NCBI GenBank assembly: GCA_024682835.1
Contig: JAIKYU010000032.1
Span: 1 to 61,574 of the forward strand
Source of the DNA: Lachnospiraceae bacterium
GTDB taxonomy: Bacteria > Bacillota > Clostridia > Lachnospirales > Lachnospiraceae
Direction of reading: 5' to 3'
DNA length: 61,574 nucleotides
Part shown: in pieces, positions 1 to 61,574 of the stretch
Layout of the letters: every line of letters starts with the position of its first letter
Numbering within the stretch: the first letter of the stretch is position 1
Position numbers and translations under genes: made by a program
Notes under the pieces: model-generated
What the model was told of the DNA's origin: nothing
Seen by the model: only the letters and a program-made list of their open reading frames with translations
Database searches by the model: none

Positions 1-2
1 AT

Positions 3-125
3 AACCATTATGAGCTCATGCGCGTGATGGGATGGTCCAGCGACTGTACCGGCAATTATGCAGCTGCGATCGACGACAGCATGTACGACCGCGTCACCGC
101 ACTGGGAAAGTCAGATAAATCCTGA
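3..125 (+). CDS. C-terminal end of an unidentified protein (partial)
   Basis: An open frame enters from the left edge and gives 40 codons (beginning NHYELMRVMG and ending KSDKS) before a TGA at 123-125. Codon use looks natural, with no internal stop. I do not recognise the family from this fragment. It is followed by a hairpin at 168-196, which fits the end of a transcription unit. Confidence 0.5.
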   Translation, partial: NHYELMRVMGWSSDCTGNYAAAIDDSMYDRVTALGKSDKS

Positions 126-167
126 TCTGCACCCGGTTGCACCTCCTCCTCCCGGAAACAAAAAAGC

Positions 168-196
168 CGCAATCCCTTATCAAATAAAGGATTGCG
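168..196 (-). terminator. Rho-independent terminator, mainly for the minus strand
   Basis: An inverted repeat of about 13 bp (CGCAATCCCTTAT against ATAAAGGATTGCG, one mismatch) with a very short loop. On the minus strand it is followed by the complement of an A-run at 158-165, that is, a T-run. It would end minus-strand transcripts coming through tRNA-Met, and could act weakly on the plus-strand gene ending at 125. Confidence 0.6.
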
Positions 197-210
197 ACCT
201 CTTCATCAAG

Positions 211-325
211 TAGCGAGGGGGGGACTCGAAGTCTCCGCTTCGCTCCGGTCGGCGCTAAGCGGACGTCCACTGGACGTCCAGCGCCCTCTCCACCGCTCCG
301 CGGTGTCTCGGGTTCGAGTCTCCGG
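211..325. repeat. tRNA-derived inverted element
   Basis: Positions 211-230 repeat exactly the 3' end of the nearby tRNA-Met (TAGCGAGG through GACTCGAA). Positions 298-323 on the opposite strand closely resemble the same tRNA's 3' half, from the anticodon stem through the T-arm (GGTTCGAGTC at 311-320). The two inverted tRNA pieces enclose a core with nested palindromes: CCGCTT...AAGCGG and two GGACGTCC copies. It cannot fold as a tRNA, because the 5' half is missing. It may be a trace of a tRNA-targeted mobile element or a repetitive extragenic element; that is inference. Confidence 0.45.
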
Positions 326-368
326 ATAACAGAAAAGAGAGCCCCTTCGGGACTCTCTTTTCTGTTAT
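326..368. terminator. Strong bidirectional hairpin next to tRNA-Met
   Basis: A nearly perfect inverted repeat: ATAACAGAAAAGAGAG pairs with CTCTCTTTTCTGTTAT around a CCCCTTCGGG centre. It starts right at the 3' end of the minus-strand tRNA, so it probably both ends tRNA transcription and positions 3' processing. The T-rich arm on either strand makes it usable in both directions. Confidence 0.65.
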
Positions 369-441
369 AGCGAGGGGGGGACTCGAACCCTCGACACCGC
401 GGGTATGAACCGCGTGCTCTAGCCAGCTGAGCTACCTCGCC
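368..441 (-). tRNA. tRNA-Met (anticodon CAT)
   Basis: The reverse complement gives a full cloverleaf of 74 nt. The acceptor GGCGAGG pairs with CCTCGCT (one G-T wobble at the first pair) and the discriminator is A. The D-arm holds AGCTCAGCTGG, the anticodon stem CGCGG/CCGCG encloses TTCATAC with anticodon CAT, and the T-arm is GAGGG-TTCGAGT-CCCCC. No CCA is encoded. The D-arm and the paired first position suggest elongator rather than initiator Met; a tRNA-Ile2 (lysidine-modified CAT) cannot be excluded by eye. Confidence 0.9.
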
Positions 442-501
442 AAAACGACTTACCCATTGTACACAGTCTGGATGAAGATGTCAAGTCATCGACAAAACTT
501 A

Positions 502-1146
502 TTATATCCGCCTCTTTAATTGCTCGCGCATGGCACGAAGGGCCTTTCCGCGATGGCTGATGGCGTTCTTTTCCTCCGGAGAAATCTCCGCTGAGGTTTT
601 GCCGTAATCCGGCAGAAAGAAGATCGGATCATAGCCGAATCCGTTTTCCCCGGCAATGTCATCGGCGATACGCCCCTCCATCGTCTCCTGCGAAATCAGA
701 ACCTCTGCCCTCTCCGACGGATGATTCTCCGTGCCGGCCCTTACGATTTCAGCCGCGACAGCACACACAAAGCGCGCGGATCTGTGCTCCGCGGGCACAT
801 CGTTCAACCGTTCCAGAATCATCCGGTTTTTCTGATCATAGGGCGTCTCGTGTCCGAGATATCGCGCGGAATATATGCCGGGCTCACCGCCCAGCGCATC
901 GATGACCAGTCCCGAGTCGTCCGCCATCACGATCACATCCTCCGAAAAGCGGCCGCTCTCCTTTACCAGTGCGGCGCAGGCACGAACCTTGATTTCCGCA
1001 TTTTCGGCAAAGGTGCTCCCTGTTTCTTCGGGATCCGCGCTCACCCCGGCCTCCTTCATGGAAACCGTCTCATCCGCAAGGTCACTCATAATCTCGCGAA
1101 TCTCACGCAGCTTGTTCTCATTTCCTGTTGCGAAAATGATCTTCAT
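502..1146 (-). CDS. rdgB: XTP/dITP diphosphatase (RdgB/HAM1 family)
   Basis: A 214-residue cytosolic enzyme that hydrolyses non-canonical purine nucleotides (ITP, dITP, XTP) to the monophosphate plus pyrophosphate, cleaning the nucleotide pool. The N-terminal FATGNENK motif, the central MADDSGL active-site motif with LGGEPGIYSARY, and the C-terminal GFGYDPIF and ISHRGKAL segments are all present, and the length is normal. I chose the ATG at 1146, where MKIIFATGN begins, because GAGGAGGAA precedes it; a start 24 nt upstream lacks both family similarity and a good binding site. Its start lies 1 nt after the stop of the amidase-like gene, so the two are surely co-transcribed. Confidence 0.95.
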   Translation of the reverse strand: MKIIFATGNENKLREIREIMSDLADETVSMKEAGVSADPEETGSTFAENAEIKVRACAALVKESGRFSEDVIVMADDSGLVIDALGGEPGIYSARYLGHETPYDQKNRMILERLNDVPAEHRSARFVCAVAAEIVRAGTENHPSERAEVLISQETMEGRIADDIAGENGFGYDPIFFLPDYGKTSAEISPEEKNAISHRGKALRAMREQLKRRI

Positions 1147-1147
1147 T

Positions 1148-2170
1148 TCATTCCTCCTCCATCGCGGCAAATACCTGCTCTATCACCTGCGCAATCCCGT
1201 CCGCGATCTCCTCCGGCATCTCAGGTGCGGCAAAACGCTCTGAATCCGCGGAATCCGAAGGATCTCCCAACGTGATCACGGCTGCCGGAACGGTCACGGC
1301 TGCGAGAACCGGATCCTCCATACCGACCGGCACCGTGCCGATCGAGGGGCAGCCCGTGGACCGGACAATGGCCTCCGTCAGTTCATACGCAAACCGGGCG
1401 TTGTTGTACTTTCTCAAATACCAGGTCTCATTATAGCCGATCTGCAGTCCCGGCTGATCTCCTGTCCGGATGCGGATGTAGCAGTCCGCGTCCGCCGTTT
1501 TCAAAAGCGTCTGATTCTGCTCCTCTCCACCGGCGCGCGTGAGATAGACCCGGGTGTCGGTGTTGTCCGCATAGCGCATCACCAGCGCCTGTGCCGCCGC
1601 GGTAACGATATCCTGCTCCTCCGCATTTCCGGACTCGGGATCCACCAGAACCACATGCCTGTAAATCTCGGCAGGCGGAAGAAGCTGAACACGCAGCGTG
1701 CCCTCCGCCAATTCCGTCATCGGCTCATAAAAACCCGTCAGTCCGAAACGAAGAGTCAGTTCCGAACGTCCTCCCCGCACATACACCGCTTCCCGTATTT
1801 TTTCCGGATTGGCCGTGATGATCGTGCCGCTCTTGTCATAACTGCCGCGTGTTGTGCGCAGCGTGATCCAGAGCTGGTGTGAAAGATAATGATTCTCCGC
1901 CCGGACATCCTCCGAACGGATTCCCATGGGAAGAGGAATGGTCAGATCCGTCGCATCCCCCGGTGCCGGAGAGGCCAGATCAAGCACCTTGCTGTCCGGG
2001 GCGTCCTCCTGCATGTCATCCGCCGGCTGTTGACCCGACGTTTCACGGGTCTGGATGCTCCCGGCGATCACCACCGGCTTCGTTGCGGCGCGCCAGAGGC
2101 ACACGGCCAGCGCGACAACGGAAAACGCTGCCGTAAGTCTGGCGACCAGTTTCATCTGCGCTTCATTCAT
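1148..2170 (-). CDS. Membrane-anchored, degenerate N-acetylmuramoyl-L-alanine amidase-like protein
   Basis: 340 residues: an N-terminal membrane anchor (about 10-28), a beta-rich AMIN-like stretch (about 70-165) and an Amidase_3-like domain (about 172-335). The amidase fold signature is readable (VVLVDP, VYLTR, ADADCYIRI, ETWYL, VPAAVITLG), but active-site positions are changed. The family's GHGG zinc His falls in DPESG (177-181), the SIHAN zinc His corresponds to R235, and the catalytic Glu of VELGF corresponds to T300. It is therefore probably a peptidoglycan-binding or regulatory pseudoenzyme outside the membrane. The ATG at 2170 was chosen because ATGAATGA overlaps the end of the upstream methyltransferase gene; a start 60 nt upstream would lie deep inside that gene. 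Confidence 0.7.
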   Translation of the reverse strand: MNEAQMKLVARLTAAFSVVALAVCLWRAATKPVVIAGSIQTRETSGQQPADDMQEDAPDSKVLDLASPAPGDATDLTIPLPMGIRSEDVRAENHYLSHQLWITLRTTRGSYDKSGTIITANPEKIREAVYVRGGRSELTLRFGLTGFYEPMTELAEGTLRVQLLPPAEIYRHVVLVDPESGNAEEQDIVTAAAQALVMRYADNTDTRVYLTRAGGEEQNQTLLKTADADCYIRIRTGDQPGLQIGYNETWYLRKYNNARFAYELTEAIVRSTGCPSIGTVPVGMEDPVLAAVTVPAAVITLGDPSDSADSERFAAPEMPEEIADGIAQVIEQVFAAMEEE

Positions 2171-3338
2171 GTGAGGCCGCTCCCCGTCTGGGCGGCTTGG
2201 GACCAAAATACTGGTAAAAGCGGGTTTCAATCATCCCGTTGTAAAGCTTTCTGTTTTTATCCGCCTTTCTTCCGATCGCGCGCTCCGCATCGGGATAGGA
2301 GGTGATGACATACATCGACCAGCATTCCAGCGCCGCATAGCGTTCGCCGAGTACCCGGTACAGCGCCTCCAGCGATTCCTTATCCTCAGCCCCCAGACGC
2401 TCTCCGTAAGGCGGATTGGTGACGATAAAGCCGTATTTTTTCCTGTGGCTCAGTGCCCGCACATCACGGGTCTGAAAATGCACCAGTTCCTCTACGCCGG
2501 CTTCCCGTGCGGATATTTTGGCCACCTCGATCGCCTGCGGATCAATGTCATAGCCCTGCAGATCCGTCTCAATCTCCGTGTCAATGGCGGCATAAGCCTC
2601 CCGTCTGCATTCCTTCCACACTTCATTCGGGATCAGATTTTCCCAGCGCTGTGCCGTAAAGCTCCGCCCGATCCCCGGAGCGATATGGGCCGCCATCATG
2701 GCCGCCTCAATGAGAAAGGTTCCGCTTCCGCAGAACGGATCCACAAGGATTCTGTCCGGCCGCCAGGGTGTGAGCATCAGCAGAGCGGCCGCCAGATTCT
2801 CCGCGATAGGAGCGGTGACGTTGCTCTTTCGATAGCCGCGCTTATGCAGGGAATCTCCCGTGGTATCCAGACAGACATCCACCATGTCGTCCATGAGAAA
2901 CACGCGCAGAGGATAGGATTCTCCATCCTCCGGAAAGCGCTCCAGCCGGTAGCGCTCCTTCATCCGCTCAACAATCGCTTTCTTGACGATCCTCTGGATA
3001 TCCGACGGAGAGAAGAGCTTGCTCCGGACACTGACCGCCTTGGTCACCCAGAACTTTGCATCGCGCGGAAGCCAGTTTTCCCAGGGCAGCGCCCTGACGC
3101 CTTCAAAGAGCTCGTCCCAGTTGCGGGCGGGGAATCGTCCGATCCGAAGCAGCACCCGTTCCGCGCTTCTTAAATGCAGATTGGCACGGACGATACCGCC
3201 TGTATCCTTTGCAGCAAAAGTAACCCGGCCATCCCGCGTATCCGTCACCGAAAAGCCGAGTCCCTGCAGTTCCCGTTTGACCACCGCTTCCAGGCCGAAA
3301 TGGCAGGGTGCGATGAGTTCCACGCCTGATTCCGACAC
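2163..3338 (-). CDS. THUMP-domain class I SAM-dependent RNA methyltransferase (YpsC/RlmL-like)
   Basis: 391 residues. The N-terminal THUMP RNA-binding domain (about 50-165) follows a ferredoxin-like segment beginning ELIAPCHFGLE. The C-terminal Rossmann methyltransferase (about 165-380) shows DPFCGSGTFLIEAA for SAM binding and NPPYGERLG, the N6/N2-methyltransferase NPPY motif. The family methylates guanine N2 in 23S rRNA (the m2G2445-type activity of RlmL); I infer the same target class. Its stop overlaps the start of the amidase-like gene by 8 nt and it starts 2 nt after the membrane protein gene, so translation is coupled in this operon. Confidence 0.88.
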   Translation of the reverse strand: MSESGVELIAPCHFGLEAVVKRELQGLGFSVTDTRDGRVTFAAKDTGGIVRANLHLRSAERVLLRIGRFPARNWDELFEGVRALPWENWLPRDAKFWVTKAVSVRSKLFSPSDIQRIVKKAIVERMKERYRLERFPEDGESYPLRVFLMDDMVDVCLDTTGDSLHKRGYRKSNVTAPIAENLAAALLMLTPWRPDRILVDPFCGSGTFLIEAAMMAAHIAPGIGRSFTAQRWENLIPNEVWKECRREAYAAIDTEIETDLQGYDIDPQAIEVAKISAREAGVEELVHFQTRDVRALSHRKKYGFIVTNPPYGERLGAEDKESLEALYRVLGERYAALECWSMYVITSYPDAERAIGRKADKNRKLYNGMIETRFYQYFGPKPPRRGAASHE

Positions 3339-3340
3339 GG

Positions 3341-3892
3341 TTATTCCTCTTTGCGGACAGGTCCCTGCGGCGGTCCCTGCGGCGGCAGGTTGACACCGTA
3401 TTTGTTCATGGTCCGCTTCAGAAGGATCGGTGTGAAAATGTAGATCAGAACAAATCCCACGACCATGCAGATGGCCAGGGAAGAAGCAAACATCGGTCCG
3501 TACGACAGGGGAGCCTGCCCGCCGCTTGCCCGCATCACCTGCATATAAGCAAACGCGGTCATGGCAAGCGTAATCACGGGGGTGTAAATCAGGTCGGAAA
3601 CCAGCGTCTCCAGACAGCGCTTGCCGATACCCGGCTTCATGTTTTTCGACACCGATGCGCTCACCTTGTGAATCGGTACCAGGAAACCGATGAGCAGACT
3701 GATCGCAAAGCTGATGGCAAAGCTTGTAAGCACACTCACGATCAGCTGCGGCACGCCGATCCTGCCGGCCGCAAGATTACCGATATTGCCCGTAAGCACC
3801 CCCACAACCGAAAGACACGCGCTCATCACCAGTCCCATATACAGACTCATCTGCCGGCCGACCTTTTTCATCTTTTGCTCCATCGGATTCAT
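3341..3892 (-). CDS. Four-helix membrane protein, DUF2798-like
   Basis: 183 residues with four predicted membrane helices arranged as two similar pairs (about 18-37, 48-72, 100-120, 132-155). Each pair is separated by a cytoplasmic loop, which suggests an internal duplication of a two-helix DUF2798-like unit. The C-terminus is proline/glycine-rich (PPQGPPQGP). The start at 3892 has an AAAGGAGATGGG binding site. No function is known. It sits between the peptidoglycan-recycling fusion gene and the RNA methyltransferase, 2 nt from the latter. Confidence 0.7.
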   Translation of the reverse strand: MNPMEQKMKKVGRQMSLYMGLVMSACLSVVGVLTGNIGNLAAGRIGVPQLIVSVLTSFAISFAISLLIGFLVPIHKVSASVSKNMKPGIGKRCLETLVSDLIYTPVITLAMTAFAYMQVMRASGGQAPLSYGPMFASSLAICMVVGFVLIYIFTPILLKRTMNKYGVNLPPQGPPQGPVRKEE

Positions 3893-3983
3893 CCCATCTC
3901 CTTTCCCTGTTTATCGGTGTTTTACGCCTGTATCATCATAACCAATGTTTCTCCGGCAATCAATCCTTTTTCATGATTTCCGA

Positions 3984-6713
3984 TCACTCTTCATAGAGCA
4001 GGTACGGTCTTCTCTGCGTGAGAAATGCCGCAATTCCGTCCTGCCAGGATGCCTTGATTTCCTCAGCGCTTTTTCCCGCAATGATCTGTCTGCGCAGATC
4101 GTCGGAGCCGCTGAGCAGATCCAGGTAGTATCGTCCGCTTCCGTCCGGTTTCCCGAAGAATTCGACGTTCGGATAGGCATCCCGGACCGTTGTGAAAGCT
4201 TCGATCAGATAGGTCAGGTCGATCCCCGCATCCCGGATGGAATCCAGCGGGATGTCCCTGAGATCCCGGCCGTAGCAGGCCTCGTTTATATACGGCGGAT
4301 TCTTTGCCCCCTCCATGCTTACCGGGGTAAAGCTGAAGGTGTAGGATGACAGGCCCTTCAGGGCGGGGCATCCGATCACCTCAAACGGGGACGTCGTTCC
4401 TCTCCCGACGGAAATCACGGTGTTTTCAAAGAAGCAGGTGGATGCATAGAGATAAACCGCCCGCATGTCCTTGAGATTCGGCGAGGGACTTAAGACCAGG
4501 GAGGTCTTCGTGCGATGGGAATAGTTTCTGCAGGGAATCACCGTCAGGCGGCAGGCCTCCCTGCCGGAAGAAAGCCACCCCTCCCCGTTGATCATCCGGG
4601 CAAGCTCTCCCAGGGTCATGCCATGCACCACCGGAATCGGCAGTTGTCCGACACCGGACCGGTATTCCTTCTGCAGAACCGGGCCATCCACATAGTAGCC
4701 GTTCGGATTGGGACGGTCCAGCACGACGACCTCCTTGCCGCTTTGCGCGCAGGCATCCATCAGATAATAAAGCAGGATGTGGTGGGTATAGAATCGAAGC
4801 CCCACGTCCTGGAGGTCAACCACCAGCACATCGAAACGCGCCATATCCTCGGCCGTGGGATGCCCGTTTCTGGGGCCGATCAGGGACAGAACCGGCACAC
4901 CGGTCTTCCCGTCTCTCGAATCGCCCACCTGTTCACCCGCATCCGCAGTACCGCGGAATCCGTGCTCCGGAGAAAAGACCGCCTCCACCGAAATGCCCCG
5001 TTCCTGGAGTGCGTCTAGAATGTGGGGGCCGTACCCGATTTCCCTTCCCGAACGATCCTGGCCAAACGGCGTCAGACCGTCATCCGAGGTGATGGCATCC
5101 CTTTCGGCGTCCGTCCTGTCGCCGACAATCCCTGTCTGGTTGGTGAAGAGCGCCACACGCTTTCCTTTCAGCAGCGGAAGAAAGGTGTCCGTCTGTTCGT
5201 CGCCGAGAATGACGGCATCCGTTTCGTTCTGCGCCTTAAGGGCAATCTGCCGCTCCGTCTCCCGGTGGGCATCGCTTCCGACCCCTTCCTGCGCAGCCCG
5301 GATCTGCTCCTGTGTCACGGAAAAATCTGTCTGCTCCAGCAGTCCGTATTTCTGCTTCAGCGCAAGAATCCGCCGGACCGACTCCTCAATACGGGCGGTT
5401 TCTATCTCTCCGCTTTCGGCGAGTGATACCGCCGTATCCAGCAGGGTCTGCACCTGCACCAGAGAGTCTTCATCCCAGACCGGCGGAAGCAGAAGCAGAT
5501 CAACGCCTGCATTGATCGCCATCCGCAGCACATCCTCCTGCCGAAAGCTTTTGGCCACCGCCGCCATATCCAGCGCATCCGACATGACAACCCCCGAGAA
5601 GCCCATATCGCCGCGAAGAATATCGGTAAGAATCACCCGGCTCATGGTGGCCGGGACGGCGATTTTTTCGCCGGAAAGTGATTCACAGGTCTCCTTCTCT
5701 ATTTCCGGAAACTGGATATGCGCGGTCATCACCATCTCGGCGCCCGCGTCAATGGCTGCCTGGAACGGAATGAGTTCACATTTCCTCAGCTCCTCATAGG
5801 TGCAGTTGATCACCGGCAGTCCCGTGTGGCTGTCCGTATCGGTGTTTCCGTGGCCGGGAAAATGCTTCAACGTGGGGATGATACCGGACTGATGGAGCCC
5901 CTCCATATAGGCCAGACCGTATTCCGCCACGATCTGCGGATCGTCTGAGAAGGAACGGTCACCGATCACGGGATTGGCGGGATTGTTGTTGACGTCCAGC
6001 ACGGGAGCAAGATCCACCTGCATTCCCAAAAGGCCGATCTCCTTCCCGTGAATGGCGGCCATCAGCCGGGCGTTTTCCGGATCGCCCGTCGCCGCCAGCA
6101 TCCGGTTGCCGACGCCGGTTGTGCCGAACGACAGCCGGGTCACCCGGCCGCCCTCCTGGTCGGTACAGACAAACAAAGGCACGCCCCCGCCCTCCAGGGT
6201 GGCCGTCTGCATCGAAGACACCAGTCGAAGCGTCTGTTCCGCATCCACGCAGTTTTCCGCAAAAAGAACCACACCGCCGAAACGCGCTCCGGCGATCAGT
6301 TCCCTGACTTCCCCCTCCAGTTCGGTAACCGCCACCGGTTGTTTTCCATCCGGCGCCCACTTGCGAAAAGAAGGAACCATCATCTGCGCAAGCTTATCCC
6401 GCAGCGTCATCTCCCCCATAAGCACCTCCACCGGATCTGTCTCTGTGATTTCCGCAGGCTTCGTTTCCTGCTCTTCCTCTCCCGTCCAGAGCGCCACGGT
6501 CGTGTCCGTCTCCTCCAAAATCGGTTCGATCGGCTCCGCCCCGGATATGCCGGAAATGGATGTCTCTTCCTCCGCTTTTTCCGTCTTCCCAAAGGCACAG
6601 GCGGAAAGGACGACACAAAGCAGAAAACAAACTGACAACAACAGCCACCCCGGCAGCCGTCCCGTAAACAAACGCCATCCCCGTCCGCCGGCCCGTCCCG
6701 GGCGCGGATTCAT
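3984..6713 (-). CDS. Lipoprotein fusion of GH3 beta-N-acetylglucosaminidase (NagZ) and exo-beta-N-acetylmuramidase (NamZ, DUF1343/GH171)
   Basis: 909 residues. A lipoprotein signal peptide ends in LSAC (Cys39), so the enzyme is probably tethered outside the membrane. Residues about 100-440 form a NagZ-type GH3 domain with the KHFPGHG (283-289) and DSH (294-296) catalytic loop and the likely nucleophile Asp379 in VMSDALDM. Residues about 500-905 form a DUF1343/NamZ domain (FSPEHGFRG, DLQDVGLRFYT, PSPNL, SVGRGT, PFEV). Separate NagZ and NamZ are known to remove GlcNAc and MurNAc in turn from wall fragments; here both are on one chain. The ATG at 6713 overlaps the stop of the upstream PseG-like gene (ATGA). 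The longer frame to 6848 would lie inside that gene and lacks a signal peptide. Confidence 0.85.
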   Translation of the reverse strand: MNPRPGRAGGRGWRLFTGRLPGWLLLSVCFLLCVVLSACAFGKTEKAEEETSISGISGAEPIEPILEETDTTVALWTGEEEQETKPAEITETDPVEVLMGEMTLRDKLAQMMVPSFRKWAPDGKQPVAVTELEGEVRELIAGARFGGVVLFAENCVDAEQTLRLVSSMQTATLEGGGVPLFVCTDQEGGRVTRLSFGTTGVGNRMLAATGDPENARLMAAIHGKEIGLLGMQVDLAPVLDVNNNPANPVIGDRSFSDDPQIVAEYGLAYMEGLHQSGIIPTLKHFPGHGNTDTDSHTGLPVINCTYEELRKCELIPFQAAIDAGAEMVMTAHIQFPEIEKETCESLSGEKIAVPATMSRVILTDILRGDMGFSGVVMSDALDMAAVAKSFRQEDVLRMAINAGVDLLLLPPVWDEDSLVQVQTLLDTAVSLAESGEIETARIEESVRRILALKQKYGLLEQTDFSVTQEQIRAAQEGVGSDAHRETERQIALKAQNETDAVILGDEQTDTFLPLLKGKRVALFTNQTGIVGDRTDAERDAITSDDGLTPFGQDRSGREIGYGPHILDALQERGISVEAVFSPEHGFRGTADAGEQVGDSRDGKTGVPVLSLIGPRNGHPTAEDMARFDVLVVDLQDVGLRFYTHHILLYYLMDACAQSGKEVVVLDRPNPNGYYVDGPVLQKEYRSGVGQLPIPVVHGMTLGELARMINGEGWLSSGREACRLTVIPCRNYSHRTKTSLVLSPSPNLKDMRAVYLYASTCFFENTVISVGRGTTSPFEVIGCPALKGLSSYTFSFTPVSMEGAKNPPYINEACYGRDLRDIPLDSIRDAGIDLTYLIEAFTTVRDAYPNVEFFGKPDGSGRYYLDLLSGSDDLRRQIIAGKSAEEIKASWQDGIAAFLTQRRPYLLYEE

Positions 6714-7762
6714 TTCAGATTTCGTATATACTCGCACATCGCCACCGTGGCACGCATCGCGCCTTTTCCGTCCGTCACATTCCGCATCCTTTCGGACAGC
6801 ATGCGTCTCTTTTCGGCATTTTCCAGCCTGCCGGTCGTTGCCACCCATTGCAGTGCGGCATGCGCGCTGCTTTCCGCACCTGCCGCATCCCTGGCACTTC
6901 CCGCGTCAAAAACGACCCCCTGAAGCGTTTCCATGACGCCCTCCTGATCCGGTCCGAACACGAAGGCCGCCGCCGGCACCCCTACGGCACACAGTTCAAA
7001 GAGTGTTGTGCCCGCGGCCGTGATTGCCAGATCCGAGGACTTCATGAGCGCCGCCATGTCCTCGACGTTTTGCAGCACCTCAATTCTCTGGTCCTTACCG
7101 GCAAGCGTTTTCAGCGCCTGATAGTCGTCAGAAAGACTGCCGACCACCAGGGAGAACGTCACATCCTCAAAAACAGGCTCTTTCGAATCACAGAACTCCC
7201 TGGCGATTCGAAGCGCCATATGTCTGGCATCCGCTCCGCCGGTCGTGACAAGAATCCGCTGCACCGTCTCCCGGCAAGGCATCCGCATATCCTCCGATCC
7301 GAAGATATTCCGCAGGGGCGCAAACATCGTTCCTGCAAGACATTTGCCGGCATGTCCGCGAACCCCCTCGGCCAGAGGACCGAGGCAGGCATATTGCAGC
7401 AGCAGGTCCACCGGATAGGAAAAAGCGTGCAGGTCATCGATATAACCGGTCCTGACAATTCCGCGGAGCCGTTCGAGGTAGGATTGTGACACAAAGTAGG
7501 AGTCAATCAACAGAAAATCGGTCCTGTTCTGCTTCAGTTCGCCGATTAACAGGGCAATCTCCCCGTCCGGGCGCCGGTAATCCGTCTGGAGCACAACGAT
7601 CGGCCACCCGCAGCCCTCTGCCAGAGCAGCGCTCTCCGAATCAGCGACGATCAGCCGGACAGCGGCACCCTGCCTGTCAAATGCATCCGCGAGTGCCAGA
7701 CAGCGTCTGACATGTCCGCTGGCTATCTCCCGGTTTCCGTCACACCGTATGTCAATTCGCAT
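6710..7762 (-). CDS. PseG/SpsG-like nucleotide-sugar hydrolase or glycosyltransferase-fold protein
   Basis: 350 residues with the GT-B fold features of PseG. The N-terminus is MRIDIRCDGNREIASGHVRRC, matching the family's GxGHxxRC; further matches are LLIDSYFVS, RILVTTGGADA and the C-terminal TAAGTTLFELCAVGVPA. PseG removes UDP from a diacetamido sugar on the way to pseudaminic acid, and SpsG is the spore-coat relative. No other pseudaminate or legionaminate genes are in the window, so the substrate is uncertain. It is the first gene of the minus-strand cell-wall cluster and overlaps the NagZ-NamZ gene by 4 nt. Confidence 0.75.
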   Translation of the reverse strand: MRIDIRCDGNREIASGHVRRCLALADAFDRQGAAVRLIVADSESAALAEGCGWPIVVLQTDYRRPDGEIALLIGELKQNRTDFLLIDSYFVSQSYLERLRGIVRTGYIDDLHAFSYPVDLLLQYACLGPLAEGVRGHAGKCLAGTMFAPLRNIFGSEDMRMPCRETVQRILVTTGGADARHMALRIAREFCDSKEPVFEDVTFSLVVGSLSDDYQALKTLAGKDQRIEVLQNVEDMAALMKSSDLAITAAGTTLFELCAVGVPAAAFVFGPDQEGVMETLQGVVFDAGSARDAAGAESSAHAALQWVATTGRLENAEKRRMLSERMRNVTDGKGAMRATVAMCEYIRNLK

Positions 7763-7854
7763 TCCTTTACCTTCCGTCTGACCTGAAGCATCAACTGTTT
7801 TGACCCTGTCATCATACCATATCCCCCTGTATTCGTCATCAGCAATACGCAGAC

Positions 7855-7883
7855 TTGATTTATTCCGTCAAACCACGTAAAAT
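7855..7883 (+). promoter_or_regulatory. Sigma-A type promoter of the hybrid kinase gene
   Basis: TTGATT (7855-7860), 17 nt spacer, TAAAAT (7878-7883). It lies 45 nt upstream of the ATG at 7928. A possible TTG start at 7883 overlaps the -10 box, which argues for the ATG. It also faces the divergent PseG-like gene. Confidence 0.6.
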
Positions 7884-7927
7884 TGGGAACGGCAGGTTCG
7901 CTGTTTTCGCCAGGGCGATATGTAACC

Positions 7928-10129
7928 ATGATTCTTGAACAGATAGGAAACATTTTCTCCATCCTGATGAATCTGACCGGACTGACCCTCTGTCTGTTCC
8001 GGTATTTTGAGCACCCCCGCAAAACCCTTGCCTTTTCGGTGATCTTCTTCCTGGGCAACATGCTCTCCAATTACTATTGGGGCGTATACATGCTTGTCAT
8101 GAATGACTATCCGAATGTTTCCTCGTTCCTTGCCTATCTCGGGTGGAACCTGGCCTTTATGATGCTTGTCTGCATGCAGTGGTGCCTGCGGAAGGAGCAC
8201 GGTATCCGCACCTTTTCCCTGTTATCTTTCATCCCGATCCCCGTCAATCTCGCCCAGCTGTTCCTGTATCTTCAGTTCGGCGGTATTTTCAACAATGTCT
8301 GGCAGGTCTTCTGGACCACGGCATCCGCCTGCCTCTCTCTGGATACGCTCATCGGTTACTTCCGAAACAGTAAAAAGGGAGCCGGGTTTCCATATATCAG
8401 TGCGGCCATCTTTCTCTTCATCACCAATGAATTTGCCACCTGGACTGTATCCTGTTTTGACTGGCCATCCGAATGGTCCAATCCCTACAATTACCTGAGT
8501 CTGCTCAACGGTGTCTTCTATCTCCTGATTCCGCTCGCGATTGCCGGGGAATACGTCACGGAGGAAATAATCCCGGGTGACGATTCCCGCCGGCGTCTTC
8601 TCAACATCTTCCGTCCGGCATATACGATCGTGGTCGCCGTCTGCTGCATCGGAGGATATTTCCTCGCTCTCTGGATGCGCGGCACGCTGTCCGCCGGCAT
8701 CGGAGAGACAGGTTCATCCGATCCCTACAGCGTGATTGCGGTCATGCTGTTCGTTGTTTCTCTGATCATCGTCTCCTTTACCATCACAATCATCCTGGTC
8801 GTCAATTCCGACAAGGAAAGCCGGGAAAAAGTGGCCCTCGAAACCGCCAGACAGGACGCCGTGAAGTCCAACGCCGCAAAAATCGAATTTCTTGTCGATA
8901 TGTCGCAGGAAATCCGTACCCCCATCCATGCCATGCTCGGTATGAATGAAATGGTTCTCCATGAAACCACACAGGCGGAGCGTTCTCTCCCGCAGACCCG
9001 GGAGGAGCTTTCGCAGCTTCTGTCCAGTATCCGCGGTTATTCCGGCAGCATCACCGAGGCCGGCAATCATCTGCTCACGATCATCAATGATATCCTGGAA
9101 TACTCTCAGATCGAAGCCGGCAGAATGGCGATCGCGGACAATGCCTACCGCTTGAGCACCGTCCTGAACGATGTCAGCAACATGATCATCAGTCAGGCAA
9201 AAAACAAGGGGCTGAAATATGACGTCATCGTTGACGGGTCTCTTCCGGACAACCTTCGCGGAGACGACGTGTGCCTCAGGAAAATCATCGGGAATCTCCT
9301 GAGCAACGCGGTCAAGTACACGGATCATGGGAAAATTGCCCTGTTTGTTTCGGAGAACAAGCTCTCCGGCAAATCCCACAGCGGGGAAATTGACCTGGAA
9401 ATCTCCGTAAAAGACACCGGCGTCGGGATCAGCGAGGAAGACATTGCAACACTGTTTGACAGATTTGAGCGAACGGTCAGCAATAAGGATCTCTCTGCCG
9501 ATCACAGCGGTCTGGGTCTTGCAATAACCAAACGTCTGTTGGAGACGATGGGCGGCAACATCTCCGTGGAAAGCCGTCCTGGCCGCGGTTCCACCTTTAC
9601 TGCCACCATTCCGCAGCAGATCATCTCACTGGATCCGATCGGTGATTATAGGGTAAGGTACGAAAAAGAACCCGATCTGCGGCAGTTCCGAAACGAATCC
9701 TTCCATGCGGATCACGCCCAGATCCTGATCATCGATGATATGGCAATGAACCATGCCGTGATCATGGGATTGCTCCGGAAAACGGGAATCCGGATCGAGA
9801 CGGCCACCGGCGGTGAGGAGGCAATCAAGCATTGCAGAAACACCCATTACGATCTGATCCTGATGGATCAGGGGATGCCGGAAATGGACGGGATCACAGT
9901 CATGCAGCACATCCGGAAGGATCCGGAGAGCAGGAACATCCGAACGCCGTTTATCTGTCTCACGGCAGATACCCTATCCGGCACGCAGGAGAATGTCCCC
10001 TCCGGCGGATTTCAGGATTATCTTTCCAAACCGATTGACTACGAAAGGCTGGAAAAAATGCTGCTGAAGCATCTCCCGAAAGACAAAATCATCCTAATTG
10101 ACAACGCTTCCTCAAAAACCGAAGGTTGA
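7928..10129 (+). CDS. Membrane hybrid histidine kinase lacking the phosphoacceptor histidine
   Basis: 733 residues: about eight membrane helices (1-300), a dimerisation helix region (about 305-375), HATPase (about 410-560; NLLSNAVKYTD, DTGVGISEED, SGLGLAITKRL) and a receiver domain (about 600-720; IDD, LILMDQGMPEMDG, DYLSKPID). The H-box reads SQEIRTP, where the family has SHEIRTP: codon 327 (8906-8908) is CAG, so His is Gln. The ATP-binding site and the receiver Asp are intact. It may act as an allosteric partner, a phosphatase, or a receiver phosphorylated by another kinase such as the one at 20145. Its stop is 3 nt from the convergent GNAT gene. Confidence 0.85.
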   Translation: MILEQIGNIFSILMNLTGLTLCLFRYFEHPRKTLAFSVIFFLGNMLSNYYWGVYMLVMNDYPNVSSFLAYLGWNLAFMMLVCMQWCLRKEHGIRTFSLLSFIPIPVNLAQLFLYLQFGGIFNNVWQVFWTTASACLSLDTLIGYFRNSKKGAGFPYISAAIFLFITNEFATWTVSCFDWPSEWSNPYNYLSLLNGVFYLLIPLAIAGEYVTEEIIPGDDSRRRLLNIFRPAYTIVVAVCCIGGYFLALWMRGTLSAGIGETGSSDPYSVIAVMLFVVSLIIVSFTITIILVVNSDKESREKVALETARQDAVKSNAAKIEFLVDMSQEIRTPIHAMLGMNEMVLHETTQAERSLPQTREELSQLLSSIRGYSGSITEAGNHLLTIINDILEYSQIEAGRMAIADNAYRLSTVLNDVSNMIISQAKNKGLKYDVIVDGSLPDNLRGDDVCLRKIIGNLLSNAVKYTDHGKIALFVSENKLSGKSHSGEIDLEISVKDTGVGISEEDIATLFDRFERTVSNKDLSADHSGLGLAITKRLLETMGGNISVESRPGRGSTFTATIPQQIISLDPIGDYRVRYEKEPDLRQFRNESFHADHAQILIIDDMAMNHAVIMGLLRKTGIRIETATGGEEAIKHCRNTHYDLILMDQGMPEMDGITVMQHIRKDPESRNIRTPFICLTADTLSGTQENVPSGGFQDYLSKPIDYERLEKMLLKHLPKDKIILIDNASSKTEG

Positions 10130-10132
10130 CGC

Positions 10133-10711
10133 TCAGGACCGCGCATCCGGGTGGCTTTTTTTCTCCATGCTGTCCAGAATCAGACCGACGAAGGCGCCGG
10201 TCACAACGCCGGCGACCGTGCCGACCCAGGGATTTGAAAGCACAATCCCCAAAACGAAGCCGGCCGTAATTCCCACAGAAAGATACAATCCGGCCCATGC
10301 GCTTTTCTGTCTCTTCATGGAGTAATAATCCCGGCCGTCCTTGTGCTCGCGGAACACATACCCTGCCTTTTCGAGGGCATGCACACAGCGGTCGTTCTCA
10401 TGCTCGCACACGGCACAGATCTCCCGCAAATCCCGAAACCGAAAAACAAACTTTGCCATGAAGTAAAAGATCTCCGCTCCGTATCCTCTGTTGCGATACT
10501 CCGGTGCGAGATCCACGCAGATTATCACCTCGCCGGGAACCTTGCTGCCGCCGATGCGCATGGAGCCGATGGTATCCCGTGTCCCGTCGCGCTGCTGCAC
10601 AATCCAACTGCCATTCCAGAGATCCTCCTCCTTTTCCGGCCTGAACAGCAGGTGATCGGAAACCAGCGGAAACCGAAGGCTGTTCTTCCCGGACTGGCTA
10701 TCTGTTCTCAT
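10133..10711 (-). CDS. GNAT acetyltransferase-like protein with C-terminal membrane hairpin
   Basis: 192 residues. The first about 130 residues resemble the GNAT fold (VDLAPEYRNRGYGAEIFY is the acetyl-CoA binding motif R/QxxGxG/A; the segment ALEKAGYVFRE follows). The remainder has two hydrophobic helices rich in Gly and Val, suggesting a membrane anchor, which is unusual for this family. The ATG at 10711 has GGAGGAAAGAG upstream and overlaps the CDF gene by 14 nt, so expression is coupled. The substrate is unknown. Confidence 0.72.
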   Translation of the reverse strand: MRTDSQSGKNSLRFPLVSDHLLFRPEKEEDLWNGSWIVQQRDGTRDTIGSMRIGGSKVPGEVIICVDLAPEYRNRGYGAEIFYFMAKFVFRFRDLREICAVCEHENDRCVHALEKAGYVFREHKDGRDYYSMKRQKSAWAGLYLSVGITAGFVLGIVLSNPWVGTVAGVVTGAFVGLILDSMEKKSHPDARS

Positions 10712-11585
10712 CTCTTTCCTCCGCGGGATTAACATGTATCATCACATGCTTGACACTCGGAAACTCGCTTTCCACGCTATCATGCACGCGTTCGGCAATG
10801 GCATGCGCATGAAGCAGGGAAACGTCCCTCTGCACGGCTATTTCAAGATCAATATAAATCTTATTGCCAAACTGTCTCGTCCGCAGCAGATCGATCTGCT
10901 CGACGCCCTCCTGTCCCTCCACAAAGCTGCGGAGTTTTTCCTCAAAGGCACTGTCGCAGGAGGTGTCCAGCATCTTGTTGACCGCGTCACGAAAAATGTC
11001 GTAGGCCACCTTGATGATGAACACGCAGATTACCAGACTCGCAATGGGATCCATGATCGCCAGTCCAAGCTTCGCAAGCCCGATACCCAGGAAGGAGCCG
11101 ACGGATGAAATCGCATCCGAACGATGATGCCACGCATCTGCCTTAAACGCAGGTGAATCAAGCTTTTTGGCGTAGTACATGGTATACCAGAACATGGCCT
11201 CTTTGACGACAATGGAGATGATCGCGGCGATTAACGGCAGCATGGTCGGTATCTCCAGCGCTTCAGAGCCGAAAAACAGCTTGCGTGCCCCGGTAACGCC
11301 GATTCCGATCCCGGTTCCTGCAAGAATGAGCCCCAGAAGCATCGACGCGACACATTCCAGCCGCTCATGACCGTAGGGATGCTCCTTATCTTCCTCCCGC
11401 TGCGACATGATCACGCCGATATATGCGATCAGGGTTGCAAAGACATCCGAAAAGGAATGGACGGCATCCGACACCATGGCGCCGGAGTGTCCGAACAGTC
11501 CCGCCAGAAGCTTAAAAACCGCCAACAGGACATTCCCGAAGATTCCGACATTGGAAAGTCTTTTTACGATCCGCTGTTCATTCAT
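10698..11585 (-). CDS. Cation diffusion facilitator family metal exporter
   Basis: 295 residues: six membrane helices (about 12-210) and a C-terminal cytoplasmic domain (about 215-290). The metal-site motifs are SDAVHSFSD in helix 2 and HHRSDA in helix 5, and HPYGHER lies in the loop between. CDF proteins export Zn, Mn, Fe or Co from the cytosol in exchange for protons; the metal cannot be fixed from these motifs. It is the first gene of a two-gene unit with the GNAT protein and diverges from rhaD. Confidence 0.9.
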   Translation of the reverse strand: MNEQRIVKRLSNVGIFGNVLLAVFKLLAGLFGHSGAMVSDAVHSFSDVFATLIAYIGVIMSQREEDKEHPYGHERLECVASMLLGLILAGTGIGIGVTGARKLFFGSEALEIPTMLPLIAAIISIVVKEAMFWYTMYYAKKLDSPAFKADAWHHRSDAISSVGSFLGIGLAKLGLAIMDPIASLVICVFIIKVAYDIFRDAVNKMLDTSCDSAFEEKLRSFVEGQEGVEQIDLLRTRQFGNKIYIDLEIAVQRDVSLLHAHAIAERVHDSVESEFPSVKHVMIHVNPAEERDENR

Positions 11586-11700
11586 GAAAAGAATTACCTC
11601 CGCACACCGGCGGACTGCTGTCCCGACCGGATCACTGATCTAAAGAATATCACAACAGACAGCCGCCAACAAGCCCGAACAGAACATCCTCCTTTCCTAT

Positions 11701-11729
11701 TCACAGATGCGGTCGATTTTGCTATACTG
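11701..11729 (+). promoter_or_regulatory. Promoter of the rhaD-signalling operon
   Basis: TTCACA (11701-11706), 17 nt spacer, TATACT (11724-11729), 36 nt before the rhaD ATG. It is the only good sigma-A-like match seen in the divergent region 11586-11764. Confidence 0.6.
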
Positions 11730-11764
11730 TTAAGATATGAAAAACCATGCACGGAGATAATACC

Positions 11765-12619
11765 ATGAACAACATCCTGAACGCACCCTTTCTGACAGAA
11801 CTGGTGCGCACCTGCACGAATATGTACAACCACGGCTGGGATGAACGCAACAGCGGAAATATCAGTATCCTGCTGGACGAAGCGGACGTCTCTGCCTGTC
11901 TGGACGTAACGCACGTCCTGCGCACCATTCCGACCGGATTTTCCGCACCCGAGCTCAACGGCAGATACTTTCTCGTCACCGGTACCGGCAAGTATTTTAA
12001 AAACGTGCAGGTTGCACCGGACGAAAACCTCGGTCTCGTGCGCGTCGTCGATAGCGGCCGGTCGGTGGAGCTCCTCTGGGGATTCTCCGACGGCGGCACG
12101 TTCACCAGCGAATTCCCCGCCCACATGATGAGCCACACGGCACGGCTTTCCGTGAGTCCCGAAAACCGGGTAGTCATGCACTGCCATCCCGCCAACCTTC
12201 TGGCCATGACCTACGTCCATGATCTGGACGAGCGTTCCTTTACCCGGACCCTCTGGCAGATGTGCACCGAATGCGTTTTCATCTTCCCCGAAGGGGTCAA
12301 TGTCCTGCCCTGGATGGTTTGCGGCACCAACGAAATCGGTCAGGCCACCGCAGAAAAGATGAAAACCGCCCGTCTCGTTGTCTGGGCTCACCACGGAATC
12401 TATGCCGCCGGGCGGGATCTGGACGAGACCTTCGGTCTCATCGAAACGGCGGAAAAGGCCGCAGAGATCTACCTGAAAATCGCCCACCTGCCGCTTTTAC
12501 AGACGATCACCGACGAACAGCTGCACCAGCTGGAAATGCGTTTTCATGTCAAAGCAAGAGAGGGTTATTTAAACATCCGACCGGTTCAGTCTGGTCCGGA
12601 AGGAGCACGAGACAGATGA
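11765..12619 (+). CDS. rhaD: L-rhamnulose-1-phosphate aldolase
   Basis: 284 residues, class II aldolase family. It cleaves L-rhamnulose 1-phosphate to dihydroxyacetone phosphate and L-lactaldehyde in the cytosol. Zn ligands are visible in MHCHPANL and AHHGIYAAG, a Glu in PEGVNVLPWM is in the usual place, and the N-terminus carries the RNSGNIS phosphate-binding loop. The ATG at 11765 follows GGAG with suitable spacing; an ATG 18 nt earlier has no binding site. Its TGA overlaps the ATG of the next, HD-GYP, gene. No rhaA or rhaB is in the window, so it is separated from the rest of its pathway. Confidence 0.93.
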   Translation: MNNILNAPFLTELVRTCTNMYNHGWDERNSGNISILLDEADVSACLDVTHVLRTIPTGFSAPELNGRYFLVTGTGKYFKNVQVAPDENLGLVRVVDSGRSVELLWGFSDGGTFTSEFPAHMMSHTARLSVSPENRVVMHCHPANLLAMTYVHDLDERSFTRTLWQMCTECVFIFPEGVNVLPWMVCGTNEIGQATAEKMKTARLVVWAHHGIYAAGRDLDETFGLIETAEKAAEIYLKIAHLPLLQTITDEQLHQLEMRFHVKAREGYLNIRPVQSGPEGARDR

Positions 12620-15600
12620 AAAACTGGAAAACATGGCAGATCGTACTGTTTATCGCTGCATGCGTATCCCTGAATATTTGCGGCAAACTGATTTCCGTAT
12701 GGCTGGAGCTGCCTCTGTGGGCTGATTCATTCGGCACCGCGCTATGCGCCACTATCGCCGGGCCGGTCTGCGGCGCGCTCGTGGGCGTGACGGGCAATCT
12801 GGCTTACTGCGTTATCAACCACCTGTCAGCGGCGTATTCCATTACCAGCATCTCGCTCGGCGTCATTATCGGAATCGCAGCGCGCAGAAAGTGGTTCGAC
12901 CGCTTCTATGGCTTTATGAAAGCCGCCACACTGGCCACGCTCACGGCACTCGTTGTCTCCGTACCGGTGAACCTGCTGTTTGACCACGGACATACCGGCA
13001 ACAAATGGGGAAACGGTGTCATCGACTATCTTCTGGCCAAATCATGGCCTCCTTTCCTGTGCAGTATCCTCGGTCAGCTGGCTCTCGAATTTGCCGACAA
13101 GGTGCTCACGATCGCCGCTGTGTACCTGGTCATTCTTTTCCGTCGCTGGGACAGGGAGAAGAGCCGTGAACGGGCGATGCAGTTTGGCAAAAACATAAGC
13201 CCCCTCATTCTTCTTTTTCTGTCCGCGGGTCTCGCCCTGTCCTTGTCTGCAACTGCCAAGGCATCATCCGATTCCTCTCACACGGACTACAACGACTATG
13301 TCCAGAGTATCTACAGCAGCAACAACGGCCTGCCCTGCGGCGAAGCCAACGACATCGCGCAGACCAATGACGGCGTCCTCTGGATCGGCACCTATGCGGG
13401 ACTGTATCGATATAACGGCCGTGAATTCCGCTGGGTGGACAATTATGAATCCGTCAAAAACGTAAACTGCCTTTATGTGGACGAGGAAGGCCGCCTGTGG
13501 ATCGGCACCAATGACAACGGTCTCTCCATTGCGATCCGCGAAAAAGTCGTCAATGTGCTCGACCAGTCAAGCGGGCTCCCGTCCAATTCCGTGCGATGCA
13601 TCGTCCGGGCGTCAGACAACTATTACTATGTCGGCACCACTGCCAGCATGCAGATCCTTGTGATGAATAACGGTCTGAAGGCCACGAACACACTTGAAGA
13701 GGTGAACTATTCCGACAGCATCACGGCCGATCTGAACGGGCATGTGGCCGTGATTGCTTCCAACGGACGGCTCTTCCTGATGAAAAAGGGAGACGTTCTG
13801 ACTTCCCTCCAGCTTCCGGACGAACAGGAACTGTTTAACTGCTGCGCCTTTGCACCGGACGGGACCCTGATGGTGGGCACATCGACCAATCATATTTACC
13901 GCTACGACGTTTCCGGCGATGATTTCAGGCAGATCGACATCACAACCTGTGAAAACGTCAACAGCATCAACAATCTGAACTACTTAAGCGACGGTACACT
14001 GTTTATCTCCACCGACAGCGGCATCTCCTACATAAACCAAAGCGGCTACCAGACACTGAATACCAACGAATTCAATAACTCCATCGACCATATGCTCTGT
14101 GACTATCAGGGAAATCTCTGGTTTACCTCCTCCAGACTCGGTCTGCTGCGGCTTGCCAAATCTCCGTTCAAGGACGTTTACGGTTCGATCGGTATGGAAC
14201 GGCGGGTGGTCAATGCCATTGTTTTCTGGCAGGGCTGTTATTACATCGGCACCGACAAGGGACTGGATGTGGTTGACGAGTCCTGCCGCAATCAGCTTAC
14301 GAATGACCTGACCGCCGAGCTGGACGGCAGACGGATCCGCTGTATGTACGTGGACAGTGAAAACCACCTTTGGGTCTGCACCTACGGAAACGGCCTGATG
14401 GAATACGCGCCGGACGGCAAATCGTGGAGCTACAACGCGAAAAACGGCAGCTTCGGAAACCGGGCCCGGATCGTGACCGGCCTGTCGGACGGAACGATTC
14501 TGGCCGCCGGCGATACCGGAATCAGCTATATCAGTGATCATAAGATCACACGAACCATCCGGAATGAGGACGGCCTGATCAACTCCATGATTCTGACGCT
14601 GACCGAGAAGAGCGACGGCACCATCCTCGCGGGAACGGACGGAGACGGAATCGCCGTGCTCAAGGACGGTAAGGTACAGCGCATGCTCACCCGCGAGGAC
14701 GGTCTCAGCAGCGGCGTCATCCTCCGCACGATCAAAGATCCGAAATCCGAAGGGATATTCGTTGTCACCAGCAACAGCTTGTGCTATCTCGATCCGGACG
14801 ATTCCATCCGCGTGCTGGAGAAATTCCCGTACTACAACAACTATGATATCTGGGTAAAGGATGATGACACCCTTTTCGTCATGTCCAGCGCCGGCATTTA
14901 TGTCGTGGAACGCGATGAGCTTGTGGCCGGCGGCGAGATCGCCTGGGAGCTTCTGGACGCACGGCGCGGACTGGGAACCTCTCTGACCGCCAATTCCTGG
15001 AACTATTACGACGGAAACGGTGAATTATATCTCCCCTGCGACACGGGTGTTTACATTATAGATGTCGGAAAATACAACAACGATGTCCGTTCCTACCGGA
15101 TGCAGCTCGCTGCCGTCCGGCTGGACGGTGTTTTGCAGCCGCCGGTCCGCAAGGGCGCCATCTCGGTTCCACAGGGCGTGGATCGCATCGAGCTCTACCC
15201 GGAGATCCTGAACTACACCATCCAGGAGCCAAACATCGGCTACTATCTCGAGGGCTACGACTCACAATGGGCGATCGTCCCGCAGAACAATCTGAACAAT
15301 ATCATCTACGTCAACCTCCCGGCGGGCAGTTACACCTTCCATCTGGCCATTCTCGACAGCGCCGGGGAACGTGTTCTTGAGGACCGCAAATTTGATCTCC
15401 TTAAGGAGGGCGAGCTCTATGAGCAGCCGTTCTTCCAGATTTATATGCTGCTGCTCCTTTCCATGATTCTCATCTGGTTTACCTGGCTCGTGGTGCAGCG
15501 CCAGCTGAACCAGCAGCAGATCAAGCTGAATATGGCGAACGAGACGGTCAACGCGATCGCCAACGCCGTCGACGCCAAGGACGTGCGCACCCACCAGCAC

Positions 15601-16272
15601 TCCATGCGCGTAGCGGAATACTCCGTGCTGATTGCGCAGGAAATGAACTGCTATAAATGGTGGCAGAAGAAAAAAGCGCTCAGCAGTCTCAAAAAGGCGG
15701 CTCAGCTGCATGATATCGGCAAGATCAGCGTGCCGGACAGCGTCTTAAACAAGGTCGGCCGATTGACCGATGAGGAGTATGCGCAGATGAAATCCCACGT
15801 GATTAAGGGTGCGGAGATCCTGAAGGATTTCACGCTGGTGGAGCACGTCGAGGAGGGTACCCGGTATCACCATGAACGCTACGACGGACGCGGCTATCCG
15901 GATGGTCTGAAGGGGGAGGAAATCCCGCTCATCGGCCGGATCATCGGTGTTGCCGATGCCTTCGACGCGATGACCTCCAATCGTGTCTACCGCAACCACA
16001 TGGATACCGACTATGTGTTGAACGAAATGAAGCGCGGACGGGGCACGCAGTTCGACCCGAATGTACTGGATGCTTTTTTCCGTCTGATTGATAAGGGCAT
16101 CATCAATCTGGAGGAGCTCTATAAACAAAAGCGTGAGGAGATCCGGCATGCGGATCAGGAAGCACAGGAAGAACTCGCCCGCCGCGTGGAAGAGGACAAA
16201 AAGATCCAGGCTGCCCGATTGCAAAATGAGAGCAAGAAGGTGCCGGCTGAAAAGGAGGGTTCCGAGACATGA
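12616..16272 (+). CDS. ECF-S-like membrane domain / beta-propeller / HD-GYP signalling protein
   Basis: 1218 residues. Residues 1-210 resemble an ECF-transporter S component (several helices; GTALCATIAGPVCGALVG). After a helix at about 195-212 comes an extracytoplasmic beta-propeller of two-component-regulator repeats (repeated LWIGT, LWVCT and similar, about 240-830), then a Y_Y_Y-like Ig domain (about 840-930) and a membrane helix (about 940-960). Last is a cytoplasmic HD-GYP domain (about 975-1170) with HDIGK, HHERYDGRGYP and GVADAFDAMT, and a charged coiled-coil tail. HD-GYP domains hydrolyse c-di-GMP, and the motif here is complete. An S-component-type sensor on a reg-prop/HD-GYP chain is unusual. 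It overlaps rhaD and the next gene by 4 nt each. Confidence 0.87.
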   Translation: MKNWKTWQIVLFIAACVSLNICGKLISVWLELPLWADSFGTALCATIAGPVCGALVGVTGNLAYCVINHLSAAYSITSISLGVIIGIAARRKWFDRFYGFMKAATLATLTALVVSVPVNLLFDHGHTGNKWGNGVIDYLLAKSWPPFLCSILGQLALEFADKVLTIAAVYLVILFRRWDREKSRERAMQFGKNISPLILLFLSAGLALSLSATAKASSDSSHTDYNDYVQSIYSSNNGLPCGEANDIAQTNDGVLWIGTYAGLYRYNGREFRWVDNYESVKNVNCLYVDEEGRLWIGTNDNGLSIAIREKVVNVLDQSSGLPSNSVRCIVRASDNYYYVGTTASMQILVMNNGLKATNTLEEVNYSDSITADLNGHVAVIASNGRLFLMKKGDVLTSLQLPDEQELFNCCAFAPDGTLMVGTSTNHIYRYDVSGDDFRQIDITTCENVNSINNLNYLSDGTLFISTDSGISYINQSGYQTLNTNEFNNSIDHMLCDYQGNLWFTSSRLGLLRLAKSPFKDVYGSIGMERRVVNAIVFWQGCYYIGTDKGLDVVDESCRNQLTNDLTAELDGRRIRCMYVDSENHLWVCTYGNGLMEYAPDGKSWSYNAKNGSFGNRARIVTGLSDGTILAAGDTGISYISDHKITRTIRNEDGLINSMILTLTEKSDGTILAGTDGDGIAVLKDGKVQRMLTREDGLSSGVILRTIKDPKSEGIFVVTSNSLCYLDPDDSIRVLEKFPYYNNYDIWVKDDDTLFVMSSAGIYVVERDELVAGGEIAWELLDARRGLGTSLTANSWNYYDGNGELYLPCDTGVYIIDVGKYNNDVRSYRMQLAAVRLDGVLQPPVRKGAISVPQGVDRIELYPEILNYTIQEPNIGYYLEGYDSQWAIVPQNNLNNIIYVNLPAGSYTFHLAILDSAGERVLEDRKFDLLKEGELYEQPFFQIYMLLLLSMILIWFTWLVVQRQLNQQQIKLNMANETVNAIANAVDAKDVRTHQHSMRVAEYSVLIAQEMNCYKWWQKKKALSSLKKAAQLHDIGKISVPDSVLNKVGRLTDEEYAQMKSHVIKGAEILKDFTLVEHVEEGTRYHHERYDGRGYPDGLKGEEIPLIGRIIGVADAFDAMTSNRVYRNHMDTDYVLNEMKRGRGTQFDPNVLDAFFRLIDKGIINLEELYKQKREEIRHADQEAQEELARRVEEDKKIQAARLQNESKKVPAEKEGSET

Positions 16273-17462
16273 AGCGCGTATATATCACTACGGTACTGAC
16301 CTGTCTGGGCATCCTTGCCTTTTTTCTCGGCTGCTTCCGGCTCATGAACCTCACCGGCCAAAGGTCGCATCTGACTGTCGGTTTTGTCTATGACAACGAT
16401 GAAAGCACGCCCTACACCTACAACTTCTCGCTCGCCAAAGATGCGCTGGAAAAAGAATACGGCGACCGTCTGGATATCCTTTCATGCAGCAACGTGATGG
16501 ATGACGAAATGGAGGAACCGCTCAGGGAGCTGGCCGAAAAAGGCTGCGATATCATTTTCTTCAACGGCTACAGCACGCTGGTGCGGACGCTTGCTCCGGA
16601 ATATCCGAATATTCAATTCTGTCAGACGTCCTATATGGACATGAGTGATCAGACGGTTCCCGCCAACTACCACACCTTTAAGGGCGAAGCCTACCAGGGT
16701 CGGTATGTCAGCGGTATTGCCGCGGGTATGAAGATCAAACAGATGATCTCGGATGGGATCATTTCAGAGGATCGGGCTCTTGTCGGTTTTGTCGCCGCAT
16801 TTCCCACCTCCGAGGTCATTTCCGGCTACACTGCCTTTCTGCTGGGCGTCCGCTCCATGGTGCCGACTGCCAAAATGCATGTGCGCTACACACATACCTG
16901 GAGCAGCTACCCGCAGGAAAAGAGTGCGGCTCAACAGCTTTTGAGTGAAGGCTGTGTGGTCATCTCCCAGCATACCGACACCATCGGACCGGCCATTGCC
17001 TGTGAGGAGGCATCAGAAACAAGTCCTGTCTGTTTTGTCGGCAACAATCAAAGCATGTCGGAGATTGCGCCGGGCACCTCCCTGATCACGTCGAGAATCT
17101 GTTGGGAGCCCTATGTGCTCGCTGCCGTGGATGCGGTCATGTCCAACAAGAGCATCGAATCAAACCTCTCCGGCCGGATCCACGGGACCGATGTGTCCGC
17201 TGGATTTGATCAAAGCTGGGTGGAAGTGGATGATCTGAATCTGCAGATCGCCGCACCCGGCACCCAGGAGGCCATGGATCATGCCATTGAACTTTTTCAG
17301 CGCGGCTACACCGATATTGTGTTCAAGGGCAATTACATCGGCATCAATCCGGAGGATCCCTCCGATGTGCTGGATCTGAAGGACGGTTACACGGAGAACG
17401 TGAACACCTCTTATCCCCTGTTTCACTACATCCTGAAGGACGTCATCACCATCGAAGAGTAA
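16269..17462 (+). CDS. BMP/Med (PnrA-like) family extracytoplasmic binding protein
   Basis: 397 residues with an N-terminal hydrophobic segment (about 5-24) containing FFLGC. The Cys at 22 may be a lipobox, though the sequence is atypical and the segment could be a plain anchor. The rest matches the basic membrane protein/Med fold of periplasmic nucleoside-binding proteins (LTVGFVYDNDE, CDIIFFNGY, GRYVSGIAAGMK, VGFVAAFP, VISQHTD). No ABC transporter genes for it are nearby, and it overlaps the HD-GYP gene by 4 nt. It is therefore probably a ligand sensor for the signalling proteins rather than a transporter subunit. Confidence 0.82.
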   Translation: MKRVYITTVLTCLGILAFFLGCFRLMNLTGQRSHLTVGFVYDNDESTPYTYNFSLAKDALEKEYGDRLDILSCSNVMDDEMEEPLRELAEKGCDIIFFNGYSTLVRTLAPEYPNIQFCQTSYMDMSDQTVPANYHTFKGEAYQGRYVSGIAAGMKIKQMISDGIISEDRALVGFVAAFPTSEVISGYTAFLLGVRSMVPTAKMHVRYTHTWSSYPQEKSAAQQLLSEGCVVISQHTDTIGPAIACEEASETSPVCFVGNNQSMSEIAPGTSLITSRICWEPYVLAAVDAVMSNKSIESNLSGRIHGTDVSAGFDQSWVEVDDLNLQIAAPGTQEAMDHAIELFQRGYTDIVFKGNYIGINPEDPSDVLDLKDGYTENVNTSYPLFHYILKDVITIEE

Positions 17463-17486
17463 AACGTTGTAGAGAGGAGTAAAAAA

Positions 17487-17705
17487 ATGGCACCAAATGT
17501 GGAATCAAAATTTCAGCTCATTCTCGAGAAGAAGCTGAAGTACACCTCGGCAAATCTCGGATTCAATATGCTGATCAGCAAGCTGCAGAGAAAGCTTGCA
17601 AGCGATCCGGGATGTTTGACCGAGTGTCTCAGGGAAGCCGACGAGTTTGCCGCCAAGTTTCCCGCTGTTGTAAACGCCGACTTCGCAAGGATCTCGGCTC
17701 TTTGA
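17487..17705 (+). CDS. Small helical protein of unknown function
   Basis: 72 residues, with a good GAGAGGAGT binding site before the ATG. It is predicted mostly alpha-helical (FQLILEKKLKYTSANLG; LISKLQRKLAS), with a single Cys pair position (CLTEC) and no signal peptide. Not recognised. It lies 24 nt after the BMP gene and 38 nt before the UGA-interrupted gene, so it belongs to the same operon and may be a partner of one of the neighbours. Confidence 0.6.
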   Translation: MAPNVESKFQLILEKKLKYTSANLGFNMLISKLQRKLASDPGCLTECLREADEFAAKFPAVVNADFARISAL

Positions 17706-17743
17706 AAACCGGATCTTATTATTTGACAAAAGGAGGAATGACC

Positions 17744-18706
17744 ATGCTTGTATCATTAGACGAAGCCATCACATTGATCAACGAGAGAAGGATCCTGCAT
17801 ATTGCGGGCGACGATTCCCTGCTCTCCCAGCTTCCCGTCGGTAAGTGAGTCGGCGGCACCACCCCCTATTTCATTTCGGAAGACGGCGGCATCCTGACCA
17901 AGGAAAAGCTGTTTGTCAACGAGTTCTCTTTTGCGGAGGACGTCCGGGTAGCCGTCTACGGCAAGTACAATGTTTTCCAGATCGTCGAAGAGTGCTTTGA
18001 CAACGGTCTGACCATGCTGATCCTGCCCTACAGTGCCGCGGTGACGGAGAAATATGCCAAGGAAGCGCCCGATGTGGAGGAGCTGCTGCTGCATCCGACG
18101 ATCGGCTGGGTGACGGGCTGCGATCTGAACGACATGAGCGACACAAAGGCCTATGACGGCACGACCGGCAAATCCTATACTGACAGGGCGGTCGCCATGT
18201 ATCTCAAGCTGCCCGAGGGGAAAAACGCCATCATCAATATCGTCAATATCTTTGAGGACGACAAGGACGACCCGGTCATCACCTTCCCCGAAAACGCGCT
18301 TGACGTCACCAAATGCAAGGTGGACGGTAAAGAGGTCAGCTTTGCGGAATACATCGGCACACATGGCATCGACACGCAGATGCCGCTTGTAGCGGACTAC
18401 AACGGTGTCTATATCAACATTTCCATCAAATCGGTGGATGCCGGCCGGGTGGGCTTCTACGCACCGGTCTTCAAGGGCATCGAGTACCGCTTTGCCAAGC
18501 GTGTAAATAATTACGTGGAGGAATTCAACAACCGGATCGATGCATCCGGCGCACAGAAGCCCGTATTCTCCTGCAACTGCATCCTCAATTATCTCTACGG
18601 CAATCTCGAAGGGAAAAAGACGCCTCCCTATGCCGGGCCGGTCACCTTTGGTGAAATCGCTTATCAGCTGCTCAATCAGACGCTGACCTACTGCGAGATC
18701 GTCTGA
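17744..18706 (+). pseudogene. DUF6976/FIST-like protein gene interrupted by an in-frame UGA
   Basis: The ATG at 17744 (AGGAGGAATGACC upstream) opens 34 codons ending LPVGK, then TGA at 17846-17848, and the same frame runs on for 285 codons (VGGTTPYFISEDGG to TLTYCEIV) without another stop. Together this makes a 320-codon protein of normal appearance. I recall proteins of this type with a Trp-Ile-Gly-Gly-Thr segment at this point, so a TGG-to-TGA change is the simplest reading; selenocysteine or read-through are alternatives. No convincing SECIS-like hairpin was seen just downstream. The family assignment (sensor-like protein found near c-di-GMP and kinase genes) is tentative. An internal ATG at 18014 could yield a shorter product. 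Confidence 0.65.
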
Positions 18707-18770
18707 TTTCCAAGACTGAATAATCATGCGGGATCATTGACTGTCTGTTCGGAGCAAAAGAGGATTCATC

Positions 18771-20121
18771 ATGGGTGGTAAGAAGCGAAAAATCAACATG
18801 ACTTCCAGGTATCTGTTGTTGCTTGCCCTTTTTTCCATTCTGGTCAATATCTTTCTTGGCGTTCTCCTGACCAGACAGTCTGCCAATTCGATCAGAAGCC
18901 TCATGCGTTCCAGAATGCTGGACATCTCCCGGACGGCCGCCAGTCTCATCGACGGAGATAAGCTGCGTTCCCTCTCGCCTGAGGATGCGGGAACCGAATC
19001 CTATGAGGCAATCATGAAGGTGCTGTCCGGTTTCAAGGACAACATCGAACTCTCCTACATCTATTGTGTCCGCGACATGGGAGACGGCAGTTTCACCTTC
19101 ACCCTTGATCCGTCGGTTGACCCCGGCGTGTTCGGCTCGCCGGTCGTATATACCGACGCGCTCTATCAGGCAAGCCGCGGAAAAGACGCCGTCGATCTGG
19201 TTCCCTACACGGATGCCTGGGGCACCTTCTACAAGTGCATACAGCCCGGTGTTTGATTCCAATGGAAGCGTGGCCGGCATTGTCGCCGTGGATTTCAGTG
19301 TGGAGTGGTATAACAAACAGATCCGGGCCATGACCCTGGTGACGATTGTCATCTGCATTCTGTCCCTCGTGATCGGATTATCGGCGGCGCTCCTCCTGAT
19401 CAAAAGTTCAAAAAAACGTGTCCGTACCGTCAACGAACAGCTGAACAAGCTGTCGGTCAGCATCGAAGCCCTGATGCTGGAGGTCAGGAATATGGCGGGC
19501 GACAACGAAGCAAATCCCACGGACAGCGGGGAGACGAAACAGTATGATATCGACGATCTTGACTCGCTGACCCAGAAAATCGATGTCATGCTCTCTGATC
19601 TGGGCACCCAGATCGATAAGGTGCATGAGCAGGCCTATTATGACCGGGTTACCGGAGTCATGAACAAGGAATGCTATCTGAGCACCAAAAATGTCATGGA
19701 TGATATGGCCAAAGAAGGATTTGCCGAGTTTTCAATCCTGATATACAGCCTGAATGCATTGAGCGAAATCAACAGGGTGTACGGGCACGAGTATGGCGAT
19801 ATGGCCCTTTCGGACGCCGCCGGCATCCTCGCTTCCGTTTTCGGCAAGGAGCGGGTGTTTAGAACCGGCGGTGAGGAGTTCACCGTCATCACCGAGACCA
19901 CTTCCATCTCCGATATACAGAACGGCTTTTCGCGGGTCGATTTCCAGATCGCAGCAGAGAATGCCAGAGAAAAGCCCTATCATCACACCCTGAGCCTTTC
20001 GATGGGATATGCTGTTTTCGATCCGGAAAACGATCACGGATATATGGATGTGTTCCAACGCGCCGATCAGATGAGAAATGCAAACAGAGCGATCGACACG
20101 GCGGAGCCGGGGAGTGAGTAA
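18771..20121 (+). pseudogene. Membrane sensor with GGDEF-like domain, frameshifted
   Basis: The first frame (18771-19256) encodes a membrane helix and an extracytoplasmic sensor up to WGTFY. One extra A at about 19233-19234 then shifts the frame: removing it gives WGTFYSAYSPVFDSNG, the usual Cache-type continuation, and the second frame runs to 20121. The rest encodes a second helix, a coiled linker and a GGDEF domain (about 290-440) with RTGGEEF. The metal-binding Asp of the usual FDLN motif is Ser (IYSLNAL), so diguanylate cyclase activity would be doubtful even if the frame were intact. Either a real mutation or a sequencing error; neighbours show similar damage. Confidence 0.75.
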
Positions 20122-20144
20122 GTAACGGCGAAAGGGAAGAAGCG

Positions 20145-23100
20145 ATGCATACCAAAACAGTGACAGGAAAGTCCATACTTCTCAAAAACGCTCTGGTTTC
20201 GATCCTCATCATCGTATTTTTTGCCGCCATCATTATCGGTTATTACCGAATGCTGATCGCAGAAAAACAGGACAGCATTATCCGGGATGGAGAGATCTCC
20301 GCCAAAAAGGCCGAGACAGAGATTGACCAATATCTGGCCACCAGCATCGATGCCATCCGGCTGACGGCGTATATGACCGAATCGATGATCGACGAACACA
20401 AATCGAATGAGGAAATCCTGGAATATCTGTCCGGACAGTCCGTTGCCGTGATGAACGCAGTCTTCATCAACACCACCGGTATCTATGCGCTCATCGACGG
20501 CGAGTACCTTGACGGTGCCGGCTGGATCCCGGACGAGGACTATGTGCCGACCGAACGGCCCTGGTATTACAAAACCATCGAAAACAACGGCGAAATCACG
20601 ACGATCGAACCCTACGTCGACATGCAGACCGGTTCGGTTGTGATGACACTGGCCAAAATGCTGAAGGACGGCAAAAGTGTCGTCGCACTGGATGTTTTTC
20701 TTGACCGGATACAGGAAATCGTCGAGGAATCGGATCCCTCCGGAGAAACCAGACAGCAGATCATCCTGGATGATCAGAATATGATCATCGCCCACACGGA
20801 CCGGAGCGAGGTCGGGAACGTGTTCGGCGCAGAGCCGGGAACACTGGATGCGGCATGTCTTGAACAGCTCAATCTTGCAGACAGAGATCATTACGAGTTC
20901 AAATATCAGGGTTCCCAGTATATTGTTTATCAGGTAAAAATGCTGAATGGACTGCGCTGCCTGTCCATTGAGGATGCATCTGTCATGTTCCGGCCCCTGA
21001 GGGTTCTGCTCGCAGTCACGTTCGTCGTGATGCTTCTGATCGTTTCCATCCTCGGCGTGATCCTTTACCAGTCCGGGAAGCGGGCTGTGGTCGCAGAGCA
21101 GCTAAACTCACAGCTTTCCTCGGCGGTTGAAATCTATCACTCCGTTCAGGATCTGAATATTCCGGCCGGCACCTTCACCAATATCCGGATCAATGACGAC
21201 AGAATCACCGGGGTTCTTTCTTCGAACCATGCAAACGCCCAGGACGGCCTGTTTGATGTTCTGAACCACTTTGTTGAGCCCATGTCCAGAGAAGAGGTTC
21301 TGCGCTTCGCCGATCTCTCCACGCTCAACGAACGCCTCCGGGACCGCCGTTCGATCGCGAAAGAATTCCTCAGTACGGAAAATCACTGGTTTCGCGGGAG
21401 ATTTATCGTATCGGAGCGCACGCCGGACGGGAGGATCCTGCATGTCCTCTGGCTGGTTGAGGACATCGACACGGAGAAGCGTCAGCGTGATCAGCTTCTC
21501 GAGACCGTCACCAAGATGAACGAGCAGATGTCGTCTGTCGCAAATATCTATTTTTCGATGTACGACATCGACCTCGCCAACGATATGCTTCAGGAGCTGC
21601 GCACAAGCGTCGGGGAGGAATCCGGATCTGACAGCGACCACATCGAACATGCCCAGACGGTCATGTATGCGATGATGGATGAGACATCGCATGAGCAGTC
21701 CAGAAATGCGATCCATTCGTTCATCGATCTCTCGACGCTGTCCGAACGCATGAAGAACACGAACACCATCACAGAAGAATTCCTGAACTCCAAGGATGTC
21801 TGGTGCCGGACAAGGTTTGTCATTTCCAAGCGGGATATGGACGGAACGATCGGCCACGTCCTCTGGCTGGTCGAGGGCATCGACGAAGAAAAACGGCGAA
21901 GAGACAGTCTGATTGACATGTCCGAGCGCGCGATCGCAGCCAGCGAAGCGAAATCCTCCTTCCTGTCGAACATGTCGCATGAGATCCGCACGCCCATCAA
22001 TGCGGTGCTCGGCATGAATGAGATGATCCTGCGCGAAAGCGATGACAAAACGTCCTCTCCTATTCCGAAAGCATCCGAACGGCAGGCAACACCCTGCTGG
22101 GTATCGTCAACGATATTCTCGACTTCTCAAAAATCGAAGCAGGCAAAATGGAAATCATTCCGATCGATTACGATCTTTCCTCTGTTCTGAACGATCTTGT
22201 CAATATGGTTCAGACACGCGCGGACGACAAGGGCCTTCTGCTGAAGCTGGAATTTGACCCGAATACGCCCAAACGCCTCCACGGCGATGAGGTACGCATC
22301 AAACAGATCATCACGAACATTTTGACCAACGCGGTCAAGTATACGGAAAAAGGCAGCGTGACCTTTGCGGTGAGTTTTGAACGTACATCGGACGAGGACG
22401 TGATTTTCCTGAATGTGTCCGTCAGAGACACCGGTATCGGCATCAAGGAAGAGGATATGGCAAAGCTGTTCTCGGAGTTTGAGCGGATCGAGGAAAAACG
22501 CAACCGGAACATCGAGGGCACAGGACTGGGCATGAATATCACCCAGCGTCTGCTTGGCATGATGGGCTCCGCCCTGAAGGTGGAAAGTGTTTACGGTGAA
22601 GGCTCGGTATTCTCCTTCCGGCTGGAACAGCATGTCACCGCGTGGGAAGAACTCGGAGATTATGAAGAGTCCTACCGCGCTTCCCTCTCAAAACGAAGCG
22701 TTTCCAAGGCGAGGCTCTCCGCTCCGAACGCGATTGTGCTCGTCGTCGATGACACACCGATGAACCTCATGGTGTTCAAGAGTCTGCTCAAGCGCACCAA
22801 AGTCCGGATCGATACGGCCGCGAGCGGCGATGAGGGTCTGGCTCTGTCCTATGACAAGAAATACGATATGATTTTCCTTGATCACATGATGCCGCAGAAG
22901 GACGGAATTGAAACCCTTCACGAGCTGCGCTCACGTGAAAAGGATCCGAATATCAACACGCCGACGATCTGCCTGACGGCAAACGCCATCTCCGGCGCGC
23001 GGGAGAAATATCTCGCCGAGGGCTTCGATGATTATCTGACCAAGCCCATCGACTCCGTCAAGCTGGAGGAAATGCTTCTGAATTATCTTCCTGCGGAAAA

Positions 23101-23743
23101 AATCGAAGAGGCGGCCGATGAGGAACCCGTCGCCGACACCGCGGCAGCAAAACCGGAAATTCCCGATGCGCTGCAGCCGCTCAGCGGGCAGGACTGGATC
23201 GATATCAGCCTCGGTATAAAAAACAGCGGCGACACGGAAACCTACCTGCCTCTGCTGAAGATCTTCTACGAGTCGATGGATGATAAGGCCGAAGAGATCG
23301 AACGCTTCTACGCGGAAGAAAACTGGAGCGACTATACCATCAAGGTTCACGCGCTGAAAAGTTCGGCCCGGCTCATCGGAGCGACCGGTTTCGCTAAAGA
23401 AGCACAGCAGCTGGAAAACGCCGGCAAGAGCAGCGACATCGCATACATCCGGGCAAATCACCGGGATTTTATGACGAAATTGCAAGGCTTCAAAGCGCCG
23501 TTGGAAGAGATCTTCCTCAAACAGGAGGAAGAGAATAAACCGGAGGCGGATGCCGATCTGCTGGCTGTCTGCTTCGACGAAATCCATGCGGCTGCCGAAG
23601 ACTGCGATTACGACCGGTTGGACAACATTTTCAATGAACTGTCGGCCTACCGCATCCCGACGGAGCATGAAGAACGCTTCCGAAAGATCCTGGACGCCGC
23701 AAAGCGGTTCGATTATGACGCAATCAAAGCACTCTTCCCGTAA
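20145..23743 (+). pseudogene. Cache-domain hybrid histidine kinase with receiver and Hpt, frameshifted
   Basis: Intact N-terminal part: helix (about 10-32), dCache-type sensor (RPWYYKTIENNGE), second helix (about 285-310), and two similar PAS-like segments each ending HVLWLVE. The H-box (SHEIRTPINAVLGMNEM) follows. At 22047-22050 the run AAAA appears one A short: restoring it gives DDKNVLSYSE and joins the second frame (to 23743). That frame holds HATPase (NAVKYTEKG, DTGIGIKEED), a receiver (FLDHMMPQKDG, DYLTKPID) and an Hpt domain (HALKSSARLIG). As sequenced, the kinase half is cut before its ATP-binding domain. If intact it would be a full phosphorelay protein. The start at 20145 has GGGAAGAAGCG upstream. 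Confidence 0.8.
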
Positions 23744-23770
23744 GGGGACGATCGTCACACGCAGGTGTTC

Positions 23771-25075
23771 CTACACCACCCTGACCAGCAGTTCCACGAC
23801 GAAACCGTTGTCATTGTAATACTCCAGCCCGCCTTCCTGCTTTTCCATGTAGGTCCTGGCCAGATACATGCCAAGGCCATAGCCGGTACGGCCGGAGGAA
23901 TTGCTGCCCCGGTAATACTTCTCCGAAAGCAGCGGCAGATCCTCCTGATCCACACCGGGACCCTCGTCGCGGATCGTGATCCGGATGAAGCGGATGGGCG
24001 AACCATCCGCCTTCCGCAGGTTGCTGACCTGCGAAAAGCTCACATGGATATCGGTGCCGGCATATTTCGCGGAATTGGACACAATATTGTCGACGACCTG
24101 TTCCATCCGCTTCCTGTCCAGAAAGACCAGGCAGGGATGGATATGGTTGTCGAGAATGATATTGCCGTAATCCGTAAGTTCCCGGAAAAACCCCTCGATA
24201 ACCGTCGACTGCTCTTCGCGGGGGCTCACCTCGACCTCTTCAAGTTCCTCCAGATTGGCGTGCATCACATCGCTCATCAGGCCGCTGATGGTATCCGCCT
24301 TTCCCGAGATGGTGCGCACTTTATCGAGCAGGTCGCTTATCTCCTCCTGTGCGGCCTCGTCCCCGTCCCCAAGCCTGCGCGTCAGTTTGATCTCCATCAC
24401 CTCACAGGCCGCACGGATCACGGCAAGCGGCGTCTTGATATCGTGGGAAAGTCCCTGCGTCAGCTCCTTTCGGGCAATCTCCGCCTCCCGTTCCTTATTA
24501 ATCGACGCTTTCAACTGCTCCCGCATGATATCAAAGCCTTCGACAAAGCTCCCGAAGAGATTGTTCCGGTGAATCGGCAGCGGCTTGTCCAGTTCACCCT
24601 TCGCGATATCCGCCGCAAAGGATTCCAGTTCCTCCACCGGCTTTAAGAATGAGAGATACAGATACAACAGCAGCAGATAGCCGATGACCAGCACGCATCC
24701 GCACAGGAGGGCCGCGGCCTTAAGATAGTTCCCGCCCGTTCTGTCGTAGTGTTCCTCCAGATCATTCCAGACCACCTTACCCGTGATCACGCCGTTGTCC
24801 TCCAGATCGAGGATCAGTGCGCCAGAGCGGTAGTATGCGGCGAGTTCCGGCGGATCGGGTTTATCGGAGAGGAACAGGACACAGCCGTAGCGTGCCTCGA
24901 TCTCCTCTTCAGGCGTCCCGGCGGCCAGTTCCTCCTGCACTCGGTAGCGACGGTCATTGTAATCGATGATATCCCGCTCCGTGTATATCGTATTCCTGCT
25001 CAGGACGACAAAAACAGCCAGTGCCCCCAGCATGAACAGCGTGAAGAGAACGGCCAGACGTCTGATCTGCTTCAT
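23771..25075 (-). CDS. Sensor histidine kinase of the MacAB-like efflux locus
   Basis: 434 residues. Two membrane helices (about 8-27 and 145-168) enclose a short extracytoplasmic domain, followed by HAMP-like linker, HisKA with SHDIKTPLAVIRA (the phosphoacceptor His is present) and HATPase (NIVSNSAKYAG, DEGPGVDQED, GYGLGMYLA). The start at 25075 overlaps the response regulator stop (ATGA). Longer frames run into the regulator gene. Its position after efflux genes suggests it senses a drug or peptide, as in BceS/VanS-type systems. It faces the plus-strand hybrid kinase gene tail to tail with a 27 nt gap. Confidence 0.9.
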   Translation of the reverse strand: MKQIRRLAVLFTLFMLGALAVFVVLSRNTIYTERDIIDYNDRRYRVQEELAAGTPEEEIEARYGCVLFLSDKPDPPELAAYYRSGALILDLEDNGVITGKVVWNDLEEHYDRTGGNYLKAAALLCGCVLVIGYLLLLYLYLSFLKPVEELESFAADIAKGELDKPLPIHRNNLFGSFVEGFDIMREQLKASINKEREAEIARKELTQGLSHDIKTPLAVIRAACEVMEIKLTRRLGDGDEAAQEEISDLLDKVRTISGKADTISGLMSDVMHANLEELEEVEVSPREEQSTVIEGFFRELTDYGNIILDNHIHPCLVFLDRKRMEQVVDNIVSNSAKYAGTDIHVSFSQVSNLRKADGSPIRFIRITIRDEGPGVDQEDLPLLSEKYYRGSNSSGRTGYGLGMYLARTYMEKQEGGLEYYNDNGFVVELLVRVV

Positions 25076-25758
25076 TTTAATTCCAGGATATAGCCGGTGC
25101 CCCAGATCGTCTTGATATACGCCGGCTGATTGGGATCTTTCTCGATCTTTTCCCTGAGCTTTCTGATATGGACATTGAGCGTGCTGTCGCTGAAAAAGCT
25201 GTCGCCCCACACCTCGTCAAAGAGCACCTCCTTGGTCACGATGGTGTCATGATGCGCATACAGACAGGAAAGCAATGCGTATTCTTTTGGTTTCAGGGAA
25301 ATCTGTCTCCCGTCGACCGTGACGGACAGGGTATGCGGATCCATGGCAAAGCCATCATCAGACGATGCCGTCCCCTGTGCCGCCTGCCTGATCTGTTCCA
25401 TCCGCTTGAGGTTGACCTTGACCTTGGCCAGGAGGACCGAGAGACTGTAGGGCTTTTTGATATAATCATCGCCCCCGATGGAAAGCGCAATCAGCACGTC
25501 GTCGTCACTCTGCCTGGCGCTGATGAAAAGAATCGGGAGCTGAAGATCCTCCCTGAGCTTCTTGCACACGTCAAATCCCGAGCCGTCGCCCAGATTGATG
25601 TCAAGCAGCACCAGGTCGGCCGTGTTCTCCTCAAAGAAGCGCAGGCAGGCCTCTCCGCTCTCCACGTATTCCGTGGCCACATCAAACATGCGGAAATACT
25701 CCGCCGTCATCTGTGCCAGTTCGGTTTCGTCATCCACAATGAGACAATTGGTATGCAT
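25072..25758 (-). CDS. OmpR-family response regulator
   Basis: 228 residues: receiver domain (1-120; VDDE, LVLLDINLGDGSG with the phosphorylated Asp, KKPYSLSVL) and a winged-helix DNA-binding domain (about 130-225; LSVTVDGRQISLKPKEYALLS, HIRKLREKIE, TIWGTGYIL; abbreviated here). It lies between the permease gene (20 nt upstream) and the kinase (4 nt overlap). It likely binds the direct repeats upstream of the MFP gene (30447-30480); that target is inferred. Confidence 0.93.
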   Translation of the reverse strand: MHTNCLIVDDETELAQMTAEYFRMFDVATEYVESGEACLRFFEENTADLVLLDINLGDGSGFDVCKKLREDLQLPILFISARQSDDDVLIALSIGGDDYIKKPYSLSVLLAKVKVNLKRMEQIRQAAQGTASSDDGFAMDPHTLSVTVDGRQISLKPKEYALLSCLYAHHDTIVTKEVLFDEVWGDSFFSDSTLNVHIRKLREKIEKDPNQPAYIKTIWGTGYILELK

Positions 25759-25778
25759 GCTCCCATCATATCACAAAA

Positions 25779-28154
25779 CTATTCTTCTGTGATCATTTTT
25801 ACCGGTTCGAGTTTCTTTATCCGCCGCCCCATAAAGGCAGCCGTAGCCAGAGCGACCCCGCAGATGAGCACGGTGGTCAGCAGATAGGAGAAAGGCGCGA
25901 TCCAGAAGCTCATCTTCTTAAACCCGAAGATGGCCATGGTCAGCATCATCAGACGGCTTCCCGCAACGGGCGAAACGCACAGTCCGATCACAACCCCCAT
26001 CAGGATCGCCGGCATATTGGCCATCATCACCTGTCCGATCAGCTGCCCCGAGGTAAAGCCCAATGCCTTGCTGACGCCGAGATTCCTCCACTGCCTGTTG
26101 ATGTTGGTGCGGACAATGAGCGATTCCACAAAGGCCACGATCAGGATCGTGAGCACGGCAATGAAATAGGCAAACACCTTGAGCCCGCTGGTGATCATGC
26201 CCACGGTCTGATGGGACGCCTCAATGAAATCGGTGACGGTTACATCAGGATAAAGTTCGTGAAACGCACGCTCGAAATCCGCGAAGCTCGCACCGGGACG
26301 CAGGTTCACACAAACCGATGTCGAATCCGGGATCGGGCAGACCCTCGCCAGACCGTCTATGGTCATAAAGGTCATTAACCCCATATTGTTCATAGTCTGG
26401 TTCACACCGCATACGATAAAGGATTCCGTTCCGCCGTTCACCTCCACACTGACGGCATCCCCGACACCGGCACCGAGCTTCGCGGCGGCATTGGTGGCAA
26501 GCATCACCTCATTGGGATGGGCGGGCCATCTCCCCTCGACGATACAGCCGCCCCGGATCAGGGAGGTATCGGAGATCGCACGCACGGTGAAGGACTGTGT
26601 GGTTTTTTTCTTCCTGTATTTGACGGACATCCACAATTCCCGCCGCGTATCCTTCACGCAATCCAGCGCCGCGACCGATTCCGCCATCGCCTCACTGCCG
26701 GAGAAAAAGGCATCATAAATATCAAAGCCGCCCATCTCCATCACTCCCTCATCACCACCATAGGTGTCGACCATACCAAAGGCGACGATCGTTGAGATCG
26801 AAAGGATCATCATGATGAAGATGACGCCCAGCTGGGAGCGGAATTTGCCAAAGGTCTCCTTGAGCGCCAGGGTCACTGCGATGGGCAGCGACGTCCTGTC
26901 AAAGGCAAACAGGTTTTTCTTGTAATTGTGCGTGTTGACGCCTCCCCGCAGTGCATCCAGCACAGTGGTCCTGCTGTACTCTCTGCCGAGGAGGACCGTA
27001 AGTACCCCCACCAGAATGCAGATCCCCAGCAGAACGCCGAGGGCGACCGGCACGGAAAACGGCTGGTTCCACTTCAGTCCCAGTGTGATGAGGATGATGA
27101 TGCCGGCCTTATCGATCAGTGCCGCGCCGGCCGCAATGCCGATCGTCGCACCCGTACCGGCCACAGCGAGCAGCTGGGTGAGAAGAATCACGACCAGTTC
27201 CCTGACCGTGTATCCCGCCGCCTCCATGATGGCGGTATTGCGCATATTGACCATGATGAAGTTCTTCACGCTGAAATTGATGATGACGATGGCGATCACC
27301 AGCATGATGACCGCAAAGAGAAGCACCAGTGCGATGAAGACGAAGGGCAGGATCATGGACCCGGTCTTCATCATATCCACCGGCAGGACATTGCAGGATA
27401 ATTCATCACCCGAATGCCCCTTCATATATTCGCTGTACCAGTTCAGTAGTTCATCGCCAATCTGATCGGCCAGCGCGTCGGTACTCATATGTTTCTTCCG
27501 GGCCGTGTCCGAAAGCTGTGTTTTGACATACCGGCTGTCAGCGGTCCCGTTCGGATTTTCAAAGCGGATATCCCGGTATAACCGGTCGGAAATATAAACC
27601 TTATAGGTTCCCAGATTCATGGGGGAGCAGTATAGGTTGTCCTCATTAAACCCCGCCACCTTCAGATCGTAGACGTTCTCCTCAATTTTTAACTGCAGCA
27701 CATCGCCGATGGCATAGGAGGTGCTTAAGGAGACCGGTACGACCGCCTCATTTCCGCCAAGGCCCGATGCGTCCATGCTCATGGTCTGGATCGTACAGGG
27801 CTCCTCATAACTGGAGAGATTGAACGGATATTCAACCCAGTTCTTTTCCCCCTTATGCCGGTATTTTGAACTGCATTCCAGATACTCCTGGGTCTCGTAA
27901 TTCTTCAGCCACACATTTCCCCGGATGATCTCCTCAAGCTTTGCAATCGCCGGCTCGTTATTGTTGATACAGACAAACAGATCCGCGGCGTTGATCTTCT
28001 CCCGGTTGGTATCGATGACACGCCCTGTCCCCACGAGGAACGAGACGCTGATGAAGATCAGCAGCGATGCCAGTGCGGACAGAATAAAGAAGGTGATCAT
28101 GTCACTCTTCTGCTTGCGGATATTCTTTTTTGCGATGAAGAAAAAACGGTACAT
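25779..28154 (-). CDS. FtsX/MacB-type ABC transporter permease
   Basis: 791 residues with a first membrane helix near the N-terminus (residues about 20-45), a large extracytoplasmic MacB-PCD-like domain (about 50-250), three helices (about 265-400), a second extracytoplasmic domain (about 470-640) and a final group of three helices (about 650-775). This is the two-copy FtsX topology. The ATG at 28154 was preferred to a GTG 12 nt earlier. It forms the membrane part of an efflux or lipoprotein/peptide export complex with the ATPase and membrane fusion protein encoded just upstream. Confidence 0.88.
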   Translation of the reverse strand: MYRFFFIAKKNIRKQKSDMITFFILSALASLLIFISVSFLVGTGRVIDTNREKINAADLFVCINNNEPAIAKLEEIIRGNVWLKNYETQEYLECSSKYRHKGEKNWVEYPFNLSSYEEPCTIQTMSMDASGLGGNEAVVPVSLSTSYAIGDVLQLKIEENVYDLKVAGFNEDNLYCSPMNLGTYKVYISDRLYRDIRFENPNGTADSRYVKTQLSDTARKKHMSTDALADQIGDELLNWYSEYMKGHSGDELSCNVLPVDMMKTGSMILPFVFIALVLLFAVIMLVIAIVIINFSVKNFIMVNMRNTAIMEAAGYTVRELVVILLTQLLAVAGTGATIGIAAGAALIDKAGIIILITLGLKWNQPFSVPVALGVLLGICILVGVLTVLLGREYSRTTVLDALRGGVNTHNYKKNLFAFDRTSLPIAVTLALKETFGKFRSQLGVIFIMMILSISTIVAFGMVDTYGGDEGVMEMGGFDIYDAFFSGSEAMAESVAALDCVKDTRRELWMSVKYRKKKTTQSFTVRAISDTSLIRGGCIVEGRWPAHPNEVMLATNAAAKLGAGVGDAVSVEVNGGTESFIVCGVNQTMNNMGLMTFMTIDGLARVCPIPDSTSVCVNLRPGASFADFERAFHELYPDVTVTDFIEASHQTVGMITSGLKVFAYFIAVLTILIVAFVESLIVRTNINRQWRNLGVSKALGFTSGQLIGQVMMANMPAILMGVVIGLCVSPVAGSRLMMLTMAIFGFKKMSFWIAPFSYLLTTVLICGVALATAAFMGRRIKKLEPVKMITEE

Positions 28155-28159
28155 GCTCT

Positions 28160-28978
28160 CTACCACCCCATATCCTGCAGGAAACTCTTGAGCTTCGCGT
28201 GACGTTCTCTGGCTTCTTCCAGCCTCGGATTTCGCTCATCCTTATAATCCCCCGCATAGGGTCCGAGCTCCACCTCATCACTGATCACCCCATCAGCGAG
28301 ATAGATGATCCGGTTGCCTCTCTCGGCCGCCTTGATCGTGTGCGTGACCATGACGATGCTCTGGCCCTCCTGGTTGAGATCGGACAAGATATCAAGCACA
28401 TTTTCCGTGTTCTGCGAATTCAACGCACCCGTGGGCTCATCCGCGTAGAGAACCTCCGGGCTGTTGATGACACCGCGCACCACGGCCACGCGCTGCTGCT
28501 GTCCTCCGGAGAGCTGCGAGGGAAATTTCCGAAAGTCCTCCTCACCGATCTCGACATGGTTAAGCAGCTCCTTTGCCTTTTTCGCCAGGGCCTTCCTGTC
28601 GCTATTCTTAAGCAGTCCGCACACCATGACATTGTCCAGCGCGCTCATACTGTCATTTAAGTAGTTCTGCTGAAAGACAAAGCCCACACGGTCCCTGCGA
28701 AAAACAGCCAGCTTATCGTTGCTGTAGGACGAAATCTCCGTTTCCTTCGCCCCGTCACCGTCCGTATGGTAGGTGACGGTTCCCATGCTCGGCCGGTCCA
28801 TGCCGGAGAGCGCGTACAGGAGCGTGCTCTTGCCGGAGCCGGAATTGCCCATGATAACCGTAAAATCGCCCCTGTAGATGGAAAGATTTAAGTTTTTCAA
28901 CACATGCTGCTGGATGGATCCGTTGGAAAAGGTCTTTGACAGATCCTTCGCAGTCAGGATGATCTCCTTTTCGCTCAT
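28160..28978 (-). CDS. ABC transporter ATP-binding protein (MacB/LolD type)
   Basis: 272 residues. Walker A GNSGSGKST, Q-loop FVFQQNYL, signature LSGGQQQR, Walker B VLYADEPTGAL and the switch His in VMVTHTIKAAE are all present. The C-terminal extension of about 40 charged residues is longer than usual. The start overlaps the stop of the MFP gene by 4 nt. It energises the FtsX-type permease encoded 5 nt downstream. Confidence 0.93.
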   Translation of the reverse strand: MSEKEIILTAKDLSKTFSNGSIQQHVLKNLNLSIYRGDFTVIMGNSGSGKSTLLYALSGMDRPSMGTVTYHTDGDGAKETEISSYSNDKLAVFRRDRVGFVFQQNYLNDSMSALDNVMVCGLLKNSDRKALAKKAKELLNHVEIGEEDFRKFPSQLSGGQQQRVAVVRGVINSPEVLYADEPTGALNSQNTENVLDILSDLNQEGQSIVMVTHTIKAAERGNRIIYLADGVISDEVELGPYAGDYKDERNPRLEEARERHAKLKSFLQDMGW

Positions 28979-30363
28979 TTATCGTTCACCTTGATCGCCA
29001 TCCCATCGGCGAGCTCCTGCGTGTCATTCCACACCACCCGGTCGCCCTCCGAAAGACCGGCGCTGATCTCCACCCTGTCATCATTCCGGATGCCGCACTC
29101 CACAGGCACTCTGATCGCCTTGCCATCCCTTTCCAGGAATACGTAGGTTCCCTCCTCCTCTTCGGAAAGTGCTTCAAGCGGGATGGTGAGGATTCCGGAG
29201 AGATTGGCCGTCTGCACTTTGGACTTGGCTTCGATCCCCAGGATGATCCCGTCGTCCGGCGCATCCAGGGTGATCTCCACCCCCACGCCGACACCGGAGC
29301 CGGACTCTCTCGTCATCCGCTCGATTCTGGTGACCCTGCCGTCATAGGATCTGTTCTTGATACTCACAGTCGCCTGCTGTCCCTCCTCAATATGGATGAT
29401 ATCATAGCGGTTCACATTGGAGCGGATCACAATATCCTCCATCGAGGCCAGGGTCAGCAGCTTCGTTCCGCGGCCCACATCGCTCCCCTTCGGCGTGTCA
29501 ATCACGGTCACCACACCGTCGAAATCGGCGCGGATGCCCTTCTTTGCCTCCTCATACTTCCCGATCAGCTCGCTGCTCTTTAATTCATTGGCCGTCTTCA
29601 CCGCCTCCAGCTGCTCCTTGGCCCCGTCCGTCATGATCCCAAGCATCGTGCCGGCCTTCTGACTCGACATCTCCGCCCGCTGCTGCTGAAAGGCCGCCAG
29701 CTGATCATTCAGCGCGTTCAGTTCCTCCTGCATCCGGACAATATCTTTATCATACTGCTGATTGTATGCATTTGTCTGGATGAGCTTCTGCAGATTCTCA
29801 TATTCTTCCGAAGTCGGATTGTCGGCCCAGTCAATGAGTGAGATCTGAAGCTTTGCCCCCTCATCGGCAATCGCCGCCTTCTTTTCAAGCAGGCTGTTCT
29901 GCTTCTGAGTGATGGCGGTCTGTGTGTCCGTGATCTGCTGATCAAGCGTCTGGAGATTCTTTGTCGCCTGTCCGTAGAGGCTTGCCGTCCGGTTCCCGGC
30001 CTGGATCGAGTTGTTGTAGCTGCCCAGATCCGCTTCCGCTGAAAGCTTTGCCAGTGTGATCTGCCGGTCCAGTTCCTCCGTGTCATAGGAAAGGATGAGC
30101 GTCCCCTTTTTCACGAAGTCGCCCTCCTTCACATGGACATCCGCGATCCGCCCTTCCACCCCGGCGAAGTACTGCTTTTCCTTATTGGTGACCACATTGC
30201 CGTTGATCTCCATGATGCTGGCCAGTCCGCCTCTTTCCACAGCGCAGACATTGACCGTCGTCGCAGCCGCCGCATCCATCGAGATCCTGCCGATCGCAAC
30301 CAGCACCGTCAGCACCACGCCGGTCACGACAATCCTCTTCCTGTTCCTTAAGAATCCCTCCAT
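28975..30363 (-). CDS. HlyD/MFP-type efflux periplasmic adaptor subunit
   Basis: 462 residues with a signal anchor (about 8-28), a biotinyl-lipoyl-like half motif near the N-terminus (VEGRIADVHVKEGDFVKKG), a long coiled-coil hairpin (about 95-260) and a matching C-terminal lipoyl/beta-barrel portion (DFDGVVTVIDTPKGSDVGRG; KAIRVPVECG). It is the adaptor of a MacA-like tripartite-style exporter; in a Gram-positive it would reach into the wall. First gene of the five-gene operon MFP-ATPase-permease-regulator-kinase. Confidence 0.9.
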   Translation of the reverse strand: MEGFLRNRKRIVVTGVVLTVLVAIGRISMDAAAATTVNVCAVERGGLASIMEINGNVVTNKEKQYFAGVEGRIADVHVKEGDFVKKGTLILSYDTEELDRQITLAKLSAEADLGSYNNSIQAGNRTASLYGQATKNLQTLDQQITDTQTAITQKQNSLLEKKAAIADEGAKLQISLIDWADNPTSEEYENLQKLIQTNAYNQQYDKDIVRMQEELNALNDQLAAFQQQRAEMSSQKAGTMLGIMTDGAKEQLEAVKTANELKSSELIGKYEEAKKGIRADFDGVVTVIDTPKGSDVGRGTKLLTLASMEDIVIRSNVNRYDIIHIEEGQQATVSIKNRSYDGRVTRIERMTRESGSGVGVGVEITLDAPDDGIILGIEAKSKVQTANLSGILTIPLEALSEEEEGTYVFLERDGKAIRVPVECGIRNDDRVEISAGLSEGDRVVWNDTQELADGMAIKVNDK

Positions 30364-30446
30364 CGCTGTTTTCCTCTCTCCCGGTGAATCAAAAAAGACT
30401 TACGTCCGTTTGCCGTTGATGATACTTTACAGCAGCAGGTCACGAA

Positions 30447-30480
30447 AGTCTTGAACTGACCCTTGTAAGAGTCTTAACTG
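30447..30480 (-). promoter_or_regulatory. Direct-repeat operator upstream of the efflux operon
   Basis: On the minus strand CAGTTAAGACT and CAGTTCAAGACT occur as tandem copies, start points about 22-23 nt apart, which is two helical turns. This is the usual arrangement for dimers of OmpR-family regulators. They lie about 85-115 nt before the MFP start and just upstream of a plausible -10 (TAAAGT). The local response regulator is the expected binder. Confidence 0.5.
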
Positions 30481-30646
30481 TTTCTTAAATACACGTTATT
30501 GGATCAGCGATCCAGCTGCCGACGATCAGGATCGCAGTTTGCCCTCATAGAAAACCATGCGGCATTTCTGAATGAGTATCAGCGTTTTCAGGAGCCGCTG
30601 TCGGCGGTTCTTGATTCGGAATCAGCTTCCCTGACCGGGTTCCCGA

Positions 30647-31588
30647 TCAGGTTGATTTCCCATAGTCAAAGCGCCCGTCGTTCTTTTCCTCAAGCGCCTT
30701 GATGAAATGATAGGCGTAGGTGCAGCAGGGGACGGGCACACCGGCCTCCGCCGCGATCTTTATCAGCACACCGAGAAACATTTCCACCTCCGTGTGGCGG
30801 TGTGCATCCAGATCCTGAAGGGTAGAGAATCTTGCGCTCTTGTCCACGGTCTGCCAGGCAGCTGCCGCATTGCCTGCCATCGGGGGAATCCTTATTCCTT
30901 TTGCCTGTGCCACCGCGTGCACCTCGGCATCCATCACATCCCTGAGATATGCGACATGCGCACTGTCCTCATAGGCTCCGTACCCCACGCCCAGCATGGC
31001 CTGCGGCAGATTTCTGCTGATGTTGCTCGCAAATTTGTTCCAGATCTCCCCGGGCATATCCGGCACAAAGTTGCAGCGGACGCCCGACCCGGCAAACAGT
31101 TCCTCGACCGCAAGCACACGTTCCGTCTTTTCACGCACATCCTTCTCACCAAAAAACAGTCCGGCTGTCCCCATCGGATCAAAGAGGATCTCCCCTCCGT
31201 CCCGCCAGGACTGTATCCGCATGATGGAGTACAGCATATGCTCCGGTCCTGCTGCCGCGCCGACGATCTCCTCACTGTCGATCCCGTTAAGCAGCGACAG
31301 GATGATCGTCTGCTCCGTCGTGATCTCCGCCGCCATGCGGGCTGCCTCATGGATCGCATCATACTTGACGGCGATCAGGATCAGATCCGCGCCGCGCGCT
31401 TCCTGCGGGGTCTCCACAACGGGAAAAAGTGTCCGGCCGTTGATCATAAGTCCCTGCTTCTGAAGGCGTGATCGCCGCCCCCCCTCGGCGATCACGGAAA
31501 ACGATATACCCTCCTTCCGCATAAGTCCTTCCACGAAATAGGCACCCACCGCCCCTGCTCCGATCAGGACTGCTTTTGTAATCTTCAT
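30647..31588 (-). CDS. panE: 2-dehydropantoate 2-reductase (ketopantoate reductase, PanE-like)
   Basis: 313 residues. Rossmann NADPH site GAGAVGAYFVEGL at the N-terminus, NGIDSEEIV and NKFASNISRN in the catalytic region, and a helical C-terminal ApbA_C domain. It reduces 2-dehydropantoate to pantoate for coenzyme A synthesis, though many paralogues act on other 2-oxo acids, so the substrate is probable rather than certain. A clear AGGGAGGAAAAG precedes the ATG. It is a single-gene unit between the efflux operon and the ArsR regulator gene. Confidence 0.82.
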   Translation of the reverse strand: MKITKAVLIGAGAVGAYFVEGLMRKEGISFSVIAEGGRRSRLQKQGLMINGRTLFPVVETPQEARGADLILIAVKYDAIHEAARMAAEITTEQTIILSLLNGIDSEEIVGAAAGPEHMLYSIMRIQSWRDGGEILFDPMGTAGLFFGEKDVREKTERVLAVEELFAGSGVRCNFVPDMPGEIWNKFASNISRNLPQAMLGVGYGAYEDSAHVAYLRDVMDAEVHAVAQAKGIRIPPMAGNAAAAWQTVDKSARFSTLQDLDAHRHTEVEMFLGVLIKIAAEAGVPVPCCTYAYHFIKALEEKNDGRFDYGKST

Positions 31589-31737
31589 CTTTTCCTCCCT
31601 GACAGTGTCTTTCCGGGTTTATCAGTGATACACTTATATCACATCCGCATCATCTTTTCATGTTGATTTATTGCGTAAAAGCGCGAGCCGGGCGTACACG
31701 CTGCATCCATTGTTCTCTGTTGCTTCAGAGTTTCGTA

Positions 31738-32661
31738 TCAAATGTCCTTCGGGCTGTAGCTGATGCGCACATCGATATCCTGCCTGTAGTTGCCGAAATT
31801 TTTGCCGAAGATCGTCAGACCGCCGATATGCTCGGCATTATCCGGAACCGAAATCCTGAAGCGTGCCGGCGCGTCGGCTGTAAAACCGAATTCATCGATG
31901 GTGACTTCGGAGATCTGAAGGCCGTCCATAAAGGTGCCCCGGTGGTTGATGGTCAGCATCTTCAGCAGACCATACTGATTCCAGTTGGGATACCACCAAT
32001 CCGGAGTGAACATGCCGCGTACATCACCGAAATCGCCCGGAGAGAGCCAGCTCCCCAGCAACGTGTCATTGAGATGGAAATAAATGTCCGAAGGCCAGAC
32101 GCCGTTAATCCCGGGCGCCTCGGAGCTGAGCTCAGCGGAAATACAGATCTCGTCGATCTGTTGCGAGGCGGGGACAAAATTTGGAATCTGATACTCCACA
32201 AATCCTCTCGTAAACCACAAAATGTCGGCGTCGAACCTTTCCGGATGTGCAAAATAGCGTGCATCGTCCACTTCGCCGATCAGATGCGTCGCCGTCGCCA
32301 GCCCGCAGGTGGGGTAAATGTCGTAATCGCTGTAACGGCCGACCTTGATGGTGGCAGTGTAGACATTCTGATCGGAGAACTCCCGCTTCAGATCAATCAG
32401 GATGCGGTCGAGATGGACCGAGCAGATCTTCTGATTGCCGTGTCCGGCTGCCGTATCCGAGGAGATCGCGACGACACCGCTTTCCTCTAGTTGCCGGATG
32501 TGACCGGTCAGCGCGCCGTTGGTGATCCCCAGGCGTCCCGCCAGTTCATTCATGCTCATACTTCCCTCCTGCGTGAGGATACGCACGATATCCACACGCA
32601 TCTCGGACCCCAGCGCCTTAAAGAGCTTCAAGCCTTCTTCCAATGATCTGATATGCAGCAT
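31738..32661 (-). CDS. ArsR-type HTH regulator with C-terminal ligand domain, regulator of the arabinan ABC/GH43 operon
   Basis: 307 residues. Residues about 5-85 form a winged-helix ArsR domain (FKALGSEMRVDIVRIL; MSMNELAGRLGITNGALTGH). The remaining about 210 residues form a beta-rich domain with many Trp/Tyr, resembling a carbohydrate-binding jelly-roll; a sugar-sensing role is inferred. It is divergent from the arabino-oligosaccharide transporter operon, with two TTTAG-N6-CTRAA inverted repeats between, one in its own promoter region and one upstream of the transporter promoter. Confidence 0.82.
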   Translation of the reverse strand: MLHIRSLEEGLKLFKALGSEMRVDIVRILTQEGSMSMNELAGRLGITNGALTGHIRQLEESGVVAISSDTAAGHGNQKICSVHLDRILIDLKREFSDQNVYTATIKVGRYSDYDIYPTCGLATATHLIGEVDDARYFAHPERFDADILWFTRGFVEYQIPNFVPASQQIDEICISAELSSEAPGINGVWPSDIYFHLNDTLLGSWLSPGDFGDVRGMFTPDWWYPNWNQYGLLKMLTINHRGTFMDGLQISEVTIDEFGFTADAPARFRISVPDNAEHIGGLTIFGKNFGNYRQDIDVRISYSPKDI

Positions 32662-32681
32662 CCCGAGCCTCCGTAAAATAT

Positions 32682-32697
32682 TTTAGTATAAACTGAA
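32682..32697. promoter_or_regulatory. Operator 1 of the ArsR-type regulator
   Basis: TTTAG-TATAAA-CTGAA, an imperfect inverted repeat 20 nt before the regulator start, suited to autoregulation. It matches operator 2 in half-sites and spacing. Confidence 0.5.
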
Positions 32698-32763
32698 TTA
32701 TAAGCGTGTCTGTTCACATTTTCAAGGACAAATCCCAGAAAGATGCCATAATTTATTTTATAA

Positions 32764-32779
32764 TTTAGTAAATTCTAAA
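32764..32779. promoter_or_regulatory. Operator 2 of the ArsR-type regulator
   Basis: TTTAG-TAAATT-CTAAA, a perfect inverted repeat 28 nt upstream of the -35 of the transporter promoter, a typical activator position. An extra half-site CTAAA lies at 32795-32799. Confidence 0.55.
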
Positions 32780-32806
32780 ATATATCATTTTTTTCTAAAA
32801 TAAATA

Positions 32807-32835
32807 TTGACTTTCAGATTATCGCACCTTAAAAT
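32807..32835 (+). promoter_or_regulatory. Promoter of the arabinan uptake and degradation operon
   Basis: TTGACT (32807-32812), 17 nt spacer, TAAAAT (32830-32835), 55 nt before the substrate-binding protein ATG. Confidence 0.7.
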
Positions 32836-32890
32836 GGGAGACAGGTTCCATTCCACACATAGTTTTCTGATTCACAGGAGGGCAAAACAG

Positions 32891-34381
32891 ATGAAAAAGA
32901 AGCTATTATCCACTCTGATGGCGGCGGCAGTCGGCGTTTCCATGCTGGCGGGCTGTGCCACAACCACGACCGACACGCCCGCGGCGGCATCCGACGCAGG
33001 CGCGGCACCTCAGCAGACCGAGGCTCCTGCTGAACCCACGGCAGAGTCCGAGGGCAGTTCCACCGAGACCATGACCGGGACCGGTGAAGAGACGCTCCAT
33101 GTATTCCTGTACATGCAGGAGCATGAGAAGGATATCTATCAGAAACTGATCGACGAATTTGTGCAGGAACACAACGATCAGATCAAGGAGGTGGTTTTCG
33201 AGGTCACCACGCAGGATGAATACAATCAGAAGATGACCGCCAATCTGGTAGCCGGCGATCTGCCCGATGTCTTCTATGTCGGTCCCGCATCCGTTCGCCA
33301 GTATGTGGACAACGGCTACATTCAGCCGCTTGACAAATATGTTGACGAAGCCACGATCAAGAGCATCTGGGGCACCACGCAGGAGATCTACCGCTATGAC
33401 GGCAGCAAGATCGGTTCCGGCAGCCTCTATGCGTTCCCCAAGGATCTGTCCTGCTTCGCTTTTGCCTATAACCAGGATCTGTTCGACGAGGCGGGAATCC
33501 CCTATCCCGACCCGGAGAAGCCCTATACTTATGAAGAGTTCGTCGAGGTCTGCAAACAGCTGACCAAGGACAAAGACGGCGATGGCGAGGTTGATCAATG
33601 GGGCGTTGCCTGTGCCGATCAGTGGGGCATGACGCCCATCCTCTATTCCAATGGCGTCAAATTCCTCAACGACGACATGACCAAAGTCAATGTCACAAAC
33701 AACCCGCAGCTCACCGAGGCGCTCACCTACTACACGGACCTTACCAAAAACGGATTGACTCCCACTGTCGATCAGGACACTGCTCTCGGCGGTTATCAGA
33801 GATGGCTCGACGGTCAGATCGGTTTCTATGCCTGCGGTACCTGGGATGTGGCGGCGTTCATGGATCCCAACACCTTCCCTTATAAGTGGAACCTCTGCGG
33901 TTGGCCGGTAGGTCCCAGCGGTGATGGTCGTTCCCACACCTGGATGGGTTCCGTCGGTTACACTGTCTCCTCAACCACGAAGTTCCCCGATCTTGCCGCA
34001 CAGCTTGCAGCCAAGCTCTCCACCGATGCGGACGGTCAGCGCGCAGTGTCCGGCATCTCCACAGGTGCATCGATCCAGCTGCCCAACATTGCAGATCTGG
34101 CTTACGGCGAGTTTAAGGATGCGGTCAAGAGCGGCAAGGTGCCTTACGCTTCCAATGTGGATGTCATCTTCGGTTACTTCGACAACAACGACCACTATGC
34201 GGCGGCGCTGCAGGAGACCGACTACACCTACAACTCCGAGTGGTTTACACCGTTCTGGTCCGGCGTCTTCAACATCAAGAATGGCGATATCTCCGTCGAA
34301 GACTTCTTAAAACAGGTGGAGCCCGAAATGCAGTCTCTGCTCGATGAAGCGATCGAACTGCAGAACTCTACCACCAACTGA
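32891..34381 (+). CDS. Sugar ABC transporter substrate-binding lipoprotein (CUT1 family)
   Basis: 496 residues with lipoprotein signal (MKKKLLSTLMAAA...LAGC, Cys at 22), a Thr/Ala/Glu-rich linker (about 23-70) and a family-1 extracellular solute-binding fold (TANLVAGDLPDVFYV, WGVACADQWG, DGQIGFYACGTWDVA). It captures an oligosaccharide outside the cell, probably an arabino-oligosaccharide given the two GH43 genes downstream. CAGGAGGG precedes the ATG. A hairpin after the stop likely allows excess expression relative to the permeases. Confidence 0.93.
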   Translation: MKKKLLSTLMAAAVGVSMLAGCATTTTDTPAAASDAGAAPQQTEAPAEPTAESEGSSTETMTGTGEETLHVFLYMQEHEKDIYQKLIDEFVQEHNDQIKEVVFEVTTQDEYNQKMTANLVAGDLPDVFYVGPASVRQYVDNGYIQPLDKYVDEATIKSIWGTTQEIYRYDGSKIGSGSLYAFPKDLSCFAFAYNQDLFDEAGIPYPDPEKPYTYEEFVEVCKQLTKDKDGDGEVDQWGVACADQWGMTPILYSNGVKFLNDDMTKVNVTNNPQLTEALTYYTDLTKNGLTPTVDQDTALGGYQRWLDGQIGFYACGTWDVAAFMDPNTFPYKWNLCGWPVGPSGDGRSHTWMGSVGYTVSSTTKFPDLAAQLAAKLSTDADGQRAVSGISTGASIQLPNIADLAYGEFKDAVKSGKVPYASNVDVIFGYFDNNDHYAAALQETDYTYNSEWFTPFWSGVFNIKNGDISVEDFLKQVEPEMQSLLDEAIELQNSTTN

Positions 34382-34394
34382 TTACCGGCAAACC

Positions 34395-34425
34395 GGAGCC
34401 CCTCCGCACAGAGGGGCTCCTTTCT
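34395..34425 (+). terminator. Intra-operon attenuating hairpin after the binding-protein gene
   Basis: GGAGCCCCTC pairs with GAGGGGCTCC around CGCACA, followed by TTTCT. The short U-tract suggests partial termination or 3'-end protection, commonly used to make more binding protein than permease. Confidence 0.65.
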
Positions 34426-34450
34426 CCCGACAAACCGGCGGGACAGGGGG

Positions 34451-35377
34451 ATGATGAATATGGCAGGGAAAAAGGTCAAGACGCGGATGTCCGCGATGGC
34501 AAAACGGGAGGAGCGCTGGGCATGGTTGTTTATTGCCGCTCCGTTCGTCGGTTTTATGCTGTTCATGGCATATCCAATCGTATTTGCCGTGATTGCCAGC
34601 ACGAGCAAATGGACGGGACTCAACTCCTTATGGGGCAATATCGTCGGTCTGGGGAATTACGTCAAAATTCTGCATGATACCAGGTTCTGGAAAGCGATGG
34701 GGACAACGGTGATCTACATGATCGGGATTCCGATCGGCATGATCCTGGGTGTACTTATCGCCATGGGCTTAAACCGCGGCATTCCCGGCAAACGTGTCCT
34801 CACCACGATGTACTATGTCCCGGTAGTCTCATCACTGGTAGCGGTCTCCATCCTTTGGGCCTGGGTCTTCAATTATGACTACGGGCTGTTCAACGGAATC
34901 TGGAAAGCCCTGACCGGCATGCACGGCCCGAACTGGCTCGGCAACGAGCATATGGTCAAGGTCTCAATGATCATCTTCATGGTCTGGAAAGGCCTGGGCA
35001 GTTCCATCATTCTTTACCTTGCGGGTCTTCAGAATATTCCGCGTGATTACTACGAAGCAGCAATGATCGATGGCGCTGGCAGCTGGGCAAAATTTGCCAA
35101 CATCACCTTTCCGTTACTGTCGCCCGTCACATTCTACATTCTGATCACCTCAATGATCGGCGGTTTCCAGGTCTTTGTCGAGGTACAGGTCATGACCAAC
35201 GCCGGAGGTCCCAATTACAGCGCGGCCACTGTCGTCTATTATCTCTATGAAAAAGCATTCACCAACGGACAGTTGGGTTACGGCAGCGCCGTCGCCGTCA
35301 TCCTGGCTATCATCATCTTCATTATCACTGCCATCAATTTCTGGGGTCAGGATAAGTGGGTCAAGACGATCGATTGA
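34451..35377 (+). CDS. Sugar ABC transporter permease 1 (CUT1, MalF-type)
   Basis: 308 residues, six membrane helices, with the EAA loop motif EAAMIDGAGSWAKFANITFP for contact with the ATPase. The start is uncertain among ATGs at 34451, 34454 and 34460; AGGGGG lies directly before the first, and its spacing favours 34460. No ATPase gene is in the operon, so a shared MsmX-type ATPase encoded elsewhere is expected. Confidence 0.93.
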   Translation: MMNMAGKKVKTRMSAMAKREERWAWLFIAAPFVGFMLFMAYPIVFAVIASTSKWTGLNSLWGNIVGLGNYVKILHDTRFWKAMGTTVIYMIGIPIGMILGVLIAMGLNRGIPGKRVLTTMYYVPVVSSLVAVSILWAWVFNYDYGLFNGIWKALTGMHGPNWLGNEHMVKVSMIIFMVWKGLGSSIILYLAGLQNIPRDYYEAAMIDGAGSWAKFANITFPLLSPVTFYILITSMIGGFQVFVEVQVMTNAGGPNYSAATVVYYLYEKAFTNGQLGYGSAVAVILAIIIFIITAINFWGQDKWVKTID

Positions 35378-35388
35378 GAGGGAGGTGC

Positions 35389-36270
35389 ATGATGGCAAAG
35401 ATCAACAATAAAAAGGATTATCAGTCGAGCACCGTCCGTTCTCCCAGGGAGCGAGCGGCCGATGGACTCATATTTGTACTGCTGGCACTTTTTGCATTCA
35501 CCATGGTCTTCCCGCTCATCTACATGGTGGCAACCTCGTTCATGACCAAGAACCAGATCCTCTCGGGCAAGCTCACGATCTTCCCGGATCCGATCCTCAT
35601 CGGCAAGTACTCCGAGGTCATGAAGAAGGGACAGTTCATCTCCGGCATCATCAATACGGTTATCGTGGAGATCCCCGTGCTGTTCTTCGGCGGGTTCACC
35701 TCCTCGCTGGCGGCTTTCGCCTTTGCAAAGATGAATTTTCGCGGGAAAAATGCGTTGTTCCTGGCGTTGCTCGCGACGATCATGATCCCCTTTGCGGTTG
35801 TCATGATCCCGCAATATGTGCTTTTCACCAGACTGCACTGGACGAATTCCCTGCTGCCCCTCATTGTGCCCGGATGCTTCGGCAACGTAAGCATGATCTT
35901 CTTTCTCCGGCAGAATCTCTACAGCATTCCGACTGAGCTCATGGATGCTGCCAAGATCGACGGTTGCAACTACTTCGGGATCTATGCCCGGATCTTTCTG
36001 CCGCTCATGAAAGGCGCCCTCGGCACACAGCTCATGTTGTGGTTCATGGGGATATGGAATGACTATCTCGCACCGACAATCTTTTTACGCAGTGAGAAGT
36101 ACTGGACGCTGCAGGTCGTCATCCGTTCATTCAATCACTACTACGCGATCCAGAGCGACTATGCGCTGATCATGGCCGCCTCCGTCATAGCCATGCTGCC
36201 GACGCTGGTGCTGTTCTTCCTGTTCCAGCGCGTCATCATCGAGTCGATCGCGATCAGCGGGATCAAGTGA
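35389..36270 (+). CDS. Sugar ABC transporter permease 2 (CUT1, MalG-type)
   Basis: 293 residues, six membrane helices, with the EAA-like loop LMDAAKIDGCNYFGIYARIFLP (shortened in practice to the AAKIDG core). GGGAGGTGC precedes the tandem ATGATG at 35389. It starts 11 nt after the first permease gene. It pairs with it to form the channel. Confidence 0.92.
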   Translation: MMAKINNKKDYQSSTVRSPRERAADGLIFVLLALFAFTMVFPLIYMVATSFMTKNQILSGKLTIFPDPILIGKYSEVMKKGQFISGIINTVIVEIPVLFFGGFTSSLAAFAFAKMNFRGKNALFLALLATIMIPFAVVMIPQYVLFTRLHWTNSLLPLIVPGCFGNVSMIFFLRQNLYSIPTELMDAAKIDGCNYFGIYARIFLPLMKGALGTQLMLWFMGIWNDYLAPTIFLRSEKYWTLQVVIRSFNHYYAIQSDYALIMAASVIAMLPTLVLFFLFQRVIIESIAISGIK

Positions 36271-36295
36271 ACGCACAGGACAAGGAGTGTATCGC

Positions 36296-37279
36296 ATGAC
36301 AGAACAGGCCAGAAACGGAATACTCACAGATTACAACAGACCTTTTATCGAGCAGAGAGCAGATCCATATATTCTGCACGCTCCAGACGGAAGCTACTAT
36401 TTTACCGCATCAGTCCCGGCCTATGACCGGATCGTCCTGCGGCACACCGGCGACCTCTACAGTCTTGCCGACGCACCGGATCAGACCATCTGGCGAAAGC
36501 ATGAAACGGGTGATATGAGCCTTCACATCTGGGCACCCGAGCTGCATCTGATCGACGGGCACTGGTACATCTACTACGCCTCATCCAGACAGGACGACAT
36601 CTGGCATCTGCGCCCTTATGTCCTGGAATGCACAGGGACTGACCCGATGCAGGATCCCTGGATCGAGCGTGGCCGGATGCAATGCGCACCGGAGGACATC
36701 TACTCGTTCCGGGCGTTCTCTTTGGACGCGACGACCTTTGTGGCGGGCGGCACACGCTATTTCGTCTGGGCAGAAAAAGTGTCCGTCGGAATTCAGATCT
36801 CCAATCTTTACATTGCGCGCATGGCGTCTCCGACACAGCTATCCACAGCCCAGGTCCTTCTCACAACGCCGGATTATGACTGGGAGCGCACCGGCATCTG
36901 GGTCAACGAGGGGCCGGCCGCTTTGATCAGAAACGGGAGAATCTTCCTCACCTATTCTGCAAGTTCCACCGGCAAAGAGTATTGCATGGGCATGCTCACA
37001 GCGGACGAGACAGCGGACCTTACGGATCCGGCCAACTGGGAGAAATCACGCCGGCCTGTCCTTTCCTCCGACCGTGAAAAAGGCTTCTTCGGACCAGGGC
37101 ACAACAGTTTCACGACTCTTTCCGACGGACGCGATGTCTGCGTCTTCCACTCCCGCACATACGCCGAGATCGAAGGGGATCCGCTCTATGATCCCAATCG
37201 CCATACGATGCTGATGGAAGTAAAATGGGACGCGGCGGGACGGCCGGTCTTCTCCTATGAAAATATGCTGCATGCGTAA
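36296..37279 (+). CDS. Intracellular GH43 family glycoside hydrolase
   Basis: 327 residues, no signal peptide, a single five-bladed propeller catalytic domain. The three family acidic residues are readable: base Asp in RADPYIL, pKa modulator in WAPELHL and acid Glu in NEGPAAL. Likely an alpha-L-arabinofuranosidase or related exo-enzyme acting on oligosaccharides after import. The ATG at 36296 has AAGGAGTG upstream. It ends by overlapping or abutting the next gene. Confidence 0.85.
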   Translation: MTEQARNGILTDYNRPFIEQRADPYILHAPDGSYYFTASVPAYDRIVLRHTGDLYSLADAPDQTIWRKHETGDMSLHIWAPELHLIDGHWYIYYASSRQDDIWHLRPYVLECTGTDPMQDPWIERGRMQCAPEDIYSFRAFSLDATTFVAGGTRYFVWAEKVSVGIQISNLYIARMASPTQLSTAQVLLTTPDYDWERTGIWVNEGPAALIRNGRIFLTYSASSTGKEYCMGMLTADETADLTDPANWEKSRRPVLSSDREKGFFGPGHNSFTTLSDGRDVCVFHSRTYAEIEGDPLYDPNRHTMLMEVKWDAAGRPVFSYENMLHA

Positions 37280-37304
37280 ATTCCCTGCACATCAAGGCCA
37301 AATG

Positions 37305-38930
37305 CCGGGTTCTTTTTTCCGCCTTGCACAGGCGGGGGCGCTTTGTCTTGTTTTGGCGCTCACCGTAATGGGATGTGCGGCAGGTGACAAAGAACAACCC
37401 GATCCCACCGTCCAGGAGGCATCCATGACAGCATCTGTTGAGCTCACTAAGGAATTTCTTGACGCGCACCGCGTGCCAGTTCCCAAGATTTCCGTGCATG
37501 ACCCGACAATCTTTCAGGACCGGGACGGGAAGTACTACATCGTCGGTACTCACATCACGAGTGCGCGCTCTGACGATCTGATCCAATGGGTGAATACCGA
37601 TGAGATTTTCCGCGGCGCCCTTAATTCGGAAACCATGAAGCAGATCCGCGCCTACAACGATGATTTCAAGGCAGGCAGTCCCGTGGGATATCTTTGGGCT
37701 CCCGATCTGATCTATAACGAGACCATGGACAAATACTGCATCTATCTATCTGCCAACGGCGATCACTGGCAATCCAACATTGTTCTGCTCACCGGAGATC
37801 ATCCGGAGGGGCCTTATACCTATGCCGGTTCGGTGGTCTACGGCGGCTTCACGGAGGATAACTGGACAGAGACGGATGTCGCGCAGGTACTGGGGCTTGA
37901 TCCCGCACGAGACGAACTGCCGCAGCGATATATCCTCAACGGTGTCAAAAATGACCACTGGGGAAATAAGTTTCCCAATTGCATCGATCCCTGTGTGTTC
38001 TATGATGAAGAAGGCCAGCTGTGGATGAGTTACGGTTCCTGGTCTGGTGGGATTTTCCTGCTTCGTCTCGATCCAAAGACGGGTCTGCGGGATCCCGATG
38101 TGGAATATCCAACAGCAAAGCATTCGGACGCCTACTTTGGTACGCTCATTGCCGGCGGCTCCTATGTGACCGGAGAAGGCTCTTTTATCAAGTATATGAA
38201 TGGATTTTACTGGCTGTTTATCTCCTACGGCGAGCTGCAGGCTCACGGAGGCTACAATATCCGCGTCTTCCGGTCAGAGCATCCGGAGGGTCCTTATACA
38301 GACGAGAGAGGAAACGGCACCTTTTACGACACGTATGTTCAAAATGTCAACTTTCCGACCGGAGAAAGACTCTTCGGTCCTTATCGATGGAACACGGACG
38401 AGGACGGTATGGTCTCGCAGGGACATAATTCCGTGCTTGCCGATCGGGACGGTCGCTTCTACATCGTCTTCCACACACGCACCACGAACGGCACGGAATT
38501 CCATTATGTACGGATTCATCAGTTCTTCTTTAATAAGAACGGCTGGCCTGTTGTGGCGCCCTACAGGACGACAGGGGAACGGCTGTCGGAGGAAGGCGTG
38601 GATCCCGCAAAGATCGCGGGAACCTATGATGTAATCCTGCACCGAACGGATCCTGACTATGAACATCAGGAACTGAACCTGCCGGAGATCTTGACGCTGC
38701 AGACGGACGGAACCGTCAGTGGCGCATACAGCGGCACCTGGAAGGCGGGAGGCGATACGCCATATCTGACACTGGAACTGACCGCCGCGAATGACAAGGA
38801 AAGCGATGTCTATGCCGGGGTTACACTTGAGATGACGATCGATGATACGGATCTTGAGACGGTGGTTTTCACCGCACTCGGAGAGAAACATCAGCTCACA
38901 CTCTGGGGATCGAAACAAATCAGGGGATGA
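37305..38930 (+). CDS. Surface lipoprotein GH43, probable endo-alpha-1,5-L-arabinanase
   Basis: About 541 residues. Signal peptide with lipobox LTVMGC, then a GH43 propeller (about 50-400) with the base in VHDPTIF, modulator in LWAPDLIYN, acid in GEGSFIKY and a conserved GHNSVLAD (Ca-linked His), followed by a small beta domain (about 430-535) as in AbnB-type arabinanases. It would cut arabinan outside the cell to feed the ABC transporter. The start is uncertain: ATGs at 37257 and 37272 overlap the preceding gene but lack a binding site, whereas the ATG at 37305 has AAGG and gives the shortest normal signal peptide. Confidence 0.85.
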   Translation, partial: PGSFFRLAQAGALCLVLALTVMGCAAGDKEQPDPTVQEASMTASVELTKEFLDAHRVPVPKISVHDPTIFQDRDGKYYIVGTHITSARSDDLIQWVNTDEIFRGALNSETMKQIRAYNDDFKAGSPVGYLWAPDLIYNETMDKYCIYLSANGDHWQSNIVLLTGDHPEGPYTYAGSVVYGGFTEDNWTETDVAQVLGLDPARDELPQRYILNGVKNDHWGNKFPNCIDPCVFYDEEGQLWMSYGSWSGGIFLLRLDPKTGLRDPDVEYPTAKHSDAYFGTLIAGGSYVTGEGSFIKYMNGFYWLFISYGELQAHGGYNIRVFRSEHPEGPYTDERGNGTFYDTYVQNVNFPTGERLFGPYRWNTDEDGMVSQGHNSVLADRDGRFYIVFHTRTTNGTEFHYVRIHQFFFNKNGWPVVAPYRTTGERLSEEGVDPAKIAGTYDVILHRTDPDYEHQELNLPEILTLQTDGTVSGAYSGTWKAGGDTPYLTLELTAANDKESDVYAGVTLEMTIDDTDLETVVFTALGEKHQLTLWGSKQIRG

Positions 38931-38953
38931 CAGCGAGAAACGCGGTCATCCCC
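38923..38953 (+). terminator. Stem-loop ending the arabinan operon
   Basis: GGGGATGAC pairs with GTCATCCCC; the stop codon of the GH43 gene lies inside the left arm. The U-tract is weak (TCCGGCATTAT), so termination may rely on other factors. Confidence 0.5.
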
Positions 38954-38994
38954 TCCGGCATTATGATAAGATTATTGATCAAAAAAACGCCGGA

Positions 38995-40416
38995 TCAACG
39001 GTACAGCGTTTTTGCCATCTGTCCGATGGCATCTGCCGAGGCATGCAGCTCCTCCACAGTGGCGTTGATTGTGCTCATCTCCTCCGTCTCGGTCCCGATG
39101 CTGTCACTGATCATCTGTATCTTGGCCATGATCCCTTCCACAGATTCCTTGACGTGGGTGAGCTTCTCGGAGATGTGTGCGGTTGTGTTTTTCGATGAAT
39201 CGGACAGAGATCGGACCTCCTGTGCCACAACAGCGAAGCCCTTGCCGGCATCGCCCGCCCTGGCTGCCTCAATGGATGCGTTCAGCGACAGCAGGTTGGT
39301 CTGGCTTGCGATGCTCTGGATATCCTCAATGATCGCCATGGAAGACATCACGGCTGCGTTGATCTCGTTGGCCGACTGACTTACCTCCGCCTGTCTTTCG
39401 GAAACATCCTGCATCTGCTCCGTTGCTTTTTCTACATTCACAGCAATTTCCGCAATACCTTCACGGAGAGACTCGATGTTCGGCTCCATTTCTTCTTCAA
39501 AGCGGACCTTGTTCTGCTTCTGTTCGGTGATATCAAGTATTGTTCCTGCCGCCATAAGCGGGACATTGTCATCTGACCACACCACGTAGCTGGAAGCGCG
39601 GACCCAGATGTATTCGCCTTTTTTGTGGAGCATGCGATACTCCATGTCAAACACGGTGGCACCCGACGGATCGGAAAGCTGCTTTCCCATAGCCTCTGAC
39701 GCGCCGGGCACATCATCGGGATGAATCTTCGTGATCCAGGACTGCATGACATCAGGAAACTCTGCGGAATGCGGCGCATATCCGAGAATCTTCTTAAACT
39801 GATCGGAAAAGACCATTGGTGATCCGGGATCATCGATCGCATATTTTGTGAGATCCATGCTCCAGCTGCCTTCCATCATCATCATCTCCACGGCCTTCTG
39901 ACGTCTGGAATCGTGCTCGAATATCTCGGCCGCATTCTTCTGCGCATCAATATCGGAAAAGGTGCCTATGAATTCCTTCGGATTGCCGTTCTTGAAACGA
40001 AGGCACTCGCCCGCCGCATGAAACCACTTATAGCCGTCATGCTTCGTTTTGATACGGTATTCGATATCGTATTTGGTCCGCCCGGATCTGTCCCCCTCGG
40101 CAGCCTGATATGCACCGAACGCAATGGGTGTGTCGTCAGGATGGATGACTCCTGCCAGCGAATCCAGGGTGTCAGGCAACTCCTGCTTGCTGAATCCCAA
40201 CATCCTGCGGAACTCATCGGAATAAATCACATGGCTCTGGCTGCCGTCCTCATTATAGAAGCATTTCCAGATACCGAGGTGCGTGCTGGTGTTGACTGCT
40301 TCCAACTCAGTTTCGCTGTTTTCCAGTTTCTTCTTCAGCTCCGCGTTTTCCTTTTCCAATGCCTCGATTCGTAATTCTTCCTCAGATGGACCCGCCGATC
40401 TTCCGATACCAAACAT
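38995..40416 (-). CDS. Soluble PAS-PAS methyl-accepting chemotaxis-type protein
   Basis: 473 residues without membrane helices: N-terminal coiled coil (about 10-40), two PAS domains of the PAS_3 type (about 45-160 and 185-305; IHPDD occurs in both), then an MCP signalling domain with the hairpin tip core [17 protein letters not shown]...GFAVVAQEVR. It would sense a cytosolic signal such as redox or a metabolite and control CheA. The ATG at 40416 follows GGGGGAGGTATAAGG. It is convergent with the arabinan operon and divergent from the second chemoreceptor. Confidence 0.9.
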   Translation of the reverse strand: MFGIGRSAGPSEEELRIEALEKENAELKKKLENSETELEAVNTSTHLGIWKCFYNEDGSQSHVIYSDEFRRMLGFSKQELPDTLDSLAGVIHPDDTPIAFGAYQAAEGDRSGRTKYDIEYRIKTKHDGYKWFHAAGECLRFKNGNPKEFIGTFSDIDAQKNAAEIFEHDSRRQKAVEMMMMEGSWSMDLTKYAIDDPGSPMVFSDQFKKILGYAPHSAEFPDVMQSWITKIHPDDVPGASEAMGKQLSDPSGATVFDMEYRMLHKKGEYIWVRASSYVVWSDDNVPLMAAGTILDITEQKQNKVRFEEEMEPNIESLREGIAEIAVNVEKATEQMQDVSERQAEVSQSANEINAAVMSSMAIIEDIQSIASQTNLLSLNASIEAARAGDAGKGFAVVAQEVRSLSDSSKNTTAHISEKLTHVKESVEGIMAKIQMISDSIGTETEEMSTINATVEELHASADAIGQMAKTLYR

Positions 40417-40502
40417 CCTTATACCTCCCCCATGACTGTCATGTGCCCACAAAATGCAATCCGGTACGCCTTCTATTGTACTCCATCGTCCGTTTTTCAG
40501 TC

Positions 40503-40536
40503 AAGTGGTAATGGTTTTGCTAAACCATTACCACTT
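40503..40536. promoter_or_regulatory. 15-bp perfect palindrome in the divergent chemoreceptor promoter
   Basis: Left arm at 40503-40517, loop TGCT, right arm at 40522-40536, all 15 bp matching (core GGTAATGGTTT/AAACCATTACC). It lies between two genes that start away from each other and touches the -35 of the plus-strand promoter, so an operator or mRNA leader structure is more likely than a terminator. Confidence 0.5.
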
Positions 40537-40563
40537 GCCGTATGTACGATTTCGTTGTATGAT
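40535..40563 (+). promoter_or_regulatory. Candidate promoter of the Cache chemoreceptor gene
   Basis: TTGCCG (40535-40540), 17 nt spacer, TATGAT (40558-40563), 41 nt before the ATG at 40604. Confidence 0.45.
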
Positions 40564-40603
40564 AGGCGATGATTGATTTTCAACAGGAGTGAGGTACAGA
40601 ATC

Positions 40604-42643
40604 ATGAAAAAAAAGCAGACAACTTCCCTGAGAACGCAGTTACTGATCATCACGCTGATCAACGTGGTTGTGATCGCTGCCATCGTCGGTGTCATTGCGA
40701 CCTTCAGCAGCAACAAGCTCGTGCACGAGAAGTCCGAGCAGAGCCTGCGGAATAAGACGATCACGACGGCCGATGTGATCAACAGCGAAATGGCCAGGAT
40801 CGAAACGAGTGTCGCGATCCTCGCGGATACCGTGATGGACAATCTCGACTGGGATTCGTTCACATCGGGAGACGCCGGCGTGGATGCCCTCACGGAGAGC
40901 GTGCGGCAGACCGCGATCGACTGTGCCAAGAATACAGAGGGCGCCATCACCTATTATGTGCGCTACAATCCTGATTACGCCTATCCCGTATCGGGCATCT
41001 TTGCCCAGATCAACGCTTCCGGCGAGTACGATCAGCTCACGCCGACCGATTTTACCGCATTTGACAAATCCGACACGGCGGTCAGCTGGTATTACGGCCC
41101 GGTCAACTACGGAAAGCCGATCTGGATGAGCCCCTATTACAATTCCAACATCAATGTCTTCATGATCTCCTATGTCATCCCGCTGTTCTATAACGGAGAG
41201 TCCGTCGGTATCGTCGGTATGGATATCTCACTGGAAAACATCAACGGGATCGTCGGGCAACTCAACAATGATAAGGAAAAGGCGTTCCTGCTCACAGCAG
41301 AAAACACCACCCTGGATCACCCCTCTCTGGCGGACGGAAGTGCTTTCGACACTGTTCTTCCCGGCGAAGACGGTTTTGTGACCTCTGGCAGCGACGTGTA
41401 TTCCTATGTCACGTTGCGGAACGGGTTCCGGCTTCTGCTCTCCACCGATGTGAAGCATGTGAATCAGGAGGCCGTGAGTCTCAGGACCAAACTGCTGATC
41501 GGGTCGCTCATCGGCATCCTGTTCGGCGTAATCTTCGGCTTTTTGTTTATCACAAAGCTCATCGGACCGCTCAAGTCCGTCACCGCGATCGTGGAACAGA
41601 TGGGGCAGTTAAATCTCCGGATCGATGAGAAGGAAACCGCCAGACTGTGCCGAAACAATAACGAGATCGGTCAGATCGCAGGAGCTGTCAGCAATCTCAA
41701 AACAAAGCTCACCGACGTGGTCGGAAGCATGACGGAATCGGCCAATGCGCTGGAGGATACCGTCGAAGAACTCACGGCGGATACCGCCCGGACCATTGAT
41801 ATCATGGATACGATCGACACGGCCTGCCGCAATATCGCCGAAGGTGCGATGAATCAGGCGGAGAGCACGACGGAAGCCTCTGCGTCAGTCAAAGAAATGG
41901 GTGATCTCATCGACGCGTCGAAATCGCGTCTCGACGCAATCCGCGGCGTTTCAGACGATGTGAAGGATTCCACACATTCCGCAAGCGACGGTCTCGAGCG
42001 GCTGCGGGAAACCAATCAGGAAGTGACGCGTGTGACCGACGAAATCGCGGAAGCAATTTCCGGCACCTCTGTTTCGGCGGATAAGATCAAGAAGGCCACT
42101 GATCTGATCACCAGCATTGCCGGCCAGACCAATCTCCTGGCCTTAAATGCCTCGATCGAAGCCGCCCGCGCCGGAGATGCCGGCAAGGGCTTCGCCGTTG
42201 TCGCAACCGAGATCTCCAAGCTCTCCGAGGAGTCCAACAGCGCGGCATCCGAGATCCAGTCGATCATCGAGGAGCTGGTGACCAATTCCGGTCAGTCCGT
42301 GCAGAAGATCCAGAAGGCAAAGGAGATCACGGAGCAGCAGACCACCCTGCTGGAGCAGGCAATCGAAGAATTCTCCACTGCCAAGGGCGGGCTGGATGAG
42401 AGCATCCAGGGCATTTCCGATGTGGGTGAGACCACCGACCGGATCGACTCCACCAAGCAGACGGTTTACAAAGCGGTTTACGGTCTTGCTTCCGTTGCCG
42501 ATGCCAATGTCGCCTCCACACAGGAGACCTCGGAAAGCATCTCACGGGCCAAGGAATGTGCCACCGATGTGGATGCCAAGGCGCGGGAACTCTCCAATAC
42601 GGCAGCCAGGCTCTCTGAGGAAGCCGCCAAGTGGACGCTGTAA
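40604..42643 (+). CDS. Methyl-accepting chemotaxis protein with dCache sensor
   Basis: 679 residues: helix 1 (about 14-35), dCache_1 sensor (about 40-285; the [20 protein letters not shown] ligand-pocket segment), helix 2 (about 295-318), HAMP (about 320-375) and a long coiled-coil MCP domain with the tip [17 protein letters not shown]...[10 protein letters not shown]. It binds an extracellular small molecule, typically an amino or organic acid for this Cache type, and signals to CheA/CheW. AGGAGTGAGG precedes the ATG. It is followed by a strong terminator. Confidence 0.93.
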
Positions 42644-42684
42644 AAAGCCAGGGGTATAAGCAAAGAAAAATCACAGAAGTTTAA

Positions 42685-42738
42685 AATCCAAAATATGGGG
42701 CGATGTCTTTCGCATCGCCCCTTGGATTGCTTTTTTTT
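42685..42738 (+). terminator. Strong intrinsic terminator of the chemoreceptor gene
   Basis: Two stacked stems: AATCCAA/TTGGATT outside and GGGGCGATG/CATCGCCCC inside, followed by GC and eight T residues (42731-42738). Confidence 0.85.
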
Positions 42739-42740
42739 AT

Positions 42741-42986
42741 TTACTTTTTCTTCACCTTCGGCGTGGTCTTCTTTGCCTTAACCTTGCTCAGCGCGAGCTT
42801 CCCGTCTTCACCGATGGTCGTCAGTCCCGTGTTCTTTCTGTCAACGATCGTTACGGCACCTTCCGCCGGTGCAGCCCCGTTCCGCTCACCTTTACATCCG
42901 TCATATCATAGGGCTCGAAATTGCCGTCCGCGTTCTTTACCAGAATCGTCGTCCCAAGCACGGTTTCCGTCCCGCTCTTGATCCGG
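42741..42986 (-). pseudogene. Truncated, frameshifted remnant of a Lys-rich protein
   Basis: On the minus strand a frame reads NFRIKSGTETVLGTTILVKN to KVSGTG and then hits a stop. Shifting by one base at about 42873 restores GAAPAEGAVTIVDRKNTGL and a basic tail (KAKKTTPKVKKK) ending in TAA at 42741-42743. The upstream end breaks at the stop of the GNAT gene with no start codon of its own. The Lys/Thr-rich tail recalls the two histone-like proteins at 49.5 and 57.4 kb, but the body is different. Confidence 0.5.
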
Positions 42987-42989
42987 AAG

Positions 42990-43466
42990 TTAAAGTGTGT
43001 GATAGTACGGGCAAATATTCTCGTAGTGCCCATCCTTCATTCTGAATCCGCCCGGAATCGTTCCCAATTGTACAAAGCCCAATCGTTCATACAGATGCCT
43101 CGCATGGATATTGCTCTCGACAACTGCATTGAACTGTAATACGCGGAATCCGATTTCTTTTGCCTTTGACAGGCAATCCTTTACAAGCTGTTCTCCGATA
43201 TGCTGACCACGACACTTTGAGTTTACCGCATAGCTGGCATTACAGATATGTCCGCATCTGCCCACATTGTTCGGATGAAGGATATACAGCCCCGCAATCC
43301 AGCCTTCCTCATCCGCTACGCCGGTATAGCTTTGTGATTCAAAGAACATCTTGCCGGATACATCATCAAGCAGATCCTCCTGCGGAAATGCGATTCCCTC
43401 TTCAACGACTTCATTCCAGATGTCTATCATCTGCGCAAGGTCTTTTTCTTTATATTCCCGTATCAT
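42990..43466 (-). CDS. GNAT family N-acetyltransferase
   Basis: 158 residues. The acetyl-CoA motif region is SKCRGQHIGEQLVKDCL, followed by LQFNAVVESNIHARHLYERLGF, typical of small-molecule acetyltransferases such as phosphinothricin- or ribosomal-type relatives. I chose the ATG at 43466 because AGGTG sits 6 nt before it; GTG at 43481 and ATG at 43469 are alternatives. It follows the nitroreductase gene 5 nt downstream, so it is the second gene of that unit. Confidence 0.88.
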   Translation of the reverse strand: MIREYKEKDLAQMIDIWNEVVEEGIAFPQEDLLDDVSGKMFFESQSYTGVADEEGWIAGLYILHPNNVGRCGHICNASYAVNSKCRGQHIGEQLVKDCLSKAKEIGFRVLQFNAVVESNIHARHLYERLGFVQLGTIPGGFRMKDGHYENICPYYHTL

Positions 43467-43471
43467 CATTT

Positions 43472-44134
43472 TCACCTGCACTTATGCCCGGAGGCCGCCT
43501 CGAAGTTGTACTTCACAATTCCCAGATCGATCTGCGTCATCGGTCCCATCTTTGCCGTGATCACCGGTTCTCCGTTTTCCAATGTGATCAGGAATCTCTG
43601 CTGGTTTATTGCTGTGGGCGCCAGCAACGCGGCTTCCAGTCCCTCTTTGAACCAATCGGGCATATCCGATTCCGGGATATTACAGACCTTATCCTTTGAC
43701 TTGGATTTGTGAACGCTTCCGTTGTTCTCCCCGTATCCGATCGCGATCACGCAGACGATTCGCTCGTCATCAGCGACAGATGCGCCGCATTTTCCTTTGC
43801 TGTATGTGCCTGCCACCCAGCAGGTGTTTAATCCCATCGTCTGGGCATGCAGAACGATCCTCTGGCCATAGTATCCGCCCCGCTCGTCCAGGTCATCAAT
43901 CGACCGTTTCCCGACCACGGCTATGTAGTTCTTTGCGTTGCTGAACTTCCCGTAATGTGCCAGAAATGTATCAAAACACGCCGGATCATCACACACAAGC
44001 TGCATGTGCAGACCGCCTTCTTCATTGGTCTCATTGATCAGCTCTTCAAGGTGTTTTCTCGTGTCTGTGTCTATTGGCTCATCCTTGTATTGCCTGACTG
44101 AATGCCTTTCTCTGATTGCTTCCCTGATATCCAT
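43472..44134 (-). CDS. Nitroreductase family flavoprotein
   Basis: 220 residues. FMN-binding features: RERHSVRQYKDEP at the N-terminus, SNAKNYIAVVG, GYYGQRIVLHAQTMGLNTCWV and PTAINQQRF. It probably reduces quinone-like or nitro compounds with NAD(P)H. The ATG at 44134 has AAGGGGGGACT upstream. The frame stays open for 23 further codons (YLAWGFNRAIADGL), which lack a start with a binding site and look like unrelated sequence. Confidence 0.87.
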   Translation of the reverse strand: MDIREAIRERHSVRQYKDEPIDTDTRKHLEELINETNEEGGLHMQLVCDDPACFDTFLAHYGKFSNAKNYIAVVGKRSIDDLDERGGYYGQRIVLHAQTMGLNTCWVAGTYSKGKCGASVADDERIVCVIAIGYGENNGSVHKSKSKDKVCNIPESDMPDWFKEGLEAALLAPTAINQQRFLITLENGEPVITAKMGPMTQIDLGIVKYNFEAASGHKCR

Positions 44135-44348
44135 AGTCCCCCCTTTTCTCAACCCGTCTGCTATTGCTCTGTTGAATCCCCACGCAAGATAATCCACCGC
44201 CATTTCTATCGATGGCCACTGTCCGATCTGGAAGTAAAGCGGAACCGCAATCCCTTCAGATTTCCGCTGCCGAAGTCATCTGCTGCCGTGACAGGACACC
44301 CTGCCGACATGTTTTGCATCCCCATCATTTTATCACATACCCTGATTT

Positions 44349-44378
44349 TTGACTCGTTTCGGGCGAATTTGGTATAAT
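44349..44378 (+). promoter_or_regulatory. Promoter of the esterase-like gene
   Basis: TTGACT (44349-44354), 18 nt spacer, perfect TATAAT (44373-44378), 36 nt before the ATG at 44414. Confidence 0.75.
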
Positions 44379-44413
44379 ACTTTCCGGAAAAACAAATGCA
44401 TTGAGGAACCGAC

Positions 44414-45313
44414 ATGGAAAAAAACACAAATGAATTACCGCCCTGGGCGGAAGAGATGAGCCCCGACGATTTTATTTCGCATTCTCCCACCTATGAGAGC
44501 GGCAAGTATTTTCATCTGTTCGAAAAGAGCACCTACAGGGACGGATCCGGCACGGAACTGAAGTATTACACCTTTGATCCCGACAGGGACGCAAAGGTCA
44601 AAAGGAAGCTCCCGCTGCTGGTGTTCCTTCACGGAACGGGCAATTCTCTGGTAGGAGATCTCTGCATCAACTACACCGGTGCGGAATTCTATGCAACGGA
44701 CGACTATCAGAAAAGCATGGGCGGAGCCCGTATTCTCATACCGGTTGCCAACGAATACAGGGATGAGGATGGGCGTACCCGCGGACAATGGAACCCCGAT
44801 TATCTCGAGCCGGTGCATAACCTCATCATGTCCTTCAAAAAAGAAAGAAGTGAGATCATCGGTCCCGTGATCCTGCTGGGCAATTCTTCCGGGGCCACAT
44901 TTGTCATGCGCCTCATGGACAACTACATGGACGACTTTGATGTGGTGATCCCTGTGGGAAGCGGCGATCTTCCCGGCGACAGCACTCTTGACGAGTATGA
45001 CAGGAAAGGGAAAACGCTCTTTTTTGCGTTCGGCAGGAGGGATGAATTCAACGACTACTGCAAATATGTAGAGCCCAGATTGCCGAGACTGGAGAAAATG
45101 AAGCATTGCTTTATCTTTATACCGGAATGGGTCAGAAACGGAGACAAAGGCGTTGCCTCGATCAATTTCGGATTCGAAATGGGGCAGCATTGTCTGATCA
45201 ACAGTGTCCATGCGAATCTCATGTTCGATGACGGCACGCCAATGGACGACCGTTTGCCGAACGGTATGACCGGATGGATATCACAGGTGGTCAGGGATAG
45301 GATGGACCGATGA
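44414..45313 (+). CDS. Alpha/beta-hydrolase, esterase/PHB-depolymerase-like
   Basis: 299 residues, no signal peptide. Oxyanion region LLVFLHGTGNS, nucleophile elbow GNSSGATF (Ser), a probable acidic residue in FAFGRRDEF and a His near GQHCLIN. The fold resembles esterase-D-like or polysaccharide-esterase enzymes; the substrate is unknown. Its last 33 nt overlap the end of the convergent HelD gene. Confidence 0.75.
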   Translation: MEKNTNELPPWAEEMSPDDFISHSPTYESGKYFHLFEKSTYRDGSGTELKYYTFDPDRDAKVKRKLPLLVFLHGTGNSLVGDLCINYTGAEFYATDDYQKSMGGARILIPVANEYRDEDGRTRGQWNPDYLEPVHNLIMSFKKERSEIIGPVILLGNSSGATFVMRLMDNYMDDFDVVIPVGSGDLPGDSTLDEYDRKGKTLFFAFGRRDEFNDYCKYVEPRLPRLEKMKHCFIFIPEWVRNGDKGVASINFGFEMGQHCLINSVHANLMFDDGTPMDDRLPNGMTGWISQVVRDRMDR

Positions 45314-47380
45314 AAAAGAATTGGATGTCAACCAAATGAGCGGAGATACCTCTTTCTCGGCCAGAATCGCCAGATGACCTGTGGCGCGTGAGATCGCGGT
45401 GTACAGGCAATGTCTCGAGATCCGGTCATCCGGGTAGTTCTCCGGATCGACATCCGGCAGGATCACCTGATCAAATTCCAGGCCCTTGGCAAAAGCCAGT
45501 TTGATCAGAAAGATGCCGTTTTGCGGGAGGGAATCGTGCTGACTCACCACTGCGGGAGCTTCTTTGCCCAGGATAGCGATGAGTTCTTCCAGCGTCTCTT
45601 CATTCCGGCAGATGACTGCGGTCAGTCCGTCCTTCTTTTGATATTCTGCAATCAGCTTTTTCAGTTCCCCGACATATTCCTTTTTCGATCCGCAGACCTT
45701 TATCGCCACCGCGTCTCCGGGGCGTCTGACGGTCAATACCGCCAGTTTTCTCTCCTGCGGCAGCAGGGAAGCAAACAGCTCCGTGATCTCCGGTGAACTC
45801 CGGTAGCTGGTCATAAGCGGCAGGGATACGAATTGTTTTCCCGCTTCACGGGTCATCTCTTCAATCTCGGAAAAAGAAACGGTATCTTCCCGTATCGACT
45901 GGAACTCATCCCCAAAAAGCATAAAACGGGCATTGGGATAATACATGCGGAGGATCTCCAGCTGCGCTTTTGTATAATCCTGTACCTCGTCGATCATGAC
46001 ATAGCGCATGTTCAGGTCGCACAATCCGGTCAGCTCCAGCATCGCGAAGAGCCACTCGGCTTTTGTGATATATTCGGTCCCGAGGATACGCTGCACGATG
46101 TGCCTCACATTGATCCAGGCATAATTCCGGATATTCCGTAACGCTCCGCCAAAATCGTTTTCCAGGCGTCTTTCCTCCGCACGATCCGAAGGTGCCACGG
46201 CATCCGTGTCCGCCTCCGCATCCTCCGCAAGGCTGCGCAGCCGGTTTTTTACCCGGTATTCCAGTTCATCGGCGGAGATCCGGATCCGCCTTACGCCGAG
46301 GGGAAACCGGCGATATTCCTTCACGATCGAAAGAACCTCCCCGGCAGTCATGACAACCCTGTTTTTCTGTGTAATGGGGAAGAAATCCGCCGCTTCCGGT
46401 TTACACAACGGCAGCCCTTTCCGGATCCGTTCCAGCCGGTCAGTTCCGGGTTCTTCACTTGCCCCAGACTCCTGTGCATCCGGTACATGAAGCATGGTCT
46501 GGAATTCCGTCCAGGTGATGGTCAGAGGATTCGTCTCCCCCAGATCCGGAAGTACCTCGTCGATATAGTCCCGGAACACCGGATTTAAGGTCATGAGGCA
46601 TACCTGATCCGGCCGCAGATCCTTGCGCTTACGATAAAACAGATAGGCGATCCTCTGCAACAACACCGAGGTCTTGCCGCTACCGGCGATCCCGTCGACC
46701 AGAAGCACCGGTACATCGGTATAACGGATCACCGTATTCTGCTCCTTCTGGATCGTAGCCGTGATCGCTCGCATCTTGTCGGAATGTGTCTGTGAAAGCG
46801 ATCGCAGCAGCATGGGATCCTCAATGGCGATCCCGGTATCAAAAAAGGAAATGAGCCTGTTCTTCTGCAGATCAAACTGCCTGCGCAGCAGCAGCTCCAC
46901 CGGGATTTCCCGGTCTCCCACTGTATACCGGGTGGGACCGGTCTCCTGATTGTAATACACCTCGGCGATCGGCGATCTCCAGTCGATGATCAGCGGACCT
47001 GCGCCATGTTCCGTGATACCCGCACGGCCGATGTAATAGTTCTCCTGAGGCTCCGAGGGATCGAAGCACAGACGGATTTCGGCAAAATACGGCGCCTCCA
47101 GGAGTTTCCTCACGACATTTATGTTTCTCCAGAGAGAATCGCTTTCTACATTATAGGTGTCGATATAGCGGTTCCAGACCTCGATCTCTGCCAGAGTTTC
47201 CATGGCAGTCTCATCATCCGCGTAGTCAAAACGTATGTTGTCACGGATATCATTTTTATCCTCCTGTGCTTTCCTGTCCAATGCCCGGATCTGTTCCTCA
47301 AGTTCCTTTTCCATCGCAAGGAGTTTGTCATATATCAGGCTCAGGTGCGCCTGTTCCGCTTTGAATTCTTTACGATCCAT
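45281..47380 (-). CDS. helD: UvrD-like helicase of the HelD (RNA polymerase recycling) family
   Basis: 699 residues. An N-terminal antiparallel coiled coil (about 1-80) that in HelD enters the polymerase channel, then superfamily-1 helicase domains: Walker A DGIAGSGKTSVLL, Walker B YVMIDEVQDYTKAQ, TSYRSSPEI and a C-terminal AKGLEFDQVILPDVD motif. HelD pulls stalled or idle RNA polymerase off DNA using ATP. The length is slightly shorter than the Bacillus protein. 3' end overlap with the hydrolase gene. Confidence 0.88.
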   Translation of the reverse strand: MDRKEFKAEQAHLSLIYDKLLAMEKELEEQIRALDRKAQEDKNDIRDNIRFDYADDETAMETLAEIEVWNRYIDTYNVESDSLWRNINVVRKLLEAPYFAEIRLCFDPSEPQENYYIGRAGITEHGAGPLIIDWRSPIAEVYYNQETGPTRYTVGDREIPVELLLRRQFDLQKNRLISFFDTGIAIEDPMLLRSLSQTHSDKMRAITATIQKEQNTVIRYTDVPVLLVDGIAGSGKTSVLLQRIAYLFYRKRKDLRPDQVCLMTLNPVFRDYIDEVLPDLGETNPLTITWTEFQTMLHVPDAQESGASEEPGTDRLERIRKGLPLCKPEAADFFPITQKNRVVMTAGEVLSIVKEYRRFPLGVRRIRISADELEYRVKNRLRSLAEDAEADTDAVAPSDRAEERRLENDFGGALRNIRNYAWINVRHIVQRILGTEYITKAEWLFAMLELTGLCDLNMRYVMIDEVQDYTKAQLEILRMYYPNARFMLFGDEFQSIREDTVSFSEIEEMTREAGKQFVSLPLMTSYRSSPEITELFASLLPQERKLAVLTVRRPGDAVAIKVCGSKKEYVGELKKLIAEYQKKDGLTAVICRNEETLEELIAILGKEAPAVVSQHDSLPQNGIFLIKLAFAKGLEFDQVILPDVDPENYPDDRISRHCLYTAISRATGHLAILAEKEVSPLIWLTSNSFSSVHPIPDHL

Positions 47381-47742
47381 ATGTTTTCCCGATCCTTTTT
47401 TTCATAAATCTCCCGTCATTCATGCAGGACGCTTTCTTCACAGCCGAGCTCCGCTGATTCGCAATACAGAGATTTAACCTCCTGCACATCCACGCTTCAC
47501 ACTCCATCATTTTATCATAGTCCCCCGAGCGGAAAAAGGGGCGGCAAAAAAACCTGCAACCATCCCAAAATTCTATTATGTTTTTGTGAAAGGACAGTTT
47601 ATAATGGTGGATATGATTTACAGAATATTCGACATATCGGCGCAGTTCAGCACGATGGGGAACACACGAAATACAGAATTGTTGAGGGTAAAGAGAAATG
47701 AAAAGGGGAGCATGAACGCTGCACCAGGTAAGGAATGATGGG
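47381..47742. other. 362-nt intergenic region with one possible small ORF
   Basis: Divergent spacer between helD and ybaK. A 44-codon ORF (47604-47738, beginning MVDMIYRIFD) has a GAAAGGA site upstream, and its stop lies within the ybaK ribosome-binding region. A TATAAT at 47600-47605 overlaps its ATG and may instead be the ybaK -10. No stable hairpin or repeat was seen. Confidence 0.35.
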
Positions 47743-48240
47743 ATGAAAAAGAGTGAAAAGACAAATGTGATGCGGGTTCTTGACGGGAAGAAGATTTTCT
47801 ACGAGAGCCATACATATGAACCGGATCCGACCATGAGCGGAGAAGAGATCGCAGGCATTCTCGGCGAAGACCCGGCGAAAGTGTTTAAGACACTCGTGAC
47901 GCAGGGGAAGAGCGGGACATATTATGTTTTTGTAGTTCCTGTAAAGGAGGAGCTTGACTTAAAGAAAGCCGCTGCAGCATCGGGGGAGAAGGCGGTGAGC
48001 ATGATCAAACAGAAGGATCTTCTGCCGCTTACAGGATATGTTCACGGAGGATGCTCTCCGATCGGTATGAAGAAGCAGTTTCAAACCTTTATTCATAAGA
48101 CGGTCTCTATGTATGACAGGGTGTTTGTCAGCGCCGGCAAGGTGGGTTTTCAGATAGAGCTGGCGCCGGATGATCTGATATCGGTTGCGGAATGCAAATT
48201 GGCGGATATTGTCATTTCAATTCCTGCGCAGTTCCTTTAA
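47743..48240 (+). CDS. ybaK: Cys-tRNA(Pro)/Cys-tRNA(Cys) deacylase YbaK
   Basis: 165 residues. YbaK/EbsC fold with KVFKTLVTQGKSG, the catalytic Lys region GEKAVSMIKQKDLLPLTGYVHGGCSPIGMKK and FQIELAPDDL (motifs quoted in part). It hydrolyses mischarged Cys-tRNA(Pro) to maintain translational fidelity. AGGAATGATGGG precedes the ATG. Confidence 0.93.
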   Translation: MKKSEKTNVMRVLDGKKIFYESHTYEPDPTMSGEEIAGILGEDPAKVFKTLVTQGKSGTYYVFVVPVKEELDLKKAAAASGEKAVSMIKQKDLLPLTGYVHGGCSPIGMKKQFQTFIHKTVSMYDRVFVSAGKVGFQIELAPDDLISVAECKLADIVISIPAQFL

Positions 48241-48304
48241 ACACCTGTTCCTATTGCTATCTGTTTCATTATCACTGTAGCAATATGTAAATATCCCCAA
48301 AGTA

Positions 48305-48466
48305 TTACGGGCAGGATTTAAATACGCAGATCAGGACAATCCCCTGCATGAGTTTCAGTTGTGCCAGGCCGCCGATAGCCTGTGTGATCTTCCCGATCTG
48401 TTCCTCATCCCGCGCGCCAAAGTACTCACTGAGAAACTGCGGCCACATGGGCAATCTTATGATCAT
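48305..48466 (-). other. Possible 53-codon small ORF or gene remnant in a 328-nt gap
   Basis: The gap 48241-48568 contains no clear gene. On the minus strand an ATG at 48466 opens 53 codons (FLSEYFGARDEEQIGKITQA and a hydrophobic end) to TAA at 48305. The amphipathic, natural-looking composition suggests a remnant or microprotein, but there is no good binding site. Confidence 0.25.
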
Positions 48467-48568
48467 GTCCGCTCACAGGCAGGAATACGCCTGTGGCGTT
48501 CGTAATACCTGAAATGTAATTCGAAATTCTGCTTTCGAACCCTTTCGTCTTTCATACGGAATTTACTA

Positions 48569-48874
48569 TTACAATTCAGGATTGTTTTCGTACCGGCAAT
48601 GTGAACCGCTTTCCTGGCTTCCTCCAACTCCTCCATCCGAATCATCCGTCATGAGCAATTCCCGGAATTCCTTTCGCCCCGGAACCCATGCTTTTTCATA
48701 GATATGCGTAAAATGGTTTTTTACGGTCTGCTCCGAGATTCCATACATATAGGCAATTCTCCGGTTTGAGAATCCGGACACCTTAAGATATCCGAGTTCC
48801 AATTCCCGTTTTGTAAGGCCGTATTTTCGGGCGACTCTGAGATAGTGTTCTTTTGTGATCTCAGTTCCCGTCAT
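48569..48874 (-). CDS. Stand-alone LuxR-type HTH regulator
   Basis: 101 residues, almost only a GerE/LuxR helix-turn-helix (about 18-80): LTKRELELGYLKVSGFSNRR and ISEQTVKNHFTHIYEKA. No sensor or receiver domain is fused. The ATG at 48874 overlaps the end of the upstream membrane protein gene by 14 nt, suggesting that protein gates it. The C-terminal 20 residues are Gly/Ser-rich. Confidence 0.82.
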   Translation of the reverse strand: MTGTEITKEHYLRVARKYGLTKRELELGYLKVSGFSNRRIAYMYGISEQTVKNHFTHIYEKAWVPGRKEFRELLMTDDSDGGVGGSQESGSHCRYENNPEL

Positions 48875-49340
48875 CTTCAAGATCCATTTCTTCGTTCATT
48901 TTACGTTCTGCGTTCAGTTTGAGCGGTAGAAGGATAAACTCGATGATCACTGCATAGAATCCCGAAAGAAAACACACCGCCAGATTGGGGCCTATCGTTG
49001 ATGGCTCAAGTCTGCCCAGCAGGATCACACCGGATATGATGATTGCAAAGAGCGCCCCGAAAATTGTCAGTTTCTGTGCCGCCCCTACAGCTTCTATGAT
49101 GTTTTTCAGTTCCAGCAGACGATATGGTTTGATTCCGACCGAAAACGCCTTCCAAAAATCCTTCCATTCTCCCATGATGATCAGCCCTGGAACCAAGATC
49201 AATACAATGAGCATGATCGAAGGCAGATCGACAAACCATAGCACAGCCGACAGTCCTCCACATAGAAGGAGAGTAAACAGAAATAGTCCTATGAACAGAA
49301 TCAACTCACCAAACAGAATCCACCTTATGTTTTTCTTCAT
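48861..49340 (-). CDS. MotA/ExbB-like small membrane protein
   Basis: 159 residues with four membrane helices. The second half (LKNIIEAVGAAQKLTIFG, LGRLEPSTIGPNLAVCFLSG, FILLPLKLNAERK) resembles the core of MotA/TolQ/ExbB proton channels, but it is much shorter and lacks the large cytoplasmic loop. Translationally coupled to the LuxR-type protein. Proposed role: membrane sensor controlling the regulator; this is inference. Confidence 0.62.
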   Translation of the reverse strand: MKKNIRWILFGELILFIGLFLFTLLLCGGLSAVLWFVDLPSIMLIVLILVPGLIIMGEWKDFWKAFSVGIKPYRLLELKNIIEAVGAAQKLTIFGALFAIIISGVILLGRLEPSTIGPNLAVCFLSGFYAVIIEFILLPLKLNAERKMNEEMDLEDDGN

Positions 49341-49442
49341 AACAGCCCCCTTTCCGATGCTGAATCGCTATATCTATGCTGACTTTATCACAGATAGCAC
49401 AGAGATGATATAGTACCTTTTTTCAAAATAGAGACAAGCAAA

Positions 49443-49470
49443 AAAGTCCGGGGATTTCTCCTCGGACTTT
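49443..49470 (-). terminator. Intrinsic terminator of the first histone-like gene
   Basis: AAAGTCCG pairs with CGGACTTT around GGGATTTCTCCT; on the minus strand it continues into a T-run (complement of 49440-49445). Nearly the same design occurs at 56755-56782. Confidence 0.75.
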
Positions 49471-49495
49471 CCTGAATGATATTTCCTTCAGCCTT

Positions 49496-49759
49496 TTATT
49501 TCTGGCCGGCCTTCAGCAGCGCAACAGCCGCCGTCTTTGTCACCGTCTTGGCGCCCCTGTACAGCTCAATGAGCTTCTTCTCGGTGGCGGTAAGGTTCGT
49601 GATCGCTACAGCCTTCTTTGCCGCAGGCTTCTTCGCCGCAGTCGCTTTCTTAGCGGCCGGCTCCTTTTCCGTTGTCTTTGTATCCGCAGGTTTCTTTGCG
49701 GTCGTCGCCTTCTTCGCTGTCGCTGTTTTCTTTGTTGCCGGTTTCTTTGCTGCAGCCAT
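49496..49759 (-). CDS. Histone H1-like Lys/Ala-rich protein
   Basis: 87 residues. N-terminal about 50 residues consist of AKKPA/ATKKA-type repeats, very like bacterial histone H1 tails. The last 38 residues form a conserved module (LTATEKKLIELYRGAKTVTK) shared with the paralogue at 57236-57613. A nucleoid- or RNA-binding role is inferred from charge. The ATG at 49759 has CAGGAGAAG upstream; the longer frame has no support. Confidence 0.8.
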   Translation of the reverse strand: MAAAKKPATKKTATAKKATTAKKPADTKTTEKEPAAKKATAAKKPAAKKAVAITNLTATEKKLIELYRGAKTVTKTAAVALLKAGQK

Positions 49760-49852
49760 GTCTTCTCCTGTACCTTTCCTGAAATCCCTTTTCATCATGG
49801 CCGTCATCAGACGGAACAGAACCCTTCAATCCTAAACATCCACCTCGCTCAT

Positions 49853-50569
49853 CTATTTCCACGGTCTTATTTTATCAATCCAACCGTTTTCATTCCAATA
49901 CTTAAAGTCGGTATATTCGGGATCCTTTTTACCAAGACTCGTCTGCAGCATCCTTACCATATAGAATTTTGCTCTCACTATAACATTTGTATGTCCCGGC
50001 TTATCATAATTAATAGCATGGTATTTTCGCGCGACACTGCTTAGCTTTTTATAGAAGGATGCTTTCCTCTTGTCCTCGATCTTGTCCCAGTCAATTTCAG
50101 ACATCAGTTTGAAACTAACGACTTTGATGGTCGAAATGCCCCACCAGGAAAGGCTGTCCTTAATATCCTTTGCGGTGGATTTTCCGCCCGCTCCCAGGCA
50201 TTGTGTGATTATCACAGCCCGCTTTCCGAACATTTCCTTCGCCGGGCGATGAGGCATCCACCTGTAGCCAAAATGGTCAAGCATAGCTTTCATTGCTCCG
50301 GTTGTATGGAAAACATATGCAGGTGATGTAAAAACAAGAAGATCCGCTTCAAGCAAGGACTTCTCGATCTTCTGCACTATTTCAGCATCCTTGCAGAGGT
50401 TCGGATTATTTCTGAAACACGCAGTACATCCTGTACAGAATCCCGGGCCATCTTTTGGAAGATAGTATTCCGTGATCTCTGAATCGTCTCTGAACTGCTC
50501 TAAAAATATTTCCTTCATTCTGTATGTAACACCATGCTTTTCAGTTCCGTTTATCACTGTGATCTTCAT
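49853..50569 (-). CDS. NADPH-dependent FMN reductase/flavodoxin-fold oxidoreductase
   Basis: 238 residues. The flavodoxin-fold nucleotide loop is VINGTEKHGVTYRM. A Cys cluster CTGCTACFRNNPNLC resembles iron-sulfur flavoproteins. SPAYVFHTTGAMKAMLDHF supplies the FMN-binding turn. It is the target gene of the TetR regulator with which it overlaps by 4 nt; the role may be quinone or aromatic reduction. The C-terminal 60 residues are family-specific. Confidence 0.83.
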   Translation of the reverse strand: MKITVINGTEKHGVTYRMKEIFLEQFRDDSEITEYYLPKDGPGFCTGCTACFRNNPNLCKDAEIVQKIEKSLLEADLLVFTSPAYVFHTTGAMKAMLDHFGYRWMPHRPAKEMFGKRAVIITQCLGAGGKSTAKDIKDSLSWWGISTIKVVSFKLMSEIDWDKIEDKRKASFYKKLSSVARKYHAINYDKPGHTNVIVRAKFYMVRMLQTSLGKKDPEYTDFKYWNENGWIDKIRPWK

Positions 50570-51228
50570 TTTGTACTCCTTCGCGATTGTTTCCTGTTAC
50601 CCTGAATGGAGGTTTCACCTCTTGCATACAGTTTGTTAAACTGCCTGATATGCGCTTCCATTGTCTTAAGTGCCTCTTCCTCACGCTTGGGTTCACGGTC
50701 GCACATGGTCAGAAGCATATAGATTGGCGCGTAAAAATGCAGCGTCATGATTTCCACATTTTCTGTCTGCAATATACCCGATGAAACCATCAGACCGAAA
50801 AGCATTCCTTGATATGAAAGCGGATCATCCACGTACTGCTTCATATATGTAGCCGCAAGTTTTTTATCATGAAACTGTTCGATGGTAAGCATCTTGCGAA
50901 ACCGCCTTGTATAGTCATCATGTATGAAATAAAGAAATAGATTGTTCCCAAGTGTGATCAGCTGCTCTTCAGATATATGCTTATAGATTTCAGCATCTTC
51001 CGCAGCGTTCGCTCCGTTGATCTGCAGATTGCCAGCTTCCTCCAAAAATCGCCTGTTCATCTCCAGGATGATTGCATCAAAAATGGCCTGTTTATTTTTG
51101 TAATGCTTATAAAGAGATGGTGCTTTAATACCAACCCTTTCCGCAATATCTGCAACAAAAACATTTGCGTATCCCTTTTCTGAAAACAGTGTCAATGCTT
51201 CATCCAGTATTCTTTGTTTGGTATCCAT
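50566..51228 (-). CDS. TetR/AcrR family regulator
   Basis: 220 residues. N-terminal TetR HTH (ILDEALTLFSEKGYANVFVA; GIKAPSLYKHYKNKQAIFDA), followed by a helical ligand-binding domain. It most likely represses its own operon with the flavin reductase. Two palindromes of the form CTAAT-N4-ATTAG lie in its promoter, one placed between the -35 and -10. Confidence 0.92.
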   Translation of the reverse strand: MDTKQRILDEALTLFSEKGYANVFVADIAERVGIKAPSLYKHYKNKQAIFDAIILEMNRRFLEEAGNLQINGANAAEDAEIYKHISEEQLITLGNNLFLYFIHDDYTRRFRKMLTIEQFHDKKLAATYMKQYVDDPLSYQGMLFGLMVSSGILQTENVEIMTLHFYAPIYMLLTMCDREPKREEEALKTMEAHIRQFNKLYARGETSIQGNRKQSRRSTK

Positions 51229-51249
51229 TTCATTTCCTCATACTCTTTG

Positions 51250-51290
51250 GCTAATTTCGATTAGCTATATGGTAGACTAATTAAAATTAG
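51250..51290. promoter_or_regulatory. Twin TetR operator
   Basis: GCTAAT-TTCG-ATTAGC (51250-51265) and CTAAT-TAAA-ATTAG (51277-51290), centres 26 bp apart. The second occupies the spacer of the TetR promoter. Confidence 0.65.
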
Positions 51291-51297
51291 CTGTCAA
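51269..51297 (-). promoter_or_regulatory. Promoter of the tetR-flavin reductase operon
   Basis: On the minus strand TTGACA (51297-51292), 17 nt spacer, TACCAT (51274-51269), 41 nt before the TetR start. Between here and 51482 no gene was recognised; a minus-strand open stretch (MEEESAKKIAVFLYRAL) looks like a remnant. Confidence 0.6.
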
Positions 51298-51482
51298 GAA
51301 CAAAAAAACGCTCGAAGGGCAAATCCCCTCAAGCCGCCAATCATATAAATCTACCATATAAACTACCATCAATGCCCTGTATAAAAATACCGCAATCTTT
51401 TTAGCTGATTCTTCCTCCATATCATGGAATATGAACAAGATTGGAAGAATTCTCGTACCCCATTGTTTAAATGCTTGCTTAA

Positions 51483-51524
51483 TAAAGACATCATATTGAC
51501 AATGTCTTTATTTTGATATATGCT
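51483..51524 (+). promoter_or_regulatory. Promoter and palindromic operator of the relB-yoeB pair
   Basis: TTGACA (51496-51501), 17 nt, TATGCT (51519-51524). A perfect 8-bp inverted repeat TAAAGACA...TGTCTTTA (51483-51490 and 51503-51510) embraces the -35, as expected for autorepression by the antitoxin. A leader hairpin GGGAAGT/ACTTCCC lies at 51550-51574. Confidence 0.6.
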
Positions 51525-51601
51525 AATAGAGGATCATTTAGGAGCAAACGGGAAGTACTTCGAAGGGACTTCCCCCAAAAAGCGAGAAAGGTTGTGATAC
51601 T

Positions 51602-51862
51602 ATGGCACAAGCTCTTGTGAATTTTAGAATGGACGACATGCTGAAAAAAGAAATGGAACAAACCTGTCAGGATCTTGGCATGAATATGACGACAGCTTTT
51701 ACCATCTTTGCAAAAAAGATGACCAGAGAGAAGAGGATTCCTTTTGAGGTTTCCATAGATCCTTTTTACTCTGAAGGGAATATTGATTACCTGAAAAAGG
51801 TGACCGGCGAGATCGATTCCGGAAAAGCAGATCTCCACGAACATGAGCTTATCGAGGAATAA
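51602..51862 (+). CDS. relB: RelB/DinJ-family antitoxin
   Basis: 86 residues. N-terminal ribbon-helix-helix (LVNFRMDDMLKKEMEQTCQD; LGMNMTTAFTIFAKKM) and an acidic C-terminal toxin-binding tail. It should bind the promoter palindrome as a dimer and neutralise the adjacent YoeB-like toxin. Its stop is 3 nt before the toxin start. Confidence 0.92.
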   Translation: MAQALVNFRMDDMLKKEMEQTCQDLGMNMTTAFTIFAKKMTREKRIPFEVSIDPFYSEGNIDYLKKVTGEIDSGKADLHEHELIEE

Positions 51863-51865
51863 CAG

Positions 51866-52129
51866 ATGAGCAGAGTGTTATGGGACGACCGTGCCTGGGA
51901 TGATTATATATACTGGCAGGGACAGGATAAAAAGACACTGAAAAGAATCAACACACTCATCAAGGACATCAAGCGCGATCCCTTCCATGGTATCGGCAAA
52001 CCCGAACCACTCGTGGGTGATCTTTCCGGATGGTGGAGCAGACGGATAGATGACAGTAATCGCATTGTGTACAAATTTGAAGATGATGTAGTCACCATAG
52101 CAGCTTGTCGGAATCACTATGAAGGATAA
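51866..52129 (+). CDS. yoeB: YoeB-type mRNA interferase toxin
   Basis: 87 residues, strongly like E. coli YoeB: WDDYIYWQGQDKK, INTLIKDIKRDPF, GKPEPL (catalytic Glu), WSRRIDD (Arg), CRNHYEG (C-terminal catalytic His-Tyr). It cleaves mRNA at the ribosomal A site. All key residues are present, with two extra C-terminal residues. Paired with a RelB/DinJ antitoxin instead of the classical YefM/Phd type. Confidence 0.94.
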   Translation: MSRVLWDDRAWDDYIYWQGQDKKTLKRINTLIKDIKRDPFHGIGKPEPLVGDLSGWWSRRIDDSNRIVYKFEDDVVTIAACRNHYEG

Positions 52130-52154
52130 AATTGTGGATGAGTTTACACCGAAG

Positions 52155-52541
52155 TTATTCTAAATCCGTATAATACTCAACCAGCATTTCCTTAGATATC
52201 GGCACACTGCTTCCTTCCAGCTCTTTATATATCAGATCCGTCAGATTCTTTAGACATGCCCATAACATCTCCTGGCTGTCATCTGTAATATACGTACTCT
52301 TTATGGCTTCTTTTTCATAATATGGCAGCTTGTCAATTTCTCGGTTTACAGCGCTTTCGAGTCTGTATCGGTCTCCTAAAAGATCAATATATATATTTCT
52401 GACAAATTCAAGTTCACCTACAGTACGGAAATAGTTGTTTCGCTTGATAGCTACCGCGGCATGCATCAAGTGCACCAATGCATAATTACAGGCGGTTTCC
52501 AGATCTTTTTGCTGTTTACTACCATATATCTGCTCATCCAT
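52155..52541 (-). CDS. Possible C-terminal helical domain of a nucleotidyltransferase (truncated)
   Basis: 128 residues from the ATG at 52541 (GAAAGG upstream), entirely helical. The segment HLMHAAVAIKRNNYFRTVGELEFVR resembles the helical C-terminal half of aminoglycoside-type nucleotidyltransferases, whose catalytic GSxxx-DxD domain would be expected before it but is absent. An upstream start at 52610 would overlap the preceding gene by 59 nt. Either a remnant or a free-standing helical protein; moderate uncertainty. Confidence 0.5.
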   Translation of the reverse strand: MDEQIYGSKQQKDLETACNYALVHLMHAAVAIKRNNYFRTVGELEFVRNIYIDLLGDRYRLESAVNREIDKLPYYEKEAIKSTYITDDSQEMLWACLKNLTDLIYKELEGSSVPISKEMLVEYYTDLE

Positions 52542-52551
52542 AGTAGGCCTT

Positions 52552-52866
52552 TCAATCAGCATCTTCATCCATGGTTTCAAGAAGAAAGCTGACCGGTCGG
52601 AATCCGTCATTGCAGGAGATCATTGCCGACCGGGGATTTTTCATCCATCCGTCATAGAAGTTTTCTCCTCCGTGTGACAGGGTCATGACAAAGGGAGACA
52701 CCGTGTCCCAGGCACTGTCGCAGAATCCCTCCGGCCGCTGCCAACCGTTACAGATAAACTCCTGACCAAGCCGCATGAAACAGGCATGCTCTATCGGATT
52801 CTCATATTGCTCGATCAGATCGTCATAATGCGTGATCCTCTTAACTGTTACACGAACCTTCTTCAT
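52552..52866 (-). CDS. TIGR04076-family small protein
   Basis: 104 residues: N-terminal MKKVRVTVKRITHYDDL, two to three Cys (CFMRLGQEFICNG) and WDTVSPFVMTLSHGGENFY, features of the TIGR04076 family, whose function is unknown. Co-directional with, and 10 nt upstream of, the nucleotidyltransferase-like gene. Confidence 0.75.
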   Translation of the reverse strand: MKKVRVTVKRITHYDDLIEQYENPIEHACFMRLGQEFICNGWQRPEGFCDSAWDTVSPFVMTLSHGGENFYDGWMKNPRSAMISCNDGFRPVSFLLETMDEDAD

Positions 52867-52904
52867 TGTTTATCCCTCTTCCGGCTCATTCAATTCGAAG
52901 TACA

Positions 52905-53555
52905 TCAAATAAGTGATCGTATATCAAATACGCTTTCAGCAAGGTACGTTGCTCCCGCAGATGTCAGTTCATCCTTATCACCATAACCGTACAGGACGCC
53001 TATGGAGTCTATGCCGACCTCATTTGCTGCCGTCACATCGTTTTCTCTGTCACCGATCATAACGGCCAGCGATTTATCAGCAATCCTGCATTCCTCTAAA
53101 GCATAACGAATGACATCGGATTTATGCGGACGGCTTTGGTCATCAGCGGTAGCCACAAAATCGAAATATTTCCCCAACCCAAAATGCGTAAGCACGGTAT
53201 TGGTTCCCAATGCACTTTTTGATGTGGCAACGATCAACGTCTTGCCTCTGTCTTTCAGATCCGAGAGCAGCTGTTCTACCCCCGGGTATACTGCATTCTC
53301 CAATACCCCGCCCTGCGTATTGTAATAATATCTGTATAGTGCGATTGCCTTGTCTGTATCTTCGGGAGAATAGCCTAAAGCCCTGCCAAAAGAATCCTTC
53401 AGCGGAGGTCCCACAAATCTTCGAAGCTGACTGATGTCGGGCACCTTACCGCCCATTTTTTCAATCGCATACGAAAATCCATTCATGATTCCCGGCCCGG
53501 AATCTGTCAGCGTACCATCCAGATCAAAAAGAATGTAAGAATACGGCTTTGCCAT
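52905..53555 (-). CDS. HAD-superfamily phosphatase (phosphoglycolate phosphatase/PpaX-like)
   Basis: 216 residues. Motif I FDLDGTLTDSG with nucleophile and acid Asp, motif II ATSKS, motif III Lys near RPHKSD, and motif IV MIGDRENDV. The helical cap is of the Gph/PpaX size. It hydrolyses a small phosphoester in the cytosol; the exact substrate is not readable. Confidence 0.9.
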   Translation of the reverse strand: MAKPYSYILFDLDGTLTDSGPGIMNGFSYAIEKMGGKVPDISQLRRFVGPPLKDSFGRALGYSPEDTDKAIALYRYYYNTQGGVLENAVYPGVEQLLSDLKDRGKTLIVATSKSALGTNTVLTHFGLGKYFDFVATADDQSRPHKSDVIRYALEECRIADKSLAVMIGDRENDVTAANEVGIDSIGVLYGYGDKDELTSAGATYLAESVFDIRSLI

Positions 53556-53576
53556 TTATACAATTCCCCTTATCAG

Positions 53577-54242
53577 CTAATCCCTATAAACAGGCTCCAT
53601 CTCTTCCTTTGAGGTCTGTATACTCTCAATTCTCCGTTCCATCCCATCGCCATCCATGATCTGTCCCCTGACAGCATAACCTTCAAAAAGAACGACAAGA
53701 TTGATGACCACCATGATGATTGCTGTGAGCAAAAGCGGGACACTACCGATCAGATAGCCCTTTTCATACGAAACGCGATAGTATTGCAGATAGCAGATGA
53801 GACTTGCTGCAGCGACTACGATCACCAGTCCCGCGAGGATGATGGACGAGAACTGAAAAAGTTTTCCATGCCGATACCAACTATTCAGAGCACACAACTC
53901 CAGAACCGTCCATATGACGATGATCAGCAGTTCCGACGTGACCTGACGATGAAAAAGCCTGCTGCTGAGCGCCAAAAGGACCACATAGGTGATCACGCCG
54001 CCGATCACGATCGCAATCCCGGGAATACCCGCCTTCGCCTTCTCCCCGGACACACTGTTCATCGATATGACTGCCAGCGATAATCCGGCAAGTCCTGTGA
54101 CAAATGCAAGCAGGAGACAAATCTTCCCGATCGGTGTTCCCGCCGGCGCGGGAGGGCGAAAGGTGATCCGCCACCACGCCAGATAAAACGCGGCGCACAA
54201 GACCATCAACCAGTTTCCGATCTCAAGCATTGTTATTTTCAT
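53577..54242 (-). CDS. Multi-helix membrane protein of unknown function
   Basis: 221 residues with six membrane helices and short loops (first helix about 10-27; others about 42-65, 75-95, 103-120, 130-150, 165-195). No charged motif identifies a family. It lies 21 nt upstream of the HAD gene on the same strand. Not recognised. Confidence 0.7.
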   Translation of the reverse strand: MKITMLEIGNWLMVLCAAFYLAWWRITFRPPAPAGTPIGKICLLLAFVTGLAGLSLAVISMNSVSGEKAKAGIPGIAIVIGGVITYVVLLALSSRLFHRQVTSELLIIVIWTVLELCALNSWYRHGKLFQFSSIILAGLVIVVAAASLICYLQYYRVSYEKGYLIGSVPLLLTAIIMVVINLVVLFEGYAVRGQIMDGDGMERRIESIQTSKEEMEPVYRD

Positions 54243-54501
54243 TTACACGCTTCCCGGCTTCTGTATTTTTTCATCCTCGTTAATGGTACCTATATATATT
54301 TATACGAAGAAAATACGGATCTGGCAACATAGAATAATACGCCCGTGTATATTATCACGAGCGTAAAAATCATCATATCTTAACGCTATACCATCCAATC
54401 AAATCTCATAGTCTATCTTAAGTTCTCCCTCGTACCCTTCCAAACGTTTCTGTGCAAATTCAGCGTAAACATCCAGATTTTCAGATTGGATATTCCGATG
54501 C

Positions 54502-54564
54502 GGCGGAGCCGCCTGTCCGGTGTGGCGTGAGCCACCTGTCCGGACAGACGTGAGCCACCAGCAT
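54502..54564. repeat. Three imperfect tandem repeats of about 23 bp
   Basis: Units at 54502-54523, 54524-54546 and 54547-54564 share G(A/G)CG-GAGCC(A/G)CC-TGTCCGG. The block is GC-rich inside an AT-rich 499-nt gap (54243-54741) that otherwise holds only the promoter and palindrome below and no gene. Confidence 0.5.
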
Positions 54565-54642
54565 ACCTTGTACCTTAATTATGATATGTATAACGTGAAG
54601 AAATGCACAATCGTATGCTTTCTTCACTCAAAAGCCGCTCGA

Positions 54643-54680
54643 TATATATCGGCAATATTTAGAAATTTTGCCGATATATA
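54643..54680. promoter_or_regulatory. 13-bp inverted-repeat operator of the AbiEi-like gene
   Basis: TATATATCGGCAA (54643-54655) and TTGCCGATATATA (54668-54680), 12 nt apart, ending exactly at the -35 box. AbiEi-type antitoxins are known to bind inverted repeats in their own promoter. Confidence 0.6.
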
Positions 54681-54709
54681 TTGACCTTTGAAATGGATAC
54701 GATTATAAT
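54681..54709 (+). promoter_or_regulatory. Promoter of the AbiEi-like gene
   Basis: TTGACC (54681-54686), 17 nt spacer, perfect TATAAT (54704-54709), 33 nt before the ATG. Confidence 0.75.
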
Positions 54710-54741
54710 CATCCTATAATACACGATTCGCGGTGGTGCAC

Positions 54742-55473
54742 ATGAATCTAATGGCATTTACAAATAAACTGGATAGAGAAAAAAAGTATACCAGGAAGGA
54801 ACTGCATAACCTTCTATGTGAAACAATGGAGGGATGCTCATATAATTCGTTTAATTGGTATATCAACCAAATGATCTCCGGCGGAGTAATTCATAAATAC
54901 GGCCGAAACACATATATGGCTGGCAATGCGAGCAGGAAAGATTATATGCCCAGATACGGAGAGAAATCAGGGGCAATCATTGCGTTCATGGAAAAAGTTT
55001 ACCCCGACACAGACTATTCGCTTTTTGAAACGTCAATGCTCAATGAATTTCTTAATCATCAAATAGCGAAGAATACCTTCTTTCTGTATGTCGAAAAGGA
55101 ACTGAGTGATTTTGTTTTCAGAGATATCGAAGACACAACCCGGGATACCGTGCTTATTAAACCAGGCAAAAGCGATCTGCGCAGATATTGGAAACCTGAT
55201 TCCATTATTATCCTGGATCGCGTCAGCGAAGCTCCGGCAGGAAGAATACAGAAGTACGACACCCCACTGGAGAAATTGTTTATCGACCTAATATCGGATC
55301 AATCCCTTATGTACATGTACAGTCAAAGCGAATACCCGGAAATGCTGCAGTTGGCTTATGAAAAATACTATATGGACAGACATAAGCTAAGCAGATACGC
55401 AAGAAGAAGAGGAAAACTGCAGGAACTGCAAAAAGCAATGATCATGGGAGGAATCGAAGTTGATAATACCTGA
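54742..55473 (+). CDS. DUF6577/AbiEi-like regulator, orphan type IV antitoxin-like protein
   Basis: 243 residues. N-terminal winged-helix-like region (YTRKELHNLLCETMEGCSYN; MISGGVIHKYGRNTYM), then the AbiEi-type body (YSLFETSMLNEF; FLYVEKEL; DTVLIKPGKSDLRRYW; LEKLFIDLISD). Family assignment is from overall pattern and moderate. The partner AbiEii nucleotidyltransferase normally follows; here an aldo/keto reductase does, 27 nt on. It may be a repurposed transcription factor. The start could also be the GTG at 54733. Confidence 0.65.
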   Translation: MNLMAFTNKLDREKKYTRKELHNLLCETMEGCSYNSFNWYINQMISGGVIHKYGRNTYMAGNASRKDYMPRYGEKSGAIIAFMEKVYPDTDYSLFETSMLNEFLNHQIAKNTFFLYVEKELSDFVFRDIEDTTRDTVLIKPGKSDLRRYWKPDSIIILDRVSEAPAGRIQKYDTPLEKLFIDLISDQSLMYMYSQSEYPEMLQLAYEKYYMDRHKLSRYARRRGKLQELQKAMIMGGIEVDNT

Positions 55474-55500
55474 AAATTATTCACTATGGAGGAGTAAAAG

Positions 55501-56643
55501 GTGAGATACAAAATACTTGGGAAAACGGGACTTAAAGTAAGCGAGATCGGTTTCGGCGGAGAGTGGCTGGAACGCCATGATTTTGATGAATCCGTGGAAT
55601 TGATAAAATATGCCGCTTCGAAAGGCATTAATATCATTGACTGCTGGATGCCTGATCCAAAATCAAGGGACATAATCGGAATGGCCATGGAAGGAAACCG
55701 CAAGAATTGGATTGTTCAGGGACATATCGGGTCAACTTATCAAAATGGACAATATGTCAGAACAAGGGATATGAAGCATGTTATCCCGGCGTTTGAAGAT
55801 ATATTGACACGTATGAAAACAGATTATATCGACCTCGGGATGATTCATTACATAGATGCTCAGGAAGACTGGGATAACTGTATGAATACCGAGTTTATCA
55901 GATATGTTCACAGATTGCATAATGAGGGGGTTATAAAGCATATAGGTCTGTCTACTCATAACCCCAGAATTGCAAAACAGGCAGTTGAAACCGGATTCAT
56001 TGAAATGCTGCTGTTTTCTGTCAATCCGGCATTTGATATGAGGCCTGCAACCGAGGATCTTGATTCGATGTTTGGCGGATATGACGGAGATTATTCCGGA
56101 ATCGATCCTGAAAGAGCAGAATTATACCGCATGTGTGAGGAAAACGAAGTCGGGATCACAGTTATGAAAGGATTTTTCGGGGGAGCATTGTTTGATGAAA
56201 ACAGGTCTCCGTTTGGAGTAGCTTTTACTCCGAAACAGTGTATTCACTATGCTCTGACAAGACCCGGAGTATCATCTATCCTGTGTGGATATGATACAAA
56301 AGAGCAGATTGATGAAGCAGTATCTTATGAAACGGCCACGACGGAGGAACTGGACTATGCTTCAGTCATTGCTTCTGCCCCGATGCATTCGTATATGGGG
56401 CAGTGTACATATTGCGGACACTGCAAACCCTGCCCGGTGAATATAGATATCGCAATGGTTAATAAGTTTTATGACCTTGCAACATCTCAGGATAAAGTTC
56501 CGGAAAGTGTTAAATCGCATTATGAAGCGCTTGGAACAACAGCTGATGCTTGTGTGGGATGTACAAGGTGCGAAAGCAGGTGCCCGTTTGGTGTAAAAGT
56601 TGCTGACAGGATGAAAATGACACAGAAACTGTTTGGCTGCTGA
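55501..56643 (+). CDS. Aldo/keto reductase with C-terminal 4Fe-4S domain
   Basis: 380 residues starting with GTG after GGAGGAGTAAAAG. AKR barrel (LGKTGLKVSEIGFGGEW; KHIGLSTHNP; Tyr/Lys catalytic region DLGMIHYID), then a C-terminal ferredoxin-like region with CTYCGHCKPCPVNID and CVGCTRCESRCPFGV, eight Cys for two 4Fe-4S clusters. Such oxidoreductases are common in anaerobes; the substrate is unknown. Possibly controlled by the AbiEi-like protein encoded just before. Confidence 0.9.
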   Translation: MRYKILGKTGLKVSEIGFGGEWLERHDFDESVELIKYAASKGINIIDCWMPDPKSRDIIGMAMEGNRKNWIVQGHIGSTYQNGQYVRTRDMKHVIPAFEDILTRMKTDYIDLGMIHYIDAQEDWDNCMNTEFIRYVHRLHNEGVIKHIGLSTHNPRIAKQAVETGFIEMLLFSVNPAFDMRPATEDLDSMFGGYDGDYSGIDPERAELYRMCEENEVGITVMKGFFGGALFDENRSPFGVAFTPKQCIHYALTRPGVSSILCGYDTKEQIDEAVSYETATTEELDYASVIASAPMHSYMGQCTYCGHCKPCPVNIDIAMVNKFYDLATSQDKVPESVKSHYEALGTTADACVGCTRCESRCPFGVKVADRMKMTQKLFGC

Positions 56644-56754
56644 TACTTGAGGAAAACGTATATGGGAAGAAATGAATTTGAATGGAATAGGATGATGGCA
56701 GGAAAGATGTACTTCTAACCCATTTGTGACACACCGTTCATATCATGATAGCGA

Positions 56755-56782
56755 AAAGCCCGGAGATCTCTCCTCGGGCTTT
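56755..56782. terminator. Bidirectional terminator between convergent genes
   Basis: AAAGCCCG pairs with CGGGCTTT around an inner GAGATCTC palindrome. It serves the aldo/keto reductase gene (plus) and the chagasin-like gene (minus). Confidence 0.7.
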
Positions 56783-56807
56783 CAAACGCTCAGATATCCG
56801 GGATCTG

Positions 56808-57239
56808 CTACTTGATCTCCGGTTCCGGGATCTGCGGAAGCACATTGATGTCATCGCCGCCGGCAAACCTTGAGGCTGTGACTTTGATCTTCATGTCCTT
56901 GCTGATTTCCACGGTGTAGCTGACGACAGTGGAGTCGGCTTCCGGATCCTCCCAGGGGCGTGCGTAGGTGAACGTGACCTCCGTTGTGCCGGCCTCTTTG
57001 GGGGCCAAAGAAAAGACCTGCTGCCCGCCCACGCCGGTCATCCCTTCTTCATGGGAGTTCTCCAGATATTCCTCGCCGACATTGAAAAGCTCCGGCTCCT
57101 GTGTGACAGTCCAGGAATAGCCGGTGGTCGGATTGGAATCCAGCGACAGCTTCATGATCTGCTGTTTTCTTGTTCCGCAGCCAGATAAAGCAAGGATCAT
57201 CATGCAGGCAACACATGTGCGAAGGACGCGCTTCATCAT
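56808..57239 (-). CDS. Chagasin-type (I42) protease inhibitor lipoprotein
   Basis: 143 residues with a lipoprotein signal (ALSGC). The three loops used by chagasins to block papain-like cysteine proteases are present in order: NPTTGYSW, GVGGQQ and RPWEDP. It would sit outside the cell and protect against host or own cysteine proteases. The start (ATGATG) overlaps the stop of the histone-like gene by 4 nt, an unexpected pairing. Confidence 0.85.
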   Translation of the reverse strand: MMKRVLRTCVACMMILALSGCGTRKQQIMKLSLDSNPTTGYSWTVTQEPELFNVGEEYLENSHEEGMTGVGGQQVFSLAPKEAGTTEVTFTYARPWEDPEADSTVVSYTVEISKDMKIKVTASRFAGGDDINVLPQIPEPEIK

Positions 57240-57613
57240 TTCTGATCCGCTTTCAGCAGTGCCAGGGCGGCGGTCTTTGTGACGGTCTTTGCGCCTCTGT
57301 ACAGTTCGATCAGCTTCTTTTCGGTCGCGGTGAGGCTGCTTACGGTTACGGCCTTCTTCGCGGCGGATTTCTTTGCTGCGGACGTCTTCTTTGCAGCAGG
57401 CTTCTTTGCGGCTGTCGTTGCCTTCTTTGCGGCGGGCTTCTTAGCAGCCGTTGTAGCTTTCTTCGCGGCAGGCTTTGCCGTAGTCGTCTTCTTCGCCGTC
57501 GTTGTCTTCTTTGCGGTCGTCTTTGCGACAGGCTTCTTCGCGGTGGTCGCCTTCTTTGCCGTTGTCTTTGCCGCCGTCGCTTTCTTTGTTGCCGGTTTCT
57601 TTGCTGCTGCCAT
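57236..57613 (-). CDS. Second histone H1-like Lys/Ala-rich protein
   Basis: 125 residues. N-terminal about 85 residues are AKKPA/TTAKKA repeats, longer than in the paralogue at 49496-49759, followed by the same C-terminal module (LTATEKKLIELYRGAKTVTK). AGAGAGGAGACTATC precedes the ATG. Likely chromatin- or RNA-condensing. Repeat copy number may vary between strains. Confidence 0.82.
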   Translation of the reverse strand: MAAAKKPATKKATAAKTTAKKATTAKKPVAKTTAKKTTTAKKTTTAKPAAKKATTAAKKPAAKKATTAAKKPAAKKTSAAKKSAAKKAVTVSSLTATEKKLIELYRGAKTVTKTAALALLKADQK

Positions 57614-57723
57614 GATAGTCTCCTCTCTTTCAACGCAATGAATTACTGCATTCTGCATCCATAACTGGATCTATAGTATCATACTTGCGGCATGATAGGA
57701 ATCCCGTGGAAAATGACATCGTT

Positions 57724-58311
57724 TTATGCTGACGTAGCATTCAGTTCTTCTTTAAGTTCTACGAGAAAGGATTCCAGAAAAGTATGACGCTTTTCGGCCA
57801 TCTCACGGGCGGTATCCGTACCCAGTTCCTCCTTGATCAGTAAAAGCTTATCATAGAAATGCTGAACAGATTCTTCCATACTGCGGCCATGTTCTCCGCC
57901 ATAGGCAAAGGTACGGGCAATGCCGACTGCTCCCAGTGCGTCCAGGCGATCGGCATCCTGCACGATCTGTCCTTCAAGTGTCTGCGGTTTTTTGCCGCGA
58001 TTCCGGCTGAATGATACCGCATTGATCACATGACATATTTCATCTATCGTCTCATTGGGAATGCCGGACGTCTTAAGGAATGCCCGGGCATTCTCGTTAT
58101 TCTCCGTATCAAAAAGCTTATGATCATCCGCATCATGCAGGATCGCCGCAAGGGATACGACTGTCATATCGCACGGAGCTTCCTTTGACGCGATCTCCAC
58201 GGCATTCCTGTATACACGTATCGAGTGTGCAGCATCGTGTCCGCCGGCGTTTTCGGCAAACAACGCTTCAATATATTCAATTGCACGCCGGATCAGTATT
58301 CCATCGATCAT
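57724..58311 (-). CDS. HD-domain phosphohydrolase (YedJ-like)
   Basis: 195 residues. HD metal residues in GHDAAHSIRVYRNA, ILHDADDHKLF and QDADRLDALGAVGIAR. Such proteins hydrolyse nucleotide or other phosphate esters; the specific substrate is unknown. 21 nt downstream of the GNAT gene, probably co-transcribed. Confidence 0.88.
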   Translation of the reverse strand: MIDGILIRRAIEYIEALFAENAGGHDAAHSIRVYRNAVEIASKEAPCDMTVVSLAAILHDADDHKLFDTENNENARAFLKTSGIPNETIDEICHVINAVSFSRNRGKKPQTLEGQIVQDADRLDALGAVGIARTFAYGGEHGRSMEESVQHFYDKLLLIKEELGTDTAREMAEKRHTFLESFLVELKEELNATSA

Positions 58312-58332
58312 AGCATTGTCTTCTGCAGGGAT

Positions 58333-58752
58333 TCAATCTATCGTCAGCCATTGATCCATGCCGGCGCCGGCTTCTTCATTCGGGCGTTCCTTAAACCCAA
58401 ACTTCTCATAAAACGGCTCTTTCCCTTTTGCCGCGTTCAGGTTAAGTTTCACTTTATATCCCGGCTTCATATCGTCCTTGATCCTTTTGATGACTGCTTC
58501 CACAAGCGTTCTTCCGATACCTTGTCCCTGATAATCGGGATCAACAATCACATCTGACAAAAAAGCCACATAACCGCCATCCCAGAGAAGTCTCACTACG
58601 CCGATGGCTTTTTCATCATCTCTGACACAGATGACCATATAGGCGTTTTCCACGCAATTCCTGGCTTCCTCCAGGGGGAACTGCATCCATCCGACCCTTT
58701 TACGCAGGGTCATGTATTCCTCCGGTGTGATGTGATCAACATACTGAATCAT
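58333..58752 (-). CDS. GNAT family N-acetyltransferase
   Basis: 139 residues. DVIVDPDYQGQGIGRTLVEA contains the acetyl-CoA loop QGQGIG, and FYEKFGF ends the fold. Small-molecule or protein N-acetylation; substrate unknown. Leads the unit with the HD hydrolase. Confidence 0.88.
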   Translation of the reverse strand: MIQYVDHITPEEYMTLRKRVGWMQFPLEEARNCVENAYMVICVRDDEKAIGVVRLLWDGGYVAFLSDVIVDPDYQGQGIGRTLVEAVIKRIKDDMKPGYKVKLNLNAAKGKEPFYEKFGFKERPNEEAGAGMDQWLTID

Positions 58753-58796
58753 ATGCGCCTCCTGTCTGCTGATACTCCGGTATTATAGCAGATGCG

Positions 58797-58894
58797 GGCC
58801 GATCTTCAAAGAAAAGCCCATCATAGCTATGGCAGGGGCCGATGTTTAAAGAAAAGCCTTCAGAGCGATGGAGGCCGATCTCCGAAGAAAAGCC
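58797..58894. repeat. Three direct repeats of 22 bp
   Basis: Copies at 58797-58818, 58837-58858 and 58873-58894 share GGCCGAT-(C/G)T(T/C)-(T/C)(A/C)(A/G)AGAAAAGCC; periods are 40 and 36 nt. They fill part of the 307-nt gap 58753-59059, in which no gene is seen; a 67-codon plus-strand ORF over them has no binding site or family features. Confidence 0.5.
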
Positions 58895-59059
58895 CCTGCC
58901 GGAAGATGTGTCTCCTCTGACGAACCGATTTTTGATCTCTTCCGGGCATCATAAAGGAGCCCCGGGAGGGAAACGATCGGCCTGCTGCCTCCTCCGACTT
59001 CTGACCGAGGAAGAAGACATCTTTTTACAACAGGCTTTACCATAGAATGCGCTACCTGA

Positions 59060-59503
59060 TCATTTTAGTTCCTGATAGAACTCCACCGCCGCCTGGATTT
59101 CTTCATCTGTAGGATGTCCTTTCTGAATCCCGCCGACCAGTTTGAAAGGGCCGAAAGTGTCAAATCCGAGACACAGGTGTGATCCGATCTCTTTGCACTG
59201 CTTATCCTTGATCACCTGACGGATGGCGTTGAAGTAGCTTTTCCTGGGCGCGCCACAGGTGGCGATAAAGAAAACGTCCTTCTGGGTCGGGAGGTTAACG
59301 CTTGCGAAGTTGAGTACCTGCTTGGCAAAGCTCGAGTAATAGATCCCGGAGGCAAAGCCGATCCGATCATAACTGTTCAGGTCCACCTCATGTTTCTCGG
59401 TCACATCGATCAGGGTTACGTTCTCATCTGCTGCCTGAATGGCATCCAGCAGCTTCTTTGTGTTCCCATGATGCTGAGAATAGTAAGCAATGGCAGTCTT
59501 CAT
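59060..59503 (-). CDS. Flavodoxin-like protein
   Basis: 147 residues. FMN phosphate loop YYSQHHGNTKKL at the N-terminus, IGFASGIYYSSFAK and FFIATCGAPR in the flavin-binding turns. Electron-transfer or menaquinone-oxidoreductase-like. The ATG at 59503 has AAAGGAGAGCGC upstream. Confidence 0.88.
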   Translation of the reverse strand: MKTAIAYYSQHHGNTKKLLDAIQAADENVTLIDVTEKHEVDLNSYDRIGFASGIYYSSFAKQVLNFASVNLPTQKDVFFIATCGAPRKSYFNAIRQVIKDKQCKEIGSHLCLGFDTFGPFKLVGGIQKGHPTDEEIQAAVEFYQELK

Positions 59504-59558
59504 GCGCTCTCCTTTGGCAGAAATGATCACATCAACCCCATTATTATATCACAGCGGG

Positions 59559-60335
59559 TCAAATTCCAAGATGATCTACGACTGCACTGAGAGTCTTGCC
59601 GATGCTGTCGTGAAAGACCAGATCTGCCTTGCCTTCCATGTGGGTATGGGATTTATTGATGATGATCAGATGCTTGCCATGATACATATGCGCAAGCTGT
59701 GCGGCGGATCCGACTTCCAGAGATGTTCCGCCAATGATTAAGCAGTCTGCTATTCTGATCAGGCCGACCGCTGCTTCATAGGCTCTACCCGGGAGCATTT
59801 CTCCATACAGGGTTACTTCCGGACGGACCATCTTTCCGCATGCAGTGCACTTCGGAACAGGATCTCTGCTTTCGAAGATATAATCGACGTCATATTCCTT
59901 TCGACATGAGATACAGTGATTGTGCCAGATCGTGCCGTGGATCTCATATACGTTTTTACTTCCAGCCTTCTGATGAAGGCCGTCGATGTTCTGCGTGATG
60001 ATGCCTTTAAGAATCCCGGTCTGTTCCAGTCTCGTGAGCGCCACGTGCGCAGCGTTCGGCTCGATCGTTCTGGCATCCAGGTTCTTTCGGTAATAATCGA
60101 AAAAGACCTCCGGTTCCTTTTTCAGGCAGGGATAGCTGAGCAAATACTCCGGGCGATACATTGAAAACCGTTTCTCTGTCTTATGATAAAGACCATTCTT
60201 GCTGCGGAAATCCGGGATACCGCTTTCAGTCGAAACTCCGGCACCTCCGAGGAATGCCACATCCTCCGATGTCCGCAGGATATCCGCAAACAGATCTATT
60301 TTTTCCTCTTCAGTTCTTTCGACCTCTTTTTTCAT
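59559..60335 (-). CDS. Sir2-family NAD-dependent protein deacylase
   Basis: 258 residues. GGAGVSTESGIPDFRS, TQNIDGLHQKAG, the catalytic His in EIHGT, a Zn site CISC...CTAC, and IIGGTSLEV. Removes acyl groups from lysines using NAD. The ATG at 60335 starts the family sequence; GTG at 60380 would overlap the preceding gene by 20 nt. Confidence 0.92.
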   Translation of the reverse strand: MKKEVERTEEEKIDLFADILRTSEDVAFLGGAGVSTESGIPDFRSKNGLYHKTEKRFSMYRPEYLLSYPCLKKEPEVFFDYYRKNLDARTIEPNAAHVALTRLEQTGILKGIITQNIDGLHQKAGSKNVYEIHGTIWHNHCISCRKEYDVDYIFESRDPVPKCTACGKMVRPEVTLYGEMLPGRAYEAAVGLIRIADCLIIGGTSLEVGSAAQLAHMYHGKHLIIINKSHTHMEGKADLVFHDSIGKTLSAVVDHLGI

Positions 60336-60360
60336 CTGTCGTATCGATTTCCTATTTCGG

Positions 60361-60984
60361 TTATTCACCAAGTAATACACCGATCAGATCATTCTCCGGG
60401 AATTCCGGATTTGCGTGAAATATGTCAATCCGATTCTCATCGGGGCTGCGGTTCACAAAAGCAGGATAGAGGAACCCGAATTCCGGCTTATCAGGTTCGT
60501 ACTCATCAATGAGGCCGCCAACCGTACAGATGATGAAATCATATACTTCGTCGCCGTCATAGATATACGCACCGTCAAAGCCTTTTCGGGGGATATCATA
60601 GGTGCCGTGAAAGACAAAGATATAGGTTCCCACAGCACTGCCGCCATCATAGTTGTTCAGGATCTGCTCATATAGAACATCCATCATGACATCGTTTTGC
60701 AGGCCACAGTCCCTGAGGCCTGCCAGCAGCTGCCACATGCTGCCGGCACCGGTATTCTGAAACTTATATTCCTTCAGCTGTTCGTTGGTCTTTGCAAAAG
60801 GGATGGTCTTCGCCATGTTCAGGTTCCGTGCCTGATCCGAAGGAGACAGCTTCAGAAACCGGGTGTTGAAAGTATCCCCGAGTTCCCGTTCCTGATCCGT
60901 ATAGGCCCCGGCGATTCTCGTAAAGCAATTCCGCGAGGGTGTCATCCGTCGGGTCAGTTCCAGCATGTCGTCGCGGTTGATCAT
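60361..60984 (-). CDS. DUF4317-like protein, C-terminally truncated
   Basis: 207 residues from the ATG at 60984 (AAGGGAAATAGG upstream). N-terminal RRMTPSRNCFTRIAGAYTD and the middle YIFVFHGTYDIPRK fit the DUF4317 family, which is typically nearly twice as long. The frame ends at LLGE, where full-length relatives continue, so the second half has been lost. Function unknown. Confidence 0.72.
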   Translation of the reverse strand: MINRDDMLELTRRMTPSRNCFTRIAGAYTDQERELGDTFNTRFLKLSPSDQARNLNMAKTIPFAKTNEQLKEYKFQNTGAGSMWQLLAGLRDCGLQNDVMMDVLYEQILNNYDGGSAVGTYIFVFHGTYDIPRKGFDGAYIYDGDEVYDFIICTVGGLIDEYEPDKPEFGFLYPAFVNRSPDENRIDIFHANPEFPENDLIGVLLGE

Positions 60985-61041
60985 CCTATTTCCCTTCAAG
61001 TTCCAACACTCTGGTTTGCGCAATTCCTCAATTATCTCCGT

Positions 61042-61218
61042 CTAATGTGTCTGCTGCTTCTCGTTCAGTTTTCCGGCAGACAGCAACTCTTTATAGCGAG
61101 AGCAGAGCGCCTTATAGTTCTCCTGTGCCGCATCCTTGTAGTTGTTTGACTGATTCATGCGGGTCTTGGAGATCAGCGCCTCAAGTTCCCCATTCTTTTT
61201 CACCCCGAAAAACAGCAT
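61042..61218 (-). CDS. 58-residue small protein
   Basis: ATG at 61218 to TAG at 61042. Sequence starts MLFFGVKKNGELEALISKTR and continues highly charged and helical. AAAGGTGATAG precedes it with good spacing, and it overlaps the end of the free-methionine sulfoxide reductase gene by 19 nt, supporting real translation. Not recognised. Confidence 0.55.
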   Translation of the reverse strand: MLFFGVKKNGELEALISKTRMNQSNNYKDAAQENYKALCSRYKELLSAGKLNEKQQTH

Positions 61219-61574
61219 TCTTCTATCACCTTTACAATCTCTTGAAGTCCCTTTTCGTCATCTTCCGAGAATCTTCCACAGATTGGACTGTCAATGTCCA
61301 GTACGCCTACGATTTCTTCATCCTTATGGATCGGAAGAACAATTTCTGATGCAGATGCGCTGTCACATGCAATATGTCCAGGAAAGGCATGTACATCCTC
61401 CACACGGATGATCCTGCCTTCCTGTACTGCTGCTCCGCAGACACCTTTTCCAGCCGGAATCCGTGTGCATGCTGGTTTCCCTTGAAACGGTCCGAGGATC
61501 AGTTCACCGTCACGCATGAGATAAAAGCCTGCCCAGTTGATTTCTGTCAGCGATTCATATAGAAGAGCAGAAAT
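61200..61574 (-). CDS. msrC: Free methionine-(R)-sulfoxide reductase (GAF domain), partial
   Basis: The frame runs in from the right edge, so the N-terminus is missing; about 124 residues are visible (LLYESLTEINWAGFYLMRDG onward). The GAF-type fRMsr active site is present: Cys in ACTRI, Cys in GKGVCGAAV and Cys in HIACDSASASE. It reduces free Met-R-sulfoxide with thioredoxin. Confidence 0.88.
   Translation of the reverse strand: MSALLYESLTEINWAGFYLMRDGELILGPFQGKPACTRIPAGKGVCGAAVQEGRIIRVEDVHAFPGHIACDSASASEIVLPIHKDEEIVGVLDIDSPICGRFSEDDEKGLQEIVKVIEECCFSG

Follow-up and report, generated by a model that had tools for sequence, protein, structure and literature searches.

A putative purine-type co-receptor gene paired with a predicted c-di-GMP phosphodiesterase gene in Lachnospiraceae

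Introduction

In Vibrio cholerae, as described in the sections of PMC8967002 used here, the extracytoplasmic binding protein NspS reports its ligand to the membrane c-di-GMP enzyme MbaA. A comparable layout is present in a Lachnospiraceae bacterium (GCA_024682835.1, contig JAIKYU010000032.1), within positions 11765-23743 of a 61,574-nt stretch, the whole of which is referred to as the window. Here, and at all 67 related loci collected, the gene for a BMP/PnrA-type binding protein (A2) adjoins the gene for a membrane c-di-GMP enzyme (A1). NspS is, however, a polyamine binder whereas A2 is a membrane-anchored member of PF02608, and MbaA is a GGDEF-EAL protein whereas A1 combines an S-component-like bundle, a propeller and an HD-GYP domain. 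By analogy, A1-A2 may work like NspS-MbaA but with other parts, and the pair is not a member of the NspS-MbaA type.

Hybrid two-component systems with Reg_prop and Y_Y_Y domains have a propeller plus Y_Y_Y sensor, as does A1, but the A1 output is HD-GYP, its N-terminus is an S-component-like bundle and a second gene is paired with it. AtzT and 3s99 are purine-binding BMP-type proteins thought to serve uptake, according to the parts of PMC6834077 cited here. A2 resembles both in fold, sequence, aromatic sandwich and Glu/His/Asp contacts, but it is anchored by a transmembrane (TM) helix and its gene has a fixed partner in that of a predicted phosphodiesterase. dCache_1 purine sensors also modulate c-di-GMP (PMC11245519, in part), the purine to c-di-GMP logic proposed below for A1-A2, but with an unrelated sensor domain located inside the receptor protein. 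The literature searched yielded no paper on a propeller two-component regulator with HD-GYP, on an S component, HD-GYP and propeller together, or on PnrA with c-di-GMP, although two papers mention Reg_prop and HD-GYP; the main text of the review PMC8846402 does not contain the terms 'propeller', 'NspS', 'purine', 'Bmp' or 'substrate-binding'.

Little has been written on what feeds c-di-GMP signalling in Lachnospiraceae of the rumen and gut; six papers in the literature searched mention both Butyrivibrio and c-di-GMP. The pair points to a receptor, its partner and a likely class of ligand, and two proteins would be enough to assay input and output. If correct, the reading proposed here would add a second route from purines to c-di-GMP, unrelated to the dCache sensors, and would clearly exemplify how a binding protein of the transport type can become part of a receptor.

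Gene content of the locus

Seven co-directional genes reported in a first-pass annotation of the window are present, encoding RhaD, the propeller/HD-GYP protein A1, the BMP-type protein A2, a 72-aa protein, a DUF6976 protein, a GGDEF protein and a hybrid kinase. Family matches across the locus are to Reg_prop, Y_Y_Y, HD_5, Bmp, DUF6976, GGDEF and dCache/HisKA/HATPase/receiver/Hpt. The 4-nt overlaps said to join three of the genes were confirmed; there are two, at 12616-12619 and 16269-16272, linking rhaD, A1 and A2. A promoter had been placed near 11701 and a matching site (10/12 matches) is apparent at 11700-11728, but such sites are common in this region, with 11 between 11300 and 24000 versus 8.5 +/- 3.0 in shuffled sequence. 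At the gathering threshold, riboswitch searches of the window and of 7 loci found none. A separate hybrid kinase gene on the same (+) strand 4 kb upstream (7883-10129), suggested as an additional member, lies outside the transcription unit, cut off by two minus-strand genes (10133-10735 and 10698-11585), and was rejected as a partner.

Conservation of the A1-A2 pair

Relatives were found using six peptide patterns of A2, so that every locus holds A2 by design. The 67 obtained in this way sample the close and middling relatives, and most carry the label Lachnospiraceae or Butyrivibrio. A1 is directly upstream of A2 in all 67, a count that includes several loci cut by contig ends, and the exact 4-nt overlap (16269-16272 at this locus) is present in 52. 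In two of the loci A1 is split between frames (L042 and L071) and in one A2 is split (L068). The reverse search, starting from A1, returned 10 loci, this one included, and A2 is beside A1 in every case. Similarly, a BMP with at least 44% identity is encoded in 19 of 250 genomes of the family, again including this one, and A1 adjoins it in 18; in the 19th, the BMP sits at the start of a contig.

No other neighbour of the pair is conserved, the largest further ORF cluster in the flanks being found at only 6 of the 67 loci. The flanks have room upstream for rhaD at 58 and downstream for the small protein and DUF6976 at 59 of these loci, but none of the three genes is present in any of the 67. The seven-gene order is not conserved, an outcome that the first-pass annotation had named as refuting its proposal. 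What is conserved is A1 with A2, the second and third genes, and not a system of seven. The narrower proposal, an extracellular binding protein that lacks transporter genes and feeds a c-di-GMP enzyme, is supported for these two genes alone. Many Lachnospiraceae of the rumen and gut keep A1 and A2 tightly together, whereas the remaining genes, of which three are broken, are neighbours of local occurrence.

A putative purine pocket in A2

A2 (16269-17462, + strand, 397 aa) matches PF02608 with 76.6 bits (cut-off 24.1). In fold searches AtzT and 3s99 rank first, followed by nucleoside binders, with a Foldseek E of 6e-24 to AtzT. The purine contacts given for AtzT in the parts of PMC6834077 used, Tyr45, Glu165, Trp194 and Asn218, align in HMMER with A2 residues Y49, E182, W211 and H235. 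H235 and D237 fall in a stretch, QH(T/S)D, that corresponds to QHTD of 3s99, a structure modelled with adenine; D237 was matched to AtzT Asn220 from its place in the motif and from 3s99 rather than from a printed alignment column, and the residue pairing overall follows the HMMER rows and the list of invariant positions, read by hand. All five A2 residues, which make up the aromatic sandwich, the Glu and the QHTD/QNTN stretch, are invariant in 35/35 aligned sequences, the BMP alignment and tree having been built from 35 of 84. Other positions differ. A2 has Arg145 opposite AtzT Thr139 and Gly186 opposite Asn169, and at the Ser97/Phe98 site there is a two-residue gap in 20 close A2 sequences (IFFN--GYS type), with the Ser kept in 15 more distant ones. 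Given this gap, details of the ligand may differ from those of AtzT.

Taken with the conserved gene pairing, these sequence features make it fairly likely that the two proteins A1 and A2 together constitute a receptor at the cell surface, in which A2 would be a putative purine-type co-receptor for a c-di-GMP phosphodiesterase. A2 would close around adenine, guanine or a close analogue, dock on A1 at its propeller/Y_Y_Y part and, across the membrane, alter the rate at which the HD-GYP domain hydrolyses c-di-GMP. A1 and A2 distances are correlated (0.71, 19 loci), but this is no evidence of contact because linked genes share their history. The pair could instead be a receptor for some non-purine ligand, a vitamin, pyrimidine or sugar held in a pocket that has drifted. 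Solved BMP-type relatives (4iil, 6yab) also bind riboflavin and pyrimidine nucleosides, and the gapped pocket loop is consistent with such drift, but with all five purine-contact positions invariant, and with AtzT and 3s99 placed first by sequence as well as by fold, we consider a non-purine ligand unlikely.

Domain structure of A1

A1 (12616-16272, + strand, 1218 aa) begins with an S-component-like membrane domain (residues ~1-190), followed by the extracellular propeller (~223-865), the Y_Y_Y domain (~866-935), a TM helix (942-960) and a cytoplasmic HD-GYP domain (~971-1165). The output domain is HD_5, not a kinase with a response regulator. The active site of the HD-GYP domain is intact. 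In the full-length alignment, of 57 of 60 sequences (L020, L043 and L074 omitted), its residues H1032, D1033, H1085, H1086, G1093, Y1094 and D1114 are present in 57/57 and P1095 in 53/57. Mean identity over 53 close relatives is 84% for HD-GYP, 79% for the propeller and 68% for the membrane bundle.

The S-component-like domain is absent from the first-pass annotation. Its score against the ECF S component HMM NF045596, 58.8 bits, is far below the cut-off of 180. The top 7 Foldseek matches are all S components or chains of ECF complexes (RibU, ThiT, folate), with probabilities of 0.96-1.00 and a best E of 0.03, none reaching 0.001. In S components, an AxxxA sequence in helix 1 is the docking motif; it is missing from the helix 1 consensus of A1, based on 34 of the 67 N-terminal sequences. 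Within the proposed receptor, the bundle may be a membrane sensor or an anchor. Genes related to A1 encode a similar bundle and propeller fused to a GGDEF or kinase-like output, arguing that bundle plus propeller is a portable sensor.

More speculatively, the S component and propeller could be a portable receptor chassis that accepts an HD-GYP, a GGDEF or a kinase-like output, its membrane signalling domain having evolved from a relative of vitamin transporter subunits. The HD-GYP branch would have recruited its co-receptor from the binding proteins of ABC transporters. It might still engage the ECF module shared within the cell, with import of a purine-type nutrient read directly as breakdown of c-di-GMP; we regard this extended scheme as a long shot. 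A related transport-coupled arrangement, with A2 handing its ligand to the S-component-like domain for import via a shared ECF module and HD-GYP reading that transport, would account for the HMM and fold matches of the bundle and for a binding-protein gene adjoining A1 in 67/67. It is very unlikely, however, as the docking motif is missing, a cognate ATPase gene was not found beside the pair, and identity among relatives is lower in the bundle than in the propeller.

Transporter ancestry of A2

Based on a hydropathy scan, A2 is anchored by one N-terminal TM helix (residues 4-22). No lipobox Cys is conserved in the alignment of 35 paired sequences, and the 'LGC' at this locus, considered as a lipoprotein anchor, was rejected as it is not conserved there. 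All 35 of the paired BMPs used form one clade (support 0.885). For five BMPs with 37-43% identity, an ABC ATPase gene adjoins in 5/5 cases and A1 is absent from the 1.5-kb flanks; a lipobox-like stretch is seen in the four that were read at their start. In contrast to such BMP/PnrA transporter lipoproteins, A2 is without the conserved lipobox Cys, and the ABC ATPase of the outgroup BMPs was matched at 300 bits in 0/67 paired loci, 59 of which have at least 1.3 kb downstream. As ABC transporters are where the closest unpaired BMPs belong, A2 seems to be a transport protein that has become a receptor subunit; it would share an origin with ABC-transporter binding lipoproteins, with the lipobox and the transporter genes having been lost.

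The same ATPase genes beside the nearest outgroup BMPs would fit A2 being an orphan transporter binding protein and a mere neighbour of A1, but adjacency in all 67 loci, the 4-nt overlap in 52 and the lack of both lipobox and cognate ATPase gene render this highly improbable. The receptor pairing of A1 with A2 remains the preferred reading.

Neighbouring genes

The 72-aa protein gene (17487-17705, + strand) has no family match. It is followed by the DUF6976 gene (17744-18706, + strand), in which the reported split by a UGA was confirmed at 17846-17848; the part after the UGA matches PF22396 with 357.8 bits. A DUF6976 gene was read in context in 8 other genomes (six further ones were left out) and the small protein is encoded directly upstream in 7 of these. 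The two genes form a module of their own, which in other genomes also adjoins signalling genes. No paper on DUF6976 was found by a name search. In hhalign, DUF6976 aligned over 217 columns with a FIST set at a probability of 81 and an E of 1.2e-5, as against 1.9 and 0.2 for unrelated controls; the set was picked partly by the shared end motif, 7 of 20 loci having passed a length and end-motif filter that favours that motif; compared directly with PF10442 (FIST), E was only 0.029. NosP, a FIST protein, reportedly works with a partner kinase, and this FIST-like protein is likewise encoded beside kinase genes, but it is only distantly similar to NosP and its module adds the 72-aa protein.

At the UGA position, all 8 relatives from fetched loci, and all 6 database proteins inspected of 4356 found, have Trp in an uninterrupted frame, and a selenoprotein or other UGA recoding was rejected given the Trp in these relatives. 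Two frameshifts, both absent from the first-pass annotation, follow. The gene for the GGDEF membrane protein (18771-20121, + strand) is frameshifted near 19250, giving frames 18771-19256 and 19066-20121, and the gene for the dCache hybrid kinase with receiver and Hpt (20145-23743, + strand) between about 22050 and 22150, giving frames 20145-22190 and 22148-23743. The three lesions are damage or error, through decay, strain mixture or misassembly, not recoding. The block from the small protein to the kinase, parts of which are broken, would be a separate sensory neighbourhood that in this genome has come to lie beside the pair.

On the other side of the pair, rhaD (11765-12619, + strand) matches TIGR02624 with 411.9 bits (cut-off 400.95). 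It is a second copy, outside the conserved unit; the other is on contig C18, near a rhamnulokinase-like gene. A TGA flagged in the C18 copy proved to be its ordinary terminal stop.

Matches to the GGDEF pieces are few among the 67 relatives (1 for the first half, 3 for the GGDEF half), and those to the kinase halves are found in 7/67 and 11/67; most are domain-level, in an order that differs from this locus. The least probable reading is the original one, a single ligand-to-second-messenger operon of seven genes including rhaD, as its co-directional genes, 4-nt overlaps and short gaps, and a related GGDEF gene after A2 in one relative, stand against the absence of rhaD, the small protein and DUF6976 from all 67 relatives, the occurrence of the latter two apart from the pair in 7 other genomes, the three broken genes and the rhaD copy beside a rhamnulokinase-like gene on C18. 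In the relative with the GGDEF gene after A2 (L073), both halves are in a single frame. In L020, a frame that resembles the Hpt end of the kinase (45%) begins right after A2, and the A1-A2 pair may, at times, have a kinase-type neighbour.

Conservation of the A1-A2 gene pair

The draft genome (154 contigs, 3.22 Mb) has, at 11765-23743, the seven genes transcribed in the same direction that the first-pass annotation described. Domain searches name six of the products: RhaD (11765-12619), the propeller/HD-GYP membrane protein A1 (12616-16272, + strand), the BMP/PnrA-type binding protein A2 (16269-17462, + strand), a DUF6976 protein (17744-18706), a GGDEF membrane protein (18771-20121) and a dCache hybrid kinase with Hpt (20145-23743); the 72-aa protein encoded at 17487-17705 has no family. 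The seven had been proposed to form one ligand-to-second-messenger sensory system. Gene order is conserved for A1 and A2, but not for rhaD, the small protein or DUF6976. A1 is directly upstream of A2 in all 67 loci fetched using A2 as query, most of them labelled Lachnospiraceae or Butyrivibrio, with an overlap of exactly 4 nt in 52 and a spacing of 0 to 3 nt in another 11. Neither rhaD, the small protein nor DUF6976 occurs in the flanks of the pair in any of the 67, with room for rhaD in 58 and for the other two in 59, and the biggest cluster of other flanking ORFs comprises 6 loci. Matches to the halves of the GGDEF gene (1 and 3 loci) and of the kinase gene (7 and 11) are mostly at the domain level. 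The first half of the GGDEF gene is matched only in L073, where A2 is followed by two genes related to the GGDEF gene (L073:11305-13310); in L020, an Hpt-type piece follows A2.

A second set of 250 genomes, which includes the own genome, has A2 at 44% identity or more in 19, with A1 adjoining in 18 and the remaining A2 at a contig start. With A1 as query, full-length orthologues (at least 67%) turned up in 19 of 61 genomes of the genus and fragments in a twentieth, and A2 follows A1 in all 10 loci returned, own included.

Architecture of A1 and related proteins

Domain searches identify A1 as a 1218-aa propeller/HD-GYP membrane protein. An additional domain, missed in the first-pass annotation, lies at residues 11-173, which match a CD3073-type ECF S component (58.8 bits, below the family cut-off of 180); in the predicted fold of this bundle (pLDDT 82.7), RibU, ThiT and folate-type S components rank first, with weak E-values (best 0.03). 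Hydropathy places one helix at 194-212, ahead of the propeller, and one at 942-960, behind it, in keeping with the propeller being extracellular and the HD-GYP domain cytoplasmic. The HD, HH, GY and D active-site residues are present in 57 of 57 A1 sequences, and the P of GYP in 53. In 53 close relatives, the HD-GYP domain averages 84% identity and the membrane bundle 68%; the 79% average of the propeller would be expected of a part that binds a constant partner or ligand.

Among similar bundle-propeller proteins, two in L146 and one in L150 have GGDEF outputs. The L147 protein, another output type on the same chassis, is kinase-like, with HisKA, receiver and Hpt matches and none to HATPase. 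No A2 relative was found in the six regions fetched for such related genes. The L147 gene directly adjoins an HD-GYP gene (L147:4023-9544). Tandem bundle-propeller gene pairs occur in three genus members (L146:4729-12400, L149, L151), both L146 genes having GGDEF. L017 has, 8.5 kb downstream of the pair, another gene that shares this N-terminus and propeller (L017:14677-16152; 52% identity over 493 aa).

A probable purine-type ligand and a proposed mechanism

By profile and by fold, A2 is nearest to two solved proteins: 3s99, whose model contains adenine, and AtzT, with affinities of 0.11 µM for guanine and 2.5 µM for adenine (PMC6834077). The AtzT ring sandwich Tyr45/Trp194 corresponds to A2 Y49/W211, Glu165 to E182 and Asn218 to H235; these A2 residues, and D237, are invariant in 35 of 35 A2 sequences. 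At the AtzT Ser97/Phe98 site, 20 close A2 sequences have a two-residue gap and 15 distant ones retain the Ser. The ligand of A2 is likely purine-type.

A2, with its N-terminal helix, would sit outside the cell on the same side as the A1 propeller; we infer the A1-A2 contact, the direction of the effect on c-di-GMP and the identity of the ligand. A binding protein that steers a membrane c-di-GMP enzyme is already known in NspS-MbaA (PMC8967002); purine input to c-di-GMP is likewise known from dCache sensors (PMC11245519). No report of the A1-A2 type of combination was found in the literature searched.

The accessory genes

The small protein adjoins DUF6976 in 7 of 8 other genomes inspected that have DUF6976. 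Of these 7, 6 have a sequence matching the Hpt terminus of the window kinase directly upstream of the two genes, and the other has a GGDEF match there. One genome (G264) has them on the same contig as the A1-A2 pair, ~46 kb apart. DUF6976 appears distantly similar to FIST proteins, which makes a NosP-like sensor role plausible. Public data contain 4356 DUF6976 proteins at E <= 1e-10; no paper was found for 'DUF6976' in the literature searched.

The window DUF6976 gene has a UGA where 14 of 14 relatives inspected have Trp, and the GGDEF and kinase genes have one frameshift each. These lesions may be assembly errors; that three neighbouring genes are damaged and the core pair is intact suggests an accessory block in decay. 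The window rhaD is a second copy; the other, 72% identical, is on contig C18, close to a gene resembling that for rhamnulokinase (408 bits against a cut-off of 528).

A2, probably a transport protein that became a receptor subunit

None of the five BMP matches at 37-43% identity has A1 within its 1.5-kb flanks; a related ABC ATPase gene adjoins each, and all four whose start was read have a lipobox-like stretch. The paired BMPs, which form one clade (support 0.885), lack a conserved Cys and have a single TM helix, at the N-terminus. At 300 bits, the outgroup-type ABC ATPase was found in none of the 67 paired loci; 15 have weaker matches, the top two (270-277 bits) being ~5-6 kb away on the opposite strand.

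On contig C135 of the own genome, two more tandem BMP-like reading frames are present at the contig end (L111:6794-9107). One begins with a hydrophobic helix and lacks an evident lipobox, and these are possibly more receptor-type BMPs.
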